From Halobaculum sp. MBLA0147 (lineage in GTDB: Archaea > Halobacteriota > Halobacteria > Halobacteriales > Haloferacaceae), in NCBI RefSeq assembly GCF_041361345.1, contig NZ_JBGKAD010000001.1:1-64000 (forward strand): a stretch of DNA of 64,000 nt, read 5' to 3'. Below, in pieces: positions 1 to 64,000 of this stretch; the first letter of the stretch is position 1; every line of letters begins with the position of its first letter. Under the pieces are notes generated by a model, which saw only the letters and a program-made list of their open reading frames with translations, searched no databases and was not told the origin of the DNA. A program made the translations under genes and the position numbers.

Positions 1-477
1 GTGACGGGGACGGACGACGGCGTCGTCGACGGACGTGCCGACGACGGTGCGGTGTCCGACGACACCGACGCGGGGCCCGCCGACGCCGACGTGGCGTCCG
101 GTGTGACGCCGCCGAGGCGAACCGCGACCGTGGAGACGGACCACGGCGACGCGGCGACGGCCGGCGTCGTCGCCGCGGCGGTGGCACCGGACAACACCGC
201 CGACGTGGAGACGACGGTCGACGGCGGGACGGTACGGACCGTCTTACGCCGCGAGACGACCGGCGGGCTCCAGTCGTCGGTCGACGACTACGTCGTGAAC
301 CTCGAGACGGCGCGGGCCGTCGTCGCGGCGGTCGACGCCGAGACACGCGAGACGGATGAGGCGCACTCGGACGACACGGGGACGGAGACAGACACGAGGA
401 CGGACGCGGAGACGGCGACGAGTGGTACAGCGCGGACGACCGACACGCAGACAGACACACACGACACAGACACATGA
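1..477 (+). CDS. pcc1: KEOPS complex subunit Pcc1
   Basis: Pcc1 is the small dimerising subunit of KEOPS, which makes the universal tRNA t6A37 modification. The recognisable core is residues 40-112 (TVETDHGD, then VAPDNT, then TTGGLQSSVDDYVVNL), matching haloarchaeal Pcc1. The core is flanked by long Asp/Thr-rich low-complexity tails, so the family-length protein is only about 80 residues of this frame. The frame is already open at base 1, so the true start may lie upstream or be an internal codon. The stop overlaps the rps3ae start (ATGA at 474-477), the usual haloarchaeal order, which suggests co-transcription with the ribosomal gene. Confidence 0.85.
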   Translation: MTGTDDGVVDGRADDGAVSDDTDAGPADADVASGVTPPRRTATVETDHGDAATAGVVAAAVAPDNTADVETTVDGGTVRTVLRRETTGGLQSSVDDYVVNLETARAVVAAVDAETRETDEAHSDDTGTETDTRTDAETATSGTARTTDTQTDTHDTDT

Positions 478-1094
478 GCGAACGATCAGTCTCACCACAG
501 CGCCAGGGCAAGCGGTGGTACACGATCCTGGCACCGGAACAGTTCGACCGAGCGGAGTTGGGCGAAACACTCGCCGCGGAACCCGAAGACGTCGTCGGCC
601 GCACCGTCGAGACGACGTTGGGCGACATCGACGGCGATCAGGGGCAGAACAACACGAAGCTCACGTTCAAGATCACGGACGTGGGCAGTGACTCGGCGTA
701 CACGGAGTTCGTCGAGCACGAGCTGACCCGCGACTACCTGCGCTCGCTGGTCCGCCGCGGCGCCTCGAAGATCAAGGCGGTCGTCACCGTCCGGACGACG
801 GACGACTACCGCATCCGCGTCCAGCCGGTGGCGTTCACGACGAAGAAGGCCGACCGCTCCCAAGAGCAGGCCATCCGCCGGATCATGATCGACCTCGTCG
901 AGGAGGCCGCCGAGGAGCGCGACTTCGAGGAGTTCGTCGACTCCGTCGTCGAGGGACGGCTCTCTTCGGCCGTCTACGGCGAGGGGAAGGAGGTCTACCC
1001 GCTGCGTCGCGCCGAAGTCCAGAAGCTGACGCTGGAGGCGCGCCCCGAGGAGATCGCCGCCGAGGAGGAGGCCTCGGCGGACGTCGCCGAGTGA
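474..1094 (+). CDS. rps3ae: 30S ribosomal protein S3Ae (eS1)
   Basis: Small-subunit ribosomal protein of the archaeal/eukaryotic S3Ae (eS1) family, 206 aa, a normal length. It has the expected N-terminal RQGKRWYTILAPEQF-like segment and a basic middle region around residues 95-140, and ends in an acidic Glu/Ala tail as usual for halophiles. It is translationally coupled to pcc1 by a 4-base overlap. The stop codon sits in the loop of a short perfect inverted repeat (1083-1106). No independent promoter is apparent in the pcc1 end. Confidence 0.95.
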   Translation: MSERSVSPQRQGKRWYTILAPEQFDRAELGETLAAEPEDVVGRTVETTLGDIDGDQGQNNTKLTFKITDVGSDSAYTEFVEHELTRDYLRSLVRRGASKIKAVVTVRTTDDYRIRVQPVAFTTKKADRSQEQAIRRIMIDLVEEAAEERDFEEFVDSVVEGRLSSAVYGEGKEVYPLRRAEVQKLTLEARPEEIAAEEEASADVAE

Positions 1095-1106
1095 CGAGTC
1101 GGCGAC
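1083..1106. other. hairpin with the rps3ae stop codon in its loop
   Basis: An 8-bp perfect inverted repeat (GTCGCCGA at 1083-1090 and TCGGCGAC at 1099-1106) encloses an 8-base loop containing the TGA of rps3ae. No T-run follows, so it does not look like a classical archaeal terminator. It could stabilise the 3' end of the mRNA. Confidence 0.4.
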
Positions 1107-1224
1107 AGCCAACGCGCGGCGACACTCGACGACCGACGACACCACGGCGGTGCGGTGACGCGCCGTGGCGTCGCGACCCGCGATCACTTCTTCGCGTCGA
1201 TCCGAGAGTGACGACGCCGAGAGA

Positions 1225-1346
1225 CGGTCGACAGGGCCAGTGTGCGCCCGACGAAGGCGGTGGGCGGTCGACAGAGCCAGTGTGCGCCCGACGAAGGCGG
1301 TGGGCGCTCGACAGAGCCAGTGTGCGCCCGACGAAGACGGTAGGCG
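1225..1346. repeat. 40-bp tandem repeat, three copies
   Basis: Three near-identical 40-bp units lie head to tail, with equivalent positions at 1227, 1267 and 1307, and fade out after 1346. Each contains GTGCGCCCGACGAAG. They sit in the 289-bp gap between the convergent rps3ae and the ITPase-like gene. The period is not a multiple of 3 and no plausible protein is encoded. There are no unique spacers, so this is not a CRISPR array. Confidence 0.8.
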
Positions 1347-1383
1347 CCCGACGGACCCGCCGGCCGCCCGACGACGGCCCGGC

Positions 1384-2022
1384 TCACCAGACTTCGGTCG
1401 CGGCGAACGGACCGAGCGCACCCGCGACGGCGGCGGCCAACGCGGCCTCGCGGTCCACACGCCCGCCGGTGACGACACCCGCAGCCCCGCGGTCGCGTGC
1501 GACGCCGGTCTCGTCGAGTTCGTCGTCCATCACCGGACCGAGCTCCTCCCCGTCGCGGACCCGCGTGGCGACCACCGGCGGCAGCGGGAGTGACGGCCCG
1601 GCGGCGACTTCGGTCCGCTCGCCGTCCGTGACGGCCGCCCACATCACGAGCCTCAGGTCGTCACCACCCGGCGGGGCGGCGTCGCCACTGTCGCCTCCCG
1701 CGGCTGCCACACCCCCCGTCTCGCCCGCCTCGGCGGCCGCGGTGACGGCGTCCGCGACCGGCGCCACCGCCTCGTCGGCGTCGACGACGCCACCCTCGAT
1801 GCCGACGCCGAGGTCGTACTCGCCGGCCGCGAGTACCGCAGCGGCTCGCGTCACCGCCCCACGGCGCGTCTCCTCGTGGCCACGCGGCTGCTCGGAGACA
1901 CCCGACGGGACCGGCTCCGTCTCGACGGTCGCCTCGACGCCGAACGCGTCGTGGTCGCTCGTCAGTGCTCGCTCCGTCGCAGCGCGTTTCACCGGGTTCC
2001 CCGACCCGACTCCGACGTGCAT
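1384..2022 (-). CDS. inosine/xanthosine triphosphatase, DUF84/YjjX family
   Basis: House-cleaning NTP hydrolase of the YjjX/DUF84 family, which removes non-canonical purine triphosphates such as ITP and XTP. The start chosen is the ATG at 2022 giving MHVGVGSGNPVKRAATERAL, the canonical N-terminus (GSxNPVK phosphate-binding motif). An upstream in-frame extension to 2163 is not conserved-looking. Further family features are the GIEGG motif and the C-terminal GAAGVVTGGRVDR segment. It is 212 aa, slightly longer than usual because of acidic and Gly-rich insertions. Its promoter probably shares the A/T-rich 2114-2132 region with the divergent tfb gene. Confidence 0.85.
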   Translation of the reverse strand: MHVGVGSGNPVKRAATERALTSDHDAFGVEATVETEPVPSGVSEQPRGHEETRRGAVTRAAAVLAAGEYDLGVGIEGGVVDADEAVAPVADAVTAAAEAGETGGVAAAGGDSGDAAPPGGDDLRLVMWAAVTDGERTEVAAGPSLPLPPVVATRVRDGEELGPVMDDELDETGVARDRGAAGVVTGGRVDREAALAAAVAGALGPFAATEVW

Positions 2023-2281
2023 ACACCCGACTCCGACGGCCACCGGCGAGAGTCTGACGACCGCGGAACCACACGTTCCGACCGGCGGCGGTTGCGTGTG
2101 GCCGCCGAGAGAACGGAATAATAATACTAACGGCCTCTCTGGGTGGCCTCTCGGTAGTATCACCGACGACTCGGCACGGCCACTCCGACCGATTTAACTG
2201 TCCGTCTCCAGAAGGTGATTCAGTACGGAAGAGCCTGGGGGGGTCGAGAGCGTGTCGTCACCCGGGCACCGGTGATCAACC

Positions 2282-3253
2282 ATGACTGAGAGACGTTCGC
2301 TTCGTTCCCGGCGTCGGGACGAGGAGACGACGACCGAAGAGACGGAACAGGACGAGGGCCTGAACTGCCCGGAGTGCGGTGGGCAGGTCATCAACGACGA
2401 GGCACACGGCGAGAGCGTCTGTGCCGACTGTGGGCTCGTCGTCGAGGAGGACGACATCGACCGTGGGCCGGAGTGGCGCGCGTTCGACGCGAAGGAGAAA
2501 GACGAGAAGTCGCGTGTGGGTGCGCCGACGACGAACACGATGCACGACAAGGGTCTGTCGACCAACATCGACTGGCGCGACCAGGACGCCTACGGGCGGT
2601 CGCTCGACTCTCGCCAGCGCCAGAAGATGCGCCGCCTCCGCAAGTGGAACGAGCGGTTCCGGACCCGTGACTCCAAGGAACGGAACCTCAAGCAGGCACT
2701 CGGCGAGATCGACCGCATGGCGTCCGCGTTGGGCCTGCCGGAGAACGTCCGCGAGACCGCGAGCGTGATCTACCGTCGTGCACTCGACGAGGACTTGCTG
2801 CCGGGCCGGTCGATCGAGGGCGTCTCGACGGCGTGTACCTACGCCGCCGCCCGGATGGCCGACGTGCCGCGCTCGCTCGACGAGATCAGCGAGGTGTCCC
2901 GCGTCGGCAAAGACGAGGTCGCGCGGACGTACCGCTACGTCGTCCGCGAGCTGAAGCTCGAGGTCAAGCCCGCCGATCCCGAGAGCTACGTCCCGCGGTT
3001 CGCCTCCGACCTGGAGCTGTCCGACGAGACGGAACTGCGCGCGAAGGAACTGCTGGAGAACGCCAAGGAGAAGGGGATCCACTCCGGGAAGTCGCCCGTC
3101 GGACTGGCGGCCGCCGCGGTGTACGCCGCCGCGCTGTTGACCAACGAGAAGACGACGCAAGCCGCCGTCAGCGAGGTGGCCGACATCTCCGAGGTCACGA
3201 TCCGCAATCGCTACCACGAACTGCTGGAAGCAGAGAGCGGCCTCGCAGCCTGA
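2282..3253 (+). CDS. tfb: transcription initiation factor IIB (TFB)
   Basis: Archaeal TFB recruits RNA polymerase to TBP-bound promoters. The N-terminal zinc ribbon has Cys29, Cys32, Cys47 and Cys50. It is followed by the B-reader/linker (TMHDKGLSTNIDWRDQDAYG) and two cyclin-like repeats at about residues 125-215 and 220-315. The length of 323 aa is normal. The ATG at 2282 was chosen because an acidic/basic haloarchaeal leader precedes the ribbon. A TATA-like GATTTAACT lies near 2190. Haloarchaea carry several TFB paralogues and I cannot tell which one this is. Confidence 0.95.
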   Translation: MTERRSLRSRRRDEETTTEETEQDEGLNCPECGGQVINDEAHGESVCADCGLVVEEDDIDRGPEWRAFDAKEKDEKSRVGAPTTNTMHDKGLSTNIDWRDQDAYGRSLDSRQRQKMRRLRKWNERFRTRDSKERNLKQALGEIDRMASALGLPENVRETASVIYRRALDEDLLPGRSIEGVSTACTYAAARMADVPRSLDEISEVSRVGKDEVARTYRYVVRELKLEVKPADPESYVPRFASDLELSDETELRAKELLENAKEKGIHSGKSPVGLAAAAVYAAALLTNEKTTQAAVSEVADISEVTIRNRYHELLEAESGLAA

Positions 3254-3378
3254 GCACCGACCGTCTTCACTCCTCGGGTGGCCCACGGCGCACGCCACCC
3301 CGAACGGCCAACTTCTCCGAACACCACCCGGAGACACACCCCGAAACGTCTTCAAGTGGTTCCGCCGTACGTGGTGTC

Positions 3379-4776
3379 ATGACCGACTCAGCGGCCGACG
3401 CGGAGACGGAGACCGACGCCGATGCGGCCGACGCCGACACGGCGGGTGCCGAGACGGACGCCGACGAGGCGAACGCGGCGGCCGGCACCGCCGAGGCACA
3501 GGGGCCGGTGCAGATCACGCCACGTCTCGACGAGGCACTGGCCGAGAAGCGCGAGGACCTCTTCGAGGAGTTCGGCATCGCGGACGGGTTCCCGCCAGAG
3601 GTACTCGCGGAGGCCGAAGAACGCACCGAGGGCGTCGAGGCGGAGATCGAAGCCGAACTCGACGACCGGCAGGATCTCCGGGAGTTGACGACGTGGACGA
3701 CCGACCCCGCGGACGCACAGGACTTCGACGACGCCATCAGCGTCCGCGACGAGGGCGAGGAGTACCACCTCTGGGTCCACATCGCCGACGTGAGCCACTA
3801 CGTCCACCCGGACTCCGCGATGTGGCAGGAGGCCGTCGAGCGCGGCAACACGGTGTACCTCCCGGGGTACACCATCCACATGCTCCCGCCGGTGCTCGCC
3901 GAGACCGTCTGCTCGTTGGTCCCTCAGGAGGACCGGCTCGCACACACCGTCGAGATGCGACTCGACAAGGAGACGCTCTCCTTCGAGGAGTTGGACATCT
4001 ACAAGTCCGTCATTCGCTCGGACGAGCGGCTGACGTACACGGACTGTGAGAACCGCTTGGAGGACCCCGAGGCTCCGCTCCACGAGGAGAACACGCTGGC
4101 GTTCGAGATCGCCGAACAGCTCCACGAACAGCGGAAGGCCGACGGCAGTCTCGTCTTGAACCCCTCGCGAGACCGCGCTCACACCATCATCGAGGAGTGT
4201 ATGCTGAAGGCGAACAAGGCGGTCACGCACGAGCTCATGTGGGAACGCGGCGTCGAGGCGATGTACCGCGTCCACCCGCAGCCGACGCCGGACCAGTGGA
4301 ACGACGCCCTCCGCGAGATCCAGGAGTTGAACGGCGTCTCCATCCCCGGCGACTCCTGGGACGACCCGCGGAAGGCCGTCAACGCCGCGATGGAGGAGGC
4401 GCCCGGCCGCGCGCTGAACAAGATCCAGCGGGCCGTGTTGAAGGTGATGCCGCGCGCGAAGTACATGAACGACCCCTTCGGCGGCCACCACGCCCTGAAC
4501 TTCGACATCTACGGCCACTTCACCTCCCCCATCCGCCGGCTCTCGGACCTGATCAACCACTGGATCGTCCACACCAACGAGGTGCCCGAGGACCTCGTCG
4601 CGCTGTGTGACCGCGCCTCCGACCGCCAGAAGGACGCCGAGACGGCCGAACGGCTCTACAAAGAGCACATGGAGGAACTCGGGTTGGACCCGTACGCGGT
4701 GAACAATCGCGGCCTGGAGGTCGTCGACGACCCCGAGGAGGCGACCCACGAGGCTCCCGACACCCTCCCGAACTGA
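3379..4776 (+). CDS. RNB-domain exoribonuclease (RNase R/II family)
   Basis: 3'-5' exoribonuclease with the RNB catalytic domain. The metal-binding cluster (DAQDFDDAIS) falls near residues 112-121 and the second signature (FTSPIRRLSDLINH) near 380-393. The ATG at 3379 follows a 125-bp gap after tfb; the open frame extends further upstream only as a shadow of tfb. It has 465 residues against 600-800 in bacterial RNase R, because the cold-shock and S1 RNA-binding domains are missing, which is typical of haloarchaeal RNB proteins. The first 50 residues are an Asp/Ala/Thr-rich low-complexity leader. Confidence 0.9.
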   Translation: MTDSAADAETETDADAADADTAGAETDADEANAAAGTAEAQGPVQITPRLDEALAEKREDLFEEFGIADGFPPEVLAEAEERTEGVEAEIEAELDDRQDLRELTTWTTDPADAQDFDDAISVRDEGEEYHLWVHIADVSHYVHPDSAMWQEAVERGNTVYLPGYTIHMLPPVLAETVCSLVPQEDRLAHTVEMRLDKETLSFEELDIYKSVIRSDERLTYTDCENRLEDPEAPLHEENTLAFEIAEQLHEQRKADGSLVLNPSRDRAHTIIEECMLKANKAVTHELMWERGVEAMYRVHPQPTPDQWNDALREIQELNGVSIPGDSWDDPRKAVNAAMEEAPGRALNKIQRAVLKVMPRAKYMNDPFGGHHALNFDIYGHFTSPIRRLSDLINHWIVHTNEVPEDLVALCDRASDRQKDAETAERLYKEHMEELGLDPYAVNNRGLEVVDDPEEATHEAPDTLPN

Positions 4777-4934
4777 CCGACGGCGGGCGGCCCGAGTACT
4801 TCTTCACTGGCCGAACGGTCTCGCCGTCGGACGCCGACGGACGGACGTGCGCGAGGACGCCGACGGGGGGACAGATGCGACGGCGCCGTCGCTGGCGGTG
4901 TCGCGTGTCGGAGAGTGAGTGGACACGGAGCGCC

Positions 4935-5399
4935 CTACTCGTAGAGCCAGGCTTCGTCGATCCGCTCGTAGTCGACCAGTTCCTCGTCGTCGAAGAACAG
5001 GTCGATCTCCCGTTCCCACGAGCCCTCGTCCTCGTGGTCGGAGCCGTGGATCACGTTGCGACCCAGGTCGAGCCCGTAGTCGCCACGGATCGTGCCGGGC
5101 GCGGACTCTGCCGGGTCCGTCTCGCCCATCATCTTGCGCACCTGCCGGACAGCGTCCTGACCCTCCCAGACCATCGCCATCACCGGACCGCTGGTGATGA
5201 AGTCGACGAGGTCCTCGAAGAAGGGCTTGTCCGCGTGTTCGCCGTAGTGGTCCTCGGCCAACTCGCGGTCGAGCTGGGTGAACTTCGCGGCGACGAGCTT
5301 CAGCCCGCGCTCCTCGAGACGGCCGATAATCTCGCCGATCAGCCCGCGCTGGACGCCGTCGGGCTTGACCATCACGAACGTCTGCTGTGTGTCACTCAC
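4935..5399 (-). CDS. ndk: nucleoside diphosphate kinase
   Basis: Transfers the terminal phosphate between nucleoside di- and triphosphates through a phospho-histidine. The active-site motif NVIHGSD places the catalytic His at residue 118. The N-terminal [17 protein letters not shown] signature is complete and the 154-aa length is normal. It is the last gene of the L7Ae-S28e-L24e-Ndk operon, six bases after rpl24e, a widespread archaeal gene order. Confidence 0.97.
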
Positions 5400-5405
5400 G
5401 TGTGA

Positions 5406-5576
5406 TCACTCCTCGTCCGTCCACTCCAGGTCGCGGGACTCGCGACCCAGGTCGGCGTTCTTCTCGCACTTGGCGGAACAGTAGTGCGTGATCCCTCCGT
5501 CGGTGGCGACGAACATCGTCCCGGTGCCGGGCTCGATGTCGTCACCGCAGTAGTCACAGTGTCGTTCCTGTGGCAT
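5406..5576 (-). CDS. rpl24e: 50S ribosomal protein L24e
   Basis: Small zinc-ribbon ribosomal protein of 56 aa. Two CxxC pairs are visible (CDYC near the N-terminus and CSAKC, residues 32-36). The start is the ATG at 5576 (MPQERHCDYCG). The frame extends upstream to 5708 only as a shadow of rps28e. It lies 2 bases after the rps28e stop, so translation is probably coupled. Confidence 0.96.
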   Translation of the reverse strand: MPQERHCDYCGDDIEPGTGTMFVATDGGITHYCSAKCEKNADLGRESRDLEWTDEE

Positions 5577-5578
5577 CG

Positions 5579-5806
5579 TCACTGACCTCCGATGGAGTCC
5601 GCGTCGCGTTGGGTCTCGCGCAGCTGGAGCACGTCGCCCTGCTTGACCGGACCCAAGACGTTGCGGGTGATGATGCGACCCTGGTTGCCGCCCTCCTGGA
5701 TCCGACACTTGACCTGCATGGCCTCACCGTGCATGCCGGTCTTGCCGACGATCTCGATCACTTCGGCGGACTGCGAGCCGTCGTCTCCTCCGTCTTCGGC
5801 GGACAT
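5579..5806 (-). CDS. rps28e: 30S ribosomal protein S28e
   Basis: S28e, 75 aa, with the characteristic [20 protein letters not shown] segment and the [21 protein letters not shown]-terminal OB-fold region. It has a short acidic haloarchaeal N-terminal extension. It is the second gene of the L7Ae operon, with 6 bases separating it from rpl7ae. Confidence 0.97.
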
Positions 5807-5812
5807 CGTTCG

Positions 5813-6175
5813 TTACTGGAGTTCCTCGACTTTCGTTCCGATGTCCTCCACGTCGTCGGACGCGTCGCCCGCGTGGACGATGGCGGCCGCGGCCGAGCCG
5901 ACCTCGAGGCCGGCGGCGTGGCCGACGTCGTCTTGCGTCTCGACGAACACGTAGGGGATCCCCTTCTCGTCGCAGAGTTCGGGGAGGTGCATGACGATCT
6001 CCTCCGGCTCGACGTCCTCGGCGACGTACACGAGGTCCGCGTTGCCGCGTTCGACCGCCTTCGTGGTCTCGTTGGTTCCCTTCTTGACTGTACCAGTGTC
6101 GCGGGCCACCTCGAGCGCGTCGAGGCTTCGGTCCGCGAGGTCTGCCGGGGTCTCGTAGTCGACGTAGACTGACAT
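5813..6175 (-). CDS. rpl7ae: 50S ribosomal protein L7Ae
   Basis: L7Ae binds kink-turn RNA in the ribosome, in box C/D and H/ACA guide RNPs and in RNase P. It has 120 aa with the family core [14 protein letters not shown] and the [12 protein letters not shown] segment. The ATG at 6175 ([10 protein letters not shown]) was chosen; 23 upstream in-frame residues are not family-like. It is the first gene of the operon. A TATA-like TTTTAACC on the minus strand about 110 bases upstream suggests a transcript with an untranslated leader. Confidence 0.97.
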
Positions 6176-6558
6176 GGTTGCTGACTCCCGGGGGTGGCTC
6201 GACTTCCCCGCCGCTCGTCGGTCCCTACCGACGGAGAGGGTCACGGCCCCGCCCGGGTTGTACTACACCGGTTGGCCGGGTCGGGTTAAAAGACTGTTCG
6301 TCTCCAGAGACCCCTGTGAACCGTCGACACGGCCGTCGTCCGGCGGATCGAGCCGGTCGTCCGGGGACGTGTTGTGGACCCGGTCGGTACGTGTACGTGT
6401 CCTCCCGTGCGTCGACGGTGGACGGTGACGGTCGGTCGGACGCCTCGGATCACGCCACCGCAGACACGCTCGTCCGTATCGCGTACGTGTCACTCTCGAT
6501 CCGTTAGACCGTCTCGTCCCCCAATGGTCTTAACTTTCTACATCACGTACATTGTCGC
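6176..6558. other. 383-bp intergenic region between the L7Ae operon and tbsP
   Basis: A divergent promoter region. A minus-strand TATA-like element for the ribosomal operon lies at 6285-6294 (TTTTAACC). On the plus strand TTAACTTTC at 6527-6535 lies 24-32 bases before the tbsP start, consistent with a near-leaderless transcript. I see no gene, tRNA or clear repeat in the rest. Confidence 0.5.
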
Positions 6559-7380
6559 ATGGAGAGAGAAACGAACGTCCACGGAGCGGGACTGGGGGAG
6601 ACACTGGCGACCGCTCTCGGGGAGTGTTCGGGCGTGACGTACGTGATCGACCCGTGGGTCGGGTTCCTCGAGGCACTCGCGGCGGCGGGGCGGGAACACG
6701 ACGCCGACCTCCCGGTGGTCCGCGTGTTGGCGCGAGCGGAGACGCTCCGCGCCGCACGCAAGGACTTCACCGTCGGGTCGAAGCTGGCGGACTTGGTCGA
6801 GGCGGGTGACGTGTCGCTCCGGGCGGCCGACGACGTGTCGGAGAGCACGCTGTTCACCGACGGCGACCGGTTGTTCGGTCCGGTGGCCGTCGGCGAGCAC
6901 ACTGGGGCGTTGCGGGAGACGGCGGAGTCGTTCGTCGGCGGTGTCTACGAGACGCTGGACGGCCAGTGGGCCGACGCGGAGTCGTTCGACCTCCGGACGC
7001 CCGGTCGGACCACGATCCGCGAGACGATGACCGACGAGTTCGGTGCCACCGCTCGCGAGGACTTCGAGACGGTCGTCGACGCCATCGAGGGTGATCGGAG
7101 TTCGCGCGAGCTCGACGAGGTGATCGTCTCGTTGTTGGTCGCCGCGAAGAACGAACTGCTGTTGTACGACGTCTCGAAGTGGGGCGAGGATCTCGGGGTC
7201 GCCTCGAAGGCGACGTTCTCTCGCCGGAAGAACGACCTCGAAGAGATGGACGTCGTCGAGACGGAGAAGTCGCCGACGGACGTGGGCCGGCCGCGGCAGC
7301 GACTCACGCTGGCCGACGACCGCCACCGGGACGCGGACGCCGACCAGTTGGCGGTTCTCGCACAGAACGTGTTGCACTGA
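6559..7380 (+). CDS. tbsP: transcriptional regulator TbsP
   Basis: Haloarchaeal regulator of the TbsP family (TrmB suppressor), implicated in Haloferax in control of gluconeogenic gapII. It has 273 aa: an alpha/beta N-terminal half (residues 1-130) and a C-terminal winged-helix-like part (about 190-250) ending in RKNDLEEMDVVETEKSPT, a typical helix-turn-helix wing. It is monocistronic. A GAPDH gene likely to be a target lies in this same window at 27.3-28.4 kb, with two palindromic sites upstream. Family assignment is from recall of haloarchaeal homologues; the regulatory link here is inference. Confidence 0.8.
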   Translation: MERETNVHGAGLGETLATALGECSGVTYVIDPWVGFLEALAAAGREHDADLPVVRVLARAETLRAARKDFTVGSKLADLVEAGDVSLRAADDVSESTLFTDGDRLFGPVAVGEHTGALRETAESFVGGVYETLDGQWADAESFDLRTPGRTTIRETMTDEFGATAREDFETVVDAIEGDRSSRELDEVIVSLLVAAKNELLLYDVSKWGEDLGVASKATFSRRKNDLEEMDVVETEKSPTDVGRPRQRLTLADDRHRDADADQLAVLAQNVLH

Positions 7381-7473
7381 CGCGCAGGAGATCGAGTGAC
7401 CGACGCGCGAGGACGCGGCGGAACGGGAGCGGACGAGCGGAAGGGGTAACAGGACCGCCGCGGTAGCCGAGGT

Positions 7474-10008
7474 ATGGATCTCGATGCCGCGGTCGCGGCA
7501 CTCCTCGCCGAGGCGCGGGCGACCGACCAGCGGCGACTCCTCGTCTGTCACGGCAACGAGTCGGCGTGTCGTGACGCGGTCGCGACGATCACGAGAACCG
7601 CCCGAGAGTCTACCACGCACGACGACGCGAGGGGGACGGGCAGTCACGACGACACAGGCGCGCACGACGATGTGGGAGAGCCGGACACGGTCGACATCGC
7701 GGCGATCACCGACGCCGACGGGGGTCCGCACGGAGTCGCGCGCTACGAACCACACGCGGCCGACGACCTCCTCGGGACGACACGCGACGTGATCGTGGTC
7801 GACGGGTTCTCCGGCGTCGAGCCGAACACTATCGGGCAGACGGTCGGCGCGGTGGCCGGCGGCGGGCTGTACGTGGTGGTCCTTCCCCCGCCAGAGGAGT
7901 GGGTCGACGCCGTCGACGACCTCCGCGAGCGGTTGACCGTCCCGCCGTTCGCGGAGACGGACGTGGGCGGCGCGTTCCGCGAACGACTGCTGGCGACGGT
8001 CGACGATCACCCCGGCGTGGCGGTGTACGACGCCGACGGAGACAGACTCCTGCGCGACGGGCTGACGGGGGAGACCACCGAACCGCCGCGGAGTTCCGGG
8101 ACCCTCCCGCAGACGGCGGCGTTCCCGACGGCCGCCTACGAGGCGTGCCTGACCGCCGACCAGGGGAGCACGCTCCGCCGACTCGAACGACTCCGCGAGT
8201 CGGGCGAAGTCGTCGTCGTCGAGGCGGACCGCGGCCGTGGGAAGTCGAGCGTCGCCGGGCTGGCGGCGGGCTCGTTGGCCGCCGCGGGCGCGGACGTGGT
8301 CGTCACCGCCCCGAGCGTCGCGAACGCCGGGCCACTGTTCGAGCGGGCGGCCGAACTGCTCGACACGCTCGGACGAGAACGTGCGGGGGCCAGTGCAGAC
8401 GGACGAGCGGGAGTGGAGAGTACCACACCGGACCCGATCGAGGGGATCGAGAGCGACGCGGGTGGGTCGGTCCGGTACGTCGCGCCGCCGGCGCTGGCCG
8501 AGACGATCTCGGAGACGGGGCCGGACGCCGTGATCGTCGACGAGGCGGCGGCGTTGCCGGTGGCACGGCTCGTGGAGACGCTCGCCGCCCCCGCCGTCGC
8601 GTTCGTCACCACGGTCCACGGCTACGAGGGGGCGGGTCGGGGGTTCGCGGTGCGGTTCCGCGACCGCCTCGCCGACGCCGACCACGACGTGACGGAGACA
8701 CACCTCCGCGAGCCGATCCGGTACGCGCCGGACGATCCGCTTGAGTCGTGGGCGTTCCGCACGCTGGTGTTGGACGCCCGCCCGGCGGCCGACTCGCTGG
8801 TCGCCGACGCGAACCCGGAGACCGCGACGTACCACCGACTCGACACGGCCGCGCTGCGGCGCGACGAGCACCTGCTCCGGGAGGTGTTCGGCCTCCTCGT
8901 GCGAGCCCACTACCGCACGGAGCCGACGGATCTCGCGCGCCTGCTCGACGCGCCGAACCTCTCCGTCCACGCCCTGACCGTCGGCGGCAGCGGCGGCGAC
9001 GGTGGCTCGGTGGGCGGCCAGCGCCGCCACCCCGGCGGCGTCACCGGCGGCTCGGAGGGTGGCGAGCGACACGATCGCGGCCACGTCGTCTCGGTGGCGC
9101 TCGTCGCCCGCGAGGGTGGCCTCTCGGCCGCCCGCCGCGACGCGATCTTCCGCGGGGAGCGGATCAGGGGGAACATGCTCCCGGACCTGCTCACCGGACA
9201 GCTCCGCGATCCGGACGCGGGGGCGCCGGTCGGCTACCGGGTGATGCGGATCGCCACCCACGAGGCGGCTCGCCGGTCCGGGTTCGGCTCGCGGTTGCTC
9301 GCGGAGCTGCGCGCCGACCTCGCGGACGGCCTCGACGACCGCCCGGGGTTCCCGCCGGCGGACTACCTCGGGACCGGGTTCGGCGCGACGCCGGGTGTCG
9401 TCGACTTCTGGCGGACGAACGGCTACCGGACCGTCCACCTCTCGACGACCCGCAACGACACGAGCGGCGAACACTCGGCGGTGTTGCTGCGTCCGGTGTC
9501 AGAGGCGGGTCGAGCACTGACCCGTCGCCACGCGGACGGGTTCCGCGACCGGATCGGCTCCGTGTTGGCGGACGGCCTCTCGAACGTCGACCCGGACGTG
9601 GTACGCGCGACGCTGCGGGCCTGTGACGCCGACCCGGCGCCGCTGGCGGAGTTGACGGACTACGAGTGGCGGATCGTCGTCGGGGCCGCTACGGGACCGG
9701 GGCTGTACGGGACGGACCCGCGACCGTTCCGCCGGCTCGCGGTCGCGGCGCTGCTGGGTGGCCCCCGGAGACGGGGAGCCGCCGACGGAAGCGACGACAC
9801 TGGAGAGACGGCGAGCCCGCTCTCGGCGCGCGAAGAGCGCCTCCTCGTGCGGAAGGTGCTCCAGGCGCGGCCCTGGGACGACGTGGCCGCGGCGTTGGAG
9901 TACGTCTCGACCGGCGAGTGTATGCGCGCCCTCGGCGAGGCGTACGTCGCCGTCGTGGACGCTCTCGGCGGTGAGACCGCACGGCGCGAGCGAGAACGGT
10001 ACGAGTGA
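7474..10008 (+). CDS. tmcA: tRNA(Met) cytidine acetyltransferase TmcA
   Basis: Makes N4-acetylcytidine in tRNA (and probably rRNA) using acetyl-CoA and ATP. Domain order is N-terminal DUF1726-like, RecD-like helicase with Walker A EADRGRGKSS near residue 250 and Walker B VIVDEAAALP near 353, then a GNAT acetyltransferase (VMRIATHEAARRSGFGSRLL near 590) and the C-terminal tRNA-binding region. It is 844 aa. A Gly/His-rich insert (about residues 507-540) interrupts the GNAT region, and a second Asp/His-rich insert lies near residues 45-70. Both look like haloarchaeal low-complexity insertions. Confidence 0.93.
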   Translation: MDLDAAVAALLAEARATDQRRLLVCHGNESACRDAVATITRTARESTTHDDARGTGSHDDTGAHDDVGEPDTVDIAAITDADGGPHGVARYEPHAADDLLGTTRDVIVVDGFSGVEPNTIGQTVGAVAGGGLYVVVLPPPEEWVDAVDDLRERLTVPPFAETDVGGAFRERLLATVDDHPGVAVYDADGDRLLRDGLTGETTEPPRSSGTLPQTAAFPTAAYEACLTADQGSTLRRLERLRESGEVVVVEADRGRGKSSVAGLAAGSLAAAGADVVVTAPSVANAGPLFERAAELLDTLGRERAGASADGRAGVESTTPDPIEGIESDAGGSVRYVAPPALAETISETGPDAVIVDEAAALPVARLVETLAAPAVAFVTTVHGYEGAGRGFAVRFRDRLADADHDVTETHLREPIRYAPDDPLESWAFRTLVLDARPAADSLVADANPETATYHRLDTAALRRDEHLLREVFGLLVRAHYRTEPTDLARLLDAPNLSVHALTVGGSGGDGGSVGGQRRHPGGVTGGSEGGERHDRGHVVSVALVAREGGLSAARRDAIFRGERIRGNMLPDLLTGQLRDPDAGAPVGYRVMRIATHEAARRSGFGSRLLAELRADLADGLDDRPGFPPADYLGTGFGATPGVVDFWRTNGYRTVHLSTTRNDTSGEHSAVLLRPVSEAGRALTRRHADGFRDRIGSVLADGLSNVDPDVVRATLRACDADPAPLAELTDYEWRIVVGAATGPGLYGTDPRPFRRLAVAALLGGPRRRGAADGSDDTGETASPLSAREERLLVRKVLQARPWDDVAAALEYVSTGECMRALGEAYVAVVDALGGETARRERERYE

Positions 10009-10099
10009 GGGAGTGACGACCGGAACTCGTGGCCCACTCCCGGCACTCGCGCCCCACGCCCCGACGACACGTCTCCTCACGACACGACGGGCTGTCGCC

Positions 10100-11629
10100 T
10101 CACGATACCACAGACTCGAGAACACGAGCGACGGCGAGTGCACGCTCGTCGGTGCCAGCCTCCGTGACCACCTGCACGCCGACCGGCTGGCCGTCGACGC
10201 GGCCGGCGGGCACCGTCACCGCCGGCTGCCCGGTGCAGTCGAACGGTGCGGTGTTCGCCAACAGGTCCGAGACGGTGTACGGCGTGTCGTCGCCGTCTCC
10301 CACGGCGCCGAACCGCAGCGGGGGTGTCGGGGCGGTCGGTGTGACGAGCGCGTCGGCGTCCGCGAGGAGCCGTCGCGTCCGCTCGGTCAGCCGCTCGCGG
10401 AACCGCCAGGCCGCGGCGTACGACTCGGGAGCCTCCGCGCGGAGTCCCCGGCCGATGGCCAACAGTCGTCGGACGCGCTCGGGGAACCGCCGTTCGGGGA
10501 ACGCCGCGAGTGCGGCTCGCAGCGATGGTGTCTGTGCGGCCGTCCCGCCCGGCACTCGTCCGTCCACGACGGCCGCGAACTCCGGCAGCGTGTGGAGTTG
10601 GTTCGCGAACTCGGCGTCGGCGTGCTCCGGGAACGGCTCGCGGTCGACGGTCACCCCGTGCTCGCCGAGTCGCGACAGCGTCGCCTCGAACCGGTCGGTC
10701 ACACCCGGCTCGGCGACCGCGAGGACCGACTCCGGCACGACGACCGCCAGGTCGGCCGGATCGAGGTCCGGGAGCGGGCCGAGCGGTGTCGCGCCGGCTG
10801 TCGTCGGTCGTCGCGGATCTGCGCCGGAGACCTCCCGGAGCACCCGCGCGGTGGTCGCCACGTCCGACGCGAGCACCCCGACGTGGTCCAGCGTCGGCGC
10901 GAGGTCCGCGACGCCGGTCCGCGGGACGCGGTCGACGGTGGGTTTGATCCCGACCACCCCGCAGAACGCCGCCGGGACGCGGACGCTGCCGCCGGTGTCC
11001 GTCCCGACCGCGGCGTCGACCGCGCCGGCTGCGACCGCCGCTGCCGACCCGCTGGAGGAGCCACCGGGGACGTGTCCCGGCGCTTCGGGGTTCTCCGTTC
11101 GCCCGCGTGCGGACGACTCGCCCGTGGCGCCCATCGCGGCGGCGTCCATCCGCGTGGTCCCGCGCAGGGTCGCCCCCGCGGCACGGAGCCGGCGGACGAC
11201 GGTCGCGTCTCGCGTCGGGGCCCAGTCGAGGCCGTCGAGTCCCAACTGGTGGGTCACACCCGCGACGGCGACGTTGTCCTTCACGGCCACCGCGAGCCCG
11301 GCGAGTGGCCCGGTCTCCGCCGCCGGCGCGTCCGCGATTCGCGTCGCGTACACCCCGTACTCGTCGGTCCAGTCCCGAGATCCGCTCGCGTGGGTCTCGT
11401 CCGAGACCGGTGTGACCGACGGGAACCGGGTGGTCGCGGCGCTCGGGGCAGCCGATCCGTCTCCTCCGTCGTCTCTCAGCGACGCCGCACGTTCGGCGAG
11501 CGCGGCGACGAGCCCGGACACGTCCCCCTCGTCGCTATCCGACTCGTCGACACGACCCTCTCCGTCGCCGTCCACACGACCCTTTCCGTCGCCGCCTCCG
11601 TCGCCGGAGCCACCTCCGTGGTCGGTCAC
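10100..11629 (-). CDS. amidase signature family hydrolase
   Basis: Amidase signature enzyme cleaving carboxamide bonds; the substrate is unknown. The Ser-cisSer-Lys triad is complete: Lys117 (AVKDNV), the GGSSSG motif at 189-194 and nucleophile Ser215 (DTGGS). The GTG at 11629 was chosen because it overlaps the upstream stop (GTGA) and leaves 509 aa. Residues 1-90 are an acidic low-complexity leader before the enzyme core. It is the third gene of an operon with a BKACE enzyme and a small Cys protein. This context points to catabolism of a beta-keto or amide compound rather than to GatA, which would sit with GatC/GatB. Confidence 0.85.
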   Translation of the reverse strand: MTDHGGGSGDGGGDGKGRVDGDGEGRVDESDSDEGDVSGLVAALAERAASLRDDGGDGSAAPSAATTRFPSVTPVSDETHASGSRDWTDEYGVYATRIADAPAAETGPLAGLAVAVKDNVAVAGVTHQLGLDGLDWAPTRDATVVRRLRAAGATLRGTTRMDAAAMGATGESSARGRTENPEAPGHVPGGSSSGSAAAVAAGAVDAAVGTDTGGSVRVPAAFCGVVGIKPTVDRVPRTGVADLAPTLDHVGVLASDVATTARVLREVSGADPRRPTTAGATPLGPLPDLDPADLAVVVPESVLAVAEPGVTDRFEATLSRLGEHGVTVDREPFPEHADAEFANQLHTLPEFAAVVDGRVPGGTAAQTPSLRAALAAFPERRFPERVRRLLAIGRGLRAEAPESYAAAWRFRERLTERTRRLLADADALVTPTAPTPPLRFGAVGDGDDTPYTVSDLLANTAPFDCTGQPAVTVPAGRVDGQPVGVQVVTEAGTDERALAVARVLESVVS

Positions 11630-12462
11630 GACAACCCCAGGATCTCCCGCGCCTCGGCGGTCGACGCGACCGGGCGGCCGAGTTCCTCGGCGATCCGCAC
11701 CGCCCGCGCCACCAACTGCTCGTTGCTCGCGTACTCCCCCTCGCGGTAGTAGAGGTTGTCTTCGAGCCCCACGCGGACGTGGCCGCCGAGCAGGACCGAC
11801 AGTGTCGTCAGTGGGAGTTGGTGGCGTCCGAAGCCGAGCACGTGGAACTCGACCCCCTCGGGGAGGTGCGAGACGCTTCCGAGGACGGAGCGAGGCGTCG
11901 GCGGCGCGGTCGTCCCGGGGCCGAACACCAGCGTCAGCGACGGCGGCGACTGGAACTCGTCGAGCACCGACAGCGCCTCGTTCAGGTGGCCGTCGTTGAA
12001 CACCTCCAACTCCGGTTTGATCCCCCGTTCGCGCATCTCGGCGTGGAGCCCAGCCACCGTGTCGCGGGTGTTCTCGGCCGTGAGCCGGTCGTAGCGGTTC
12101 AGCGGGCCCAGGTCCAGACTCGCCATCTCCGGCGCTGGGTCCGTCCGCAGCGGCTCGGCGCGTACCGCCGGCGGCGCGCCGGTGCCGCCGGTCGAGTGCT
12201 GGACGATCACGTCGTCCGTCGCCTCGCGGACGGCGTCCGTCACCGCCTGGAACCGCTCCGTCGCGAAGGCTCGTTCCCCGCTCTCGCGGCGCGCGTGGAG
12301 GTGGACGACGCTCGCGCCGGCCGCCTCGCAGGCGGCCGCGGCGGCACCGATCTCCGCCGGCGTCTCCGGCAGCTCCGGGTGTGCCTCCTTCCCCTGGATG
12401 CCGCCGGTGAGCGCCGCCGTGACGATCACCGGCTCGCCGGCGAGGTAGTCGTCGTACGTCAC
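11626..12462 (-). CDS. BKACE family enzyme (DUF849), beta-keto acid cleavage
   Basis: Member of the beta-keto acid cleavage enzyme family, whose prototype cleaves 3-keto-5-aminohexanoate with acetyl-CoA. It is a zinc-dependent TIM barrel. Visible signatures are the N-terminal IVTAALTGGIQGKEAHPELP, the metal motif VVHLHARRESGE and HSTGG. It has 278 aa, a normal length. The start is the GTG at 12462, preceded by a GGAGGAG Shine-Dalgarno sequence and overlapping the stop of the upstream gene (GTGA). It overlaps the amidase gene in the same way. The specific beta-keto acid cannot be read from sequence. Confidence 0.88.
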   Translation of the reverse strand: MTYDDYLAGEPVIVTAALTGGIQGKEAHPELPETPAEIGAAAAACEAAGASVVHLHARRESGERAFATERFQAVTDAVREATDDVIVQHSTGGTGAPPAVRAEPLRTDPAPEMASLDLGPLNRYDRLTAENTRDTVAGLHAEMRERGIKPELEVFNDGHLNEALSVLDEFQSPPSLTLVFGPGTTAPPTPRSVLGSVSHLPEGVEFHVLGFGRHQLPLTTLSVLLGGHVRVGLEDNLYYREGEYASNEQLVARAVRIAEELGRPVASTAEAREILGLS

Positions 12463-12728
12463 GACTCCTCCGCGCCCGAATTCTCCGTTCCCGACCTCTT
12501 CGAGTCGTCTCCGCCACCCGGCGCCTCCGCGCCGGACTCGTCCCACGCGAGTCCGTGGTGGTCGCGGTAGAACTCGCAGTCGGCCGCGGGCGAGAGGCCG
12601 TACCGCTCGTTGCACACGTCCGCGCGCATCGGCTGGACGAACCGCCCGACGACGGTACAGTACGCCCGTTCCGTGTCGAAGTCGTGGTCCGCGTCGCTCT
12701 CGCGATACGACAGGTGTGGACAGGCCAT
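12459..12728 (-). CDS. small four-cysteine protein, function unknown
   Basis: An 89-aa protein starting MACPHLSYRES, with Cys3, Cys24, Cys39 and Cys50 and then a Gly/Asp/Ser-rich tail. The four cysteines in the first 50 residues suggest a zinc or iron-sulfur site, but I know of no defined function. It resembles a haloarchaeal hypothetical family with the same MACPHL start. It is the first gene of the BKACE-amidase operon and is translationally coupled by a GTGA overlap, so it may be an accessory or electron-transfer partner. An ATG nine bases upstream would add MCH. Confidence 0.7.
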   Translation of the reverse strand: MACPHLSYRESDADHDFDTERAYCTVVGRFVQPMRADVCNERYGLSPAADCEFYRDHHGLAWDESGAEAPGGGDDSKRSGTENSGAEES

Positions 12729-12823
12729 GTGACACACTGTCGTGGCGGCGGCTTAACCGTACCCGCGGCGGCGAACGCGACCGGGACCGGGGAGCGGGGA
12801 GCGAGCAGCCGACCCGGCCGACC

Positions 12824-13789
12824 TCACCCGACGTACTCCTCGTCGAGCACGTAGGCGCCGTCGTCGTCTTCCACGAGGTACTCCCCGTAGTACGGCACCC
12901 GCTCGGCGACCGTCTCGCGGAACGTCTCGCGGATCTCCGGCTTCGTCATCTCGCCCATCGAGCGGAGGTCGTCGTTGCGGTTGAGACACCCCTTCAGGTA
13001 CCCCTCGTGGGTGACGCGCACTCGGCCGCAGTTCGCACAGAACGTCTCGTTCTCGACCGGGTCGACGATCTCGACCATCCCACCGTCGACCCAGTAGCGC
13101 CGCCGGTCGTGCATCGAGCGGCGCTCCACGCGGTCCGCGATCTCAGCGAGCCAGTCGTGAACCCGGTCGATGTCGACGTTCCACTCCGGCCGCCCGGTCA
13201 ACTCCGGCATGTACTCGATCAACTGGAGTTGGAGCCCGTCCGTCTCGGCGACGTGTTCGACCATCCCCTCGACGTACCCGGCCGTGTGTTCGAAGACGAC
13301 CATGTTCAACTTCACCGGGTCGAGACCGGCTTCGACCGCACACCGTACCCCCTCCAACACCTCCTCGTAGGCGCCGGACTGGGTCACCGCGGCGAACGTC
13401 TCCGGGTCCAGCGCGTCCTGTGAGACGTTCACCCTGTCGAGACCGGCGTCCACCAGATCGGGCGCACGACCGGGGAGGAACGTCCCGTTCGTCGTCAGCG
13501 AGGTCTCCATCCCGTCGGGTGTCCGCCGGACGATCTCTTCTAGATCCTCGCGCAACATCGGCTCCCCGCCGGTGAACTTCACGGAGTCGACGCCGAACTC
13601 GGCGGCGACTTCGAGGAACCGCACCACGTCGTCGGTGTCCATCTCGTCGTCGCGGGCCGCCATCGGACCGCGCGTGTCGCCCAGTCCCTCGTTGTGGCAG
13701 TAGACACAGTCGAAGTTACACCGGTCGGTGAGCGACACGCGCACCCCCGTCACCTCGCGACCGAAGTCGTCCGACAGCGGCGCAGACAC
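12824..13789 (-). CDS. moaA: GTP 3',8-cyclase MoaA
   Basis: Radical SAM enzyme catalysing the first step of molybdopterin synthesis. The N-terminal 4Fe-4S/SAM motif CNFDCVYC gives Cys24, Cys28 and Cys31. The C-terminal second cluster motif (CANC followed about a dozen residues later by Cys) is present, as is the [13 protein letters not shown]-binding stretch. The GTG at 13789 was chosen, giving 321 aa, the family length. No other molybdopterin gene is in the window. It is divergent from mrp across a 168-bp promoter region. Confidence 0.95.
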
Positions 13790-13957
13790 GTCCCGACGTA
13801 CCCGAGCGGCACACTTCAACTCGTGGGTCCAGTGCGGTGGTGTGTAACGACCGCCGGTTACGCCGAGTCGGGCAGCGAGCGGTTCGAGGGTTCCACACGC
13901 GGCCGGTCGCGGGGCGTGGTGAGAAATCCTTATTCGCGCCAGGGACCGACTGTGGGT

Positions 13958-15136
13958 ATGAACGTGACGGAGACCGCGGTGCGCGAGCGGCTCGGCGAGG
14001 TGACGGACCCGGATCTGGGTGACGACCTCGTCTCGCTGGGGCTCGTGAACGCGGTCGAGGTGGACGACGAGGCGGGCGTCGTGCGGGTCTCGTTGGCGCT
14101 CGGGGCACCGTACGCACCGACGGAGACGGAGATCGCCGGCGACGTGCGCGCGGCCCTCGACGACCTCTCGTACGAGGTGGATCTCTCGGCGAGCGTGCCG
14201 ACGACGCTGTCGGCCGACGAACAGGTGTTGCCGGGCGTCCAGAACGTGATCGCCGTCGCCTCTGGGAAAGGCGGCGTCGGGAAGTCGACGGTGGCGGTGA
14301 ACCTCGCGGCGGGACTCTCGCAGTTGGGTGCCCGCGTCGGGCTGTTCGACGCGGACGTGTACGGGCCGAACGTCCCGCGGATGATCGACGCCGACGAGCG
14401 GCCGCGCGCGACGGAAGACGAGACGATCATCCCCCCGGAACAGCACGGCGTCCGGCTGATCTCGATGGCGTTCCTCGTCGGCGAGGACGACCCGGTGATC
14501 TGGCGTGGGCCGATGGTCCACAAGCTGCTCACCCAACTCGTCGAGGACGTGCGCTGGGGGGAGTTGGACTACCTCGTCTTGGACCTCCCGCCCGGGACGG
14601 GCGACACGCAGCTGACGATCCTCCAGACGCTCCCGCTGACGGGCGCGGTGATCGTCACCACCCCACAGGAGGTCGCCGTCGACGACGCACGCAAGGGGTT
14701 ACGGATGTTCGGGAAACACGAGACGAACGTGTTGGGGATCGTCGAGAACATGTCGGGGTTCCAGTGTCCGGACTGCGGCTCGCGCCACGACGTGTTCGAC
14801 AGCGGCGGCGGCGAGGCGTTCGCGGCGGCCAACGACCTCCCGTTCCTCGGCGGCGTCCCGCTGGACCCGGCGGTGCGGACGGGGGGCGACGACGGCGCAC
14901 CGGTGGTCCTCGAGGAGCACTCGGAGACGGCCGACGCCTTCCGCGTCGTGACGGAGAACGTCGCCAACAACGCCGGACTCGTGAACCGCCGCGAGGTGAG
15001 CACGAACGGCGCGATCACGCCCGACGGGAACCTGGGTGGCGAGCCGGGTGCCGGCGATCCCCACGCCGGCGGCGGCCACGACCACGCGGCGGGTGGCCAC
15101 GATCACACCGACGGGCACGGTCACCACGGCCACTGA
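13958..15136 (+). CDS. mrp: Mrp/ApbC family iron-sulfur cluster carrier ATPase
   Basis: P-loop ATPase that carries and delivers Fe-S clusters. Residues 1-80 are a DUF59/MIP18 domain ([16 protein letters not shown]), followed by the deviant Walker [11 protein letters not shown] (102-111) and a CPDC cluster-binding pair at about 270-273. It has 392 aa. The last 30 residues are a His/Gly/Asp-rich tail that could bind metal. A TATA-like CTTATTCG lies 23-30 bases before the ATG, so the transcript is likely leaderless. The end of the tail and the stop codon are part of a 47-bp tandem repeat. Confidence 0.93.
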
Positions 15137-15290
15137 CCGCGGTTCGGGGTCACGCGGACGGGCACGGGCACCACGGCCACTGACCGCGGTTCGAAGTCAC
15201 GCGGACGGGCACGGGCACCACGGCCACTGACCGCGGTTCGAAGTCACGCGAACGGGCACGGTCACCACGGCGACCGAACGCAGTTCGAGG
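15110..15290 (+). repeat. 47-bp tandem repeat spanning the mrp stop codon
   Basis: Copies lie at 15110-15156, 15157-15203 and 15204-15250, with a degenerate partial copy at 15251-15290. Copy 1 is coding and ends mrp with GHGHHGH-stop. Copies 2 and 3 encode the same GHGHHGH-stop in the other two frames (stops at 15134, 15181 and 15228). The fourth copy has lost the stop. The GGTTCGAAGTC element resembles a tRNA T-loop, but no tRNA fold is present. Confidence 0.9.
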
Positions 15291-15372
15291 ACGTACCACG
15301 ACAGCGACACGCGGCTGGTTCACATGTGAACCCCGCAGTATTTGCCGGGCGACCCGATGGACACAGTCGTAC

Positions 15373-16725
15373 ATGAGCGACCGCGTGACACGACGACAGG
15401 CACTGACAGCGATGGGCGCAGCGGGCGTCACCGGACTGGCCGGGTGTACGGGCGGGAGTAGTACGGGATCGAGCGACGACGCCTCGGGGACGGTGACGGT
15501 CGGCATCCTCCAACCGGTGTCGGGAGACCTGAAGTACTACGGCGCACAGTCGCTGTACGGGTTCTACTCCGGACTGGCACACAAGTCCGGCGACGACCCG
15601 ATCGGCGACGCCTCGACGGGCGAGAAGACCGTCGAGATGGGCGACGTGACGTACGACCTCGTCGTCCGAGACTCGAAGTTCTCCGCCGACACGGCACAGA
15701 CGGTGGCGACGAACCTCGTCACGGACGACGAGGTAGACATCCTGTTCGGGTGTGCCTCCTCGGGGGCCGCCGACCGCGTCATCAAACAGGTGGTCAAACA
15801 GACGGACACGCCGTACCTCGTCGGTCCGGCGGCGTCGGCGTCGATCACACGCTCCAGCGAGACGTGTGACCAGCGTGTGTTCCGCGCCTCCGAGAACACG
15901 GCGATGGACGCCCGATCCGGCGGCACCTACGTCGCCAACGAGACGGACGTGTCGAAGGTGTACCTCTTCGGCGCGGACTACTCGTTCGGCCGTGCGGTCG
16001 TGAACAACTACCAGACCGTACTGGAGAACAACGGCGTGGAGATCGTCGGGCGCAAGTTCGTCCCGCGTGGATACAGTAAGTGGGACGGCCTGCTCTCGAA
16101 CGCCGAGGAGGCGGGCGCGGAGGGGATCGTCGGCGGGTTCACCGTCGCGACGCTGCCGAACCTGTTCACCGCGTTCCTGCAGGGCGACTACTCCTACCGG
16201 CTGTTCGGTGGGTTGGCGACGCGGATCACCAACGCGGTCGTCGGGCAGATCCTCCAGAAGGTGTTGGGCAAGCCGCTCACGCAGGAGAAACTCGACGGCG
16301 TGAAGGCGGGGCCGTTCACGACGCGGTACCACTGGAACCAGTACGACAACGAGATCAACGAGTCGTTCGTCGACACCTACACCTCGACGTACGGCACCGT
16401 GCCGGACCTGTTCACGTCCGGGACGTTCACCGCGGCCTCCGCGCTCGTGCAGGCGGTCGAGGAGAGCGGCTCGACGGCGCCGGACGACATCGTCGACCAG
16501 TTGACCGGGATGACGGTCGCGGAGACGCCGAAGGGTGCGGACGGCTACACGTTCCAGGAGTTCAACAACCAGGCGCGCTCGTCGATGACGGTCGCCGGCG
16601 TCGAGCCGACGGCCGACGAGTGGGCCGACAACTGGGCGGCCGCGATCCAGCCGACGGCACCGCTGTCGACCGTCGCCGGCGACCAGGCGACGATCCCAGA
16701 GAGCGACGTGGACTGTTCGCTGTAG
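15373..16725 (+). CDS. ABC transporter substrate-binding lipoprotein (Liv/Urt type)
   Basis: Extracellular type 1 periplasmic-binding-fold protein of the branched-chain amino acid/urea/short-chain amide (HAAT) group, 450 aa. The N-terminus has a Tat motif (TRRQAL), a hydrophobic stretch and a lipobox LAGC at about residue 18, so it should be exported folded and lipid-anchored. Residues 35 onwards (VTVGILQPVSGDLKYYG) match family 6 binding proteins. It is the first gene of a five-gene transporter operon; the ATPase gene starts one base after its stop. The substrate cannot be decided from sequence. The downstream KAS-like and dehydrogenase genes make an organic acid or amide as likely as an amino acid. 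Confidence 0.9.
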   Translation: MSDRVTRRQALTAMGAAGVTGLAGCTGGSSTGSSDDASGTVTVGILQPVSGDLKYYGAQSLYGFYSGLAHKSGDDPIGDASTGEKTVEMGDVTYDLVVRDSKFSADTAQTVATNLVTDDEVDILFGCASSGAADRVIKQVVKQTDTPYLVGPAASASITRSSETCDQRVFRASENTAMDARSGGTYVANETDVSKVYLFGADYSFGRAVVNNYQTVLENNGVEIVGRKFVPRGYSKWDGLLSNAEEAGAEGIVGGFTVATLPNLFTAFLQGDYSYRLFGGLATRITNAVVGQILQKVLGKPLTQEKLDGVKAGPFTTRYHWNQYDNEINESFVDTYTSTYGTVPDLFTSGTFTAASALVQAVEESGSTAPDDIVDQLTGMTVAETPKGADGYTFQEFNNQARSSMTVAGVEPTADEWADNWAAAIQPTAPLSTVAGDQATIPESDVDCSL

Positions 16726-16726
16726 G

Positions 16727-17629
16727 ATGCTCAGGACACGCGGTCTCACCAAGCGGTTCGGTGGCCTGACCGCGGTCGACGACGTGGACTTCGAGCTCGG
16801 CGCCGACGAGCTGTGTTCGCTCATCGGTCCGAACGGCGCCGGGAAGACGACCTTCTTCGACCTCCTGACGGGGACGCTCGCCCCGTCCGCGGGTGTCGTC
16901 GAGGTCGCCACGGAGTCCGCGGGGTCGGCCGCGTACGCCGACGGCGGCACCGTCGCCGAGGGGAACGGCGGCGCGACTGCCGAGAGCGACGCGACCGACG
17001 GGCGCGCGACCGACGGCGGCGTGGAAGCGGCGCCCCCGGGAGCCGAGTGGACGGACGTGACGGACGCGGCGCCACACGAGACGGCGGCGATGGGCGTCCA
17101 CCGGTCGTACCAGATCACCAACGTGTTCCCGACGAGTACGGTGTTGGAGAACGTCCGCGTCGCGGCGCAGGCGGCGGGGCCGGACGCGGCCAACGTCTGG
17201 CGCAACGCCGGGCAACTGGACCGCTACCGCGAGGAGGCGGCCGAGATCCTCGACCGGGTCGGGCTCGCCGCGCGGGCACACGAACCCGCGTCGGCGCTGT
17301 CACACGGCGCCAAGCGGAAACTCGAAGTCGCCATCGCGCTGGCGGGCGACCCGGACGTGCTCCTGTTGGACGAGCCGAACGCGGGCGTCTCCTCGGAGAG
17401 CGTCGACGAGATCGTCGCCTTGATCGAGGACGTGGCGACGGATCACGCCGTTCTGCTGGTCGAACACAACATGGACATCGTGATGAACGTCTCCGATCGC
17501 GTCGTCGTCCTCAACCAGGGGTCGGTGATCGCCGACGGACCACCCGAGGCGGTGCGTGGCGACGAGGCGGTCCAACGCGCGTACCTCGGCGGCTACGGCG
17601 AAGACGACGCCGGAGGTGCGTCGCCGTGA
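16727..17629 (+). CDS. livG: ABC transporter ATP-binding protein, LivG-like
   Basis: Cytoplasmic ATPase of the transporter. Walker A is GPNGAGKTTF (residues 32-41), the signature is the variant LSHGAKRKLEV, and Walker B is VLLLDEPNAGV. It has 300 aa, longer than the usual 250-260, because an acidic Ala/Gly/Asp-rich insert of about 50 residues (60-115) interrupts the segment after Walker A. The stop overlaps the next ATPase start (GTGA). The gene symbol indicates family only. Confidence 0.9.
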   Translation: MLRTRGLTKRFGGLTAVDDVDFELGADELCSLIGPNGAGKTTFFDLLTGTLAPSAGVVEVATESAGSAAYADGGTVAEGNGGATAESDATDGRATDGGVEAAPPGAEWTDVTDAAPHETAAMGVHRSYQITNVFPTSTVLENVRVAAQAAGPDAANVWRNAGQLDRYREEAAEILDRVGLAARAHEPASALSHGAKRKLEVAIALAGDPDVLLLDEPNAGVSSESVDEIVALIEDVATDHAVLLVEHNMDIVMNVSDRVVVLNQGSVIADGPPEAVRGDEAVQRAYLGGYGEDDAGGASP

Positions 17630-18363
17630 GCGACGACACTGTGGAAGACACGACGCCGGACGGCGACCCGCTGTTGTCCGTCGACGGCGTCCACAGCTAC
17701 TACGGCGACAGCCACGTCCTCGAAGGGGTCGACCTGGAGGTCCACGAGGGCGAGGTGGTCGCGTTGATCGGGCGCAACGGCGTCGGGAAGACGACGACGC
17801 TGCGGTCGATCCTCCAGCTCACGCCGCCACGCGAGGGGTCGATCACCTACCGCGGGGAGGAACTCGTCGGGCTGGAGACCCACGAGGTCGCAGAACGCGG
17901 TGTCGGGTGGGTCCCCGAGGACCGGCGCGTCTTCTCGCAGTTGACCGTCGCCGAGAACGTCCGGGCGGCCGTGCCGGACGGCGGCGACGTAGAGGAGGCA
18001 CTCGACCGGGTGTACGAGCGGTTCCCGGATCTGGGCGACCGCCAGAACGCGAACGCGGGTGACCTCTCCGGCGGCCAACAGCAGATGCTCGCCGTCGCCC
18101 GCGGGCTGGTCGGCGACAACGACCTGCTGTTGGTGGACGAACCATCCGAGGGACTCGCCCCGATGATCGTCGAGGCGGTCGCGGAGGCGCTGACCGACGC
18201 CGCCGAGGAGGCGACCGTGTTGCTCGTCGAACAGAACCTGCCGCTGGCACTCGACCTGGCGGACCGCTTCTACGTGGTCGATCACGGCACCGTCGTCGAC
18301 AGCGGCGACGCCGACGCGGTGTCGGCCGACTCCGACCGACTCAGGAGGTACCTCTCTGCATGA
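17626..18363 (+). CDS. livF: ABC transporter ATP-binding protein, LivF-like
   Basis: Second ATPase of the transporter, 245 aa. Walker A IGRNGVGKTTTLRS, signature LSGGQQQMLAVARGL and Walker B LLLVDEPSEGLAP are all canonical. The GTG start at 17626 overlaps the livG stop, and its own stop overlaps the livH start (ATGA), so the subunits are translationally coupled. Confidence 0.94.
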   Translation: MSDDTVEDTTPDGDPLLSVDGVHSYYGDSHVLEGVDLEVHEGEVVALIGRNGVGKTTTLRSILQLTPPREGSITYRGEELVGLETHEVAERGVGWVPEDRRVFSQLTVAENVRAAVPDGGDVEEALDRVYERFPDLGDRQNANAGDLSGGQQQMLAVARGLVGDNDLLLVDEPSEGLAPMIVEAVAEALTDAAEEATVLLVEQNLPLALDLADRFYVVDHGTVVDSGDADAVSADSDRLRRYLSA

Positions 18364-19373
18364 CACCACTCACACTCGCGCCGCTGTTGTTGGACGCCGT
18401 CGGCGAGTTCCTGCGCCCGTCGACGCTGGCCGGTATCGCGCTGGAGGGGTTGTCGCTGGCGGCGTTGTACGTGATGATCACCGCCGGGCTGACGCTGATC
18501 TTCGGGCTCATGGGCGTGTTGAACTTCGCCCACGGTGCCCTGACGATGATCGGCGCGTACCTCGGCGGGCTGGTGACGGTGTTGCTCGTCGGCACCGGGG
18601 CGGGCGACCCGCTGCGGTTCGCGGCGTTCTTCCTCGCGGTGTTGGTCACCTTCGGTGCGCTCGCCGCGCTCGGCGGCGCGATGGAGGTGTCGTTGATCCG
18701 GCCGATCTACGACCGCCCGCCGCTGTACCAGATCCTGCTCACCTTCGGGGTGACGCTGATCCTGGAGGAACTCGCGCGGATCGTCCTGCTGTTCTACGGG
18801 ATCCAGCCGATCTCGGACTGGCAGGAGGCACTGAGCACGCGCCCGGCGGTGTTGGGCGAGAGCCTCGCGCTGGGGAGCGTCTCCGTCGACGGACTCGCGC
18901 TGTTCGAGATCCTGTTCGGCGTGCTCACCGTCGCCGGTGTCTGGGCGTTCCTGACACGGACGCGGTACGGGCTGTACGTCCGTGCGGGCAGCGAGGACGG
19001 CGAGATGCTGTCGGCGCTGGGCGTGAACGTCCGACGCGTGTTCACCGTCGTCTTCGCGCTCGGGACCGGACTCGCCGGCGTCGCGGGCGTGTTGTTGGCG
19101 TGGGACGCCAACTGGGCGGCGTCGGTGCCGCTGGCGGCGGAGACGCTGTTGCCGGCGTTCGTCGTCGTCATCGTCGGCGGTCTCGGCACGTTCCGCGGGA
19201 CGGTCGTCGCGGCGCTGCTGGTCGGGCTGACCGACGCGACGATGACGTGGTGGTTCCAGAACCACGTCGCGTTCACCGGGCTGCCGGAGATCACCGTCTT
19301 CCTCGTGTTGGTCGTGATGTTGATCGTGCGTCCACAGGGGCTGTTCGGCGTCTCGGAGGTGGGGGGCCATTAG
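18360..19373 (+). CDS. livH: ABC transporter permease, LivH-like
   Basis: Integral membrane permease of 337 aa with about eight hydrophobic segments. The motif GLTLIFGLMGVLNFAHGALTM (residues 42-62) is the hallmark of LivH/UrtB permeases. It starts at the ATG overlapping the livF stop. Its TAG stop at 19371-19373 overlaps the apparent ATT start of the next permease. Confidence 0.93.
   Translation: MTPLTLAPLLLDAVGEFLRPSTLAGIALEGLSLAALYVMITAGLTLIFGLMGVLNFAHGALTMIGAYLGGLVTVLLVGTGAGDPLRFAAFFLAVLVTFGALAALGGAMEVSLIRPIYDRPPLYQILLTFGVTLILEELARIVLLFYGIQPISDWQEALSTRPAVLGESLALGSVSVDGLALFEILFGVLTVAGVWAFLTRTRYGLYVRAGSEDGEMLSALGVNVRRVFTVVFALGTGLAGVAGVLLAWDANWAASVPLAAETLLPAFVVVIVGGLGTFRGTVVAALLVGLTDATMTWWFQNHVAFTGLPEITVFLVLVVMLIVRPQGLFGVSEVGGH
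19355..19371 (+). promoter_or_regulatory. perfect Shine-Dalgarno with ATT start codon for livM
   Basis: GGAGGTG (19355-19361) is a full match to the 16S anti-SD. After 7 bases comes ATT, overlapping the livH stop as ATTAG. No ATG, GTG or TTG occurs in this frame between the upstream stop at 19321-19323 and the GTG at 19609, yet the frame is continuous and encodes halophile-like residues. Confidence 0.6.
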
Positions 19374-20841
19374 CGACCCCGATCGACCCGGCGACGACGC
19401 GACGGCTGCGCCGGGTGAGGACGGAGCGGCGACTGCGCCGGGTGAGGACGGAGCGGCGACTGCGCCGGACGAGGCCGATCGAGCCGCCACGGACGGCGGG
19501 ACGGCGACCTCGGACGCGGGCGAGGCCGTCGCCAGCGAGTCGGGCGCGGCGGCGATCCTCGACGACGGGACGGAGCCGTGGTACAGACAGTACGCCCGCG
19601 AGCACCGGGTGCACCTGCTGACGATCCTGGCGCTGGCGGCGTACCCACCGCTGTACAAGCTGCTGGTGAACTCGCCGCTCTCGGGTGAGTTCGTCGCCGT
19701 GTTGCCGGAGGTGGAGGCGATGATCGCGGTGTTGTACTTCGGGCTGTTCGCGATGTCGTTCGACTTCATCTCCGGGTACACCGGCTACCTCTCGTTCGGC
19801 CACGCGGCCTTCTACGGGACGGGTGCGTACCTCACCGTCCTCGTCGCGAACGGGAAACTCGCGGTTACCCTCCCGGTGGTCGGGACCGTCCTCGGCTCAC
19901 AGACATCGTTCATGGTGTTGTTGCTGCTCGCGGGGTTGTTCGCGGCGCTGTTGGCACTCGTCATCGGGAGTGTCTCCTTCCGGCTCTCGGGGGTGTACTT
20001 CGCGATGATCACCCTCGGGTTCTCGCAGGTGCTGTACGTGTTCGTCCGCGACTGGGACTTCGTGAGTTCTGCGCCGCGGGACGGCGTCGCCGTCACCGGT
20101 CGCACGAGCGGGTTCCAGATCGGCGTCCCGTTCGTCGACCAACTCAACCTCGCGGTCGGCGTGTTGGCCGGCGACGAGGTGGCGCTGTTGGGCGAGGCGA
20201 TCACGTTCTCGACGACGGACGTGTCCTACTACATGATCGGCGTCGTCGTGCTCGTCTCGTACTTCGTCATGCAGCGACTCGTCCACTCCCCGTTCGGCCG
20301 TGTGATGATCGCCATCCGCGAGAACGAGGAGCGCGCCCGTGCCATCGGCTACGACACGTACCGCTACAAGCTGGGTGCGTTCGCGATCTCCGGGTTCTTC
20401 GGCGGGGTCGCCGGCGCGCTGTTCGCGGCGTTCCGCCGGTCGGTGACGCCGGAGAACGGCTTCTACTTCCTCGTCGCCGGGGACGCGCTGTTGGCGTCGA
20501 TCATCGGCGGCTTCGGCACGCTGGTCGGGCCGCTGTACGGCCGCCTGTTCGACGAGACCGTCCGCGAGTTCCTCTCGAAGTCCGGCTCCGGCGGCGGGCT
20601 GCTCCCGTGGCTACGTGCCACCGTCCCGGAGGGGGTTCTGCAGATGGACCTCGTCGGCGGTGTCACCGTCGCCGAGGCAATCGACACGTTCCTCAACGGC
20701 CACGCAGAGTTGTACGTCGGGATCATGTTCGTCCTGTTCGTGTTGTACGTCCCGAACGGTCTGCTCGGCACGCTGCGTGACCGCGCCGGCGGGACGCTGG
20801 CGACGGCCGGCATCCCCGCGCTCCGGAGGTGGTTCCGGTGA
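19369..20841 (+). CDS. livM: ABC transporter permease, LivM-like, with apparent ATT start
   Basis: Second permease, with about eight to ten hydrophobic segments and the LivM signature FISGYTGYLSFGHAAFYG. The first usual start codon is the GTG at 19609, but that would cut into an in-frame region encoding an acidic Ala/Gly/Asp-rich leader and then EPWYRQYAREHRVHLLT, which runs directly into the first membrane helix. The start is therefore set at ATT 19369 behind a perfect Shine-Dalgarno, giving 490 aa. The leader holds two exact 27-bp in-frame repeats (APGEDGAAT). The stop overlaps the next gene (GTGA). If GTG 19609 is the start, the protein has 410 aa. Confidence 0.8.
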   Translation: MSDPDRPGDDATAAPGEDGAATAPGEDGAATAPDEADRAATDGGTATSDAGEAVASESGAAAILDDGTEPWYRQYAREHRVHLLTILALAAYPPLYKLLVNSPLSGEFVAVLPEVEAMIAVLYFGLFAMSFDFISGYTGYLSFGHAAFYGTGAYLTVLVANGKLAVTLPVVGTVLGSQTSFMVLLLLAGLFAALLALVIGSVSFRLSGVYFAMITLGFSQVLYVFVRDWDFVSSAPRDGVAVTGRTSGFQIGVPFVDQLNLAVGVLAGDEVALLGEAITFSTTDVSYYMIGVVVLVSYFVMQRLVHSPFGRVMIAIRENEERARAIGYDTYRYKLGAFAISGFFGGVAGALFAAFRRSVTPENGFYFLVAGDALLASIIGGFGTLVGPLYGRLFDETVREFLSKSGSGGGLLPWLRATVPEGVLQMDLVGGVTVAEAIDTFLNGHAELYVGIMFVLFVLYVPNGLLGTLRDRAGGTLATAGIPALRRWFR

Positions 20842-21989
20842 GCGACACGACCGACGCAACCGACACGTCCGACGCGACCGGCGGGAGCGACGCGACAGAC
20901 GCGACCGACACGGCCGACGCCGCCGAGCAGCGCACTGGCCGGTCGGTCCACCTGACCGGGTTGGCGACGTACGTCCCCGACGAGACGATCACCGGCGCTG
21001 AGATCGCCGCCCAGAGCGGCATCCCCGAAGACGTAGTGGTCGAGAAGATGGGCGTCCGGGAGAAGCGCGTCTGCCCGCCGGACGACGACCACGTCACGGA
21101 CATGTGCGTGACGGCGGGCGAGCGGGCGCTGGCGGACGCCGACCTCGACGCCTCGGCGCTGGACCTGGTGTTGTTCCACGGCAGCGAGTACAAGGACCAC
21201 GTCGTCTGGTCGGCCGCCGCCGACGTGTGCGAACGCCTCGGCGCGGAGAACGCCTACGCACACGAGTCGTACACACTGTGTGCCGGTGCGCCGATCGCGA
21301 TGCGACACACGGCCGCGCAGCTGCGGATCGGCGACGTGGACCGCGCGCTGCTGGTGACTGCCTCCCGCGAGGAGGATCTAGTCGACTACGAGAACGAGGA
21401 CAGTTCGTTCATGTTCAACTTCGGGTCGGGCGGTGCCGCCGTCGTGTTGGAGGCCGACGGGACGACGGCTCCCGAGGACTCCGACTCGCCACCCGTCGCG
21501 GAGCGGGCGCGGGCGACGGTACGCGCGTCCGCGGCGGAGACGGACGGGAGCTTCGCACACGACGTGGTGATGCCGGCGGGTGGCTCCGTCGAGCCGCCCA
21601 GCGAGGAGACCGTCCGCGAGGGGCGACACACACTCGACGTGCCGGACCCCGACGGGATGAAGGAGCGACTCGCGGACGTGAGCGCGCCGGCGTTCTGCGC
21701 CGTCGCCGACGACGCGCTGGCGGCGTCGGGGTACGACCGCGCGGACCTGGACTTCGTCGCCCTGACCCACATGAAGCGGTCGTTCCACGACTACCTCACC
21801 GACGAACTCGGCGTGGGCGAGGGCCACCACTACCTCGACGAGTACGGGCACGTCCAGAGCGTCGACCAGGCACTCGCCGTCGAGGCGGGGCTCGACGAGG
21901 GGACGCTCTCGGCGGGGGACGTGGTGTTGTTCCTCGCCGCCGGCACGGGGTACACCTGGAGCGCGACCGTGCTGGAGTGGACCGGCTGA
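20838..21989 (+). CDS. KAS III-like thiolase-fold enzyme
   Basis: A 383-aa protein related to 3-oxoacyl-ACP synthase III and HMG-CoA synthase-type condensing enzymes. Residues 1-35 are an Asp/Thr/Ala low-complexity leader. The nucleophile is Cys148 (YTLCAGAP) and a His follows at 311 (ALTHMKR). Where FabH and HMGCS carry the third active-site Asn (YGN), this protein has YGHVQS, His at 338. That suggests an altered reaction, perhaps acyl transfer or thioester hydrolysis without decarboxylative condensation. It is coupled to livM by a GTGA overlap behind GGAGGTGG, so it is functionally tied to the transporter. The substrate is unknown. Confidence 0.75.
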   Translation: MSDTTDATDTSDATGGSDATDATDTADAAEQRTGRSVHLTGLATYVPDETITGAEIAAQSGIPEDVVVEKMGVREKRVCPPDDDHVTDMCVTAGERALADADLDASALDLVLFHGSEYKDHVVWSAAADVCERLGAENAYAHESYTLCAGAPIAMRHTAAQLRIGDVDRALLVTASREEDLVDYENEDSSFMFNFGSGGAAVVLEADGTTAPEDSDSPPVAERARATVRASAAETDGSFAHDVVMPAGGSVEPPSEETVREGRHTLDVPDPDGMKERLADVSAPAFCAVADDALAASGYDRADLDFVALTHMKRSFHDYLTDELGVGEGHHYLDEYGHVQSVDQALAVEAGLDEGTLSAGDVVLFLAAGTGYTWSATVLEWTG

Positions 21990-22100
21990 CGCGTCGCTCT
22001 GGGTGACAGTTCTCCGACGGAGGTGGACCGCTCGACCCTGGCCGGCGACACCCTCGTCGGGCGCGAGCCTTACGACGCCGGCCCACCACCGTCGAGTCGG

Positions 22101-23357
22101 ATGGACACAGACGCCTTCAGCTTCGAGTACACGCCGGCGGCGATCGAGTACGGCCGCGGGCGGGCGGCGGACCTCGGCGACGTGGTCCGGCGACACGGCG
22201 GCGACCGCGCGCTCGTCGTCTGCGGCCACAACACGGGCGCCAACGACGCGTTGATGACGCCGATCGACGAGGGGCTCGGCCAGACACACGTCGACAGCTA
22301 CGTCGGGACGACGCCGGACAAACGCCTCGAGACGGCCGCCGCGGTGGCGGCGCGCGCCGAGGAGACGGACGCCGACGTGTTCGTCCCCGTCGGTGGTGGG
22401 TCGAGTCTCGACGTGGCGACGGTCGCGAGCGTGCTCCGGGCGGGCGACCGGGCGCTCGCCGAGGTACGCGAGACGGTCGCCGAGACGGGCGGAATTCCGC
22501 TGCCCGACGACACGGACCGACTCACGCCGCTCGTGCCGGTGCCGACGACGCTGGCCGGTGCGGACCTCTCGACACTGGCGGGGATCACCGTCGAACTCGA
22601 CGACCGGGTCGTCGCCACCGGCGTCGGCGACCCGGCACTGATGCCGGCGGCGGTGCTGTACGATCCCGCGCTGTTCGAGACGACACCACGGCGCGTGCTC
22701 GCCGGCTCGGCGATGAACGGCTTCGACAAGGCGCTGGAGTCGACGTACGCGGCCAACGGGACACCGCTCACGGACGCGACCGCACGGCGTGCCGTCGCCT
22801 ACCTCGACGACGGGCTGTCGCGGCTGTTCGGAGACGGCGACGAGCCGTCGGCGTCGAGCGACCGGACGGACCGGGACGACGACGCGGACCGGTACGACTC
22901 CGACGCCGTCGACCGCGCCGTCGCGGGGGTCGTCCTCGCACAGTACGGAATCTCGCGCCCGGACGGCACGACGTTGAACGTCCTCCACGCGTTCGGTCAC
23001 GCGCTGCGGGACACCTTCGGGGTCCAGCAGGGTGTCGGCCACGCCGTGATCGCACCGGCGGCGTTGCGTGCGATGACCGACGCGGGTGTCGACCTCGACC
23101 CACTGGTCGACGCCTTCGGCGTGGCGGACGTGACCGCCGTCGTCGAGCGCGTCGAGACGATCCGCGCGGCGCTCGACCTCCCGACGGAGATCCGGACGGT
23201 GACGGCGTTCGACGCCCCCGCGGACGACGAGCGGGTCGCCGCCGCGCTCGACGAGGCCGCCGCGGCGACGGCCGCCGACTCGCTGGCCGCCAACGCGCCA
23301 CCCGCGCTGGATCTCGACGCGGCGACGGCCCGACGCGTCCTCGAGGCCGCTTGGTGA
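22101..23357 (+). CDS. iron-containing alcohol dehydrogenase family protein
   Basis: NAD(P)-dependent group III alcohol dehydrogenase of 418 aa. The nucleotide-binding GGGSSLDVATVA stretch lies near residue 97. The metal ligands appear in the Fe-ADH pattern, with NVLHAFGHALRD and then VGHAVIAPAALRA. An acidic insert near residues 250-270 (SASSDRTDRDDDADRYD) is haloarchaeal. It follows the KAS-like gene by about 110 bases on the same strand, probably as the end of the transporter operon. A short-chain aldehyde, alcohol or hydroxyacid is a reasonable but unproven substrate. Confidence 0.85.
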   Translation: MDTDAFSFEYTPAAIEYGRGRAADLGDVVRRHGGDRALVVCGHNTGANDALMTPIDEGLGQTHVDSYVGTTPDKRLETAAAVAARAEETDADVFVPVGGGSSLDVATVASVLRAGDRALAEVRETVAETGGIPLPDDTDRLTPLVPVPTTLAGADLSTLAGITVELDDRVVATGVGDPALMPAAVLYDPALFETTPRRVLAGSAMNGFDKALESTYAANGTPLTDATARRAVAYLDDGLSRLFGDGDEPSASSDRTDRDDDADRYDSDAVDRAVAGVVLAQYGISRPDGTTLNVLHAFGHALRDTFGVQQGVGHAVIAPAALRAMTDAGVDLDPLVDAFGVADVTAVVERVETIRAALDLPTEIRTVTAFDAPADDERVAAALDEAAAATAADSLAANAPPALDLDAATARRVLEAAW

Positions 23358-23601
23358 CGCGACGGCGTCGCCACGACACGACGAGGGTCGATCGCTGCGA
23401 GGACGGAGCGACCGAGCGTCGTGTCTCGCGGCGACGCGACTGGTCCGCAACCTTTTTTGGAAATGTTACTAGACAGTTGTCGGTACGAATGGGCGACCGG
23501 GTATCCGGAGGTACGTACAGGAGGACAAACAGTTGTTACAACACTTACAACCCTTCTTCCGAGCGGTAGATAGAAACACCGTGACCCCGAGAGAGTCTGA
23601 C

Positions 23602-24792
23602 ATGCGGGAGCGCGCGGAGTCACCGGTCGCTCCGACGAGCGTGCTGTACGTCGACAGCGACGCGGACTTCGCGCAGTTGGTGGAACGGTCGCTGACGCGG
23701 CTCGACCCGACCGTGTCGGTTCGTCACGTCGAGTCGGCAGACGCGGCGTTCGACGCCATCGGGGACAGCGACGACCCCGCGTTCGACTGTGTCGTGTCGG
23801 CGTACACGCTCGCTCGGCGGGACGCGGTGTCGTTCCTGGAGTCGTTCCGCGTCGAGTTTCCGGATCTCCCGTTCGTGTTGTTCACCGGGGCGGGCAGCGA
23901 GTCCGTCGCGGCCGACGCCATCGCCGCGGGAGTCAGCGCGTACGTCCCCGTCAGAGCCGGCGAGAACAACTTCGAGTTGCTCGCCCAGCGAATCTGGTCG
24001 GTGACACAGGGGTACCGAGCCAAACGCCGCGCGGAGGCGACCGCGACGGAGCTGCGACGCGCCTACCAGCGGACGGCGGAGGGTGTCGTGGCACTGGACC
24101 CGGAGGACAGGGTCGTGTTCGCGAACGACCGGTTCGGCGACTACTACGACGTGGACCGCGACCGGATCGCGGGCGAACGACTGTGGCGCGTCGTGCCGTC
24201 GATGGCGGAGACTGTCGTGGAGTCGGCCTGTCGCCGAGTCGGGGAGACGCGCGAACCGGAGACCGTGACTACCGAGGGACCGGAGGGGGTCCCGTCCCGT
24301 GTTCGCGTGTTCCCGGACGAGGACGGTGGCGTGATCTGTTACGTCCACCGGCCGGACGACGAGACGACGCTGAAACGCCGCGACTGTCTGGCGGCCGTCG
24401 CCGACGGCGTCGGGACACCGGCACTGATCGCCGACGGCGACGGGGAGGTCGTCTTCGCCAACGAGGCGGCGACGCGACGACTCGGCGTCACGGCGGACCC
24501 GGGAGACGGCTCCGGTCCGGGGGTCGGTGCCGTCGTCGCGGAACCGGACGCCGACCGGGTGGCGTCGGCGGTCCAGACCGTCGTCGGGCGAGCACGGGGG
24601 GACGGCGGGGTCCGGGGCCACGACGGCCCGTCGCGCCCGGCGGACGGCGGAACGACCGGGTCGCGTGTGGTCGAGACCGTCGGCCTCCCCGGGACCGACA
24701 CGACCGCGGACCTCCGCGTCAAACCGGTGACGGTGTTGACGGACCCCACCGCCTTGATCGTCGTCGCGGGTGTCGACGAGTCCGCGGGGTGA
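23602..24792 (+). CDS. degenerate receiver-PAS domain protein
   Basis: A 396-aa signalling-type protein: receiver-like domain (13-130), first PAS-like domain (about 150-260) and a second PAS-like domain (about 265-380). There is no histidine kinase or DNA-binding domain. The receiver has lost the phospho-acceptor: the usual VVSDY is VVSAY, with Ala at 67. It probably senses or scaffolds rather than being phosphorylated. The ATG at 23602 was chosen; the GTG at 23581 would add seven residues. An A/T-rich promoter region (23451-23570, including CCTTTTTTGG) precedes it. Confidence 0.7.
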
Positions 24793-24887
24793 CGCGCCTC
24801 TCGGCCGACCCGTGGAGACGTGAACACAACCTCTGCGGAAACACGCCAGGGCGAGCACACTCTCTACGGCCCCACCAGAACGCACGA

Positions 24888-24893
24888 TTTATA
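24888..24893 (+). promoter_or_regulatory. TATA box of the L21e-Rpb4 operon
   Basis: TTTATA lies 31-36 bases before the rpl21e ATG, the spacing expected for a leaderless or near-leaderless haloarchaeal transcript. Confidence 0.65.
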
Positions 24894-24923
24894 CGTGAAC
24901 CCGCAGAATCCCACTGCACGACT

Positions 24924-25217
24924 ATGCCGAACTCCAACGGGCCACTGTCGAAGACGAAGGGGAAGCTGAAGAACGACCCGCGCGACGCCGGGACCTCGCC
25001 GCCACAGCGCGCCATCGCCGAGTTCGAGGAGGGCGAGACCGTCCACCTCGCACTGGACCCGTCCGTCTCGGACGGTCAGTTCCACGCTCGCTTCAACGGC
25101 CGCACCGGGACGGTCGCCGGGACGCAGGGCGACGCCTACAAGGTCGAGATCACGGACGACAGCGTCACGAAGACGATCCTCGCGAAGCCCGCCCACCTCA
25201 AGGCACAGCAGGACTGA
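24924..25217 (+). CDS. rpl21e: 50S ribosomal protein L21e
   Basis: Ribosomal protein of 97 aa with the L21e core ([10 protein letters not shown], then [14 protein letters not shown] and YKVEI). It is followed after 6 bases by the Rpb4 gene, the conserved archaeal order. Here the usual third gene (DUF655) and ksgA do not follow; the next gene is on the opposite strand, so the conserved string is broken at this point. Confidence 0.96.
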
Positions 25218-25223
25218 CCGCAG

Positions 25224-25580
25224 ATGACGATCTTCAAAGAGACGCTCGACGAGGAGTACCTCACGGTCTCGGAGGCCAAGGAGATCCTCGAGACGGTCGA
25301 GGCGGAGCGTGCGGCCGACGAGGACCGCGAACTCCGCTACGAGCTGGCACGCGCCGTCGAGCACGTCAACACGTTCGCGTTCCTCGAGGCCGAGGAGTCG
25401 CGCGAACTGGTCGAGGAGCTCTCGGAGTTGGAGAAGATCGAGATCGGCACCGCGATCAAGATCGCAGACATCCTCCCGGGCGACCGGACGGAACTCCGCT
25501 CGGTGTTCGCCAACGAGCGGTACGCGATGTCCGGCGACGAACTCGACGACGTGTTGAACGTCGTCGCGAAGTACGCCTGA
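25224..25580 (+). CDS. rpoF: DNA-directed RNA polymerase subunit Rpo4 (RpoF)
   Basis: Archaeal Rpb4 homologue, which forms the polymerase stalk with Rpo7. It is 118 aa, with the typical YLTVSEAKEILE N-terminal segment and a C-terminal HRDC-like helical bundle (ADILPGDRTELRSVFA). It is translated from the rpl21e transcript. Confidence 0.95.
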   Translation: MTIFKETLDEEYLTVSEAKEILETVEAERAADEDRELRYELARAVEHVNTFAFLEAEESRELVEELSELEKIEIGTAIKIADILPGDRTELRSVFANERYAMSGDELDDVLNVVAKYA

Positions 25581-25676
25581 GCCGACGGCGGTCCCGTCGA
25601 CTCGACGCCGTCTCACTGCCGCCGACACTGGACGGCGTCCGTCGCGACCCCGCTCTCACGAGTGGCTCTCGTGTGA

Positions 25677-26753
25677 CTACTCCTCGAAGACGAAGGTTCC
25701 GTCGCGTTGGACGACCTCGCCGTCGACCTCGATGACGGAGTCCTCGCTCATGTCGACGATCATGTCGACGTGTTCGGCGGACTCGTTGCGTTCGTTCTCC
25801 TCGCCGACGGTCTCCGGGTAGGCCGCGCCGACGGCCATGTGGACCGTGTCGCCCATCTTCTCGTCGAACAACATGTTGTAGGTGAACCGGTCGATGGCGC
25901 GGTTCATCCCGATGCCGAGTTCGCCGAGGTAGCGGGCGGACTCGTCGGTGTCGAACACGCCCGCGAGGACGTCCTCGTTGCGATCCGCCGAGAACGACTC
26001 GACGCGACCCGCCTCGAAGCGGACGCGGGCCCCCTCGATCTCGCGCCCCTGTCGGTACAACGGGAGGTCGAAGTGGACCGTCCCCTCGACGCTGTCTCTG
26101 ACCGGTGCGGTGAACACCTCGCCGCCGGGGAGGTTCGCGCGGCCGAAGTCGTTGAGCGTCGAGTTGCCGGCGACGGACATCGTCACGTCCGTCTCCTCGC
26201 CCGACCGGATACGGACTTCGTCGGCGTCGTCCAAGATCTCCACCATCTGTGACTGGAACTCGCGTTGGGCCTCCCAGTCGAGTGAGACGGCGTCGTAGAC
26301 GAAGTTCTCGTACGCCTCCGTCGACATCCCGGCGAGTTGCGCGCGTCCGGGCGTCGGGAACTGGGTGAGACACCAGTCCGAGGCGAGTCGTTCGTCTTGG
26401 ACCGGCCGCATCGCGCGGTTGTAGTCGGCCGTCGTCTCCGGGGGCACGTCGGACCGCTCCGTGGCGTTGGGGCCGCCGCGAGAGATGACGAACGCGTCGG
26501 CGGCCTCGTGGAGTGCGAGTTGGTGCTCTGGCGTCTCGAAGTCCTCCCCACGGGCCCGGAGGAAGGCGCGTTCGGCGCGCTCGGAGTTGTTGAGGTAGAT
26601 CGGGTTCGCACCTCGGTCGCCGGCGAGTTCGTGGAGCGCGACGGCGAAGTCCTCGGCGACGGCCGGTACCTGGATCACGAGGTCGTCGCCCGACTCGAGT
26701 CCCAGCGAGTGGTCGACGACCGTCTCGGCGTGTTCGCGTACTCGTGGGTCCAT
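25677..26753 (-). CDS. aminopeptidase, M29 family
   Basis: Cytosolic metallo-aminopeptidase of the thermophilic AmpS/M29 family, 358 aa. Expected residues are in place: the VEGTVHFDLPLY segment, GIGMNRAIDRFTYNMLFDEKMGDTVHMAVG with its metal-binding Glu/His set, and the terminal HVDMIVDM. The ATG at 26753 was chosen because the longer frame upstream has a different, Arg-rich composition. It lies about 110 bases downstream of the MazG-like gene and on the same strand. Confidence 0.9.
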   Translation of the reverse strand: MDPRVREHAETVVDHSLGLESGDDLVIQVPAVAEDFAVALHELAGDRGANPIYLNNSERAERAFLRARGEDFETPEHQLALHEAADAFVISRGGPNATERSDVPPETTADYNRAMRPVQDERLASDWCLTQFPTPGRAQLAGMSTEAYENFVYDAVSLDWEAQREFQSQMVEILDDADEVRIRSGEETDVTMSVAGNSTLNDFGRANLPGGEVFTAPVRDSVEGTVHFDLPLYRQGREIEGARVRFEAGRVESFSADRNEDVLAGVFDTDESARYLGELGIGMNRAIDRFTYNMLFDEKMGDTVHMAVGAAYPETVGEENERNESAEHVDMIVDMSEDSVIEVDGEVVQRDGTFVFEE

Positions 26754-26866
26754 TCGTTCGTCACACTGGAACGGGCCCACCGGATTACGAGTTTCGGATA
26801 GACGGACGGCGGGAGCCGTGGTAATCGGACTGGTCTCGGACGACGGGTCGTGGTCGCCGAGACGGG

Positions 26867-27193
26867 TCAGTCCTCCTCGGGCGGGTGTTCGTGGACCCGT
26901 TCGAGGACGACACCGTCGTCGAACTCGCCGCGTTCTGCGGCCTTCTGCTCGCGGAGTCGGGTCACTTCCTCGCGCCCGACGGCGTCGACCAGTGCGTCGA
27001 CGACCGCGGCCACGTCGGCGAGTTCGGCTGGCTCCCGCTCCGCGAGGTACTCCTCGGTCTCCTCGCGGAGTTTGGCCGCGAGTCGCTCTGCGTACGCCTC
27101 GCCGTCGACCGTGTGCGTGACGGGTGTCTCGCCGTCCGCACGAATCACTGCCGGGATCTCGTCTCTGACGAGCTTGTCGTACTCGCGTGTCAC
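26867..27193 (-). CDS. MazG-like/phosphoribosyl-ATP pyrophosphohydrolase-like protein
   Basis: A 108-aa all-alpha NTP pyrophosphohydrolase-like protein. TREYDKLVRDEIPAVI at the N-terminus and the LREETEEYL helix with the acidic metal-binding residues, then the ELADVAAVVDAL helix, match the MazG/YvdC group, so a house-cleaning role is likely. The GTG at 27193 is the start; the frame upstream is not conserved-looking. Confidence 0.82.
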   Translation of the reverse strand: MTREYDKLVRDEIPAVIRADGETPVTHTVDGEAYAERLAAKLREETEEYLAEREPAELADVAAVVDALVDAVGREEVTRLREQKAAERGEFDDGVVLERVHEHPPEED

Positions 27194-27317
27194 GAGACTG
27201 GTTCGACACGGACGCGTCGAGAAGGTGTCGGGACGACCGCAGGACGTGTCGGGCACGCTCCTCGACCCGGCAGGCAGGCGTCGCGAGACGAGCGCGGCGA
27301 GTGACCGGTGGTGCCGC

Positions 27318-28358
27318 TCAGTAGTCGGTGACGAACTGCGCCACGTCGAGCATCCGGTTCGAGAAGCCGAACTCGTTGTCGTACCACGTCAACACCTTCA
27401 CCAGTCCGTCGTCGCCGACGACGTTCGTCGAGTTGCAGTCGACGTACGAGGAGAACGGGAGGCCGACGATGTCCGAGGAGACGACCTCGTCGTCGGTGTA
27501 GCCGAGCACACCCGCCAGCGGCCCGCTGTCGGCGGCGTCGCGGAACGCGTCGTTGATCTCCGTCGCCGTCGGGTTCGCCGACAGGTCGACGACGAGCTCC
27601 GTGATCGAGCCGTTCGGCACCGGCACGCGCATCGCCATCCCGTCGAGTTTCCCCTCCAACTGCGGGAGGATCTGCGTGGCGGCCTGTGCCGCGCCGGTGG
27701 AGGTGGGGACGATGTTCTCGGCGGCCGCGCGCCCGCGGCGAGTCTTCCCCTTCGGTCCGTCGACGAGGTTCTGACTCCCCGTGTACGCGTGGACTGTCGT
27801 GAGCGTCCCCGACTCGATGCCGAACTCGGCGTCCAACACCTTCGCGATGGGCGTGACGGAGTTCGTCGTACAGGAGGCGTTCGAGACGATCCGGTCTCCG
27901 TCGTACTCGTCGTGGTTCACCCCGTAGACGATCTGTTGGACGTACTCCTCGCCCTTCGGCGGCGCGGAGATCAGCACCTTCTCCGCCCCGGCGTCGAGGT
28001 GGCGGGCGGCGTCCTCGCGCGTCCGGAAGACGCCCGTCGCCTCCAGAGCCACGTCCACGTCGCGGTCTCCCCACGGCAGCGCCGCGGGGTCCTGTTCGTC
28101 GTGGATCGGCACGGAGGTGTCGCCGACGACGAGTTCGTCGTCGTCGAGTTCCAACTCCAGCCGGCCCATGACCGTGTCGTACCGTCCGAGGTACCGCATG
28201 TCCTCGGGGTCCATCACGTCGTTGACACCGACCAACTCCACTCTGGGCTCGGTGAGCACCGCTCGCAACGCGTTCCGCCCGATCCGTCCGAACCCGTTGA
28301 GGCCGACCCGCACCGGATCCGTCACGTCGTCTGCCGCCGTGAGTCCATATTTACTCAT
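27318..28358 (-). CDS. gap: type II-like glyceraldehyde-3-phosphate dehydrogenase
   Basis: Phosphorylating GAPDH, 346 aa. The NAD(P)-binding VGLNGFGRIGRNALRA motif is near residue 20 and the catalytic Cys motif SNASCTTNS near residue 157. The C-terminal VKVLTWYDNEFGFSNRMLDV is complete. The MSK start and acidic spacer resemble Haloferax GapII, the gluconeogenic enzyme repressed by TbsP, and a TbsP gene is present at 6.6 kb. It is divergent from a PfkB sugar kinase; two copies of CACTTGAACGTTC lie between them. Confidence 0.92.
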   Translation of the reverse strand: MSKYGLTAADDVTDPVRVGLNGFGRIGRNALRAVLTEPRVELVGVNDVMDPEDMRYLGRYDTVMGRLELELDDDELVVGDTSVPIHDEQDPAALPWGDRDVDVALEATGVFRTREDAARHLDAGAEKVLISAPPKGEEYVQQIVYGVNHDEYDGDRIVSNASCTTNSVTPIAKVLDAEFGIESGTLTTVHAYTGSQNLVDGPKGKTRRGRAAAENIVPTSTGAAQAATQILPQLEGKLDGMAMRVPVPNGSITELVVDLSANPTATEINDAFRDAADSGPLAGVLGYTDDEVVSSDIVGLPFSSYVDCNSTNVVGDDGLVKVLTWYDNEFGFSNRMLDVAQFVTDY

Positions 28359-28381
28359 GTCCGAATGGTCGTTTGCTGCGT

Positions 28382-28456
28382 CACTTGAACGTTCCCCTCC
28401 GGCACGAGGGGGACACCGACTCGCACGAGGTTTCCGACCACTCCACTTGAACGTTC
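28382..28456. promoter_or_regulatory. paired palindromic operator candidate between gap and pfkB
   Basis: CACTTGAACGTTC occurs at 28382-28394 and again at 28444-28456, 62 bp apart. Each contains the perfect palindrome GAACGTTC. The first copy lies 24-36 bases upstream of the gap ATG, where the TATA/BRE of a leaderless gene would be, so binding should affect initiation. The second sits 35-47 bases before the pfkB GTG. The identity of the regulator is not shown; TbsP or a sugar-responsive regulator is possible. Confidence 0.5.
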
Positions 28457-28490
28457 GGGCGGGGTCGAGACGCAGCGTCGTCGGCGTGAA

Positions 28491-29768
28491 GTGGCCGCGC
28501 GGTCGAGTGCTCGTGTGAACGGACGCGACGCAGGCGCGGACCACGACACGCCCAGGACCGGTGGAGACGCGGCGAGCGGAGACGCAGCGGGTGGGGACGC
28601 GACGGGCGGAGACGCGGCGACCGGCGACGCGACGGGCGGGGACGCGACGCGCGGAGACGCAGTGATCGGCGACGCGGCGGGTGAGGACGCGGCGACCGGC
28701 GACGACGCCCCCGAGCACGCACCCACGACGCTCGTCGTCGGCGAGATGATCGTCGACGCTCACCCGGACGGTCCCGGCGGGCTGGCCGAGCGCGACACCT
28801 ACCACCGACGGGCGGGTGGGGCACCCGCGAACGTCGCCGTCGGCCTCGCGCGGCTCGGCGCGCCCCCGGCGTTCTGGACGCGTGTCGGCGACGACGGGTT
28901 CGGAGACTTCCTCGTCGAGACGCTGGCCGCGGAGGGGACCCCGACGACGTTGGTCGAACGCGACCCGTCGGCTCCGACCGGGCTGGCGGTGGTGTCGTTG
29001 GACGCCGACGCGGACCGCGAGTTCGTCCTCTACCTCGACGGCACCGCGAGCACACGACTCCAGCCCGGGCGTGTCGCCGACGAGCGACTCGCGACGGTCG
29101 ACTGGCTCCACGTCGGCGGCGTGGAGTTGGCACACGAACCCGCCCGCTCGGCCGTCCTGGATCTCCTCGCGCGAGCGCCCCCGGACACGACCGTCTCCTT
29201 CGACCCGAACGCACGGCCGCAGTTGTGGACCGACTTCGACTACGCGAAGACGCTCGCGGCCGTGCTCCCGGCAGTCGACGTGCTCGTCGCCTCGACGGAA
29301 GATCTCGCACCCGCCGGCTACGAGGGGGCGCCGCGCGACCTCGCACGGATCCTGACGGACGCGACGTGGGGGACGACGACGCCGGACACGGAGACCGCCG
29401 CGGTCGAGAGTGCCCTCGACGGCTCGGGGCCGCACACGGTGGCGGTCACCCGCGGGGACGCCGGTGCGGTCGCACACGCGACGGAGAGTGCGCCGTGGGG
29501 GCCGGCGACCACGAGTCACGAGGGGGTCGCGGTCGACGCCGTCGACACCACGGGTGCCGGCGACGCCTTCACCGCCGGCCTGATCGCGGCGCTCTCGGGC
29601 GAGGCCACCACGACTCCCACGACGGACGCCGGACCGAGAGACGGCGACACAGCGCTGGCTGCGGCCGTCCGGTTCGCGAACGCGGTCGCGGCACACTCGA
29701 CGACCGCCCGCGGCGCGATGGCTGCGCTCCCCGACCGAGACACCGTCGAACGTCTCCTGCGGGAGTGA
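28491..29768 (+). CDS. PfkB family carbohydrate kinase, fructokinase-like
   Basis: Ribokinase-fold sugar kinase. The core starts near residue 80 (LVVGEMIVDAHPDG). GGAPANVAVGLARLG, FDPNARPQLW (fructokinase type) and the catalytic DTTGAGDAFTAGL are present. Residues 20-75 are an in-frame 15-bp DNA repeat encoding GDA(A/T)xG units, unlike the enzyme. The start is uncertain: GTG 28491 or GTG 28515. Its position divergent to gap suggests sugar or glycolytic metabolism. The stop codon is part of a 23-bp tandem repeat. Confidence 0.85.
   Translation: MAARSSARVNGRDAGADHDTPRTGGDAASGDAAGGDATGGDAATGDATGGDATRGDAVIGDAAGEDAATGDDAPEHAPTTLVVGEMIVDAHPDGPGGLAERDTYHRRAGGAPANVAVGLARLGAPPAFWTRVGDDGFGDFLVETLAAEGTPTTLVERDPSAPTGLAVVSLDADADREFVLYLDGTASTRLQPGRVADERLATVDWLHVGGVELAHEPARSAVLDLLARAPPDTTVSFDPNARPQLWTDFDYAKTLAAVLPAVDVLVASTEDLAPAGYEGAPRDLARILTDATWGTTTPDTETAAVESALDGSGPHTVAVTRGDAGAVAHATESAPWGPATTSHEGVAVDAVDTTGAGDAFTAGLIAALSGEATTTPTTDAGPRDGDTALAAAVRFANAVAAHSTTARGAMAALPDRDTVERLLRE
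28560..28705 (+). repeat. 15-bp in-frame minisatellite in the pfkB 5' region
   Basis: About nine degenerate units of 15 bp built on GGAGACGCG encode repeated Gly-Asp-Ala residues. The period keeps the frame, so copy-number change would only lengthen the acidic leader. Confidence 0.75.
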
Positions 29769-29829
29769 CCGCCCCGTCCTCACGGGAGTGACCGCTCCGT
29801 CACCACGCGAGTGACCGACCCGTTCCCGT
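29761..29829 (+). repeat. 23-bp tandem repeat spanning the pfkB stop codon
   Basis: Three copies lie at 29761-29783, 29784-29806 and 29807-29829, each with G(G/C)GAGTGACCG. The first holds the pfkB stop. Because 23 is not a multiple of 3, the TGA codons at 29766, 29789 and 29812 fall in three different frames. Confidence 0.85.
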
Positions 29830-29958
29830 GTGAGTAGCTCGTTCGGCCCCTGACCACGACCCTCACACTGACCCCGAGACGACACCCTCTTACTCGACAG
29901 TATCCACCACCCGTGACACGCGTTTTCGGTGTGCCTAAACTTCGAAAGCCTCTTGAAC

Positions 29959-29974
29959 TTTAGGCCGCCCTAAA
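29959..29974. promoter_or_regulatory. iron-box-like operator upstream of the halocyanin-repeat gene
   Basis: TTTAGGccgcCCTAAA is a perfect 6-bp inverted repeat with a 4-base spacer, ending 6 bases before the ATG at 29981. It resembles the TTAGG...CCTAA boxes bound by DtxR/IdeR-type metalloregulators (SirR, Idr in haloarchaea). A further half-site GCCTAAAC lies at 29933-29940. In a leaderless transcript the box would overlap the transcription start. Confidence 0.6.
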
Positions 29975-29980
29975 ACAGGT

Positions 29981-32455
29981 ATGGAACGCGACAGACGACG
30001 GTTCCTGTACGGTGCCGGAGTCGGACTGACCGCGGCCCTCGCGGGCTGTAACACGCAGAGTGGTGAGTCGACGCCCGAGGAGACCGCCTCGGGCGAGGAG
30101 GACACCCCGACGGCGACGGCGGGCGACGAGACCGCCACGCCGGCGTCCGTCGGCCCCGCGACGGCCGTCGCGGCCGAGTGGAACGCGATGCGGGCACGAC
30201 TGTTCGACGCGGTCGCGCTCGGCGCGGCCGGGCGGCCCGGTGCCGGGAGCTCGGTGGCACGGGACGTGTTCGCGCGCTTCGAGAACGCCTCCGGCGAGTG
30301 GGGCGCACACGAACAGCTCGAGAAGACGAACGCGGACAACTACGAGACGTTCGAGGAGAACCTCTCGGGGCTCCGCGAGTCGCTCTCGGCTGGTGAGGTC
30401 GCGGAGGCACGCGAGGACGCCGTCGCCGCGAGCGACAACCTCCGCGCGGCCATCGTCGGCCGGACGGATCAACAGACGGCTCACGCCTTCGAACTGCAGT
30501 TGCTCGGGACACGCGTCCGCAACGCCGGGCTGCTCGCGGCCGCCGGCCACGCAGAGGGTGCCGCCGCGGTCGGGCAGGCGACGCTGGCGACGTTCGAGCA
30601 GGCGGCCGTCCACGACGCGATCGAGGGGGCCGCCCCGGAGACGTACGAGACGTTCGAGGGGCAACTGGAGAGCGTGATCGAGTCGGCGAACGCGGGTGAC
30701 GGCCAGGGGGCCCGCGAGGCCAGCGAGGCGTCGCTGTCGGCGGCGATCGACGGCTCCTACGCGTTGGCCGGTGCGGAGACCGCCGGCGCCGGCGAGTTGG
30801 CCGTCGCGCAGGCTCGCGCGTTCGACGCCACCGCGGTGTCGAACCTCGGCGGGCCCGGTCGTGGACTCGCACACGCGACGACGCTCACGAACTACCGCGC
30901 GCAGGTGTACGACGCGGTCCGGATGGCCGACGGCGGTCAGCCCGGCGTCGCGAGCAAGGTGATCCGCGAGGTGTTCGCGGACTTCGAGGGTGCGACGGCT
31001 CACGACCCGTTCGAGGAGGCCGACGGCGACTCGTACGAGTCCTTCGAGAGCGCGCTCTCGGCGCTGCGCTCGGCCATCGAGAACGGCGAGGACACGAGCG
31101 AGCCGCTGGCGACCGTCGACGAGAGTCTGCTCGCCGGCGTGACGGCGCTGGCCGGCGAGCAGGCGACGACGCTGGAGGCGGCGTTCTTCCGCGCACGGCT
31201 CTCCGACGCGCGGCAGGCGTACGCACTCGGGAACGGCGAGGCCGCCGCGACGCTGGCGGAGGGCCTGTTCCAGCGGTTCGAGCAGAACGAGGCGAACCTC
31301 CACGAGGCGCTCGAGGACACCAGCGAAGAGCTGTACACCTCCTTCGAGGAGGAGCACCTCTCCGCACTGATCGAGGCGTTCCGGAACGGCGACGACGAGG
31401 CGGTCGCCACTCACTACGAGGGCACCCAGTCGGCGCTGTTCGAGTTCCAGACGCAGTTCGCCGGCACGACGGCCGTCTCCGCGGCCGGCGCGGTCTACAC
31501 GACCGCTCGCGTCTTCGACGGCGCGACGGCGTACTACCTCGGGGACGCCGAGCGTGGCACGACGCTCGTCGGTTCGGCCTTCGAGTACTTCGAGGGTGGT
31601 GCCGGCGGCTTCCACGAGGCGCTCGAAGAGGCGAACGCGGAGACGTACGAGACGTACGAGTCGAAACTGGCCGCCGTGCGCTCGGCCATCGAAGACGGGA
31701 AGACCGAGCAGGTCGGGGACAACTCTCTCGCCTTCCACGACCAGGCGGTCGCCGCCGCCTACGCGGTCGTCGGTGCCGGCGGCGGGTCGCTGGGCGAACT
31801 GCCCGGTGCCGCCGCACAGGACACCTTCGAGGCGTTCGAGAACGCACGCGTCCACGAGACGCTGGAAGAGGCCGACGGCGGCACCTACGAGTCCTTCGAG
31901 GGCGCGCTCGGTGACTTCGTCGGCGCGGTGCAGGACGGCGGCGAGACGGGCCCGGCGCTGACGACGTTCGCCGACTACGCGACCCGCGCACAGTTCGCGG
32001 TCGTCGGCGGCCTCGGGAAGGCGCCGTCCGTCTCTGGCGGCTCGACGGACGCCGGCGGCGAGTCCGAGAGCACCGAGGTGAACGGTGGACCCAACGTCGT
32101 CTCGGCCGACGAGGTGTCCGACGACGCGACGGTCGTCGACATGAAGGCCGTCGCCTTCGAGCCGAAGGAGGTCACGGTCTCGGCGGGCGACACCGTCGCG
32201 TTCGTCCACGAGGGCGGCGAGGCGCACAACGTCGTCGCGTACGCCGATAAGATCCCCTCGGACGCGCCGCAGTGGAACTCCGCTGGCGCCGACTCCGAGG
32301 CGGCGGCCGTCGAGGCGTGGAACGCGGAGAAGAAGGGTGGTGTCGTCTCCGGGCAGGCGTACGTCCGGACCTTCGAGACGCCGGGTGAACACGAGTACTA
32401 CTGCGTGCCCCACGAGATGGCGGGCATGGTCGGCACGGTGATCGTCGAAGGCTAG
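29981..32455 (+). CDS. helical-repeat (DUF5059-like) lipoprotein with C-terminal halocyanin domain
   Basis: An 824-aa exported protein. Residues 1-20 give a Tat signal (RDRRRFLYG) with lipobox LAGC. Residues 55-680 contain about six related helical repeats, each marked by (Y)E(T/S)(F/Y)E followed by a hydrophobic helix, for example NYETFEENL, SYESFESAL and TYESFEGAL. Residues 700-824 are a type 1 blue-copper domain with His in EAHNVVAY and Cys, His and Met in YYCVPHEMAGM. The iron-box-like operator suggests expression under metal limitation. It may be an electron-transfer or metal-handling surface protein. The DUF5059 name is from recall; the role of the repeats is unknown. Confidence 0.82.
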   Translation: MERDRRRFLYGAGVGLTAALAGCNTQSGESTPEETASGEEDTPTATAGDETATPASVGPATAVAAEWNAMRARLFDAVALGAAGRPGAGSSVARDVFARFENASGEWGAHEQLEKTNADNYETFEENLSGLRESLSAGEVAEAREDAVAASDNLRAAIVGRTDQQTAHAFELQLLGTRVRNAGLLAAAGHAEGAAAVGQATLATFEQAAVHDAIEGAAPETYETFEGQLESVIESANAGDGQGAREASEASLSAAIDGSYALAGAETAGAGELAVAQARAFDATAVSNLGGPGRGLAHATTLTNYRAQVYDAVRMADGGQPGVASKVIREVFADFEGATAHDPFEEADGDSYESFESALSALRSAIENGEDTSEPLATVDESLLAGVTALAGEQATTLEAAFFRARLSDARQAYALGNGEAAATLAEGLFQRFEQNEANLHEALEDTSEELYTSFEEEHLSALIEAFRNGDDEAVATHYEGTQSALFEFQTQFAGTTAVSAAGAVYTTARVFDGATAYYLGDAERGTTLVGSAFEYFEGGAGGFHEALEEANAETYETYESKLAAVRSAIEDGKTEQVGDNSLAFHDQAVAAAYAVVGAGGGSLGELPGAAAQDTFEAFENARVHETLEEADGGTYESFEGALGDFVGAVQDGGETGPALTTFADYATRAQFAVVGGLGKAPSVSGGSTDAGGESESTEVNGGPNVVSADEVSDDATVVDMKAVAFEPKEVTVSAGDTVAFVHEGGEAHNVVAYADKIPSDAPQWNSAGADSEAAAVEAWNAEKKGGVVSGQAYVRTFETPGEHEYYCVPHEMAGMVGTVIVEG

Positions 32456-32695
32456 GCGAGCGGCACCGCGACGGGGCGGTCTCGGGCGCGCCGCCGCGTC
32501 GCACACACACTCGACATCCAGACACTCCCGTGGGCGCAGGTGGCCACGGGGGTGTCACCCAGCCGACCGCGGGCGGTCGGCAGCGCCCCTCGACAGTGGG
32601 TCGCGTCGACGGCGGGTGTGAGCCCTCGGGACTGGGCATCACCGGGGGACGCCTCGACGCGAACCTTCTTTCTCGCCGCGCGTGAACCGCGAGTC

Positions 32696-33895
32696 GTGAC
32701 AGTCGACGGCGCGAACGGAGACGACGGAGACGACGGCACAGACGGAGCCGACGGAGAGGGATCCGACGGCGCGAACGGAGACGACGTGGGTACCACACCG
32801 GAGCGGCGACGGACGCGAGACGCACAGCGGCGGCTCCGCGAGCGAGGTGCGGACGCGCTGGTCCTGTTCCCGAGTCCGAACCTGCGGTACACGACCGGGT
32901 TCGACGAGGAGCCGAGCGAACGACACCTGCTTGCGTTCCTCCCCGCAGAGGGAGACCCGACGTTGCTCGTCCCGGAGCTGTACGACGAACAGGTGCGCCG
33001 CGAGTCGTGGATCGAGGACGTGCGGACGTGGGCCGACGCCGACGATCCGACCGCTCGCGTCGCCGGGATCGTGACGGAACTGGATCTAGACGGTGGCCAC
33101 CTGTTGGTCGACGACACGATGCACGCGCGATTCACGCAGGACCTCCGTGCGGCTGCGCCGGACGCGACGTTCGGGCTCGCGAGCGAGATCCTGGCACCGC
33201 TGCGCGTCCGGAAAGACGAGACGGAACGGGACGCGCTGCGGCGTGCCGCCGCGGTCGCGGACGCCGTCGTCGACGACCTGCGAGCGCTCGGCCCCGAGGT
33301 GGTCGGGTGGACGGAACGCGAACTCGCGACGGAGGTCGCGGACCGCCTCGCGGCCCACGGCGGCACGGGTGTCTCCTTCGAGGTGATCGCCGGCTCCGGA
33401 CCGAACGGGGCGATGCCACACCACACACACGGCGACCGCGAGATCCAGGCTGGCGAGCCGGTGGTTCTCGACTTCGGGACGTGGGTGGACGGCTACCCCT
33501 CCGACCAGACGCGGACGCTCGTCTTCGACGGCGAGCCGAGCGAGCGCGTCCGCGAGGCCCACGACGTGGTCCGGCGCGCACAGCAGGCGGGTGTCGACGC
33601 CGTCGAACCGGGGGTCACGGCCGGTGCCGTCGACGCGGCGGCCCGCGAGGTGATCGCAGACGCCGGCTACGGCGACGCGTTCCTCCACCGCACCGGGCAC
33701 GGGGTCGGCCTGGAGGTCCACGAGGAGCCGTACCTCGTCGCCGGCAGCGAGCGCGAACTCGAACCCGGGATGGTGTTCAGCGTCGAACCGGGCGTGTACC
33801 TGGAGGGGGAGTTCGGCGTCCGGATCGAGGACTTGGTGATCGTCACAGAGGACGGGGCCGAGCGGCTCAACGAGACGGACCGTGGCTGTTTATAA
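32696..33895 (+). CDS. Xaa-Pro aminopeptidase family protein (M24)
   Basis: Pita-bread-fold metallopeptidase, 399 aa. The N-terminal creatinase-like domain starts near residue 45. The five metal ligands are visible: Asp in LDFGTWVDG and in PSDQTRT, His in [15 protein letters not shown], Glu in SVEPGVY and Glu in VRIEDLVIV. The GTG at 32696 is preferred because a TATA-like CTTCTTT lies near -27. An Asp/Gly leader follows. The C-terminus ends CL at TTATAA, right at the edge of a low-G+C islet, so the last residues may have been changed by an insertion. Confidence 0.9.
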
Positions 33896-33928
33896 AAGAA
33901 GGAATTCCAGTGCCACTCCAGAGCCAAC

Positions 33929-33936
33929 TTTTATAA
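33929..33936 (+). promoter_or_regulatory. TATA box of the islet AbrB-like gene
   Basis: TTTTATAA lies 24-31 bases before the ATG at 33960, ideal spacing for a leaderless archaeal transcript. Confidence 0.7.
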
Positions 33937-33959
33937 CATGAGACAGTCAAGACGCACTC

Positions 33960-34646
33960 ATGCCACGGTTCGACGACGACCGAACAGAGTCGGTCCGAAC
34001 AGTGAAAAAGAGGCTTCGAGATCGGGGCAGCGGGGTGTCGTTAGAGTTCGGGTCGTCGTTCGCTACGGCCTACAATCTCGACCCAGAGACGGAGGTCGAG
34101 GTCACCGTCGTCGAGACCGACGGCGACGTGTCGTTCGAGATCAGTGATATTCCAGCCGGGTTCGACTACGAGCAGTTGGTGGGATTCGCTGCCGATCACG
34201 GATGGACGAAGACGGACGAGTACGTCGACGAGAATCGTAACGAGTGGTTCCTCACTTACCGCACCGACAGCGGATCGGTCGCAGTCGAGGTTGACTCCGA
34301 GTCACACATCGACAACAACGTCGTCAACAACGTGACGATCCGTGGCGATCCAGTCGACGTCACACACGACTACTCCCGGTACGCGAACATGTGTGCAGCG
34401 GCACAGCGAGTCGGCGCGACGGTCGACCTGACAGACAGTGGTGGAGTGTGGGAGCGACTCCGTAGTCGTCCCGGGAACTCGGGTGATGCAGGACCGGACC
34501 CAGAGACGTTCGATCAGTTGAGCGAGGCTGCGGAGGTGGTCACCGCGAGCCTCGTCTACAGCTGTTCGTCACTCCACACGAGTCTGGAGACTATCGGACG
34601 TGTCGCGAAACGTCTCGACGACGAGTACCCGAGATTCGACGAGTGA
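33960..34646 (+). CDS. unknown protein with AbrB-like N-terminus (islet)
   Basis: A 228-aa protein with no family I recognise over its full length. Residues 12-62 (VKKRLRDRGSGVSLEFGSSF then YNLDPETEVEVTVVE and DVSFEIS) have the pattern of an AbrB/MazE swapped-hairpin domain, so dimerisation or DNA binding is plausible. Residues 65-135 form a second alpha/beta segment. The C-terminus is helical. Base composition is clearly lower in G+C than the neighbours. It converges on the P-loop gene with only 9 bases between the stops. Together they form a small accessory islet. Confidence 0.6.
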   Translation: MPRFDDDRTESVRTVKKRLRDRGSGVSLEFGSSFATAYNLDPETEVEVTVVETDGDVSFEISDIPAGFDYEQLVGFAADHGWTKTDEYVDENRNEWFLTYRTDSGSVAVEVDSESHIDNNVVNNVTIRGDPVDVTHDYSRYANMCAAAQRVGATVDLTDSGGVWERLRSRPGNSGDAGPDPETFDQLSEAAEVVTASLVYSCSSLHTSLETIGRVAKRLDDEYPRFDE

Positions 34647-34655
34647 CAGACCACT

Positions 34656-35249
34656 CTACCTACGCTCCGACATCGACAGTAGGTCCTTGGCTACCGTCTT
34701 CAGGATTCGACGTGTCTTGTCGTCGTACGCGGCCGTCTCGTCGCTCTCGAAGTCGGCGTTGTGAACGCTCCGAACGACCGCCTCTCCCGCATCGCGGTCG
34801 GTCCACTCGACCGTCTCGTCTTCGTCCAACACAGTCGTCAACTCGAAGCACAGCTCCAGGTCGTTCTCCGCCGCGAACGCCCGCCACTCGGCAGCGTCGT
34901 CTAGCCGCTCGTCGCTGACGACGAGAATCATCGCGTCTGCCGGTTCGACGAGGACCTCCGTCTTGTCGTCGATGAGACCGGGGGTATCGGCGAGAACTAA
35001 CTGCTCGTCTCGTGCTGCGAACATCGCCCTCCGCTCTTGGGCACGCTCCATCGTCCAGTCCACATCTCGATCGTACTCGTCCGAACTCTGTAGCATCGCC
35101 GGGAGTGACGTGTCGGTGATGTCGAGGGTCGACCAACTGAACGTTGGATTGTACCCTCGTCTACGCTTCCGTTCTCGACACAACTTGACGAGTGCTGCGG
35201 TAATAGTACTCTTCCCAGAGTTCGGAGGGCCACCGACGACTGTGTGCAT
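34656..35249 (-). CDS. P-loop NTPase of unknown function (islet)
   Basis: A 197-aa protein beginning MHTVVGGPPNSGKST, with Walker A at residues 7-14 and a G3-like ADTPG at 87-91. Later come LVVSDERLDDAAEWRAF and a C-terminal helical part. It lacks an NKxD guanine motif, so it is not a standard GTPase. The opening, the ADTPG position and the following hydrophobic strand plus Trp recall P-loop proteins found fused to or beside Csx3 in type III CRISPR loci, but no CRISPR genes are nearby and this match is weak. Lower G+C than the neighbours. Confidence 0.65.
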   Translation of the reverse strand: MHTVVGGPPNSGKSTITAALVKLCRERKRRRGYNPTFSWSTLDITDTSLPAMLQSSDEYDRDVDWTMERAQERRAMFAARDEQLVLADTPGLIDDKTEVLVEPADAMILVVSDERLDDAAEWRAFAAENDLELCFELTTVLDEDETVEWTDRDAGEAVVRSVHNADFESDETAAYDDKTRRILKTVAKDLLSMSERR

Positions 35250-35264
35250 ACCACGACTTGTTGA

Positions 35265-35300
35265 CTGCTACATATAAGGTTTTATTTTATTTCGTAGCAG
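35265..35300. repeat. inverted repeat with A/T-rich loop at the islet edge
   Basis: CTGCTAC (35265-35271) and GTAGCAG (35294-35300) form a perfect 7-bp inverted repeat around a 22-base loop of almost pure A/T. The minus-strand TATA (TTATAT, 35272-35277) of the P-loop gene lies in the loop, 23-28 bases before its ATG. It could be an operator or a mark of the islet boundary. Confidence 0.5.
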
Positions 35301-35317
35301 CTGTTTCACCCGATCGT

Positions 35318-37447
35318 TCAGTCGGCGGTCGGCAACCGGACGGACACCCGGTTCCCGCCGAGTGGGCTCTCCGCGAACGAGAGGTCGCCGCCGGAGACGG
35401 TGACGATCCAGTTGACGAACCACAGTCCCAACCCACCGGCGTGTTCCAGCCGACTCTCCGCGCCACCCAGCGCCTCCACCTCGCCCGGTGGGATCTGCTC
35501 GCAGTCGTCGTCGACGTGGATCACGACTGCCGTCGGTCGATCGCCCGACTCGGACGCCTTCGTCCCGCCGTCGCCGGCGGTCACCGGCCGTTCCGGCGGA
35601 TCGTGTGTCACCTCGAACTCGATCCGCACGCGCGGCGTCTCGGCGTCGCTGTGACGCACCGCGTTGTCGAGGAGTTCGTTGATCGCGTCGGCCAACGCGT
35701 CGACGGCCGTCACGGCGGTGTCCGGCGGTTCCGCGACCGTCAGGTCGACGGTCGGCTCGCACTCCGTCTCGGCCTCGCCGGCGGGCGAGGCGTCCAGATC
35801 CGACACCGCACGCCGGATCGCCTCCTCCACGTCGAGCGCCACGGGTTCGTGACTCTCGCCGAGGACTCGGTCGACCTTCCGGGCGAGGACCCCCAACCGG
35901 TCGAGCTCCATCCCGACGCGGCGGATCTCGCTCGCGTGGTCGGTCGCCGTCGGATTCTCGAGCGTCTCCACCAGCGCCGCCGCGTGGCCGACGATCACGT
36001 TCGTCCGGTTGCGGAGGTTGTGCCTGAGGATGCGGTTGAGCACGGAGAGGCGCTCCTCGCGGCGGACGCGGTCGGAGATGTCGCGCCCGGTTCCGACCAG
36101 TCCGGTCACCTCCCCGTCGCCGTCGGTGAGCGGCGCACCGTTGAGTTGGTAGGGAATCTCCTCGCCGTCGGCCGTGACCAACGTGGACTCGACCGTCTGT
36201 GACTCCTCGTTCAGGTAGACCCGTTGCATCGCCGTGAGGATCTCCTCGTGGTCGTCCGTCGGGACCAACTCCGTCGCGTGCATCCCCTCCAAGTCGCCGT
36301 CGTCGTACCCCACCACGTCGGGGAGGCGGGCGTTCCACTCCACGAAGTTCCCGGCGTCGTCGAGGACGTAGAACACGTCCGGCTGGGCGTCGAGCACGCT
36401 CGCGACGTACGCCTCCTGTTCGCGGAGCCGTTCCCGCTGGCGCTCGCGTTCCGTCACGTCGCGTCGGTTGACGATCAGCCCCCCGACGGCGGGGTTGTCG
36501 AACTGGACGTTCCCGACGGCCTCGATCCACCGCCAGGAGCCGTCCGCGTGCCGGCGTCGGTACGTCGCGTGTGCGATGCTCCCGTCCGGCTGTTCGACGA
36601 GTTCCTCGAACTGTTCTCTGACGGCCGCCCTGTCGTCCGGGTGGACGTGTTCCAAGACGTTCTCGCCTCTGAGTTCCGCGGGCGAGTAGCCGAGTTGGTC
36701 TTCGACCGCCGGGGTGTTGTACAGTGCGACCGCGTCCTCGTCGACGACGCTCATCGAGTCCGTCGAGTACTCGAGCACCGTGTCGAACCACTCGCGCTGT
36801 CGGACCCGTCTCGCACGAGCGCGGTGTTCCTCGGCGACCCGGCGAGTGCGCTCACGGAGGAGTCGCTCCGCCGCAGGATCACTCGCCCGGACACACTCGG
36901 TGACACCCGCCTCCAACAGCGGCGCCACGTCCGTGTCGACCTCGACGACCGCGACGACGGGCGGCGACGACGAGGCAGCGGCGCACACGTCCGTCGGGTC
37001 GACACCGGCGGCGTCCGCGACGACACAGTCCCACTCGGGTCCCACGACGAGTGGGTCGTCGGAGTCGTCGCCGGCGTCCAGATCCGCGGGGTCGTCACCG
37101 CCACCTGGGTTCGCTCTGTCGCCGCCCGTATCCAGGTTCGATCCGTCGTCTACTGCGCCCGCGTCCGCTCCACCGTCAACGTCGAGACGCTCGACTCGCA
37201 GCGACTCGGCGCTGGCGAGCCACGTGACGCCCCGATCACCACCGACGACCGCGACGGCCAGCCGCTCGCCGCCGTCCGAGTCTCCGGAGGCCCGTCCGAC
37301 TCGCGACGTGGCTCCGGTCGTCCCGTCGTCGGCTCCCGCGCCGGCAGCCGGGTGACGCGACCACCGTGTCTCGACACCGGCACTGTCCTCACCACTCCGC
37401 CGGTGCTCGTCGACGGCGTCGTCTTCCGGCCCGGTCCCACCGACCAT
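35318..37447 (-). CDS. PAS-domain sensor histidine kinase
   Basis: A 709-aa cytoplasmic sensor kinase. There are no clear membrane helices. The order is Asp/Gly-rich leader with a receiver-like remnant (60-190), PAS (222-335), PAS (345-462), dimerisation helix with phospho-acceptor His476 (LNRILRHNLRN), N-box NELLDN (590-595) and G2 box GGLGLWF (671-677). The G1 box, normally DxGxG, is DDDCEQIP (646-653), with both glycines replaced, so ATP binding may be altered. No response regulator is adjacent. An ACCTAAAC sequence lies 9 bases upstream of the start. Confidence 0.88.
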   Translation of the reverse strand: MVGGTGPEDDAVDEHRRSGEDSAGVETRWSRHPAAGAGADDGTTGATSRVGRASGDSDGGERLAVAVVGGDRGVTWLASAESLRVERLDVDGGADAGAVDDGSNLDTGGDRANPGGGDDPADLDAGDDSDDPLVVGPEWDCVVADAAGVDPTDVCAAASSSPPVVAVVEVDTDVAPLLEAGVTECVRASDPAAERLLRERTRRVAEEHRARARRVRQREWFDTVLEYSTDSMSVVDEDAVALYNTPAVEDQLGYSPAELRGENVLEHVHPDDRAAVREQFEELVEQPDGSIAHATYRRRHADGSWRWIEAVGNVQFDNPAVGGLIVNRRDVTERERQRERLREQEAYVASVLDAQPDVFYVLDDAGNFVEWNARLPDVVGYDDGDLEGMHATELVPTDDHEEILTAMQRVYLNEESQTVESTLVTADGEEIPYQLNGAPLTDGDGEVTGLVGTGRDISDRVRREERLSVLNRILRHNLRNRTNVIVGHAAALVETLENPTATDHASEIRRVGMELDRLGVLARKVDRVLGESHEPVALDVEEAIRRAVSDLDASPAGEAETECEPTVDLTVAEPPDTAVTAVDALADAINELLDNAVRHSDAETPRVRIEFEVTHDPPERPVTAGDGGTKASESGDRPTAVVIHVDDDCEQIPPGEVEALGGAESRLEHAGGLGLWFVNWIVTVSGGDLSFAESPLGGNRVSVRLPTAD

Positions 37448-37590
37448 GCTGTCCTACCTAAACTGCTAGTGGATCAAAAAACGTTGCCGTTCGGTGAGTA
37501 GTCGCCACACCGTACACAGCGACGGTTTGGGTCCACCTAAAACATAAGATACCCGATACGTTTACCGCCGGTGGAGACGAAGCCGTCGAC

Positions 37591-38394
37591 GTGGTCACCG
37601 TCGAGAACCTCGTCTTCGTCGGGATCGCGGGGCTCGTGACGGCACTCGCGACGGGGCTGGGAGCGGTGCCGTTCTTCCTCGTCGAGGAGGTGTCGGATCG
37701 GTGGAACGTCGTACTCTGGGGTGTGGCGTCGGGAATCATGTTGTCCGCGTCGGTGTTCGGACTCCTCGTCGAGGCGCTCCGGGAGGCCGGTGGCAGCCCC
37801 CTCGTGGTCGGGGCGGGCGTGCTCGCCGGGGTCGTCTTGGTCGTCGTCGCCCACGACGTGCTGGTGGACACGGAGATCGACCCGCGGGAGTACGCAGAGG
37901 CGGACGTTCGGAAGTTGGTGTTGATCCTGGGGGTGTTGACCGTCCACTCGTTCCCCGAGGGTGTCGCCGTCGGCGTCTCGTTCGCGGAACTGGGACTCGA
38001 CGGTGGGGTGTCGGTCCTCGGGTTCTCCGTCCCGGTGTTGGGGGTGTTCATGACGGTCGCCATCTCGATCCACAACGTGCCCGAAGGGGTGGCGATCTCG
38101 ATCCCGCTCCGGTCGATGGGTGTCTCCGAGCCGAAGATGGTGTGGTGGGCGGTGTTCTCCTCGCTCCCGCAGCCGATCGGGGCCGCGCTGGCGTTCGCCT
38201 CCGTCCGTTCCGCTCGGGCGTTCCTCCCCGCCGGGTTCGGGTTCGCCGCCGGAGCGATGGTGTATCTCGTGGTCACGGAGTTCCTCCCGGAGGCGCTCGC
38301 GACCGGCCGTGACCTCCCACGAGGTGGCGTCCCGGAGCTGGCGGCCGGGATCGCCGTCGGCGCCCTCGGGATGATGCCGTTGTTCGTGTTGTGA
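37591..38394 (+). CDS. ZIP family metal transporter
   Basis: Membrane transporter of divalent metals (zinc, iron or manganese), 267 aa, with about eight hydrophobic segments. The helix IV signature VHSFPEGVAVGVSF and helix V signature SIHNVPEGVAIS carry the metal-binding His/Glu residues. The GTG at 37591 is the start. The A/T-rich upstream region holds ACCTAAAAC (37535-37543), similar to the half-site near the halocyanin gene, so metal-responsive control is possible. It is divergent from the histidine kinase. Confidence 0.9.
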   Translation: MVTVENLVFVGIAGLVTALATGLGAVPFFLVEEVSDRWNVVLWGVASGIMLSASVFGLLVEALREAGGSPLVVGAGVLAGVVLVVVAHDVLVDTEIDPREYAEADVRKLVLILGVLTVHSFPEGVAVGVSFAELGLDGGVSVLGFSVPVLGVFMTVAISIHNVPEGVAISIPLRSMGVSEPKMVWWAVFSSLPQPIGAALAFASVRSARAFLPAGFGFAAGAMVYLVVTEFLPEALATGRDLPRGGVPELAAGIAVGALGMMPLFVL

Positions 38395-38400
38395 CTCACC

Positions 38401-38436
38401 TCTCACTGGGTTCGTCTCTCACTGGGTTCGTCTCTC
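38401..38436. repeat. 16-bp direct repeat after the ZIP gene
   Basis: TCTCACTGGGTTCG recurs with a 16-bp period, at 38401 and 38417, just after the ZIP stop codon. It contains no gene and no hairpin of note. Confidence 0.6.
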
Positions 38437-38555
38437 GGCGTGGTCGTATCTCGATCTGGGGCTCCTCGACGAGTCGTCGTGCGGCTGGCTACACCTGTGG
38501 AGGGCGGTAAGTATTTGACGGAGCCGTCGCTACCGGACTGACGGAGGTCTCTCGC

Positions 38556-38951
38556 GTGGAAATCTCAGAGGAACTCGTCTGTCTGTTCAGCGCCGAGATC
38601 GAAGAGGACGGCGACCGCTACGTCGTCGAAGTGCCCCGCCGCGAGGTGGACACCGGGAGCGTGACGCCCGGCGACATCCACCGTGTGGCACTGATCGACC
38701 GCTCCGCCTCGGAGTCGTCCGAGTCCGAGAGCGAACCGACCGGCGACGGCCCCCAGCCGCCCGTCGACCAGGGCGAGATCCGCTACGTCGAGGTCGAGGA
38801 CCTCGGCAAGCAGGGTGACGGCATCGCCCGCGTCGAGCGCGGCTACGTCATCATCGTCCCTGGCGCGGAGGTCGGGGAGCGCGTGAAGATCGAGGTCACC
38901 GAAGTGAAGTCCAACTTCGCGGTCGGCGAGATCATCGAAGAGGATCTCTGA
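38556..38951 (+). CDS. TRAM domain RNA-binding protein
   Basis: A 131-aa protein. An N-terminal acidic region (CLFSAEIEEDGDRYVVEVP) is followed by a Ser/Glu/Pro linker (residues 50-70) and a C-terminal TRAM domain (72-131: IRYVEVEDLGKQGDGIARVE, then VIIVPGAEVGERVKIEV). Archaeal TRAM proteins bind RNA and act as chaperones. The GTG at 38556 is the start; TATA-like GTATTTG lies about 40 bases upstream. Confidence 0.88.
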   Translation: MEISEELVCLFSAEIEEDGDRYVVEVPRREVDTGSVTPGDIHRVALIDRSASESSESESEPTGDGPQPPVDQGEIRYVEVEDLGKQGDGIARVERGYVIIVPGAEVGERVKIEVTEVKSNFAVGEIIEEDL

Positions 38952-39114
38952 GCCGACGTGGGGGGTCCGCCCGGACCGCCCCCGCCGACCGAGTCCGACG
39001 CTCGACTCCGAACGCCGCCGAGTCACTCGTGTCGTCTCACCGGTCGAACGCACCCGTCCGTACCGAGGTGTCGTCCACGTGTCCAGACTCCGCCCCGCCT
39101 CCTCGCCGGAACTT

Positions 39115-39154
39115 CGACCGGTCGCCACCTACTCCGACCGGTCGCCACCTACTC
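39115..39154 (-). repeat. 20-bp exact direct repeat spanning the methyltransferase stop codon
   Basis: Two identical 20-bp units lie at 39115-39134 and 39135-39154. The TAG stop (CTA at 39149-39151 on the plus strand) is in the second unit. The first unit supplies a second TAG, 20 bases downstream in another frame. Confidence 0.85.
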
Positions 39155-40009
39155 CGACTTACCGCCGTCGGCGCTCGTGGGCCGCGCCGTAGCCGCCGTC
39201 TCGTCCGCGTCCGCCGTCGTCTCGGGCTCCTCCGTCTCGCCGTCGCCGTCCGTCGCCTCGCCGGTGTCGCTCGTCCCTGCCTCTCCGGCGGTCTCACCGG
39301 CCGTGTCGACTGCGGTCGTCCAGTAGGAGACGGAGGCGAGTCGCCGGCCGACGCCGGTCCCGCCGAGCGCGGTGTCGACGGCCCGGAACGGGGCCGCGAC
39401 GGCGTTCGGCAGCTTCCGGTAGAACCCGTACGGGAACACGAAGTCGTGGTCCGCGCGGGTGAGCGTCAGCCCGGCGTCGGCGACGAGCGAGCGCACCTCG
39501 TCGCCGCCGTACAGCCGCGACCCCATCGGCAAGGCCCAGTTGTACACCACGCGTAGCGACGCGTCGTTGAACGTGTCGAAGAAGACGACCTCGCGGGCGA
39601 CCCGAGCCAACTCCGTCAAGTACGCCTCGGGGGTGTCTGCGAGGTGGAAGAACCGCATCGCCATCACCGCGTCGAAGTGGTCGTCCGGGAACGGGAGGCG
39701 ACCGGCGTCTCCGCGCATGAACTCGATACTGTCGGCCACACCGGCACGGCGGGCCTTCTCGCGGCCCTGCGTCAGCATGGCGTCGGAGATGTCGAGGCCG
39801 ACGACGTCCGCGCCACGCTCTGCGAGCATCACCGTGAACCGGCCGGTGCCACAGGCGATCTCGAGGACGCGCTCGCCGTCGACCGGGCCGACGGCGTCTA
39901 ACACCGCCTCCTTCTCCCGGCGGTCGATCAGCCGGCCGCCCCCGGAGAACCGCTTGTCCTCGTACTCCTGGGCGACCGAGTCGTCCTGGTACCACTCCTG
40001 TCCCTTCAC
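39149..40009 (-). CDS. class I SAM-dependent methyltransferase
   Basis: A 286-aa methyltransferase with motif I VLEIACGTGRFTVML near residue 47, motif II DVVGLDISDAML, and the FPDDHFDAVMAMRFFHL segment typical of UbiE-like enzymes. The last 45 residues are an Asp/Thr/Glu-rich tail. The substrate is unknown. The GTG at 40009 (VKGQEWYQDD) is the start. The C-terminal codons and stop lie within a 20-bp exact direct repeat. Confidence 0.85.
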   Translation of the reverse strand: MKGQEWYQDDSVAQEYEDKRFSGGGRLIDRREKEAVLDAVGPVDGERVLEIACGTGRFTVMLAERGADVVGLDISDAMLTQGREKARRAGVADSIEFMRGDAGRLPFPDDHFDAVMAMRFFHLADTPEAYLTELARVAREVVFFDTFNDASLRVVYNWALPMGSRLYGGDEVRSLVADAGLTLTRADHDFVFPYGFYRKLPNAVAAPFRAVDTALGGTGVGRRLASVSYWTTAVDTAGETAGEAGTSDTGEATDGDGETEEPETTADADETAATARPTSADGGKSE

Positions 40010-40213
40010 GCTGTGCGCGTCTCCACGGGCGAGAATGAAAACCGCACCGATACGTGCCGGCCAGCGAGGCGCCACCGAGGCTCCCGACGGGGGTCGAGCG
40101 ACGAGTGGTCGCGACGTACCACCTCGGAGTCCGCGCCGACGCCGCCGGCGCGCCACGTGCCGACCGACCGCCGGCGCGCCACGTGCCGACCCCCCTCGGT
40201 GATGCCGTTTCGA

Positions 40214-40606
40214 TCAGCCGCTGGTGACGACGTTCTCGGCCGGGATGCGGACGATCACGCGCGGTCCGGACTCCTCGCCGTGGTGCGGGTACTCGTCGAC
40301 GCCCATGTACTGGCGTGCGAGTTCGTCGATGTGTTCGACCGCGCCCTCCTCGGTGAGTTCCGCCTCCCCGCGGACGGAGACGTAGCGGTACGGGTCGTCC
40401 GGGTCGTAGATCGACACGCCGACTTTCGGGTTCTCGCGGAGGTTCCGCTCCTTCTGTCGGCCGCGGGCGGTGTTGACGAGCACGTACTCGCGGTCCTCGT
40501 GGTCGACCCACACCGGCGTGACCTGCGGCGTGCCGTTCGGCATCACCGTGGCGATCTGTGCGTACGACTCCTTCTCGAGGATGTCGACGTGTGACTCGGG
40601 GATCAC
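40214..40606 (-). CDS. PPOX-class flavin/F420-binding protein
   Basis: Split-barrel protein of the pyridoxamine 5'-phosphate oxidase superfamily, 130 aa. YAQIATVMPNGTPQVTPVWV, NTARGRQKERNLRENPKV and the YRYVSVRGEAEL strand match F420-dependent (PPOX class) family members, which reduce diverse substrates with F420H2. The GTG at 40606 (VIPESHVDIL) is the start. Specific substrate unknown. Confidence 0.85.
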   Translation of the reverse strand: MIPESHVDILEKESYAQIATVMPNGTPQVTPVWVDHEDREYVLVNTARGRQKERNLRENPKVGVSIYDPDDPYRYVSVRGEAELTEEGAVEHIDELARQYMGVDEYPHHGEESGPRVIVRIPAENVVTSG

Positions 40607-40744
40607 ACTCCCCCGGTCGCCGCCGACGGACAAAACGGTTCGCGTCCCCGAACCGACAGTCGTTCCGGTCGAGGTCTCGACCCACTCCGGGGGCCCCGCC
40701 ACCCGCTCCGAGGGACCTATGCCCACGGAGTCCCGACGGCGACC

Positions 40745-41380
40745 GTGGACGCCGACCAGCGCGACCTCGCGAACCCGTTCGGGATGGACACGGACTGTCG
40801 CAACTGCCCCGCTCTGGCGGAGTGTCGAGAGCGGGTGGTCCACGGCTACGGCGACGTGGGCGGGGAGTTCCTGGTACTCGGCGAGTCACCCTCGGCGGGG
40901 GCCGAGGCGACCGGGGTCCCGTTCACGGGTGACGCTGCCGGGCGACGACTCCAGTCGCTGTTGGGAGAGCTGGGACTGTCGCGGTCGCCGCCGGACGCGG
41001 ACGAACCGGAGCTCCAGAACGTCTTCTGTACGTACCTGACGCGGTGCCGTCACCCGGAGCGGGCGGCGACGGACGAGGAGGTACGGGCGTGTGAGCCGTT
41101 CCTCAACGCGGAGGTGCGGATGATCAACCCCGAGATCATCCTCCCCGTCGGCCAGCGGGCGCTGGAGGCGTTGGCAGTCGCGTACACCACGCGCAGTCCG
41201 GAGAGCTTCGACGTAGCGACCGAACACGCGACGACGATCCGCGGCCGTGGGTTCGAACTCGTCCCGGCGAAGCCGTTCGCCGAGCAGACGGAGGCGGAGA
41301 CGGACGCGCTCCGAGAGCACCTGCTGGAGAACGTCCTCGCCCGCGACTATCGACAGACGAAGGGACGCCGCGAGCGGTGA
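40745..41380 (+). CDS. uracil-DNA glycosylase family 4-like protein
   Basis: A 211-aa member of the UDG superfamily. An N-terminal Cys pair (CRNC, then Cys near 27) and a later pair (NVFCTYLTRC, then RACEP) could hold the family 4 iron-sulfur cluster. Motif 1 is GESPSAGAEATGVPFTGDAA, a variant of GExPGxxEdxxGxPFvG. The C-terminal motif normally HPS is AKPF here. These changes imply altered specificity or loss of glycosylase activity. The GTG at 40745 is the start. Confidence 0.8.
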   Translation: MDADQRDLANPFGMDTDCRNCPALAECRERVVHGYGDVGGEFLVLGESPSAGAEATGVPFTGDAAGRRLQSLLGELGLSRSPPDADEPELQNVFCTYLTRCRHPERAATDEEVRACEPFLNAEVRMINPEIILPVGQRALEALAVAYTTRSPESFDVATEHATTIRGRGFELVPAKPFAEQTEAETDALREHLLENVLARDYRQTKGRRER

Positions 41381-41465
41381 CCACCGGGTCGGGGACGCGG
41401 TGAGACGGGTTCGACGACCAGGCGAACCCGATCGGATCACACCGACGTGGTGTCGACACTCTCCG

Positions 41466-41687
41466 TCACCAGTACCGACGCTCCGGCGAGGCGGTGCCAC
41501 GGACGCCCCACGCGACGGCGGCGACGAGTGCGACGACGAGGAGCCCGGCGAGCGCGACGATCCCGGTCGCGGACGGCGGCTGGCCGACCCCGGCCGGCCA
41601 CCCGAGCAGGCGGGCGAGGACCGCGCCGACGACGAGCGTCACGACACCACCGGTGGCGAACAACGCGAGCGGACGGTCGGCGTTCAC
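41466..41687 (-). CDS. small two-helix membrane protein, function unknown
   Basis: A 73-aa protein with two hydrophobic helices, ALFATGGVVTLVVGAVLARLL and GIVALAGLLVVALVAAVAWG, joined by a short Gly/Pro loop. The GTG at 41687 is taken as the start; it is divergent from the DUF2064 gene. No family is recognised. Confidence 0.6.
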   Translation of the reverse strand: MNADRPLALFATGGVVTLVVGAVLARLLGWPAGVGQPPSATGIVALAGLLVVALVAAVAWGVRGTASPERRYW

Positions 41688-41785
41688 GTGCGTGCCTCGG
41701 CGACGCGGGACGTAAGTCGTTCGCTCCGCAGTGGGGAGCGGACGGAACTGGAAGACTGAAACCGTCGCCGACACGAGTGCGTCGT

Positions 41786-42532
41786 ATGAGCACCGTCGTC
41801 GTCTTGGCGTCGCCGCCGCGCGAGGGGTTCGTCTGTGACCGACTCGTCGACGCGACACCGCTGTCGGCCGCGCAGGCCGCGAAGCTGTACGCTGCGTCGC
41901 TGCGCGACACGCTGCGGACCGCCGAGCGAGCCGGTGGAGACCTCCTCGTCAACTACCTCCCGGAGGCGGAACTGCCCGAGCAGTACCACACGGACACCAC
42001 GCCGGAGGCGGAGGTCCGGACGCTCGCGAGTGAGGCACTCTCGGACGTGACCGCCGCTCGCTTCGAGCGCCAGGTCGGGTCGACGACCGCGGCGCGCGTC
42101 GGGAACACCGTCACGCACCTGCTGCGCGAGGAGGCGGCGGACTCCGTCGCGATCCTCCGGCCGACTGCGCCGCTGGTCCAGCGCGCGGACGTGGACGGCG
42201 GGGCGATGAAGCTCCGGTCGAGTTCGGTCGTGCTCGGGCCGACGGCGACTGGCGACGTGTACCACGCCGGCTTCACCGAGCCCGTCGAGTTCGCGGACGC
42301 CCTCACCGACCCGGCGACGGAGACACTGACGGCGCGCGCCCGCGACGCGGACCTCGACGTGGACTTCCTGGACGTGCAGCCGACGGTCGACGACCCGGCG
42401 GGTCTCCGGGCCGTCGTCTCGCTCGTCCGGGCACGCGTCCGCGCCGAGCGGGTCGCCCCCGCCGACACCGCGCTGTTCGTCGACGACCACGGGCTCCGCG
42501 TCCGCGACGGCGAGTTGGTTCTCGACGAGTGA
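41786..42532 (+). CDS. DUF2064 family protein
   Basis: A 248-aa protein resembling haloarchaeal DUF2064 proteins, which have a nucleotide-diphospho-sugar transferase-like fold. The N-terminus is VVVLASPPREGFVCDRLVDA and the segment GGDLLVNYLPEAELPEQYH is typical of the family. The ATG at 41786 follows TATA-like material. The catalytic role is unproven. Confidence 0.75.
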   Translation: MSTVVVLASPPREGFVCDRLVDATPLSAAQAAKLYAASLRDTLRTAERAGGDLLVNYLPEAELPEQYHTDTTPEAEVRTLASEALSDVTAARFERQVGSTTAARVGNTVTHLLREEAADSVAILRPTAPLVQRADVDGGAMKLRSSSVVLGPTATGDVYHAGFTEPVEFADALTDPATETLTARARDADLDVDFLDVQPTVDDPAGLRAVVSLVRARVRAERVAPADTALFVDDHGLRVRDGELVLDE

Positions 42533-42578
42533 CGAACGGGTCGGGGAGCGGGGGCTCCCGTCGGGACGGTGGACTCCC

Positions 42579-43610
42579 TCACTCGTCGACGGTCACACGC
42601 TCGACCGGCACTCCGAAGCCGTCCGCCCCGTCTCCGACACCCGTCTCGGTCCCGCCGACGACGTGGACCCGTTCGACACCCGCCAGGCCGGCTGCCGCGG
42701 CGACCGCGTCCGCGACGGACGGGGAGCCGTCGTCCGTGAGACTCCCCGTCGAGTCGTCGCCGTCCGCTGTGAGACTCCCTGCCGGGTCGTCGGTGTCTCC
42801 TGCAGAATCCCTCGTCGCGTCGTTCGTGTCTCTACCTCCGTCTTCCTCGCCATCACCGGCGGGTGTCACGACTGCGACACCACCCGCGGCGAGCGGTGCG
42901 ATCACGCCGGCGCCGTACGTCGTCGCGTCCAGTCGACCCGTCGCGAGCACCACGGCCGTGTCCGGGTCCGGCGCCGGCTCGCCGGCCGTCGCCAGCAGCG
43001 TCCGGTGTGAGACCGTCTCGTCGGCGACGGCCACCGCCGGATCGTCGGTCCCCGTCGGCGCGGGTGGTGCCATCGGGTTCTCGCTCCACACCTCCGTCTC
43101 CCAGTGTGTGGCACCCTCGGTGGTCGGCTGGGCACCGAACACGACGAGACTCGTTCCCGGCGGAGCGGTCACGGCCTCCTCGCGGTCGGTGTGGACCACG
43201 AGTGCTCGTGCGTCGCCGTGCTCGCCGACTGCCGGGTCGAAGGTCACGGTCGCGCCGATCAGTCCGGCACCGAGTGCCGTCAACACGGACTCCGGGTGCG
43301 CCGTGGGGTCGACGGCGACGGTGTCGCCCGGCCGGACGCCGACGTGGCGGAGCACGTTGCCGGCCTTCGCCGCGGTGTTACACAGGTCGAAGTAGCTGTA
43401 CGTCCGGTCGCGGGTCGTCGCGTGGAGTGCCGGGGCGGGTCGTCGCCGGTCCCGCGCGACGAGGTCGCCGACCGTCGTCGCCGTCGACGCGACCGACGGC
43501 GTCTCCGTCTCGTCGCCGGCCGACGGCGTCTCCGTCCCGTCACCGTCCGACATCGCCTCCGTCTCGTCGCCGGCCGCGGATCGATCCGTCTCGTCGCTCC
43601 GGTCAGTCAC
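42579..43610 (-). CDS. truncated AMP-binding enzyme-like protein
   Basis: A 343-aa protein matching only the N-terminal part of acyl-CoA synthetases: YSYFDLCNTAAKAGNVLRHVGVRPGDTVAV, then a weak nucleotide-binding core. The P-loop-like (S/T)GTTGxPK motif and the C-terminal lid are missing. Two low-complexity acidic regions (1-45 and about 250-300) are present; the second contains a repeated GSLTDDG-type unit. It probably has no ligase activity. It resembles a conserved haloarchaeal family, so it need not be a pseudogene. The GTG at 43610 is the start. Confidence 0.7.
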   Translation of the reverse strand: MTDRSDETDRSAAGDETEAMSDGDGTETPSAGDETETPSVASTATTVGDLVARDRRRPAPALHATTRDRTYSYFDLCNTAAKAGNVLRHVGVRPGDTVAVDPTAHPESVLTALGAGLIGATVTFDPAVGEHGDARALVVHTDREEAVTAPPGTSLVVFGAQPTTEGATHWETEVWSENPMAPPAPTGTDDPAVAVADETVSHRTLLATAGEPAPDPDTAVVLATGRLDATTYGAGVIAPLAAGGVAVVTPAGDGEEDGGRDTNDATRDSAGDTDDPAGSLTADGDDSTGSLTDDGSPSVADAVAAAAGLAGVERVHVVGGTETGVGDGADGFGVPVERVTVDE

Positions 43611-43707
43611 GGTCGTGTTCCGGCGGGCGGAGTCAAGAGTCGTTCGGGCTCTCTGGGCGTGTGACGCTCCCCGAACACTCTTGTCGTCGACCGTTCGAAC
43701 TCACCGT

Positions 43708-44598
43708 GTGAGCTACGCAGAGTCACTCCTCTCGCCAGCGGCGGGGTCGTACCTCGCGACCGTCCTCGTCCCGGCGGCGGTGGTCGCGAGCGTCGCCAGT
43801 GGCGGCGCGGTGCCGAGCCTCGCCGTCCTCGCGACCGCCTGGGTCGCCGTCGCGCTCGTGGGTGGCCTCGCGGCGACCGGCGTCTCCGACCTGCACGAGG
43901 TCGTCGGGACGGCCGAGTGGGGTGGCCTACTCACGGTCGCGCCACTGGGGTACCTGGCGTACCTGCTGGCGGCGGACCCCGGTCCGCCGCTCGGTCTCCT
44001 CGGCGTGCTCGGGTTGGCCGGGTCCGGGCTCGGAGTCGTCGTCGCCACACTGGGTCTCGCGGTACGGAACCGACGGCGACGCGCGGACGCGACGGACCTC
44101 CTCTCGGTTACCGTGGGTGATGCCGAGGACGGCACGAGCCTGAGCGTCCCGTCGTGGGCACCGATCCTCGCCGGCGTCGCCATGTTCGCGACGGTGATCG
44201 TCGGTGTGTTCGCTCTCGAGGCGGTCGAGTTCGACTTCCCGACGGGTGTGTTCACCGCTATCGGTGGACTCGGGACGCTGGTGACCGCACTCGCCGACGA
44301 CGAGACGGAGTTGACGGTCACCGACGAAGGGATCGTCACCGACGACTGGCTCCGCCCGGCGGAGACACTCGCCGACTACGAACTCACGGACGAGGAACTC
44401 CGGATCGAACGCGGCGGGATGCACCCGAACCTGTCGTTCGACTGTGCGGACCTCGACGACGACGAGCGCGACCGGCTCCGTGACGCGCTGGACCGCGTCG
44501 TCGGTGACGAGTCGACGACGACGGGTGCGGAACGGGTGGAGACGGACCACACGGCCTCCGACACCGGACGCGAGCGCGAGCGCGAACGAGCGTCGTAG
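43708..44598 (+). CDS. membrane protein with cytosolic C-terminal domain, function unknown
   Basis: A 296-aa protein with about five hydrophobic helices in residues 10-195, followed by a soluble domain (200-270, TELTVTDEGIVTDDWLRP, PH-like pattern) and a charged tail. The GTG at 43708 is the start; an overlapping GTG two bases upstream is out of frame. The first helices partly match other haloarchaeal hypothetical membrane proteins, but I cannot name a function. Confidence 0.65.
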   Translation: MSYAESLLSPAAGSYLATVLVPAAVVASVASGGAVPSLAVLATAWVAVALVGGLAATGVSDLHEVVGTAEWGGLLTVAPLGYLAYLLAADPGPPLGLLGVLGLAGSGLGVVVATLGLAVRNRRRRADATDLLSVTVGDAEDGTSLSVPSWAPILAGVAMFATVIVGVFALEAVEFDFPTGVFTAIGGLGTLVTALADDETELTVTDEGIVTDDWLRPAETLADYELTDEELRIERGGMHPNLSFDCADLDDDERDRLRDALDRVVGDESTTTGAERVETDHTASDTGRERERERAS

Positions 44599-44703
44599 TC
44601 GGCGACTGCGCGTGTTGCTCCGACACGAGACCACCGGTGACCGGACTACCGGACGTGAGACACCGACCGAGAGTCGCTGCGGCGCGACGCCCGTCCGACG
44701 GCG

Positions 44704-45786
44704 TCAGTCGGCCGTCGGCGCGGTGCGGTGGAACGGGCGCTCGGCGATCCGCTCGCGGAACTCGGGGAGCGACTCCCGCCCGTGTTCGGAGGTGGCGGCG
44801 ACGACCGCGAACACCTCCTCGCGACTCACCTTCACACCGCGGCCGTCGACGGCGCGTTCCGGTGCCGCCGACAGTTCCCGGAGCGTCCCCACCGCCAGCA
44901 GGAAGGGGATCGCCCACGCCTCCAGCGTGTTCCCGTCCACCAACGGGACGTGTTCGAGGTACGTCTGCGCGTCGTCCAGGAACGTCCGCGCGAACGTCGC
45001 CGTCCGCCCGACGACCCGCCCGACGGCAGTCTGGTTCTCCGGTGCGGTGACCGCCTCCTGAGTGACCCCCTCCTCCGCGAGCCAACTCGCGGGGAGGTAG
45101 ACGTTGTTCTCCTCCGTGAAGTCGTCGTGGACGTCTTTGGCGACGTTGACCAACTGCAAGAGGAGCCCGAACTCCTCGGCCGTGTCGTACAGCGTCTCGA
45201 CGCGCTCCTCGGGGAGGTGGTCCCCACGCGTGACCAAGTTGGTGATGAGGTTGCCGACGGTGCCGGCGGCGTAGTAACAGTACTCCTCCAACTCCGCCTC
45301 GTCGTCGATCCGCAACCCGCCGTCGTCGGCGTACCGGCGGACGAACTCCGCCATCCCGCCGACCAACTCCCGTGCCGGTGGGGTGATCGCCTCGCGAACG
45401 TCCTCGGGCAGCGACTCGAAGGTCGCGATCACACGCTCGACCTCCGCGACGGTCTCCCAGTCGTCGGACCGCTCGGTCGCGGCGGGGACGTACTCGTCGA
45501 CCGCGGCGCGGAACTCGTCGGCCGTCGTCTCGTCGGTCGGGTCCAAGACGGCGTCGTACGTCTCCAGCAACGCCGCCTGGTCGGCCGGCGGGAGGTGGTC
45601 CGCGTCCTCGACCGTGTCCGCGACACGACAGACGAGGTAGCCGAGACAGATGTACGACGACATCGGTTCGTCGAGTACGTCCACGGTCAACGCGAACGTC
45701 CGCGAGACCCCCTGGACCGCGTCGTGACACCAGTCCAGATCGGCGTCGGGATCGTCTGCGGCCGGCCGAGCAACATCCTCTGACAT
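44704..45786 (-). CDS. squalene/phytoene synthase family, probable squalene synthase
   Basis: Head-to-head prenyl transferase of 360 aa. The first Asp-rich motif is DTVED (near residue 59) and the second is NVAKDVHDD (near 215), both needed to bind the prenyl diphosphates. The N-terminus DWCHDAVQGVSRTFALTVDV and the overall length match haloarchaeal squalene synthase rather than CrtB. Squalene and its derivatives are abundant in haloarchaeal membranes. The ATG at 45786 was chosen. Confidence 0.85.
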   Translation of the reverse strand: MSEDVARPAADDPDADLDWCHDAVQGVSRTFALTVDVLDEPMSSYICLGYLVCRVADTVEDADHLPPADQAALLETYDAVLDPTDETTADEFRAAVDEYVPAATERSDDWETVAEVERVIATFESLPEDVREAITPPARELVGGMAEFVRRYADDGGLRIDDEAELEEYCYYAAGTVGNLITNLVTRGDHLPEERVETLYDTAEEFGLLLQLVNVAKDVHDDFTEENNVYLPASWLAEEGVTQEAVTAPENQTAVGRVVGRTATFARTFLDDAQTYLEHVPLVDGNTLEAWAIPFLLAVGTLRELSAAPERAVDGRGVKVSREEVFAVVAATSEHGRESLPEFRERIAERPFHRTAPTAD

Positions 45787-46106
45787 CGAACGGTGGGACG
45801 TAAGCCGGGGTGGGTCAAAAGTCGTGCGGGGCGCGACCGCACTCCGCGAGCGCGACCGACCGCAGTGACGCGTCGCTACCGCTGCTCGCCGACTCGTGTT
45901 CGACCGCAGCGGACACTCCACGACACCAGCGGACACGCCGACCCGTAGTGGAACACTCCCGGCTGCGGCGAACACGTCGAGTCGCCGCGGGACACGCCGA
46001 CCTGCGGGACACGCCGATCTGCGGGACACGCCGACCCACGGTAGAACACACCGACCCACGCGGTGGAACACGCCGACTCGCAGCGATCACTCGGGCGACC
46101 GCGGTC
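45787..46106. repeat. intergenic region with about nine irregular 17-21-bp repeats
   Basis: Between the squalene synthase and YlbF-like genes, positions 45908-46083 hold about nine degenerate units with the core GG(A)ACACGCCGACC. The three units at 45989-46035 are nearly identical, 17 bp apart. No protein or RNA gene is recognisable. The unit length varies and there are no spacers of CRISPR type. Confidence 0.65.
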
Positions 46107-46550
46107 CTACTCGTCGCGACAACAGCCGCCGGCTTCCCCACCGAAGTCCACGGCGAGCGGGTCGGATATCAGCCGGTTCAGCGTCTCCAGTCGCTCTTCG
46201 AGCTCTTCTTGGGCTTCCAGGTACCGTGCCATCGTCGGCATCGAGTGGAGTTCCTGCTGTGCCTCGCGGACACGCTCGACGGCGTCCTCGTCGGCGCGGC
46301 CGGACTGGCGCGCCAGCGCGAACTCCTGGCGGATGCGCTCGAACTCGTCGATCTTCGACTGCACCTCGTCGTCCGCCTCGACGGCTGCCTTCGCCTCCTC
46401 GAAGGCACGGTACTCCGGCAGGGCGGCGATCTCTTCGCCGAGTGCCGTCGCGAGTCCCTCCACGTCGTCCGCGTCTGCGGCGGCTCCGGCGGTCCCGTCT
46501 TCGCCCGCGTCCGCCACCGTCCTCTCGTCTGCGTCGGAGTCGACACTCAT
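46107..46550 (-). CDS. YlbF/YmcA family protein
   Basis: A 147-aa helical protein. Residues 35-130 (LATALGEEIAALPEYRAFEE ... VQSKIDEFERIRQEF) fit the YlbF fold, whose bacterial members form a regulatory complex with RNase Y. The C-terminus ends in GGCCRDE, a Cys pair that could bind metal or a cluster. Residues 1-30 are acidic low complexity. The ATG at 46550 was chosen. The partner in archaea is unknown. Confidence 0.8.
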   Translation of the reverse strand: MSVDSDADERTVADAGEDGTAGAAADADDVEGLATALGEEIAALPEYRAFEEAKAAVEADDEVQSKIDEFERIRQEFALARQSGRADEDAVERVREAQQELHSMPTMARYLEAQEELEERLETLNRLISDPLAVDFGGEAGGCCRDE

Positions 46551-46670
46551 GTCACACACGCGGGCCGCGAGGGATTTAACGGACGCGTCTCGTCGGCGAC
46601 TCGGTGTCGTGGCAGTCGAACCGGACGTGTCGCCCGTGACTCCGACGACGCCGCTGCAGTCGGACGCTGC

Positions 46671-46934
46671 TCAGAGCAGTCCGTACGCGACGATCGCGAG
46701 TCCGGACACGGCGGCGAGCACCGCCCACGTCCGGTGGGTGTCGATGGAGGCGTACGGGCCACCCTTCCGGGTGAACCGGTACAGGAAGTAGACGTACAAC
46801 GGCACGGCTCGCAACAGGATACTCACACCCAGTCCGAGCACCACCTCCGTCACGACCGTCACGAGCACTGCCGTCGCGGCCGCGGCGGCGGCAACGACCA
46901 GGTCCCGTTTCGCCGACTCGATGTCCAAACTCAT
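46671..46934 (-). CDS. small membrane protein, function unknown
   Basis: An 87-aa protein with two or three hydrophobic helices (LVVAAAAAATAVLVTVVTEV, VSILLRAVPLYVYFLYRF and AVLAAVSGLAIVAYGLL). The basic loop RFTRKGGPY suggests a cytosolic face. The ATG at 46934 is the start. It is conserved-looking haloarchaeal sequence but without a known function. Confidence 0.65.
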   Translation of the reverse strand: MSLDIESAKRDLVVAAAAAATAVLVTVVTEVVLGLGVSILLRAVPLYVYFLYRFTRKGGPYASIDTHRTWAVLAAVSGLAIVAYGLL

Positions 46935-47063
46935 GTGTGTGACTCGTCGTCCGTGTCGTGGTGGTGCGTGTACGCCACTGGGTGGTGAGCGTACACCCCG
47001 GCGCGTCACTCACCGAGTGCGCGTCGCTCGGCCGCCCTACGCCCGACGCCTCGCGTGGCGTCG

Positions 47064-48056
47064 TCACTCCTCGTCGAGCTCTTCGACGAGTTCGTCGGCG
47101 TCCACGTCGATGTCCTCGTCCTCGGCGGCCTCCTCGACGGCCTCTTCGAGACCGGCACCGCCGCCGCCCATGCCGCCCATCATGCCGGGCATCCCGCCGG
47201 CACCGCCGTCGATGACCTCCTCGACGACGACGCGGTCGAGGTTCAGCTCGTCGATGAGCTGTTGAGCGATCTGCTGTTTCGAGAACATCCACTGCTGGTT
47301 CATCTGCATCATCGGCGTCGCCTCGATCACCAGCGAGCGGCGGTCGCGCTCGACCGTCTCCGTCTCCGGCTCCTCGTCGTCCTCCTCGCCGTCGACGGTG
47401 ACCTCCTCCTCGACGACGTCCTCCTCGATGCGGACGTCCGGCTCCTCCTGGAGGTACATCCCGATCATCGCGGCGGCCTGCTCCTCCTCGTCGTCGACGC
47501 GCCCGACGATCTCGTAGTCGTACGTCAGGTCGTCGCCGGCCAGCGGGTGGTTGAAGTCGACACGTGCGCGTCCGCCGACGATCGTCTCCAGGTAGCCCTG
47601 GTCGCCGTCGACGGTGACCTGCGCGCCGGGGTAGCGGTCGTCCTCGGGGATCTTGTTCGCGGTGACCGTCTTCACCTGGTCCGGGTCGAACTCGCCGAAC
47701 GCCTCGGCTGCCGGGACCGTCACCTCGTTGCCGTCGCCGACCTCGCGGCCGACCAGGTCGTCGTCGACGGACTCGAAGACGTGGCCCTCGCCGACGGTCA
47801 CCGTCCGCGGGGAGAAGTCGTGCTCGTCGTCGTCGATGCCGGCCTCCTCGGCGACCTCCTGGCTCGTCGTGTCGACGACGCGTCCCTCCTCGTCGTCCTC
47901 GGTGATCGTCCGGACGGTGTACTCCAGTTCGACGAAGTCACCCTCGGCGATCCCGTCGCCGGCCGCCTCGGTGTCTGCGTCGGTGTCCTGCTCTGTCTCG
48001 TCGGATGCACCGGCGTCGGCGGCCTCCGCCGCGTCTGCCTGCTCTTCTTCGCTCAT
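47064..48056 (-). CDS. FKBP-type peptidyl-prolyl cis-trans isomerase, SlyD-like
   Basis: A 330-aa prolyl isomerase and chaperone. After an acidic leader (1-35) comes the FKBP domain with an inserted IF loop (EGDFVELEYTVRT, then EAFGEFDPDQVKTV and VDFNHPLAGDDLTYDYEIV). A C-terminal domain of about 130 residues follows, ending in a Met/Gly-rich stretch (GGMPGMMGGMGGG) and an acidic tail, as in other archaeal long-type FKBPs. The ATG at 48056 was chosen. Confidence 0.9.
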   Translation of the reverse strand: MSEEEQADAAEAADAGASDETEQDTDADTEAAGDGIAEGDFVELEYTVRTITEDDEEGRVVDTTSQEVAEEAGIDDDEHDFSPRTVTVGEGHVFESVDDDLVGREVGDGNEVTVPAAEAFGEFDPDQVKTVTANKIPEDDRYPGAQVTVDGDQGYLETIVGGRARVDFNHPLAGDDLTYDYEIVGRVDDEEEQAAAMIGMYLQEEPDVRIEEDVVEEEVTVDGEEDDEEPETETVERDRRSLVIEATPMMQMNQQWMFSKQQIAQQLIDELNLDRVVVEEVIDGGAGGMPGMMGGMGGGGAGLEEAVEEAAEDEDIDVDADELVEELDEE

Positions 48057-48212
48057 ACGCCGAACGTCGCCCGTCCGCTTCTTAACAGTCACGTTTCCCC
48101 CGCAGCCAGCGAGTCGCAACGACGGGGTGCCGCGGCGACGCGGGATCTCGTCGGCCGGGTGTCGGGACGACGGGGGACCGCGACGACGGGCTGTCTAACG
48201 GACGCGAAGGCC

Positions 48213-49007
48213 CTACTTCTCGACCATCCGCACGTCACAGTCGAGACAGATCACCTCGCTGGCGACCCAGTGGGCCTCGGACTGCCCGCAGTCGGGGCAC
48301 CGCCACTTGTCGTTGTTGTGCTCGGTCGTCGCCCGCGGCGGTGCGACGCGGCCCGCGCTCTCGACGTGTTCGAGTACTTTCGGGAGGCGTCGCCGCAGGA
48401 ACCGCGGTCGCGCGGCGAGGTACGAGGCGTCGCTCGTGTCCCCGCCGTGCATGTCGTCCCACTCGAACTGCGCCGGGGTGTGACGACTCGTCTGGACCAC
48501 GGCAGTCCGGAGGCCCTCGAAGAACGCGCCGGTCGCCACGGAGACGGGGTCGTCCGTCTCGACGCTCTCGTACCGTTCCTCGGCGCGGTCGAACCCGCCG
48601 GTGTCGATCCCGCCCGCGACGCCGAAGACGCCGCGGTACTCCTCGGCGCAGGCGCGTTCGGCGTCGGTCTGGAGCACGCTGTCGCGGTAGTCGGTGGCGA
48701 TGGCGATCCCCTCCGTCGCGCGGGTGGTGGCGCGTGGTTTCCGCCCCGCGGCGCGGTAGCAGAACGTCGCGAGGATCACGTTCCCGAGTCCCCAGCCGGC
48801 GCGCGAGGCGTCCGCGCCGAGGGTGTCGTATCCACGTCCGCGGCCTTCGAGTCCCGCGAGGGTGCCGCGCGCGGCGAGGGTGTAGAGGTCGCCAGCGCGG
48901 TTGGGTTCGCGGTCGATCAGCGCGCGGATCGCCGCGTCGCGGCGTTCCTGCGGGTCGTCTTCGATCCGCGTCGGGTTCGGGGAGCGTTCCGGTGGTGTCT
49001 GGCTCAC
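48213..49007 (-). CDS. haloarchaeal protein with C-terminal zinc ribbon, function unknown
   Basis: A 264-aa protein. The C-terminus has a zinc ribbon, CPDCGQSEAHWVASEVICLDC, with two CxxC pairs. The middle is helical with a SYLAARPRFLRRRLP-type basic patch that could contact nucleic acid. The ATG at 49007 is the start. No family name is recognised. Confidence 0.65.
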   Translation of the reverse strand: MSQTPPERSPNPTRIEDDPQERRDAAIRALIDREPNRAGDLYTLAARGTLAGLEGRGRGYDTLGADASRAGWGLGNVILATFCYRAAGRKPRATTRATEGIAIATDYRDSVLQTDAERACAEEYRGVFGVAGGIDTGGFDRAEERYESVETDDPVSVATGAFFEGLRTAVVQTSRHTPAQFEWDDMHGGDTSDASYLAARPRFLRRRLPKVLEHVESAGRVAPPRATTEHNNDKWRCPDCGQSEAHWVASEVICLDCDVRMVEK

Positions 49008-49145
49008 GAGTGGTGGAGGGGCCGGATCGGTGTGAAGGTGGCGTGTGTGGGTGTGGCGTGGGTGGGATGTTGGGTGTGTGGTTGTGGGGTGGATTTTTGT
49101 GGTGCGTTGGTAGTTAGTGAGTGTGGTTGAGTGTAAAGGCGTAGT
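49008..49145. other. strongly G/T-skewed leader before the channel gene
   Basis: About 130 bases are almost pure G and T on the plus strand, dominated by GTGTGGGTGTGG-type runs. They occupy the gap between the zinc-ribbon gene and the channel gene and include its first codons. The opposite strand would be C/A-rich. This differs from all surrounding sequence. A TGGATTTTTGTGG at about 49090 may act as the promoter. Confidence 0.6.
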
Positions 49146-50889
49146 TCAGGATCAGGATGCGGTTCCGGAGGAGCGGTGTGGGTTCGAGATGTTGGCTGCT
49201 GATGTTCGATTGGTGCCATCACCACCTGATACGCTATCAGAGGCAGTTGAGGCGTATCGTAATTCCGTTTGCTGGCGTCGTACTACCGACGGACGAGATC
49301 TGTGTGACTGGCACGCAGAAGGGGTTGCCGGAGACGACGAAACTCCGGGAAGCGGTTCTGGGATTGTCCTTGATGGTGCGAATGTAGACGAACCACGTCC
49401 AACATCGTCGCTAGAGGGAATTGTGTGTCGGTATGCTAACCTCTCGGGGGCGAACCTCTTCGACGCCGACCTCTCGGAGGCGAACCTCTTCTACGCCGAC
49501 CTTTCAGAGGCGATCCTCGCAGATGCCGACCTCTCGGGGGCGAACCTCTTACACGCCGACCTCTCGGGGGCGAACTTCTTTTACACCGACCTCTCGGAGG
49601 CGAGCCTCGCAGATGCCGACCTCTCGAAGGGGGACCTCGGAGGTGCCGACCTCTCGAAGGCGAGCCTCAGAAACGCCGACGTCTCGGAGGCGGACCTCGC
49701 AGGTGCCGACCTCTCGGGGGCGGATCTCTTCGACGCCGACCTCTCGGAGGCGAATATTAAACATGCCAATCTCTCCGGATCCAATCTCTCAAGCACCACC
49801 GCGAAGAACACCAACTTCCGATACGCCCTCTTCGGCGACCCAGACACTGACCACTCACCGACGAATCTCGAAAACGCCGTCTTCAGAGACACCGACTTCC
49901 GCGGCGCGGACTTCACCGATGCCAGACTCGACCAGACCGATGTCACGGGCGCCCGCATCGACGCCGAGACCACGTTCGACGCCGAGACGATCTACGAACG
50001 CGACGACAGCGTGACGAGCGACCAGCGAGACGACGCAGACGACGCCGCGCCGCCGTCCGTCTGGGTCCACCGCCGGCTCGAACGCCTCCACGAGGAGAAC
50101 GCCCTCAGTTCCGTCGCCCGGGAGTTCCACATCCGGAAGCAACGCGCCCGCAAGCGCCACTACGCCGCGGAAGCGAACGTCGGAAGCTGGCGCGAGCGAA
50201 TTCCGGACCACAGTCTCGACAGCGACACACTCCAGACCCAGATCGGCACACTACGCGACAGGCTCACCCGAGACGCAATAACGAGCCACGCCGGTGACAT
50301 CCGCGATACACTCACCAGAGAGAGAATCCGTGACCGACTCCAGAACACAGGTGGCCGACTCAAGCGTCTCGGAAGACACCTACGAGGGAACCCCGTCCGC
50401 GAGGTCGCACAGTGGGTTCGCGGACTCCGCGACTGGCAGGCGTACGTTCGTTGGCTCCAACTCCGGACGTTCGAGGTGACGATGGGCTACGGCGAACGGC
50501 CCTCACGAGTGATCGGGACATCTGCCGCGTGTGTCGTCGGCTGTGCGCTGCTCTACCCGTTGGGAGACTGGGTCGCACCGAATCCTGGCAGTGTCGAGGC
50601 GGCACAGCGCGGACTGGGGAGCAACGCCTCCGGCGACGTGGCTGTGGACGCCGCCGTCCGCTACCCTGCGCCCCCGACCGACATCGCCGCGGTGCCGTCG
50701 TACCTCGGAAGCCTCACGGGCACCCTCGCGGACAGCCTCTACTTCTCGACAGTGACGTTCACCACACTCGGCTTCGGCGACTTCAGCCCCGTCGGGTTCG
50801 GGCGCGTGCTCGCCACGGTGGAGTCGGCACTGGGCGTCACTCTGTTCGCCGTCCTGGTGTTCGTGCTCGGCCGTCGCGCGACGCGGTGA
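49117..50889 (+). CDS. pentapeptide-repeat protein fused to a 2TM potassium channel
   Basis: A 590-aa fusion. Residues about 105-270 contain more than 20 pentapeptide units of type A(D/N)LS(E/G)A, forming a right-handed beta-helix. Residues 300-450 are soluble and basic or helical. Residues 465-590 are a K+ channel pore: helix 1 near 467-487, filter TTLGFGD near 549-556, helix 2 at the C-terminus ending GRRATR. The GTG at 49117 is the start. The solenoid could gate or anchor the pore. The repeat-coding DNA is a 30-bp imperfect tandem array with lower G+C than the rest of the gene. Confidence 0.85.
   Translation: MSVVECKGVVQDQDAVPEERCGFEMLAADVRLVPSPPDTLSEAVEAYRNSVCWRRTTDGRDLCDWHAEGVAGDDETPGSGSGIVLDGANVDEPRPTSSLEGIVCRYANLSGANLFDADLSEANLFYADLSEAILADADLSGANLLHADLSGANFFYTDLSEASLADADLSKGDLGGADLSKASLRNADVSEADLAGADLSGADLFDADLSEANIKHANLSGSNLSSTTAKNTNFRYALFGDPDTDHSPTNLENAVFRDTDFRGADFTDARLDQTDVTGARIDAETTFDAETIYERDDSVTSDQRDDADDAAPPSVWVHRRLERLHEENALSSVAREFHIRKQRARKRHYAAEANVGSWRERIPDHSLDSDTLQTQIGTLRDRLTRDAITSHAGDIRDTLTRERIRDRLQNTGGRLKRLGRHLRGNPVREVAQWVRGLRDWQAYVRWLQLRTFEVTMGYGERPSRVIGTSAACVVGCALLYPLGDWVAPNPGSVEAAQRGLGSNASGDVAVDAAVRYPAPPTDIAAVPSYLGSLTGTLADSLYFSTVTFTTLGFGDFSPVGFGRVLATVESALGVTLFAVLVFVLGRRATR
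49440..49775 (+). repeat. 30-bp tandem array encoding the pentapeptide repeats
   Basis: About eleven in-frame 30-bp units based on GCCGACCTCTCGGAGGCGAAC encode pairs of pentapeptides. High identity between units suggests recent expansion or gene conversion. Confidence 0.8.
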
Positions 50890-50942
50890 GCCGCACCCAC
50901 GACTCCCACCACACACCAACGACCCCCAGAACCGCCGCCCAC

Positions 50943-51302
50943 CTACCCTCGCGCCCAGGCGATCGCACCCTCCTCGTCGCCGAAGCGGCGCACGGCGACC
51001 GTCTCCGTCTCGACCGCGACGGGCTCCGTCGGGCCGCCGGGCACCGAGATTGCCAGCCGTCGCACGCTGTCGACACCCTCGGCGGCCACCAGCGCGTCGA
51101 CCACCGCGCGCACCGTCGCCGCGTCCGTCCCCGCCCCCAGCAGGGTCGCGGCGCCCGTCACCGCCGCCTCGGACGCGTACGTGTTCCAGTCGGACACGAC
51201 TGCCGCCGGCAACCCGTCGGCCCCGTTCCACCGCGTCAGATCCTGCACGACCACGCCGTCCTCCACGTGGTGTTCGAACTCGGACCCTGACTCGTCACTC
51301 AT
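50943..51302 (-). CDS. conserved haloarchaeal protein, function unknown
   Basis: A 119-aa protein, acidic, with an alpha/beta pattern (VVSDWNTYASEAAVTGAATL, RAVVDALVAAEGVDSVRRLA). No motif identifies an activity. The ATG at 51302 is the start. It is divergent from hisC. Confidence 0.65.
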   Translation of the reverse strand: MSDESGSEFEHHVEDGVVVQDLTRWNGADGLPAAVVSDWNTYASEAAVTGAATLLGAGTDAATVRAVVDALVAAEGVDSVRRLAISVPGGPTEPVAVETETVAVRRFGDEEGAIAWARG

Positions 51303-51497
51303 ACGTCCGCCGTACAGTGGCTCTCGCTAAGAGTGTTTGCAAATCGAGCACATCCGAACACCCCCCTTCCAGCGGGTCGACTCCCGGCGGCTCGACAACT
51401 GGCGACTGCCGCAGTGCCACGTCCCGAACGAGGAGGGTCGCGCGTCGGAGCCACGGGAGTCGAGAGGAATTATACCCCCGCGCACCAACCCGTAGAT

Positions 51498-52751
51498 ATG
51501 GACACACGGGATCTCTCCGCCCACTCGCCGTACGTTCCCGGGCGGGGTGTCGAGGAAGTCGCCCGCGAGCTGGGTGTCGAGCCGGACGCGCTGGTGAAAC
51601 TGTCGTCGAACGAGAACCCACACGGCCCCTCGCCGGCCGCGATGGAGGCCGCCCGCGAGGCCGTGGGCCACGCGCACGTGTACCCGAAGGCGGCCCACAC
51701 GGACCTCACGGCCGCGCTGGCGGACCGCTGGGACGTGACCGACGAGCAGGTGTGGGTCTCGCCGGGTGCCGACGGCGCGCTCGACTACCTCTCGCGAGCG
51801 ACGCTGGAGCCCGGCGACCGCGTGCTCGTGCCGGAGCCGGGGTTCGCCTACTACCCGATGAGCACGCGCTACCACCACGGGGAGACGACGACGTACCCGC
51901 TGTCGGCCGACGACGACTTCGCGCAGGACGCCGCGACGGTGTTGGACGCCTACGACGGGGAGCGGGTCGTCTACGTCACCTCGCCACACAACCCGACTGG
52001 GACGGAACTCCCACGCGAGGAGCTGGTCGAGATCGTCGAGGCGGTCGACGACCACACCCTGGTGGCGGTCGACGAGGCGTACGGGGAGTACACGGACCGC
52101 CCGTCCGCCATCGAGTTGCTCGACGAGTACGACAACGTCGCCGTGACGCGGACGTTCTCGAAGGCGTACGGACTCGCCGGACTCCGGATCGGCTACGCGG
52201 TCGTCCCGGAGTCGTGGGCCGACGCCTACGCACGGATCAACACCCCGTTCGCGGCCAACGCCGTCGCGCTCGCGGCGGCACGCGCGGCCCTGGACGACGA
52301 CGAGCACGTCACCACGTCCGTCGAGTCGGCGACGTGGGCCCGCGAGTACATGCACGAGCGGCTGGGCGTCCCGACGGTCGACGGCGCCGGGAACTTCCTG
52401 TTGGCACACGTCGGTGACGTGGACCCGAGCGGCGTGGCCGGCGTGGAGGCCGACGCCGCACCCGGCGAGGCGGTCGCGGAGGCCGCCAAGCGCCGCGGCG
52501 TGATCGTCCGGGACACGGGGTCGTTCGGTCTCCCGGAGTACGTCCGGATCTCCTGTGGCACGCGTGCGGAGACGCGGACGGCGGTCGCCGTCCTCGACGA
52601 GGTGTTCGCCGCGCTGGACGCGACGGCCTACGATCCCGCCGCCGCGGGGCCGATCGACGAGGCGGCGCGTGCGGACGCACTCGACCCGGCGGAGACGGGG
52701 TCGGGAGCGTCCGCGGAGGAGTCCTCGACCGAACCGGAGGCGGAACTGTGA
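51498..52751 (+). CDS. hisC: histidinol-phosphate aminotransferase
   Basis: PLP-dependent aminotransferase of histidine synthesis. KLSSNENPHGPSP at the N-terminus, NPTGT and the Schiff-base Lys in TRTFSKAYGLAGLRIGY are all present. It has 417 aa, longer than usual because of an acidic C-terminal tail of about 40 residues. The ATG at 51498 follows GTAGAT; its stop overlaps the AK6 gene (GTGA), forming a three-gene operon. Confidence 0.93.
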   Translation: MDTRDLSAHSPYVPGRGVEEVARELGVEPDALVKLSSNENPHGPSPAAMEAAREAVGHAHVYPKAAHTDLTAALADRWDVTDEQVWVSPGADGALDYLSRATLEPGDRVLVPEPGFAYYPMSTRYHHGETTTYPLSADDDFAQDAATVLDAYDGERVVYVTSPHNPTGTELPREELVEIVEAVDDHTLVAVDEAYGEYTDRPSAIELLDEYDNVAVTRTFSKAYGLAGLRIGYAVVPESWADAYARINTPFAANAVALAAARAALDDDEHVTTSVESATWAREYMHERLGVPTVDGAGNFLLAHVGDVDPSGVAGVEADAAPGEAVAEAAKRRGVIVRDTGSFGLPEYVRISCGTRAETRTAVAVLDEVFAALDATAYDPAAAGPIDEAARADALDPAETGSGASAEESSTEPEAEL

Positions 52752-53278
52752 GAGTCGCCGTCACCGGGACGCCGGGCGTCGGGAAGACGACCGCGACCGA
52801 GCGACTCGACGTGCCGGTCGTCCACCTCAACGACGCCGTCCGCGAGCACGACCTGACGACGGGCCACGACGAGGAGCGGGACTCGCGCGTCGTCGACCTG
52901 GACGCCGCCGCCGAGTTCGTCGCGGACCGCGAGTGCGACCTGCTCGACGGGACGGACGGGGACACGCTCGTCGTCGAGTCGCACCTCGCACACAGACTCG
53001 CTGTCGACCGGGTGGTCGTACTCCGGTGTCGCCCGGATCTGCTGGAGGAGCGGCTCCAGGACCGCGGAGAGAGCGAGGCGAGCGCTCGCGAGAACCGCGA
53101 GAGCGAGGCGCTGGACGTGGTGCTCGGCGAGGCGGTCGAGCGGCACGGCGCCGACGCCGTCTACGAGGTGGACGCGACGGATCACGACCCGAGCGAGACG
53201 GCGGCGGTGATCCGAGCCGTGATCGACGGCGACCGCGAGCCGTCGGCGGGCACCGTCGACTTCGTCGAGTACGTATGA
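52748..53278 (+). CDS. AK6/Fap7-type nucleotide kinase
   Basis: Adenylate kinase isoenzyme 6 family protein, 176 aa, an NTPase involved in late small-subunit ribosome maturation in eukaryotes and archaea. Walker A is TGTPGVGKTTA (residues 6-16). The ESHLAH segment and VVVLRCRPDLLEERLQDRG follow the family pattern. The GTG at 52748 overlaps the hisC stop and its own stop overlaps the next gene (ATGA). Confidence 0.9.
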   Translation: MRVAVTGTPGVGKTTATERLDVPVVHLNDAVREHDLTTGHDEERDSRVVDLDAAAEFVADRECDLLDGTDGDTLVVESHLAHRLAVDRVVVLRCRPDLLEERLQDRGESEASARENRESEALDVVLGEAVERHGADAVYEVDATDHDPSETAAVIRAVIDGDREPSAGTVDFVEYV

Positions 53279-53895
53279 CGCTGGATCGCCTCCGCCCCGT
53301 GGCAGAGCGCGGGCTCGACCCGTTCGTCGTCGCCGCCGACCGCCTCGGGCTGTCGCCGGACGGGATCAGCGTCGTCGCGTTCGGCTGTGCCGTGGCCGCG
53401 GGTGTCGTCTTCGCCGTCGCGACGCCACTCGCGTACGTCGCCGGCAGTCTCCTCGTGTTCCTCAACGGGTGGCTCGACCTGGTGGACGGCGCCCTCGCCC
53501 GCGAGCAGGACGTCGCCTCCGCCGGTGGGGACCTGCTCGACCACGTACTCGACCGCTACGCGGACATCGCCGTGCTCGTCGGGTTGACGGCCGGCGTCGG
53601 TCGCTTCGGCGTCGGTTTCGCCGCCGTCACGGGCGTGTTGATGACCTCCTACCTCGGCACGCAGATCCAGGCGGTCGGGATCGGCCGCGACTACGGCGGG
53701 CTGCTCGGGCGCGCGGACCGGCTCGCACTCGTCGGCCTCGTCGGCGTCGTCGCCGCAGTCGTGCCCGGCGTCGCCGTCGGCGTCCCGCTGCTCGGTGTCC
53801 TCGGGCCGGTGACGCTGCTGCTCGCCGTGTTCGCGGTCGTCGGCCACTTGACCGCACTCCAACGGTTCTGGGGCGCCCGGCGCGACCTGTCGTAG
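53275..53895 (+). CDS. CDP-alcohol phosphatidyltransferase
   Basis: Membrane enzyme transferring a lipid phosphatidyl or archaetidyl group from a CDP-alcohol to an acceptor, 206 aa with about six helices. The signature DLVDGALAREQDVASAGGDL continues with DHVLDRYAD, giving the required D-x2-DG-x2-AR-x8-G-x3-D-x3-D pattern. The ATG at 53275 overlaps the AK6 stop. The polar headgroup cannot be assigned. The stop codon lies in the loop of a 6-bp inverted repeat (53887-53905). Confidence 0.9.
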   Translation: MTLDRLRPVAERGLDPFVVAADRLGLSPDGISVVAFGCAVAAGVVFAVATPLAYVAGSLLVFLNGWLDLVDGALAREQDVASAGGDLLDHVLDRYADIAVLVGLTAGVGRFGVGFAAVTGVLMTSYLGTQIQAVGIGRDYGGLLGRADRLALVGLVGVVAAVVPGVAVGVPLLGVLGPVTLLLAVFAVVGHLTALQRFWGARRDLS

Positions 53896-53991
53896 TCGGC
53901 GACAGTTCGTGCGATCTGGCGGAGTCGTTCGGGACCGGTCACGACCCTTCGGAGCCAGGCCACTCGCTCGGACGACACCGCACGGACCGCC

Positions 53992-54273
53992 TCACTTCCA
54001 GGTGACGTACGTCAACGCGGCGATACCGACCGTCTCCAACACCTGCAGGACCATCATCACGCGGACGGCGACGGTCGGGAGCGCGGGGGCGGTGAGGTAG
54101 AACCACAGCGCGACGAGGTTCTCCGCGAGGAGGAACGCCGCGAACACCATCGAGCCGAGCGTGAGCGGTGCGCGCACCTCGCGGTAGGTGCGCGCCCAGA
54201 TGCCCAACAGGACGAGCAGGAGGGTGACGTTGACACCCGCCGCGACGCGGGCGGCGTCCAAGAGGAGACTCAC
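53992..54273 (-). CDS. three-helix membrane protein coupled to an HTH regulator
   Basis: A 93-aa membrane protein with three hydrophobic helices (VNVTLLLVLLGIWA, LGSMVFAAFLLAENLVALW and VMMVLQVLETVGIAALTYV). Its ATG overlaps the stop of a 23-codon ORF upstream (ATGA at 54270-54273). Haloarchaea often pair a small membrane protein of this type with an ArsR-like regulator. Function unknown. Confidence 0.7.
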   Translation of the reverse strand: MSLLLDAARVAAGVNVTLLLVLLGIWARTYREVRAPLTLGSMVFAAFLLAENLVALWFYLTAPALPTVAVRVMMVLQVLETVGIAALTYVTWK

Positions 54274-54341
54274 GCGGTCTCCCCCCGTGGGCGTCGGTCG
54301 GCGGTCTTGGCGTGGTACTCCGTGGTGTAGCGTGTGGTCAT
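54270..54341 (-). CDS. 23-aa microORF between the regulator and membrane-protein genes
   Basis: ATG at 54341 to TGA at 54270 encodes MTTRYTTEYHAKTADRRPRG plus three residues. It starts one base after the stop of the regulator gene and overlaps the membrane-protein start (ATGA). The continuous coupling implies it is translated. It may act as a coupling leader or a peptide in its own right. Conservation has not been tested. Confidence 0.45.
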   Translation of the reverse strand: MTTRYTTEYHAKTADRRPRGETA

Positions 54342-54342
54342 G

Positions 54343-54621
54343 TCAGTCGTCCACCTGTGAGAGGATCTGCTCGACGGTGTCCCAGTTCGCCTCCGTCCGG
54401 TCGCTGGGGAGGTACACCGCGCCGTAGTCCGTGTCCCCGCTCGTGACGACGCCGTTGTCCTCCAACACGTCGAGGTGGTACCGGACCGTGTTGTACGCGA
54501 GATCCAACTCCTCGGCGAGTTGGTTCGCGTTGCGTGGGCGTTCGTCGAGCGCCGCCAGCAGCCGGGCGCGGTTCGGTCCTCCGCGCGTCCCCGCCAGCGT
54601 CTGCCAGAGGACCGTGTCCAT
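54343..54621 (-). CDS. winged-helix (ArsR-like) transcriptional regulator
   Basis: A 92-aa DNA-binding protein. The recognition helix region NANQLAEELDLAYNTVRYHL and wing LEDNGVVTSGDTDYGAVYLP are typical of haloarchaeal winged-helix proteins. The ATG at 54621 (MDTVLWQTLAG) was chosen over an upstream ATG at 54672. It is the first gene of the three-cistron unit with the microORF and membrane protein. Confidence 0.82.
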   Translation of the reverse strand: MDTVLWQTLAGTRGGPNRARLLAALDERPRNANQLAEELDLAYNTVRYHLDVLEDNGVVTSGDTDYGAVYLPSDRTEANWDTVEQILSQVDD

Positions 54622-55063
54622 TCGCCGCCTCGTTCCGCGCGACGAGACAAGAATCCACCGACACGCTGACATACGACCACCGCCGGGCGGGCGACCGAAC
54701 CGCCACCGAACGTCTCCGTCCCCCGGCAGGACGCGCTCCGCGTCGCGGACGGGCGTCGCTCGCGGTGGCGCGTCCCGTCGTCGCGTGGGGACGCGTCTCG
54801 TCGTCGCGTGGGGACGCGTCTCGCCGTCGCTCGTGGTGGCGCGTCCCGTCGTCGCTCGTGGTGGCGTCTCCTCCCGCCGAGACCCCCCCAGAGCCGTCCG
54901 CTCTCACTGTACACGTCTCGCCGGACCGAGGGTAAAGCACTTTCGCCGAACGCCCGCAGACGGACGCGAGAGAGACTCACGACGGAATCGAGTCGAAATT
55001 GAGAGAGACTCTCGTCGGATCTCCGAAATGACCTATGAGCCGCCCGGGTGACGCCTCGAGCGC
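54622..55063. repeat. 442-bp intergenic region with 22-25-bp tandem repeats
   Basis: Divergent promoter region between the regulator and the DUF4397 lipoprotein. About five degenerate units at 54753-54870 are built on CGTCGTCGCGTGGGGACGCG; two adjacent ones are exact, 23 bp apart. The region 54958-55030 has short inverted repeats (GAGAGAGACTC) that may be promoter elements for the lipoprotein. No gene is seen. Confidence 0.6.
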
Positions 55064-57130
55064 ATGGCCCGAGACACGACGCGACGGCGACTGCTCGGCG
55101 GCATCGGCGCGAGTGTGACCGCCGGGCTCGCCGGCTGCGGGAGCAACGGCGGCGAGACGGCGACCGGAACCCCCACGGACGAGGCGACCCCGACGAGCGA
55201 CTCGACCGCGACCGACGCGACGGCGGCGACGGAGACGAGTGGCCCGACCGGGTCGATCCGGGTAGCGCACCTCTCGCCGAACGCCCCGAACGTAGACGTG
55301 TTCGTCGACGGCTCGGCGGTCCTGGAGGACGTGCCGTACGGCACCGTCTCGGGGTACCTCGCGGTGCCGGCCGGCGACCGGGAGGTCGAGATCCGGCCGG
55401 TCGGGGGCGACGCGGCGGTGTTCTCCGGCTCCGTGAGCGTCGCGGCGGACTCGGCGTACACGGTGGCCGCGACCGGCGAGGTGGGCGAGGAGGCCGACGA
55501 GTCGTTCGCCCCGGTCGTGACGACCGACGACCTCGATGACCCCGGATCGGACACCGCGCGCGTCGGACTCCTCCACGCGTCACCGGACGCGCCGGCGGTT
55601 GACGTGACACTGGCGTCGTCCGGCGACGCCGTCTTCGACGGGGTGGCGTTCGGGGAGACGGCGACCGTCGAGGTGCCGGCCGGCGAGTACCGGCTAGAGG
55701 TCCGCGGCACCACCGAGTCGAACGACGGCGACGTGGTGGCGGCCTTCGACGTGGAACTGGCGGGTGGCCGGGTCTACTCGGCGTTCGCGACCGGCTACCT
55801 GACGGCCGACGACGAACCGGACGATCCGCCGTTCGACGTGGAACTGATCGACGACACGGGCGAGAGGGAGGTGACCGCGGCGCCCGCACCGGCGCGGGTG
55901 CGTGTCGCGCACTTCGCGCCGAACGCGCCGAGCGTGGACGTGCTCACCGACCAGATGCTCGCCGTGAACGACCTCGCGTACGGGCAAGTGACGGCGTACC
56001 GCGAACTCACGCCCGGCGGTCGGCCGATCCAGATCCGCCCCGCCGACGACCCGAGCACGGACCTGTTCGCCGACCGCGTCCCGCTGACGAGCGGCGTCGA
56101 CTACACGCTGGTCGCGACCGGTGAGGTGGGCGAGGAGGCCGACGAGTCGTTCGCCCCGGTCGTGTTGCGCGACGACGACGGGGACCCCGGCGAGGAGACG
56201 GCGCGGATCAGACTCCTCCACGCGTCGCCGGACGCACCGGCGGTGGACGTGACACTCGCGTCGACCGGCGAGGCCGTCTTCGACGGGGTGGCGTTCGGGG
56301 AGACGGCGACGGTCGAGGTGCCGTCCGGCGGGGACACGCTACAGGTACGCGGCGCCACCGAGTCGAACGACGGGGACGTGGTGGCCACCTCCGAGGTGCA
56401 GTTGAGCGGCGGGCAGGTGTACACCGCCTTCGCGGGGGGCTACCTCACACCCGAGGACGAGCCCGGCGACACACCGTTCACGATCGCGCTGTCGAACGAC
56501 AACGAGGGGACGGCGGGCGGTCTCGTCGACAAGCCGGCACGACTCAGGGTAGCGCACCTCTCGCCGGACGCGCCGACCGTCGACGTGGCCGTCGACGGGA
56601 CACAGGTCCGCTCGGACGTGCCGTTCGGCGCCGTCTCGGCGTACCTCGACGTGCCTCCCGGCGAGCGGTCGGTGACGATCACGCCGGCCGGCGGCGACAC
56701 CCCGGTGTACTCGGGGAGCGTGAGCGTCGAGTCGGACACCCCGTACACCCTCGCGGCGACCGGCGAGGTGAGCGAAGAGGGAGACGAGCCGTTCGGTCCG
56801 CTGGTGTTGGACGACGGCGGCGACTACGGCAGCGACGACACGATCTGGGTGCGGTTGGTCCACGCGTCGCCCGACGCGCCGGCCGTGAACGTGACCCTGT
56901 CCGGAGAGGACCCGGCGTTCGACCCCGTCTCGTTCGGTGAGTCGGACACCGTCGGCGCGATGGTCGTCGACGACGCCGTCGAGGTCGTCACCGCCGACGG
57001 GGGGGAACTGGTCGGCCAGTTCCGCGTCGACGCCGGTTACGACGACGGGCTGGTGACGCTGTTCGCCGCCGGCTACGCCAGTGTCGACGACGAACCCGTC
57101 GACACGTCGTTCGAACTGATCGCGGCGTGA
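55064..57130 (+). CDS. Tat lipoprotein with four DUF4397-type domains
   Basis: A 688-aa secreted lipoprotein. Residues 1-25 give a Tat signal (TRRRLLGGIG) with lipobox LAGC. The rest is four DUF4397-like beta domains, each starting IRVAHLSPNAP, RVGLLHASPDAPAVDVTL or similar, and containing VYSGSVSVxxxxxYTLAATGEV. Copies 1 and 3 are closely related even at the DNA level. It probably acts at the cell surface in adhesion or matrix formation; no enzymatic residues are seen. The end and stop codon are part of a direct repeat. Confidence 0.88.
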   Translation: MARDTTRRRLLGGIGASVTAGLAGCGSNGGETATGTPTDEATPTSDSTATDATAATETSGPTGSIRVAHLSPNAPNVDVFVDGSAVLEDVPYGTVSGYLAVPAGDREVEIRPVGGDAAVFSGSVSVAADSAYTVAATGEVGEEADESFAPVVTTDDLDDPGSDTARVGLLHASPDAPAVDVTLASSGDAVFDGVAFGETATVEVPAGEYRLEVRGTTESNDGDVVAAFDVELAGGRVYSAFATGYLTADDEPDDPPFDVELIDDTGEREVTAAPAPARVRVAHFAPNAPSVDVLTDQMLAVNDLAYGQVTAYRELTPGGRPIQIRPADDPSTDLFADRVPLTSGVDYTLVATGEVGEEADESFAPVVLRDDDGDPGEETARIRLLHASPDAPAVDVTLASTGEAVFDGVAFGETATVEVPSGGDTLQVRGATESNDGDVVATSEVQLSGGQVYTAFAGGYLTPEDEPGDTPFTIALSNDNEGTAGGLVDKPARLRVAHLSPDAPTVDVAVDGTQVRSDVPFGAVSAYLDVPPGERSVTITPAGGDTPVYSGSVSVESDTPYTLAATGEVSEEGDEPFGPLVLDDGGDYGSDDTIWVRLVHASPDAPAVNVTLSGEDPAFDPVSFGESDTVGAMVVDDAVEVVTADGGELVGQFRVDAGYDDGLVTLFAAGYASVDDEPVDTSFELIAA

Positions 57131-57180
57131 GCCAGCGGGTAGTCGGGCAGTTCGAGTCGATCGCGGCGTGAGCCAGCGGG
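57110..57180 (+). repeat. 30-bp direct repeat, 41 bp apart, spanning the DUF4397 gene stop
   Basis: Copy 1 (57110-57139) includes the real stop at 57128; copy 2 (57151-57180) matches it at 27 of 30 bases and supplies a second TGA at 57169 in another frame. Confidence 0.8.
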
Positions 57181-57235
57181 CCCGACGATCCCCCACTTCC
57201 CACTCCTCGTCGTCCGTCCAGATGACGCGCGATTC

Positions 57236-59611
57236 ATGAGTGTCCCGTCCGAAGGGGGAGCGATGAGCGATCCCACGGCGCGGAACCGGCTCGGCGACGA
57301 GGCGAGTCCGTACCTCCGCGAACACGCAGACAACCCCGTGAACTGGCAGCCCTGGGACGAGACCGCACTCGCGGCCGCCCGCGAGCGAGACGTACCCATC
57401 TTCCTCTCGATCGGCTACAGCGCCTGTCACTGGTGTCACGTGATGGAGGAGGAGTCGTTCGAGGACGAGGCGGTCGCAGACCTGCTCAACGAGTCGTTCG
57501 TCCCGATCAAGGTGGACCGCGAGGAGCGCCCGGACCTCGACCGGATCTACCAGACCGTCTGTCACAAGGTGTCCGGCGGCGGCGGGTGGCCGCTGTCCGT
57601 GTGGCTCACCCCCGAGGGGAACCCGTTCTACGTCGGGACGTACTTCCCCAAGCGAGCACAGCGGAACCAGCCCGGCTTCCTCGATGTCTGCGAGAACGTC
57701 GCGAACTCCTGGGCCGACCCCGAACAGCGCGAGGAGATGCGCCAGCGCGGCGAGCAGTGGGCCGCGACCGCCCGCGACGAACTGGAGACGACGGGTGGTG
57801 CGGCGACCACCGGCAGTGACTCGGCGGCCGACGCGACCGCGGTCGGTGCAGACCCGTCGGACGGTGCGGGAGGCGGCGACGAGGAGGAGGACGACGCCAT
57901 CTCGGGGACGCTCGACGACGCCGTGACGACGGCCATCAGGAGTGCGGACCGCGAGCACGGCGGGTTCGGACGCGGCGGGCCGAAGTTCCCACAGCCCGGC
58001 CGGATCGACCTGTTGTTGCGTGCCGCCGAGCGCAGCGACGACGAGACGCCGCTGCGGGTGGCGACGGAGACGCTGGACGCGATGGCGAACGGCGGGTTGT
58101 ACGACCAGATCGGCGGCGGGTTCCACCGCTACTGTACCGACCGGGAGTGGGTCGTCCCGCACTTCGAGAAGATGCTGTACGACAACGGCTCGCTGGCGCG
58201 GGTGTACCTCGACGCCTACCGCCTCACCGGACGCCCACGGTACGCCGTCGTCGCGAGCGAGACGCTGGCGTTCCTCGACCGCGAGTTGGGACACCCCGAG
58301 GGCGGCTTCTACGCCACGCTGGACGCCGACTCCGGCGGCGAGGAGGGTGCCTTCTACGTCTGGGACGAGGCGAGTCTCCGGGCGGCACTGGACGCAGAGC
58401 TGGCCGAGGAGACGCTCGCGGAACTCGGCGTCGACCGGGAGACGGCCGGCGACGTGCTCCGGGACCGCTTCGGCGTCGACGAGCCGAACTTCGAGCGCGG
58501 GCAGACGGTGGCGACGGTCGCCGCGACCGCATCCGAGTTGGCAGAGTCCCACGACCTGGAGCGGGCGACGGTGCGGCAACTGCTCCGACACGGCCGGGCG
58601 GCACTGTACGACGCCCGCGAGGAGCGCGAGCGGCCGCCGCGCGACGACAAGGTGATCGGCGCCTGGAACGGGTTGGCGGTGTCGGCGTTCGCCGCCGGCG
58701 CGCGGACGCTGGACGCGGGATTGGCCGACCGCGGTGCCGCGGCGCTGTCGTTCGTCCGCGAGCACCTCTGGGACGGGGAGCGACTGGCACGTCGCTACGT
58801 CGACCCCGACGATCTGCCGGACGCGGCGGGTGGAGTGGAGAGCCACGGAGGAGACGGCGGCGACGAGGGCGACGGTGGTGACGGCGGCGACGACCCGTCG
58901 ACGCCGGTCGGCGGCGCGTCGGGAGCGGTCGGCGGTGCGAAGGGGACGGGCTACCTCGACGACTACGCGTTCCTCGCGCGGGGGGCGTTGGAGTTGTACG
59001 GCGTGACCGGCGAGGTGGAGCACCTCTCGTTCGCGCTGGAGTTGGCGGACGTGATCCACGAGGCGTTCTACGACGCCGAGGCGGGGACGATCTACGCGAC
59101 GCCGGCGGACGGGGAGTCGTTGATCGCGCGGCCACAGGAGCCGACGGACCGGTCGACGCCCTCGAGTCTCGGCGTCGCCGTCTCGACGCTGCTCGCACTC
59201 GACGGGTTCCGGCCGGACGCGGGGTACGCCGAGGCGGCGCGTGCCGCACTCGCGACCCACCGCGATCGGATCGCCGGCCGGCCGCTGGAGCACGTCACCC
59301 TCGCGTTGGGGGCGGCCGCCGACGCTCGCGGCTCGCTGGAGGTGACGCTGGCCGCCGACGAGTGGCCCGCCGAGTGGCGCGAGACGCTCGCGAATCAGTA
59401 CCTCGCGGACGCCGTGCTCGCCCCGCGGCCCGCGACGGAGAGCGGTCTCTCCGCGTGGCTCGACACGCTCGGACTGTCGGAGGCGCCGCCGGTGTGGGCG
59501 AACCGCGAGGCGCGCGACGGGGCGCCGACCGCCTACGTCTGTCGGGGGCGGGCCTGTTCGCCGCCACGGACGGAGCTGTTCGACGCCTTGACGTGGACGC
59601 CGGGGGAGTGA
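57236..59611 (+). CDS. DUF255 thioredoxin-domain protein (YyaL/SSP411 family)
   Basis: A 791-aa cytosolic protein. Residues 20-180 are the DUF255 thioredoxin-like domain (SPYLREHADNPVNWQPW, then YSACHWCHVMEEESFED with a CHWC pair). Residues 220-780 form an alpha/alpha-barrel like N-acylglucosamine 2-epimerase or glycosidase enzymes (RGGPKFPQPGRIDLLLRAAE, PHFEKMLYDNGSLARVYLDAY). Acidic Gly/Asp inserts (180-220 and about 535-560) are haloarchaeal. Start ATG 57236 or ATG 57263 (MSDPTARN). The biological role is unknown. Confidence 0.88.
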   Translation: MSVPSEGGAMSDPTARNRLGDEASPYLREHADNPVNWQPWDETALAAARERDVPIFLSIGYSACHWCHVMEEESFEDEAVADLLNESFVPIKVDREERPDLDRIYQTVCHKVSGGGGWPLSVWLTPEGNPFYVGTYFPKRAQRNQPGFLDVCENVANSWADPEQREEMRQRGEQWAATARDELETTGGAATTGSDSAADATAVGADPSDGAGGGDEEEDDAISGTLDDAVTTAIRSADREHGGFGRGGPKFPQPGRIDLLLRAAERSDDETPLRVATETLDAMANGGLYDQIGGGFHRYCTDREWVVPHFEKMLYDNGSLARVYLDAYRLTGRPRYAVVASETLAFLDRELGHPEGGFYATLDADSGGEEGAFYVWDEASLRAALDAELAEETLAELGVDRETAGDVLRDRFGVDEPNFERGQTVATVAATASELAESHDLERATVRQLLRHGRAALYDAREERERPPRDDKVIGAWNGLAVSAFAAGARTLDAGLADRGAAALSFVREHLWDGERLARRYVDPDDLPDAAGGVESHGGDGGDEGDGGDGGDDPSTPVGGASGAVGGAKGTGYLDDYAFLARGALELYGVTGEVEHLSFALELADVIHEAFYDAEAGTIYATPADGESLIARPQEPTDRSTPSSLGVAVSTLLALDGFRPDAGYAEAARAALATHRDRIAGRPLEHVTLALGAAADARGSLEVTLAADEWPAEWRETLANQYLADAVLAPRPATESGLSAWLDTLGLSEAPPVWANREARDGAPTAYVCRGRACSPPRTELFDALTWTPGE

Positions 59612-59761
59612 GACGAGACCGGACGGCCACGCCGACTCGCGACCCCGACCACCGTGGTCGTGTACGAACCGTGGAGGGCTATCGTGTCTGATAACTACCC
59701 CGGCGGGTTTTTCCGTCGGCTTCCGATACCTCCGTTCACCCGAGAGCCGGGAACTACGACA

Positions 59762-60427
59762 ATGTTCGATGATACAGAGACCGAGCGGGGTCAGGTAGGC
59801 ATCGGGACGCTCATCGTGTTCATCGCGATGGTGCTGGTGGCGGCGATCGCTGCCGGCGTCCTGATCAACACCGCTGGCTTCCTCCAGTCGCAGGCACAGA
59901 CGACGGGTGAACAGTCGTCGAAACAAGTCTCGGATCGTCTCCAAGAGGTCGTCACCACCGGTCACGTCACCTCGGGTGAGACGGACGTCGTCAACGGTGT
60001 GAACGTGACCGTCACGCAGGCACCGGGCGCCGGCGAGGTCGACCTCGAGAACGTCACGGTGACGTGGGTGACCGAGGAAGACTCGTACACTCTCGTCGAA
60101 GACGACGTCAAGTCCGGGTTGGGAGAGTTCAACGTCCAGACCGTCCGGAACGAGGGCGACACGAGTACCGGTGCGACGGTACTCAACGACCCGGACGACC
60201 GGTTCAACCTCGTCTTCTACCTGGACACGCCCGGTAAGAACGACCCGAAGCTGACGGGTGACGACAACACCGCGGAGGGTGGATCCGACACGTCCCCGTC
60301 TCAGCCGAACGACCTCAAGGGCGGCGACACGGTGACGCTCAAGCTGAACACGCAGGCTGGTGCGACGACGACGATCCGGTTCTCCGTCCCCGAGTCGCTC
60401 GAAGGCAAGAACTCCGTCCTGCTGTAA
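59762..60427 (+). CDS. archaellin (flagellin family)
   Basis: Structural subunit of the archaellum, 221 aa. After [10 protein letters not shown] comes [20 protein letters not shown], the class III signal; the pre-archaellin peptidase should cut after Gly10. The helix continues into [11 protein letters not shown]. The rest is a beta-rich domain ([31 protein letters not shown]) ending [17 protein letters not shown]. The ATG at 59762 was chosen; the longer frame upstream to 59654 is not family-like. No other archaellum gene is in the window, so it may be part of an outlying archaellin locus. Confidence 0.9.
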
Positions 60428-60540
60428 CTCGCGGGACTCGAGAGCGACTCTCTCTTCCTCCCGGAACCGTCGTCTCGACGACACCTCACTCGACTCGCCG
60501 CCGCACGGCGTCGTCCCTCCGGCGCCGGCGTGTGCTCGCT

Positions 60541-60755
60541 CTTCGCTCGACTCGGAGGCGTCCACAGGCGGTCGTCGTCGAACCCGACGCGCCCGATGCG
60601 GTCCGGTGCGTTCTCGGAGGCGACGGGGACGCCCTCCACGTCGCTGCCGACGACGTCGACTCCTGGCTCCCAGTCGACTCGTACCCACCGACGCGACGGC
60701 AGCGTCTGTGCCGGGTAGCGTCGTCGGAACGGATCCGAGGTTTCCACCGCCGGTC
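60541..60755 (-). pseudogene. truncated second copy of the Imm43-like immunity gene
   Basis: Translating the minus strand gives FRRRYPAQTLPSRRWVRV, then DVEGVPVASENAPDRIGRVG, aligning with FRRLYPDQTPPSCRWLRV and DADGVLVVSEDALDRIERVG of the intact gene at 61577-61999. The N-terminal half is missing, the remnant has lost a start codon and normal stop position, and it lies in the same place relative to archaellin 1 as the intact gene does to archaellin 2. It is a relic left by duplication. Confidence 0.75.
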
Positions 60756-60779
60756 TTTTGACCCGTCCGTCGGTAGCGG

Positions 60780-61490
60780 GTGTCGTCTCGGCGGGTTCGG
60801 AGGTCGAACGTGTCTCGGAATACGAGAGTGGAGTCCGGACCGATCGGACCGTGGACGCTCGCGGCGGTCGTAGTGCTGACCGTGGCGGCGTCGGTCGCCG
60901 TCGGTGCGCTGGTGAACGTGAGCGGCGTCCTCCAGCCGGAGCCGACGCCAGACGGCGAACTGGCACAGGTCGACGCGCCGCCGGACCAGATCCCCGACCG
61001 CCCCCGGGAGGTCGCCACGACCGGGCACGTCACCGCGAACGGCACCGTCGACGTCGTGAACGTGACCGTCACCCAGTCGGCCCCGGGCGACGGCTACATC
61101 TCGCTCGCGAACACGAGCGTGACGTGGGTCACCGGGAACGACTCCTACACGCTGGTCACAGACGACACGGACGGCGAGTTCGGCAGGTTCGAGATTCGCC
61201 CGATCCGAGACGCGGACGGCTCCGTCCCGACCACGACTCGCCTCGACGACCCCGGCGACCGGTTCGCGTTCGTCTTCGCTCTCGACACGCTCGGCGAGGG
61301 TGACGCTCGCTCGACCGGGGGCGACGACGCGGCGGGCGCGGGTGGCTCCGGCGACGCGCCCGCACAGCCGAACGCTCTCGAACCGGGCGACGAGGTGACG
61401 ATCGAACTGACCACGGAGGCCGGGACGACGACGGTTATCCGGTTCGTGGTGCCCGAGTCACTCGACGGCGAGGAGTCGGTCCCACTGTGA
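60780..61490 (+). CDS. archaellin paralogue lacking the canonical processing site
   Basis: A 236-aa protein closely related to the neighbouring archaellin: VVNVTVTQSAPGDGYISLAN, NDSYTLVTDD, the Asp/Gly loop and C-terminal VIRFVVPESLDGEESVPL. The hydrophobic N-terminal helix is retained (WTLAAVVVLTVAASVAVGAL), but the ERGQ cleavage motif of archaellin 1 is ESGP here, so the Arg before Gly and the Gln after it are lost. It may remain membrane-anchored or be processed poorly. The GTG at 60780 is the start used; a second GTG at 60810 would trim ten residues. Confidence 0.75.
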   Translation: MSSRRVRRSNVSRNTRVESGPIGPWTLAAVVVLTVAASVAVGALVNVSGVLQPEPTPDGELAQVDAPPDQIPDRPREVATTGHVTANGTVDVVNVTVTQSAPGDGYISLANTSVTWVTGNDSYTLVTDDTDGEFGRFEIRPIRDADGSVPTTTRLDDPGDRFAFVFALDTLGEGDARSTGGDDAAGAGGSGDAPAQPNALEPGDEVTIELTTEAGTTTVIRFVVPESLDGEESVPL

Positions 61491-61576
61491 GTCGGGGTCA
61501 GTTCGGTCGTGACGGTCGGTGTCGGATTCGGTGACCCCGAGTTCGGTGGTGGCGCTCGCGACGGCGAGCGGTCGCG

Positions 61577-61999
61577 TCACTCCCCGTCTGGGTCGTAGCG
61601 CGTACACGAGCCGTAGTTGTCGAATCCGACGCGCTCGATCCGGTCCAGTGCGTCTTCGGAGACGACGAGCACGCCGTCCGCGTCTGTGCCGACGTCGTCG
61701 CGGCCCGGCTCCCCGTCGACTCGTAGCCACCGACACGACGGCGGCGTCTGGTCCGGGTAGAGTCGCCGGAACGTCTCCGAGGCTTCCGTCGTCGCCGGGC
61801 CGAACTCGTAGCCGTCGAGTCGGGCGCGGTCCAGTTCCGTCGCCAACTGCTCGGTGACGACGAAGTGCGGGTACGACTCTAGCAGCGCGTCGCCGCGCCA
61901 CCCGTCGAAGACGTACGTCAGCGTCGGGCGGGACCCGGCGCGCCGCTCGACGGTCGCTCGTCCCGCGACTTCGGGTTCGACGCTGTAGTACTCGGTCAT
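61577..61999 (-). CDS. Imm43-like immunity protein
   Basis: A 140-aa acidic protein. LTYVFDGWRGDALLESYPHF, then VVTEQLATELDRARLDGYEF, RWLRVDGEPGRDDVG and VLVVSEDALDRI follow the pattern of the Imm43 family of polymorphic-toxin immunity proteins. Its ATG overlaps the toxin stop (ATGA at 61996-61999), so the pair is translationally coupled and the immunity protein should be made with the toxin. G+C is higher than in the toxin gene. A truncated copy lies at 60541-60755. Family assignment is from pattern recall and not from a search. Confidence 0.75.
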   Translation of the reverse strand: MTEYYSVEPEVAGRATVERRAGSRPTLTYVFDGWRGDALLESYPHFVVTEQLATELDRARLDGYEFGPATTEASETFRRLYPDQTPPSCRWLRVDGEPGRDDVGTDADGVLVVSEDALDRIERVGFDNYGSCTRYDPDGE

Positions 62000-63315
62000 C
62001 GGTTGTCACTCCTCACGGGAGGTAAAAAGTAGTGCCCGTACTTGTCGTCGATTTCTGTAGCTTTCTCCAACAGCTTGTCCCGTAACTCCGCGGAAGGAGT
62101 TCCGTCTCCTTGATCGTGCTTCCGGTAGAATTGGTTCCACTTCATCCGAATCTTACTGAGATGTAGATCGGCGTTCACCTTCGATGGTATACCGCGTAGG
62201 TTCTCAACAGAATGAATCTCACTCTCTGAGACGACCCCTGGATACCGGTCTAGTACTTGCTGTTCCACAGCGTGGTGGACTACGAAGTTCTCCCTGTCCC
62301 GAAGTTGGGGAAACTCTCGAAAGAAGTTCCGTCGATAATCAGACGAGTCTGACTCACCGAAACACGCGGGTTCACCTGCAATAGGGTGGTTACCGAGGCT
62401 ATCAGGGGAGTCGTACAGTTCGTCTGGTGGCTGTCCGAGCTCCCAGTCTGGAAGTCGCTGGATGTGTAAATCCAGGGGACTACGATCGTCGGGTCTGCTC
62501 CACCGCGAGAGGGTCGTTATCTGACGAGTGTCGTCAACGGCTCCCCCGGTCGCCGAAGTCACGACACTGTTCGGACCGAGAAACGGTAGAACAGAAGCGT
62601 CGTAATTTGTGTCCGTCTGCTGGCGAACATGAGCTAGTTCGTGGACGAGGATGTGTTGACCGTGTAACGAATCTGGGTCGTACGCGCCACGACCGAACAC
62701 GATGTGATTTCCGATGGTGAATGCTCTGGCATCTAGTTCTGCAGCCGCCGCTGTTGCACGGTGTCCAGTGTGAATACGTACCTCGGGCACCTTTTCACCG
62801 AGTCGATCTTCCACCACTTGTCGAATCTCACCGTCCAACGCCTCTCCCGGTGAGGAGAGAACTCGCCTGACACACTCTGGGAGAGCCGTTGTTCCTGCGG
62901 GTTCCATCTCACTCGTGGCGGCCACACTCCGCCGTTTCGACCGACGATTACGCCGTTCGACATCCCACGGAATTGGTGTGTCCTCTCTAGCACGCCAGCG
63001 TCGTCGTTTCTTGAAATCGTTCGCGACGGCTAGTGGCATTCCCTCTTTGATCCTGTCGTGTACCGCATCTGGGGCGTTCGCCTCCATCCGTAACAGGCGA
63101 ACGACATCTAGATCGTCCAGTTCACCGTACATCTCCTCTGCTAGCCGACGTGTTTTCTTCGAGAGTTGTTCGGGTTCTATGTCGTTGCGTGACGAATACG
63201 CCACTCTGCGTCGTTCCGTATCATCTCGTGTCTCTGCGTCCGACTTCGACTGCTCTCCGTCGGATGCGTCGCGTCGCCGTCCACTTCGTCCGTCCCGTCT
63301 GTGTCTCCGGCCCAT
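61996..63315 (-). CDS. DUF4157 metalloprotease-like toxin with C-terminal HH nuclease-like domain
   Basis: A 439-aa multidomain effector. Residues 1-130 are charged and Arg/Lys/Glu-rich. Residues 152-235 are a DUF4157 domain (SSPGEALDGEIRQVVEDRLG) with zinc motif HELAH at 225-229. Residues 300-439 resemble a polymorphic-toxin nuclease: HH at 347-348 in FVVHHAVEQQVLDRYPG, EIHSVENLRGIP with His368 and NADLHLSKI with His385. DUF4157 proteins commonly carry toxin domains, some loaded into extracellular contractile injection systems. G+C is markedly lower than the neighbours, a sign of transfer. It is coupled to an Imm43-like gene. No injection-system genes are in the window. Confidence 0.75.
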   Translation of the reverse strand: MGRRHRRDGRSGRRRDASDGEQSKSDAETRDDTERRRVAYSSRNDIEPEQLSKKTRRLAEEMYGELDDLDVVRLLRMEANAPDAVHDRIKEGMPLAVANDFKKRRRWRAREDTPIPWDVERRNRRSKRRSVAATSEMEPAGTTALPECVRRVLSSPGEALDGEIRQVVEDRLGEKVPEVRIHTGHRATAAAAELDARAFTIGNHIVFGRGAYDPDSLHGQHILVHELAHVRQQTDTNYDASVLPFLGPNSVVTSATGGAVDDTRQITTLSRWSRPDDRSPLDLHIQRLPDWELGQPPDELYDSPDSLGNHPIAGEPACFGESDSSDYRRNFFREFPQLRDRENFVVHHAVEQQVLDRYPGVVSESEIHSVENLRGIPSKVNADLHLSKIRMKWNQFYRKHDQGDGTPSAELRDKLLEKATEIDDKYGHYFLPPVRSDNR

Positions 63316-63360
63316 CCGCTCCGGCCGATCTAGCGTACGGCCACTTAGAACTTCGTGTAT

Positions 63361-63368
63361 GCTAAATA
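63361..63368 (-). promoter_or_regulatory. TATA-like element of the toxin gene
   Basis: The minus strand reads TATTTAGC about 46-53 bases before the toxin ATG, in an A/T-rich patch that contrasts with the flanks. It implies a short untranslated leader of roughly 20-25 bases. Confidence 0.5.
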
Positions 63369-63425
63369 GAGGAAAACGAGGGTCGGGGTCGGAGGCGACG
63401 TGCTCGACTTCGGGAGCGCGTCGCG

Positions 63426-63797
63426 TCAGGCCTGCACGGACCGGAGCAGGCTCAGGAGTTCTTCGGCCTCGACGACGGCGGCGGCGAGCTCGGAGTCGCG
63501 GGGATCACGCCCCCCAGTGAAGGCGTCCGCGAGGCCCGCGACCGTCACCTGCACGCCCGTGACGTGGCCGCGCAGCGCCGTCGCCAGATCGTCGTCGGAC
63601 AACGGCCGGTCCTCGGTGGGCGCGAGCGCGACCGTCCGCTCGGCCTCTCGCCCCCCGTGCGGGGAGACCACCGTCGGCTCGTCGCCCTCGACCACCGCCC
63701 GCGCCGTCTCCGGCTCCGGCCGCGGCCCGGCGTCGTCCGGAATCGGTCGTGGTTCCGCGTCGGTACTCCTTTCAGCGTCGGACTCGGAGTCTGTCAT
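63426..63797 (-). CDS. acidic protein with C-terminal helix, function unknown
   Basis: A 123-aa protein. Residues 1-60 are Asp/Glu/Pro-rich and probably disordered; residues 65-123 (PLSDDDLATALRGHVTGVQV, AAAVVEAEELLSLLRSVQA) are helical. The ATG at 63797 is the start. It has normal haloarchaeal G+C and lies upstream of the toxin gene on the same strand, separated by 110 bases. No family recognised. Confidence 0.6.
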   Translation of the reverse strand: MTDSESDAERSTDAEPRPIPDDAGPRPEPETARAVVEGDEPTVVSPHGGREAERTVALAPTEDRPLSDDDLATALRGHVTGVQVTVAGLADAFTGGRDPRDSELAAAVVEAEELLSLLRSVQA

Positions 63798-63931
63798 GCT
63801 GTTCCCACACAGCACCCCGGTAGGGCGTCCCTTCGCCCTGCCGTTCGGTACTGCTCCCGAGTGGCGAGTCCGGGGTGCCGTGTGCTACTTGCTTGGTGAT
63901 GGGGGTAATTAGGTGTTTCGACTGATGGGTG

Positions 63932-63937
63932 TATAAA
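63932..63937 (+). promoter_or_regulatory. possible TATA box near the window end
   Basis: TATAAA in an A/T-rich patch 63 bases before the end of the window may serve a gene beyond it. The 203 bases from 63798 to the end hold no gene that I can support. Confidence 0.3.
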
Positions 63938-64000
63938 TGCGTCTGAGGTGGGTCTTCCCTGGAAAGACGCGAAACCCGTCGCGCGTGCGTGTGCGCCCAC

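What the first reader, a model, noticed from the sequence alone, without database searches (positions are those of the whole stretch)
33896..35300. Low-G+C accessory islet: AbrB-like protein converging on a GGPPNSGKST P-loop NTPase
Two genes of clearly lower G+C lie between housekeeping-type genes, each with its own strong TATA box, with stops only 9 bases apart and an inverted repeat at one edge. The P-loop protein resembles, weakly, NTPases associated with Csx3 of type III CRISPR systems. The other protein has an AbrB/MazE-like start. It may be a small defence or toxin-antitoxin module.
Basis: partly seen in the sequence, partly recalled or inferred. Interest (0 to 1): 0.6.

Follow-up and report, generated by a model that had tools for sequence, protein, structure and literature searches.

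The report
Convergent NTPase–adaptor cassette in haloarchaea
Two foreign-looking genes in a salt-loving archaeon, found together tail to tail in two distant relatives and once inside a virus integrated beside a restriction enzyme, look like a small unstudied module, possibly antiviral, that pairs a new adaptor-like protein with an NTPase otherwise known from CRISPR systems.

Summary
Gene A (33960-34646, +, 228 aa) and gene B (34656-35249, -, 197 aa) are about 60% G+C against about 70% around them. Each has a TATA box about 25 bases upstream of its ATG, and their stop codons are 9 bases apart. The inverted repeat is not beyond chance. B is a full-length homologue of the NTPase domain of Csx3-AAA proteins of type III CRISPR loci, but no type III effector was found in the six carrier genomes checked. 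A belongs to no known family: its N-terminus is weakly AbrB-like, and the predicted fold of the rest is closest to YbjN / type III secretion chaperones. A and B recur as the same abutting convergent pair in Haloarcula amylolytica and in a Halobacteriales MAG. In H. amylolytica the pair lies inside a tailed-virus provirus, 1.3 kb from a type IIG restriction enzyme. It is therefore a rare, mobile, two-gene module. The pairing is not obligate: A occurs alone in a congener, and B alone beside purL in another family. Best guess: A is an adaptor or sensor and B an NTP-driven effector or switch, with antiviral or superinfection-exclusion use. A classical toxin-antitoxin operon is unlikely. Function is untested.

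The parts
33930..33937 (+). TATA box of gene A (TTTTATAA), 23-30 bases before the ATG
   Evidence: sequence; position fits haloarchaeal leaderless promoters (established knowledge)
33960..34646 (+). gene A, 228 aa: weakly AbrB-like N-terminus (about 12-62) followed by a predicted YbjN / type III secretion chaperone-like domain (about 66-225)
   Evidence: conservation; model, mean pLDDT 78.9; Foldseek; AbrB profile comparison against shuffles
34647..34655 (.). 9-base gap between the two convergent stop codons
   Evidence: in relatives the 3' ends overlap by 3-4 bases (H. amylolytica) or lie 5 bases apart (QH_7_65_31)
34656..35249 (-). gene B, 197 aa P-loop NTPase (Walker A GGPPNSGKST; DTPG as Walker B/G3), standalone homologue of the NTPase domain of Csx3-AAA
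35272..35277 (-). TATA-like box of gene B (TTATAT), about 23-28 bases before the ATG
   Evidence: sequence
35265..35300 (.). inverted repeat CTGCTAC-22-GTAGCAG over the B promoter; not beyond chance
   Evidence: p 0.075 on shuffles, arms not conserved
32540..33895 (+). left neighbour: M24 (Xaa-Pro) peptidase, conserved in the genus; no island beside it in G001
35318..37447 (-). right neighbour: PAS/HATPase sensor histidine kinase, high G+C, not part of the module

Best explanation
A and B form a mobile two-gene accessory module, most likely for virus defence or superinfection exclusion. SHOWN: they recur as an abutting convergent pair in three haloarchaeal genera, look foreign in G+C, and in Haloarcula amylolytica lie in a tailed-virus provirus close to a type IIG restriction-modification gene. 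SHOWN: B is a standalone homologue of the NTPase domain that type III CRISPR systems fuse to or place beside the ring nuclease Csx3/Crn3. INFERRED: A is a DNA- or ligand-binding front end (AbrB-like) joined to a peptide-binding chaperone-like domain that recognises a target or holds B. INFERRED: B is an NTP-driven switch or effector, perhaps acting on nucleotides or proteins, whose state A controls. Separate promoters allow the two proteins to be made independently.
For: Pair conserved and convergent in the window, H. amylolytica and QH_7_65_31. Rare and patchy: A in 2 of 60 and 3 of 392 searched genomes, and in 3 loci of the 84,980-species scan. Provirus with terminase and portal genes, listed in IMG/VR, and a type IIG enzyme 1.3 kb from B with B's low G+C (0.498 and 0.501). 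B is Csx3-NTPase related and colinear with Nostoc Csx3-AAA encoded beside Csx3 in type III CRISPR loci. A fold: leading Foldseek hits are YbjN, DR1245, AmyR, ExsC and CesT. This chaperone class has been proposed as a part of bacterial conflict systems (PMC9503650).
Against: The pairing is not obligate: A without B in G003, B without A in G133 and (frameshifted) in G128. Only one of three pairs lies in a recognised provirus. No defence-library hit for A. Foldseek support for A is weak (best E 0.011) and rests on a four-sequence model. Nothing tests activity or A-B binding.
Confidence: 0.42

Rival explanations
1. A mobile two-gene regulatory or physiological module with no direct role in defence: B is a ParA/MinD/GPN-like NTP switch and A its adaptor, serving e.g. 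maintenance or regulation for the element that carries it.
For: B's best folds are ParF, MinD and ParA (TM 0.5-0.63). B persists alone beside purL in the chromosome of another family, which is unlike a pure defence gene. The H. amylolytica element also carries Cdc6/Orc1 and ParB-like genes.
Against: B lacks the deviant Walker A (KGGxGK) of ParA/MinD; no centromere-like repeats were found at the locus. The sequence relationship is to Csx3-AAA rather than ParA.
Confidence: 0.27
2. A toxin-antitoxin pair: AbrB/MazE-like antitoxin A neutralises toxin B.
For: AbrB-like start of A scores above all 200 column shuffles. Two-gene, mobile, low-G+C module.
Against: Convergent genes with separate promoters in all three genomes, not an antitoxin-first operon. 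Unaccompanied B in G133. B is a P-loop NTPase without a known toxin fold. No conserved operator-like repeat.
Confidence: 0.12
3. B is a part of cyclic-oligoadenylate (type III CRISPR) signalling, acting with a distant Cas locus.
For: Homology of B to the NTPase of Csx3-AAA.
Against: No RAMP proteins in any of the six carriers of A or B, with a control that rang. No Csx3 hit (control did not ring, so inconclusive on its own). The window's cas1 is about 710 kb away.
Confidence: 0.04
4. Two unrelated passenger genes that happen to abut.
For: Each gene also occurs without the other.
Against: Three independent genomic contexts hold the same abutting convergent arrangement of two very rare genes.
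Confidence: 0.08

Closest known systems
Csx3-AAA (Crn3 ring nuclease fused to or beside a P-loop NTPase), type III CRISPR accessory
   Same: B aligns colinearly over its length with the NTPase domain: GPPxSGKS, D-x-G-G/D-x-P-G, and C-terminal blocks; PADLOC Csx3 models hit all four B proteins. The NTPase is of unknown function there too (PMC7371418, PMC12409355).
   Different: No Csx3 domain fused to B or encoded beside it, no type III effector in the genome; partner is the unrelated protein A.
YbjN / type III secretion chaperone fold (TY-chaperones; DR1245, AmyR, CesT, ExsC)
   Same: [quoted passage not shown] leading Foldseek hits are nearly all of this fold (topology in PMC3575483). TY-chaperones were proposed as parts of bacterial conflict systems (PMC9503650).
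   Different: No sequence match to PF10722 or to haloarchaeal YbjN-like proteins; A carries an extra N-terminal domain.
AbrB/MazE/SpoVT DNA-binding domain (PF04014)
   Same: N-terminus of A: VSL-x(n)-A-x-x-Y-x-L-D-P-x-T-x-V in the register of AbrB.
   Different: Below every curated cut-off; the genome's ten true AbrB proteins score far higher.
ParA/MinD (SIMIBI) NTPases
   Same: Best structural matches of the B model.
   Different: No deviant Walker A lysine; low model confidence in residues 31-100.

Membership tests
Csx3-associated NTPase (Csx3-AAA) | homologous P-loop NTPase domain | tested here: met
   (E 1.2e-11 for B, 3.5e-18 for the best relative)
Csx3-associated NTPase (Csx3-AAA) | Csx3/Crn3 domain fused or adjacent | tested here: not met
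   B is the NTPase alone and no neighbour is Csx3; genome search negative, but its control did not ring
Csx3-associated NTPase (Csx3-AAA) | type III CRISPR locus in the genome | tested here: not met
   no PF03787 in six carrier genomes; control rang in 4 of 14
AbrB/MazE-type toxin-antitoxin system | AbrB/MazE domain in A | tested here: inconclusive
   no Pfam hit; profile comparison above 200 of 200 shuffles, but probability only 23%
AbrB/MazE-type toxin-antitoxin system | antitoxin and toxin in one operon | tested here: not met
   convergent in all three genomes
AbrB/MazE-type toxin-antitoxin system | partner is toxic and neutralised | not testable with these tools
   needs expression; B is a P-loop NTPase, not a known MazE partner fold
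[quoted passage not shown]
   predicted model only; Foldseek E 0.011-0.2, eight of the nine best hits identified as this fold, rank 1 (3cxj) uncharacterized
YbjN / T3S chaperone fold | sequence match to PF10722 | tested here: not met
ParA/MinD partition NTPase | deviant Walker A (KGGxGK[ST]) | tested here: not met
   GGPPNSGKST
Anti-phage defence system | protects against viruses | not testable with these tools
   genomic setting only

The most novel reading that the evidence does not exclude
An undescribed archaeal antiviral module in which the orphan NTPase of Csx3-AAA, freed from cyclic-oligoadenylate signalling, works with a dedicated AbrB-like/chaperone-fold partner. That would mean the NTPase has an immune function of its own, independent of the Csx3 ring nuclease and of CRISPR.
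Probability: 0.3. Interest if true: 0.65.

Novelty: new variant of a known kind. Interest (0 to 1): 0.42.

Why it matters
The NTPase domain of Csx3-AAA has no known function (PMC7371418, PMC12409355). Standalone copies that travel with a different partner, without type III CRISPR and in one case as provirus cargo beside a restriction enzyme, give a simple two-gene setting in which that function could be tested, for example in Haloferax volcanii or Haloarcula. If the module protects against viruses, it would also be a new archaeal defence pair with a protein family (A) that no library used here covers.

Tried and rejected
Promoter inverted repeats as a shared operator: not significant and not conserved. 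Sigma-70 and terminator scans: nothing of use for an archaeon. Plasmid and phage collections: no A; B only as distant Csx3-AAA on Nostoc plasmids. Viral contigs: only the H. amylolytica provirus. BFVD fold search of A: nothing convincing. PDB sequence search: none for A, only weak P-loop matches for B. Profile comparison of A with haloarchaeal YbjN-like proteins: no match, but the comparison set was poor, since one of its four rows was read in a wrong frame. The first AbrB domain extraction ignored strand and was redone. The 392- and 60-genome samples overlap, so their tallies are not added.

Full report
WHAT IS THERE. The window is haloarchaeal, about 70% G+C. Between an M24 peptidase (32540-33895, +) and a PAS-domain histidine kinase (35318-37447, -) lie two genes: A, 33960-34646 (+), 228 aa, and B, 34656-35249 (-), 197 aa. 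They converge, with 9 bases between the stop codons. G+C is 0.600 and 0.604, against a mean of 0.697 (sd 0.039) for the 46 genes called in the window; A is the second lowest. Third-position G+C is 0.73-0.75 against 0.86 in both neighbours. Each gene has a TATA box 23-30 bases before its ATG. The inverted repeat at the B edge is no better than shuffles.

GENE B. Pfam sees only a generic P-loop GTPase (MMR_HSR1, E 2.3e-6). PADLOC finds the Csx3-associated NTPase (E 1.2e-11 for this protein, and up to 3.5e-18 among its relatives). A search of plasmids with the H. amylolytica B returns Nostoc proteins annotated as Csx3. In two of those records the protein is a Csx3-NTPase fusion, encoded directly after a short Csx3 gene inside a type III CRISPR locus. 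B aligns with the NTPase part over its whole length. The literature calls that domain of unknown function (PMC7371418, PMC12409355). The model of B (mean pLDDT 76, weak over residues 31-100) is nearest ParF and MinD, but B lacks their deviant Walker A.

NO TYPE III CRISPR. None of six genomes carrying A or B has a RAMP protein, in a search whose control rang. Three have cas1, without RAMPs; in the window's genome it lies about 710 kb from the pair. No Csx3 was found, but that control did not ring, so this test alone is weak.

GENE A. A has no Pfam, NCBIfam, PADLOC or PHROGs assignment. A model from four sequences (mean pLDDT 79, above 90 over much of the middle) is closest to 3cxj, an uncharacterized methanogen protein, then DR1245, YbjN, ExsC, CesT and AmyR, all of one fold. 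E-values are weak (0.011-0.2), but the agreement of the leading hits and the order of helices and strands speak for a YbjN / type III secretion chaperone-like domain; that topology is described in PMC3575483. The first 70 residues match haloarchaeal AbrB domains in the right register, above all 200 column shuffles, but with only 23% probability. AbrB-like is therefore a lead, not a result.

DISTRIBUTION. A was found in 2 of 60 relatives and 3 of 392 genomes of the order (overlapping samples, the window's own genome counted in each), and at 3 places in a scan of 84,980 species. That scan depends on short conserved peptides and may miss divergent copies. Close B homologues are in 5 genomes. The pair occurs in the window, in Haloarcula amylolytica JCM 13557 (L017) and in MAG QH_7_65_31 (L018). 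In all three the genes converge and their 3' ends abut: gap of 9 bases, overlap of 3-4, gap of 5. Identity of A is 45% and of B 48% to the window in both. Exceptions: G003, of the same genus, has A without B, on the other side of the same M24 gene. G133 has B alone beside purL, and G128 has B there with a frameshift. G001 of the same genus has neither, and superoxide dismutase follows its M24 gene.

SETTING. In H. amylolytica the pair lies in a 47-kb IMG/VR virus record. The region carries terminase and portal genes, Cdc6 and ParB-like genes, and a type IIG restriction-modification enzyme ending 1.3 kb from B. The enzyme, A and B share low G+C (0.50-0.53), while the Cdc6 gene between has 0.64. 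This is the strongest pointer to defence or superinfection exclusion. It is one genome.

HOW IT MAY WORK. Shown: a mobile, conserved, two-gene arrangement and the kinship of B. Inferred: A senses or binds a target through its chaperone-like domain and controls B, and B acts by NTP binding and hydrolysis. TY-chaperones have been proposed as parts of conflict systems (PMC9503650), which makes this plausible without proving it. A toxin-antitoxin pair is disfavoured by convergent layout, separate promoters and unaccompanied B. A ParA-like maintenance role for the element is the main rival.

VERDICT. The finding is a new variant of a known NTPase family in a new partnership. It is of moderate interest until a phenotype is shown.

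Noticed in passing
window 61996-63132: A 378-aa gene of 0.55 G+C, the lowest in the window; another possible foreign islet.
   Followed up: no
L017/L040-L042 (Haloarcula amylolytica contig 47, about 172-220 kb): Tailed-virus provirus with terminase and portal genes, Cdc6, XPB-like helicase, type IIG restriction enzyme and a TnpB-like transposase gene.
   Followed up: partly
L020:9450-10078: B homologue in G128 is frameshifted, at the same purL-side position as the intact B of G133.
   Followed up: partly
L016, L038 and the window, around the M24 gene: In three genomes of the genus the gene right of the M24 peptidase differs each time: superoxide dismutase (G001), an HTH regulator (G003), the A/B islet (window). 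A variable spot.
   Followed up: partly
L077, L079, L080 (G003): Three matches to the YbjN family (PF10722) in this one genome; among 40 relatives searched only one other genome had a match.
   Followed up: no
L019:8547-9233: 228-aa protein without any Pfam or PADLOC match, upstream of the lone B in G133.
   Followed up: no
PMC3575483 and window 32540-34646: DR1245 (YbjN-like) homologues in Deinococcus are reported next to a Xaa-Pro dipeptidase gene; here A also sits beside an M24 peptidase in two genomes of the genus. Possibly coincidence: absent in H. amylolytica and QH_7_65_31.
   Followed up: no
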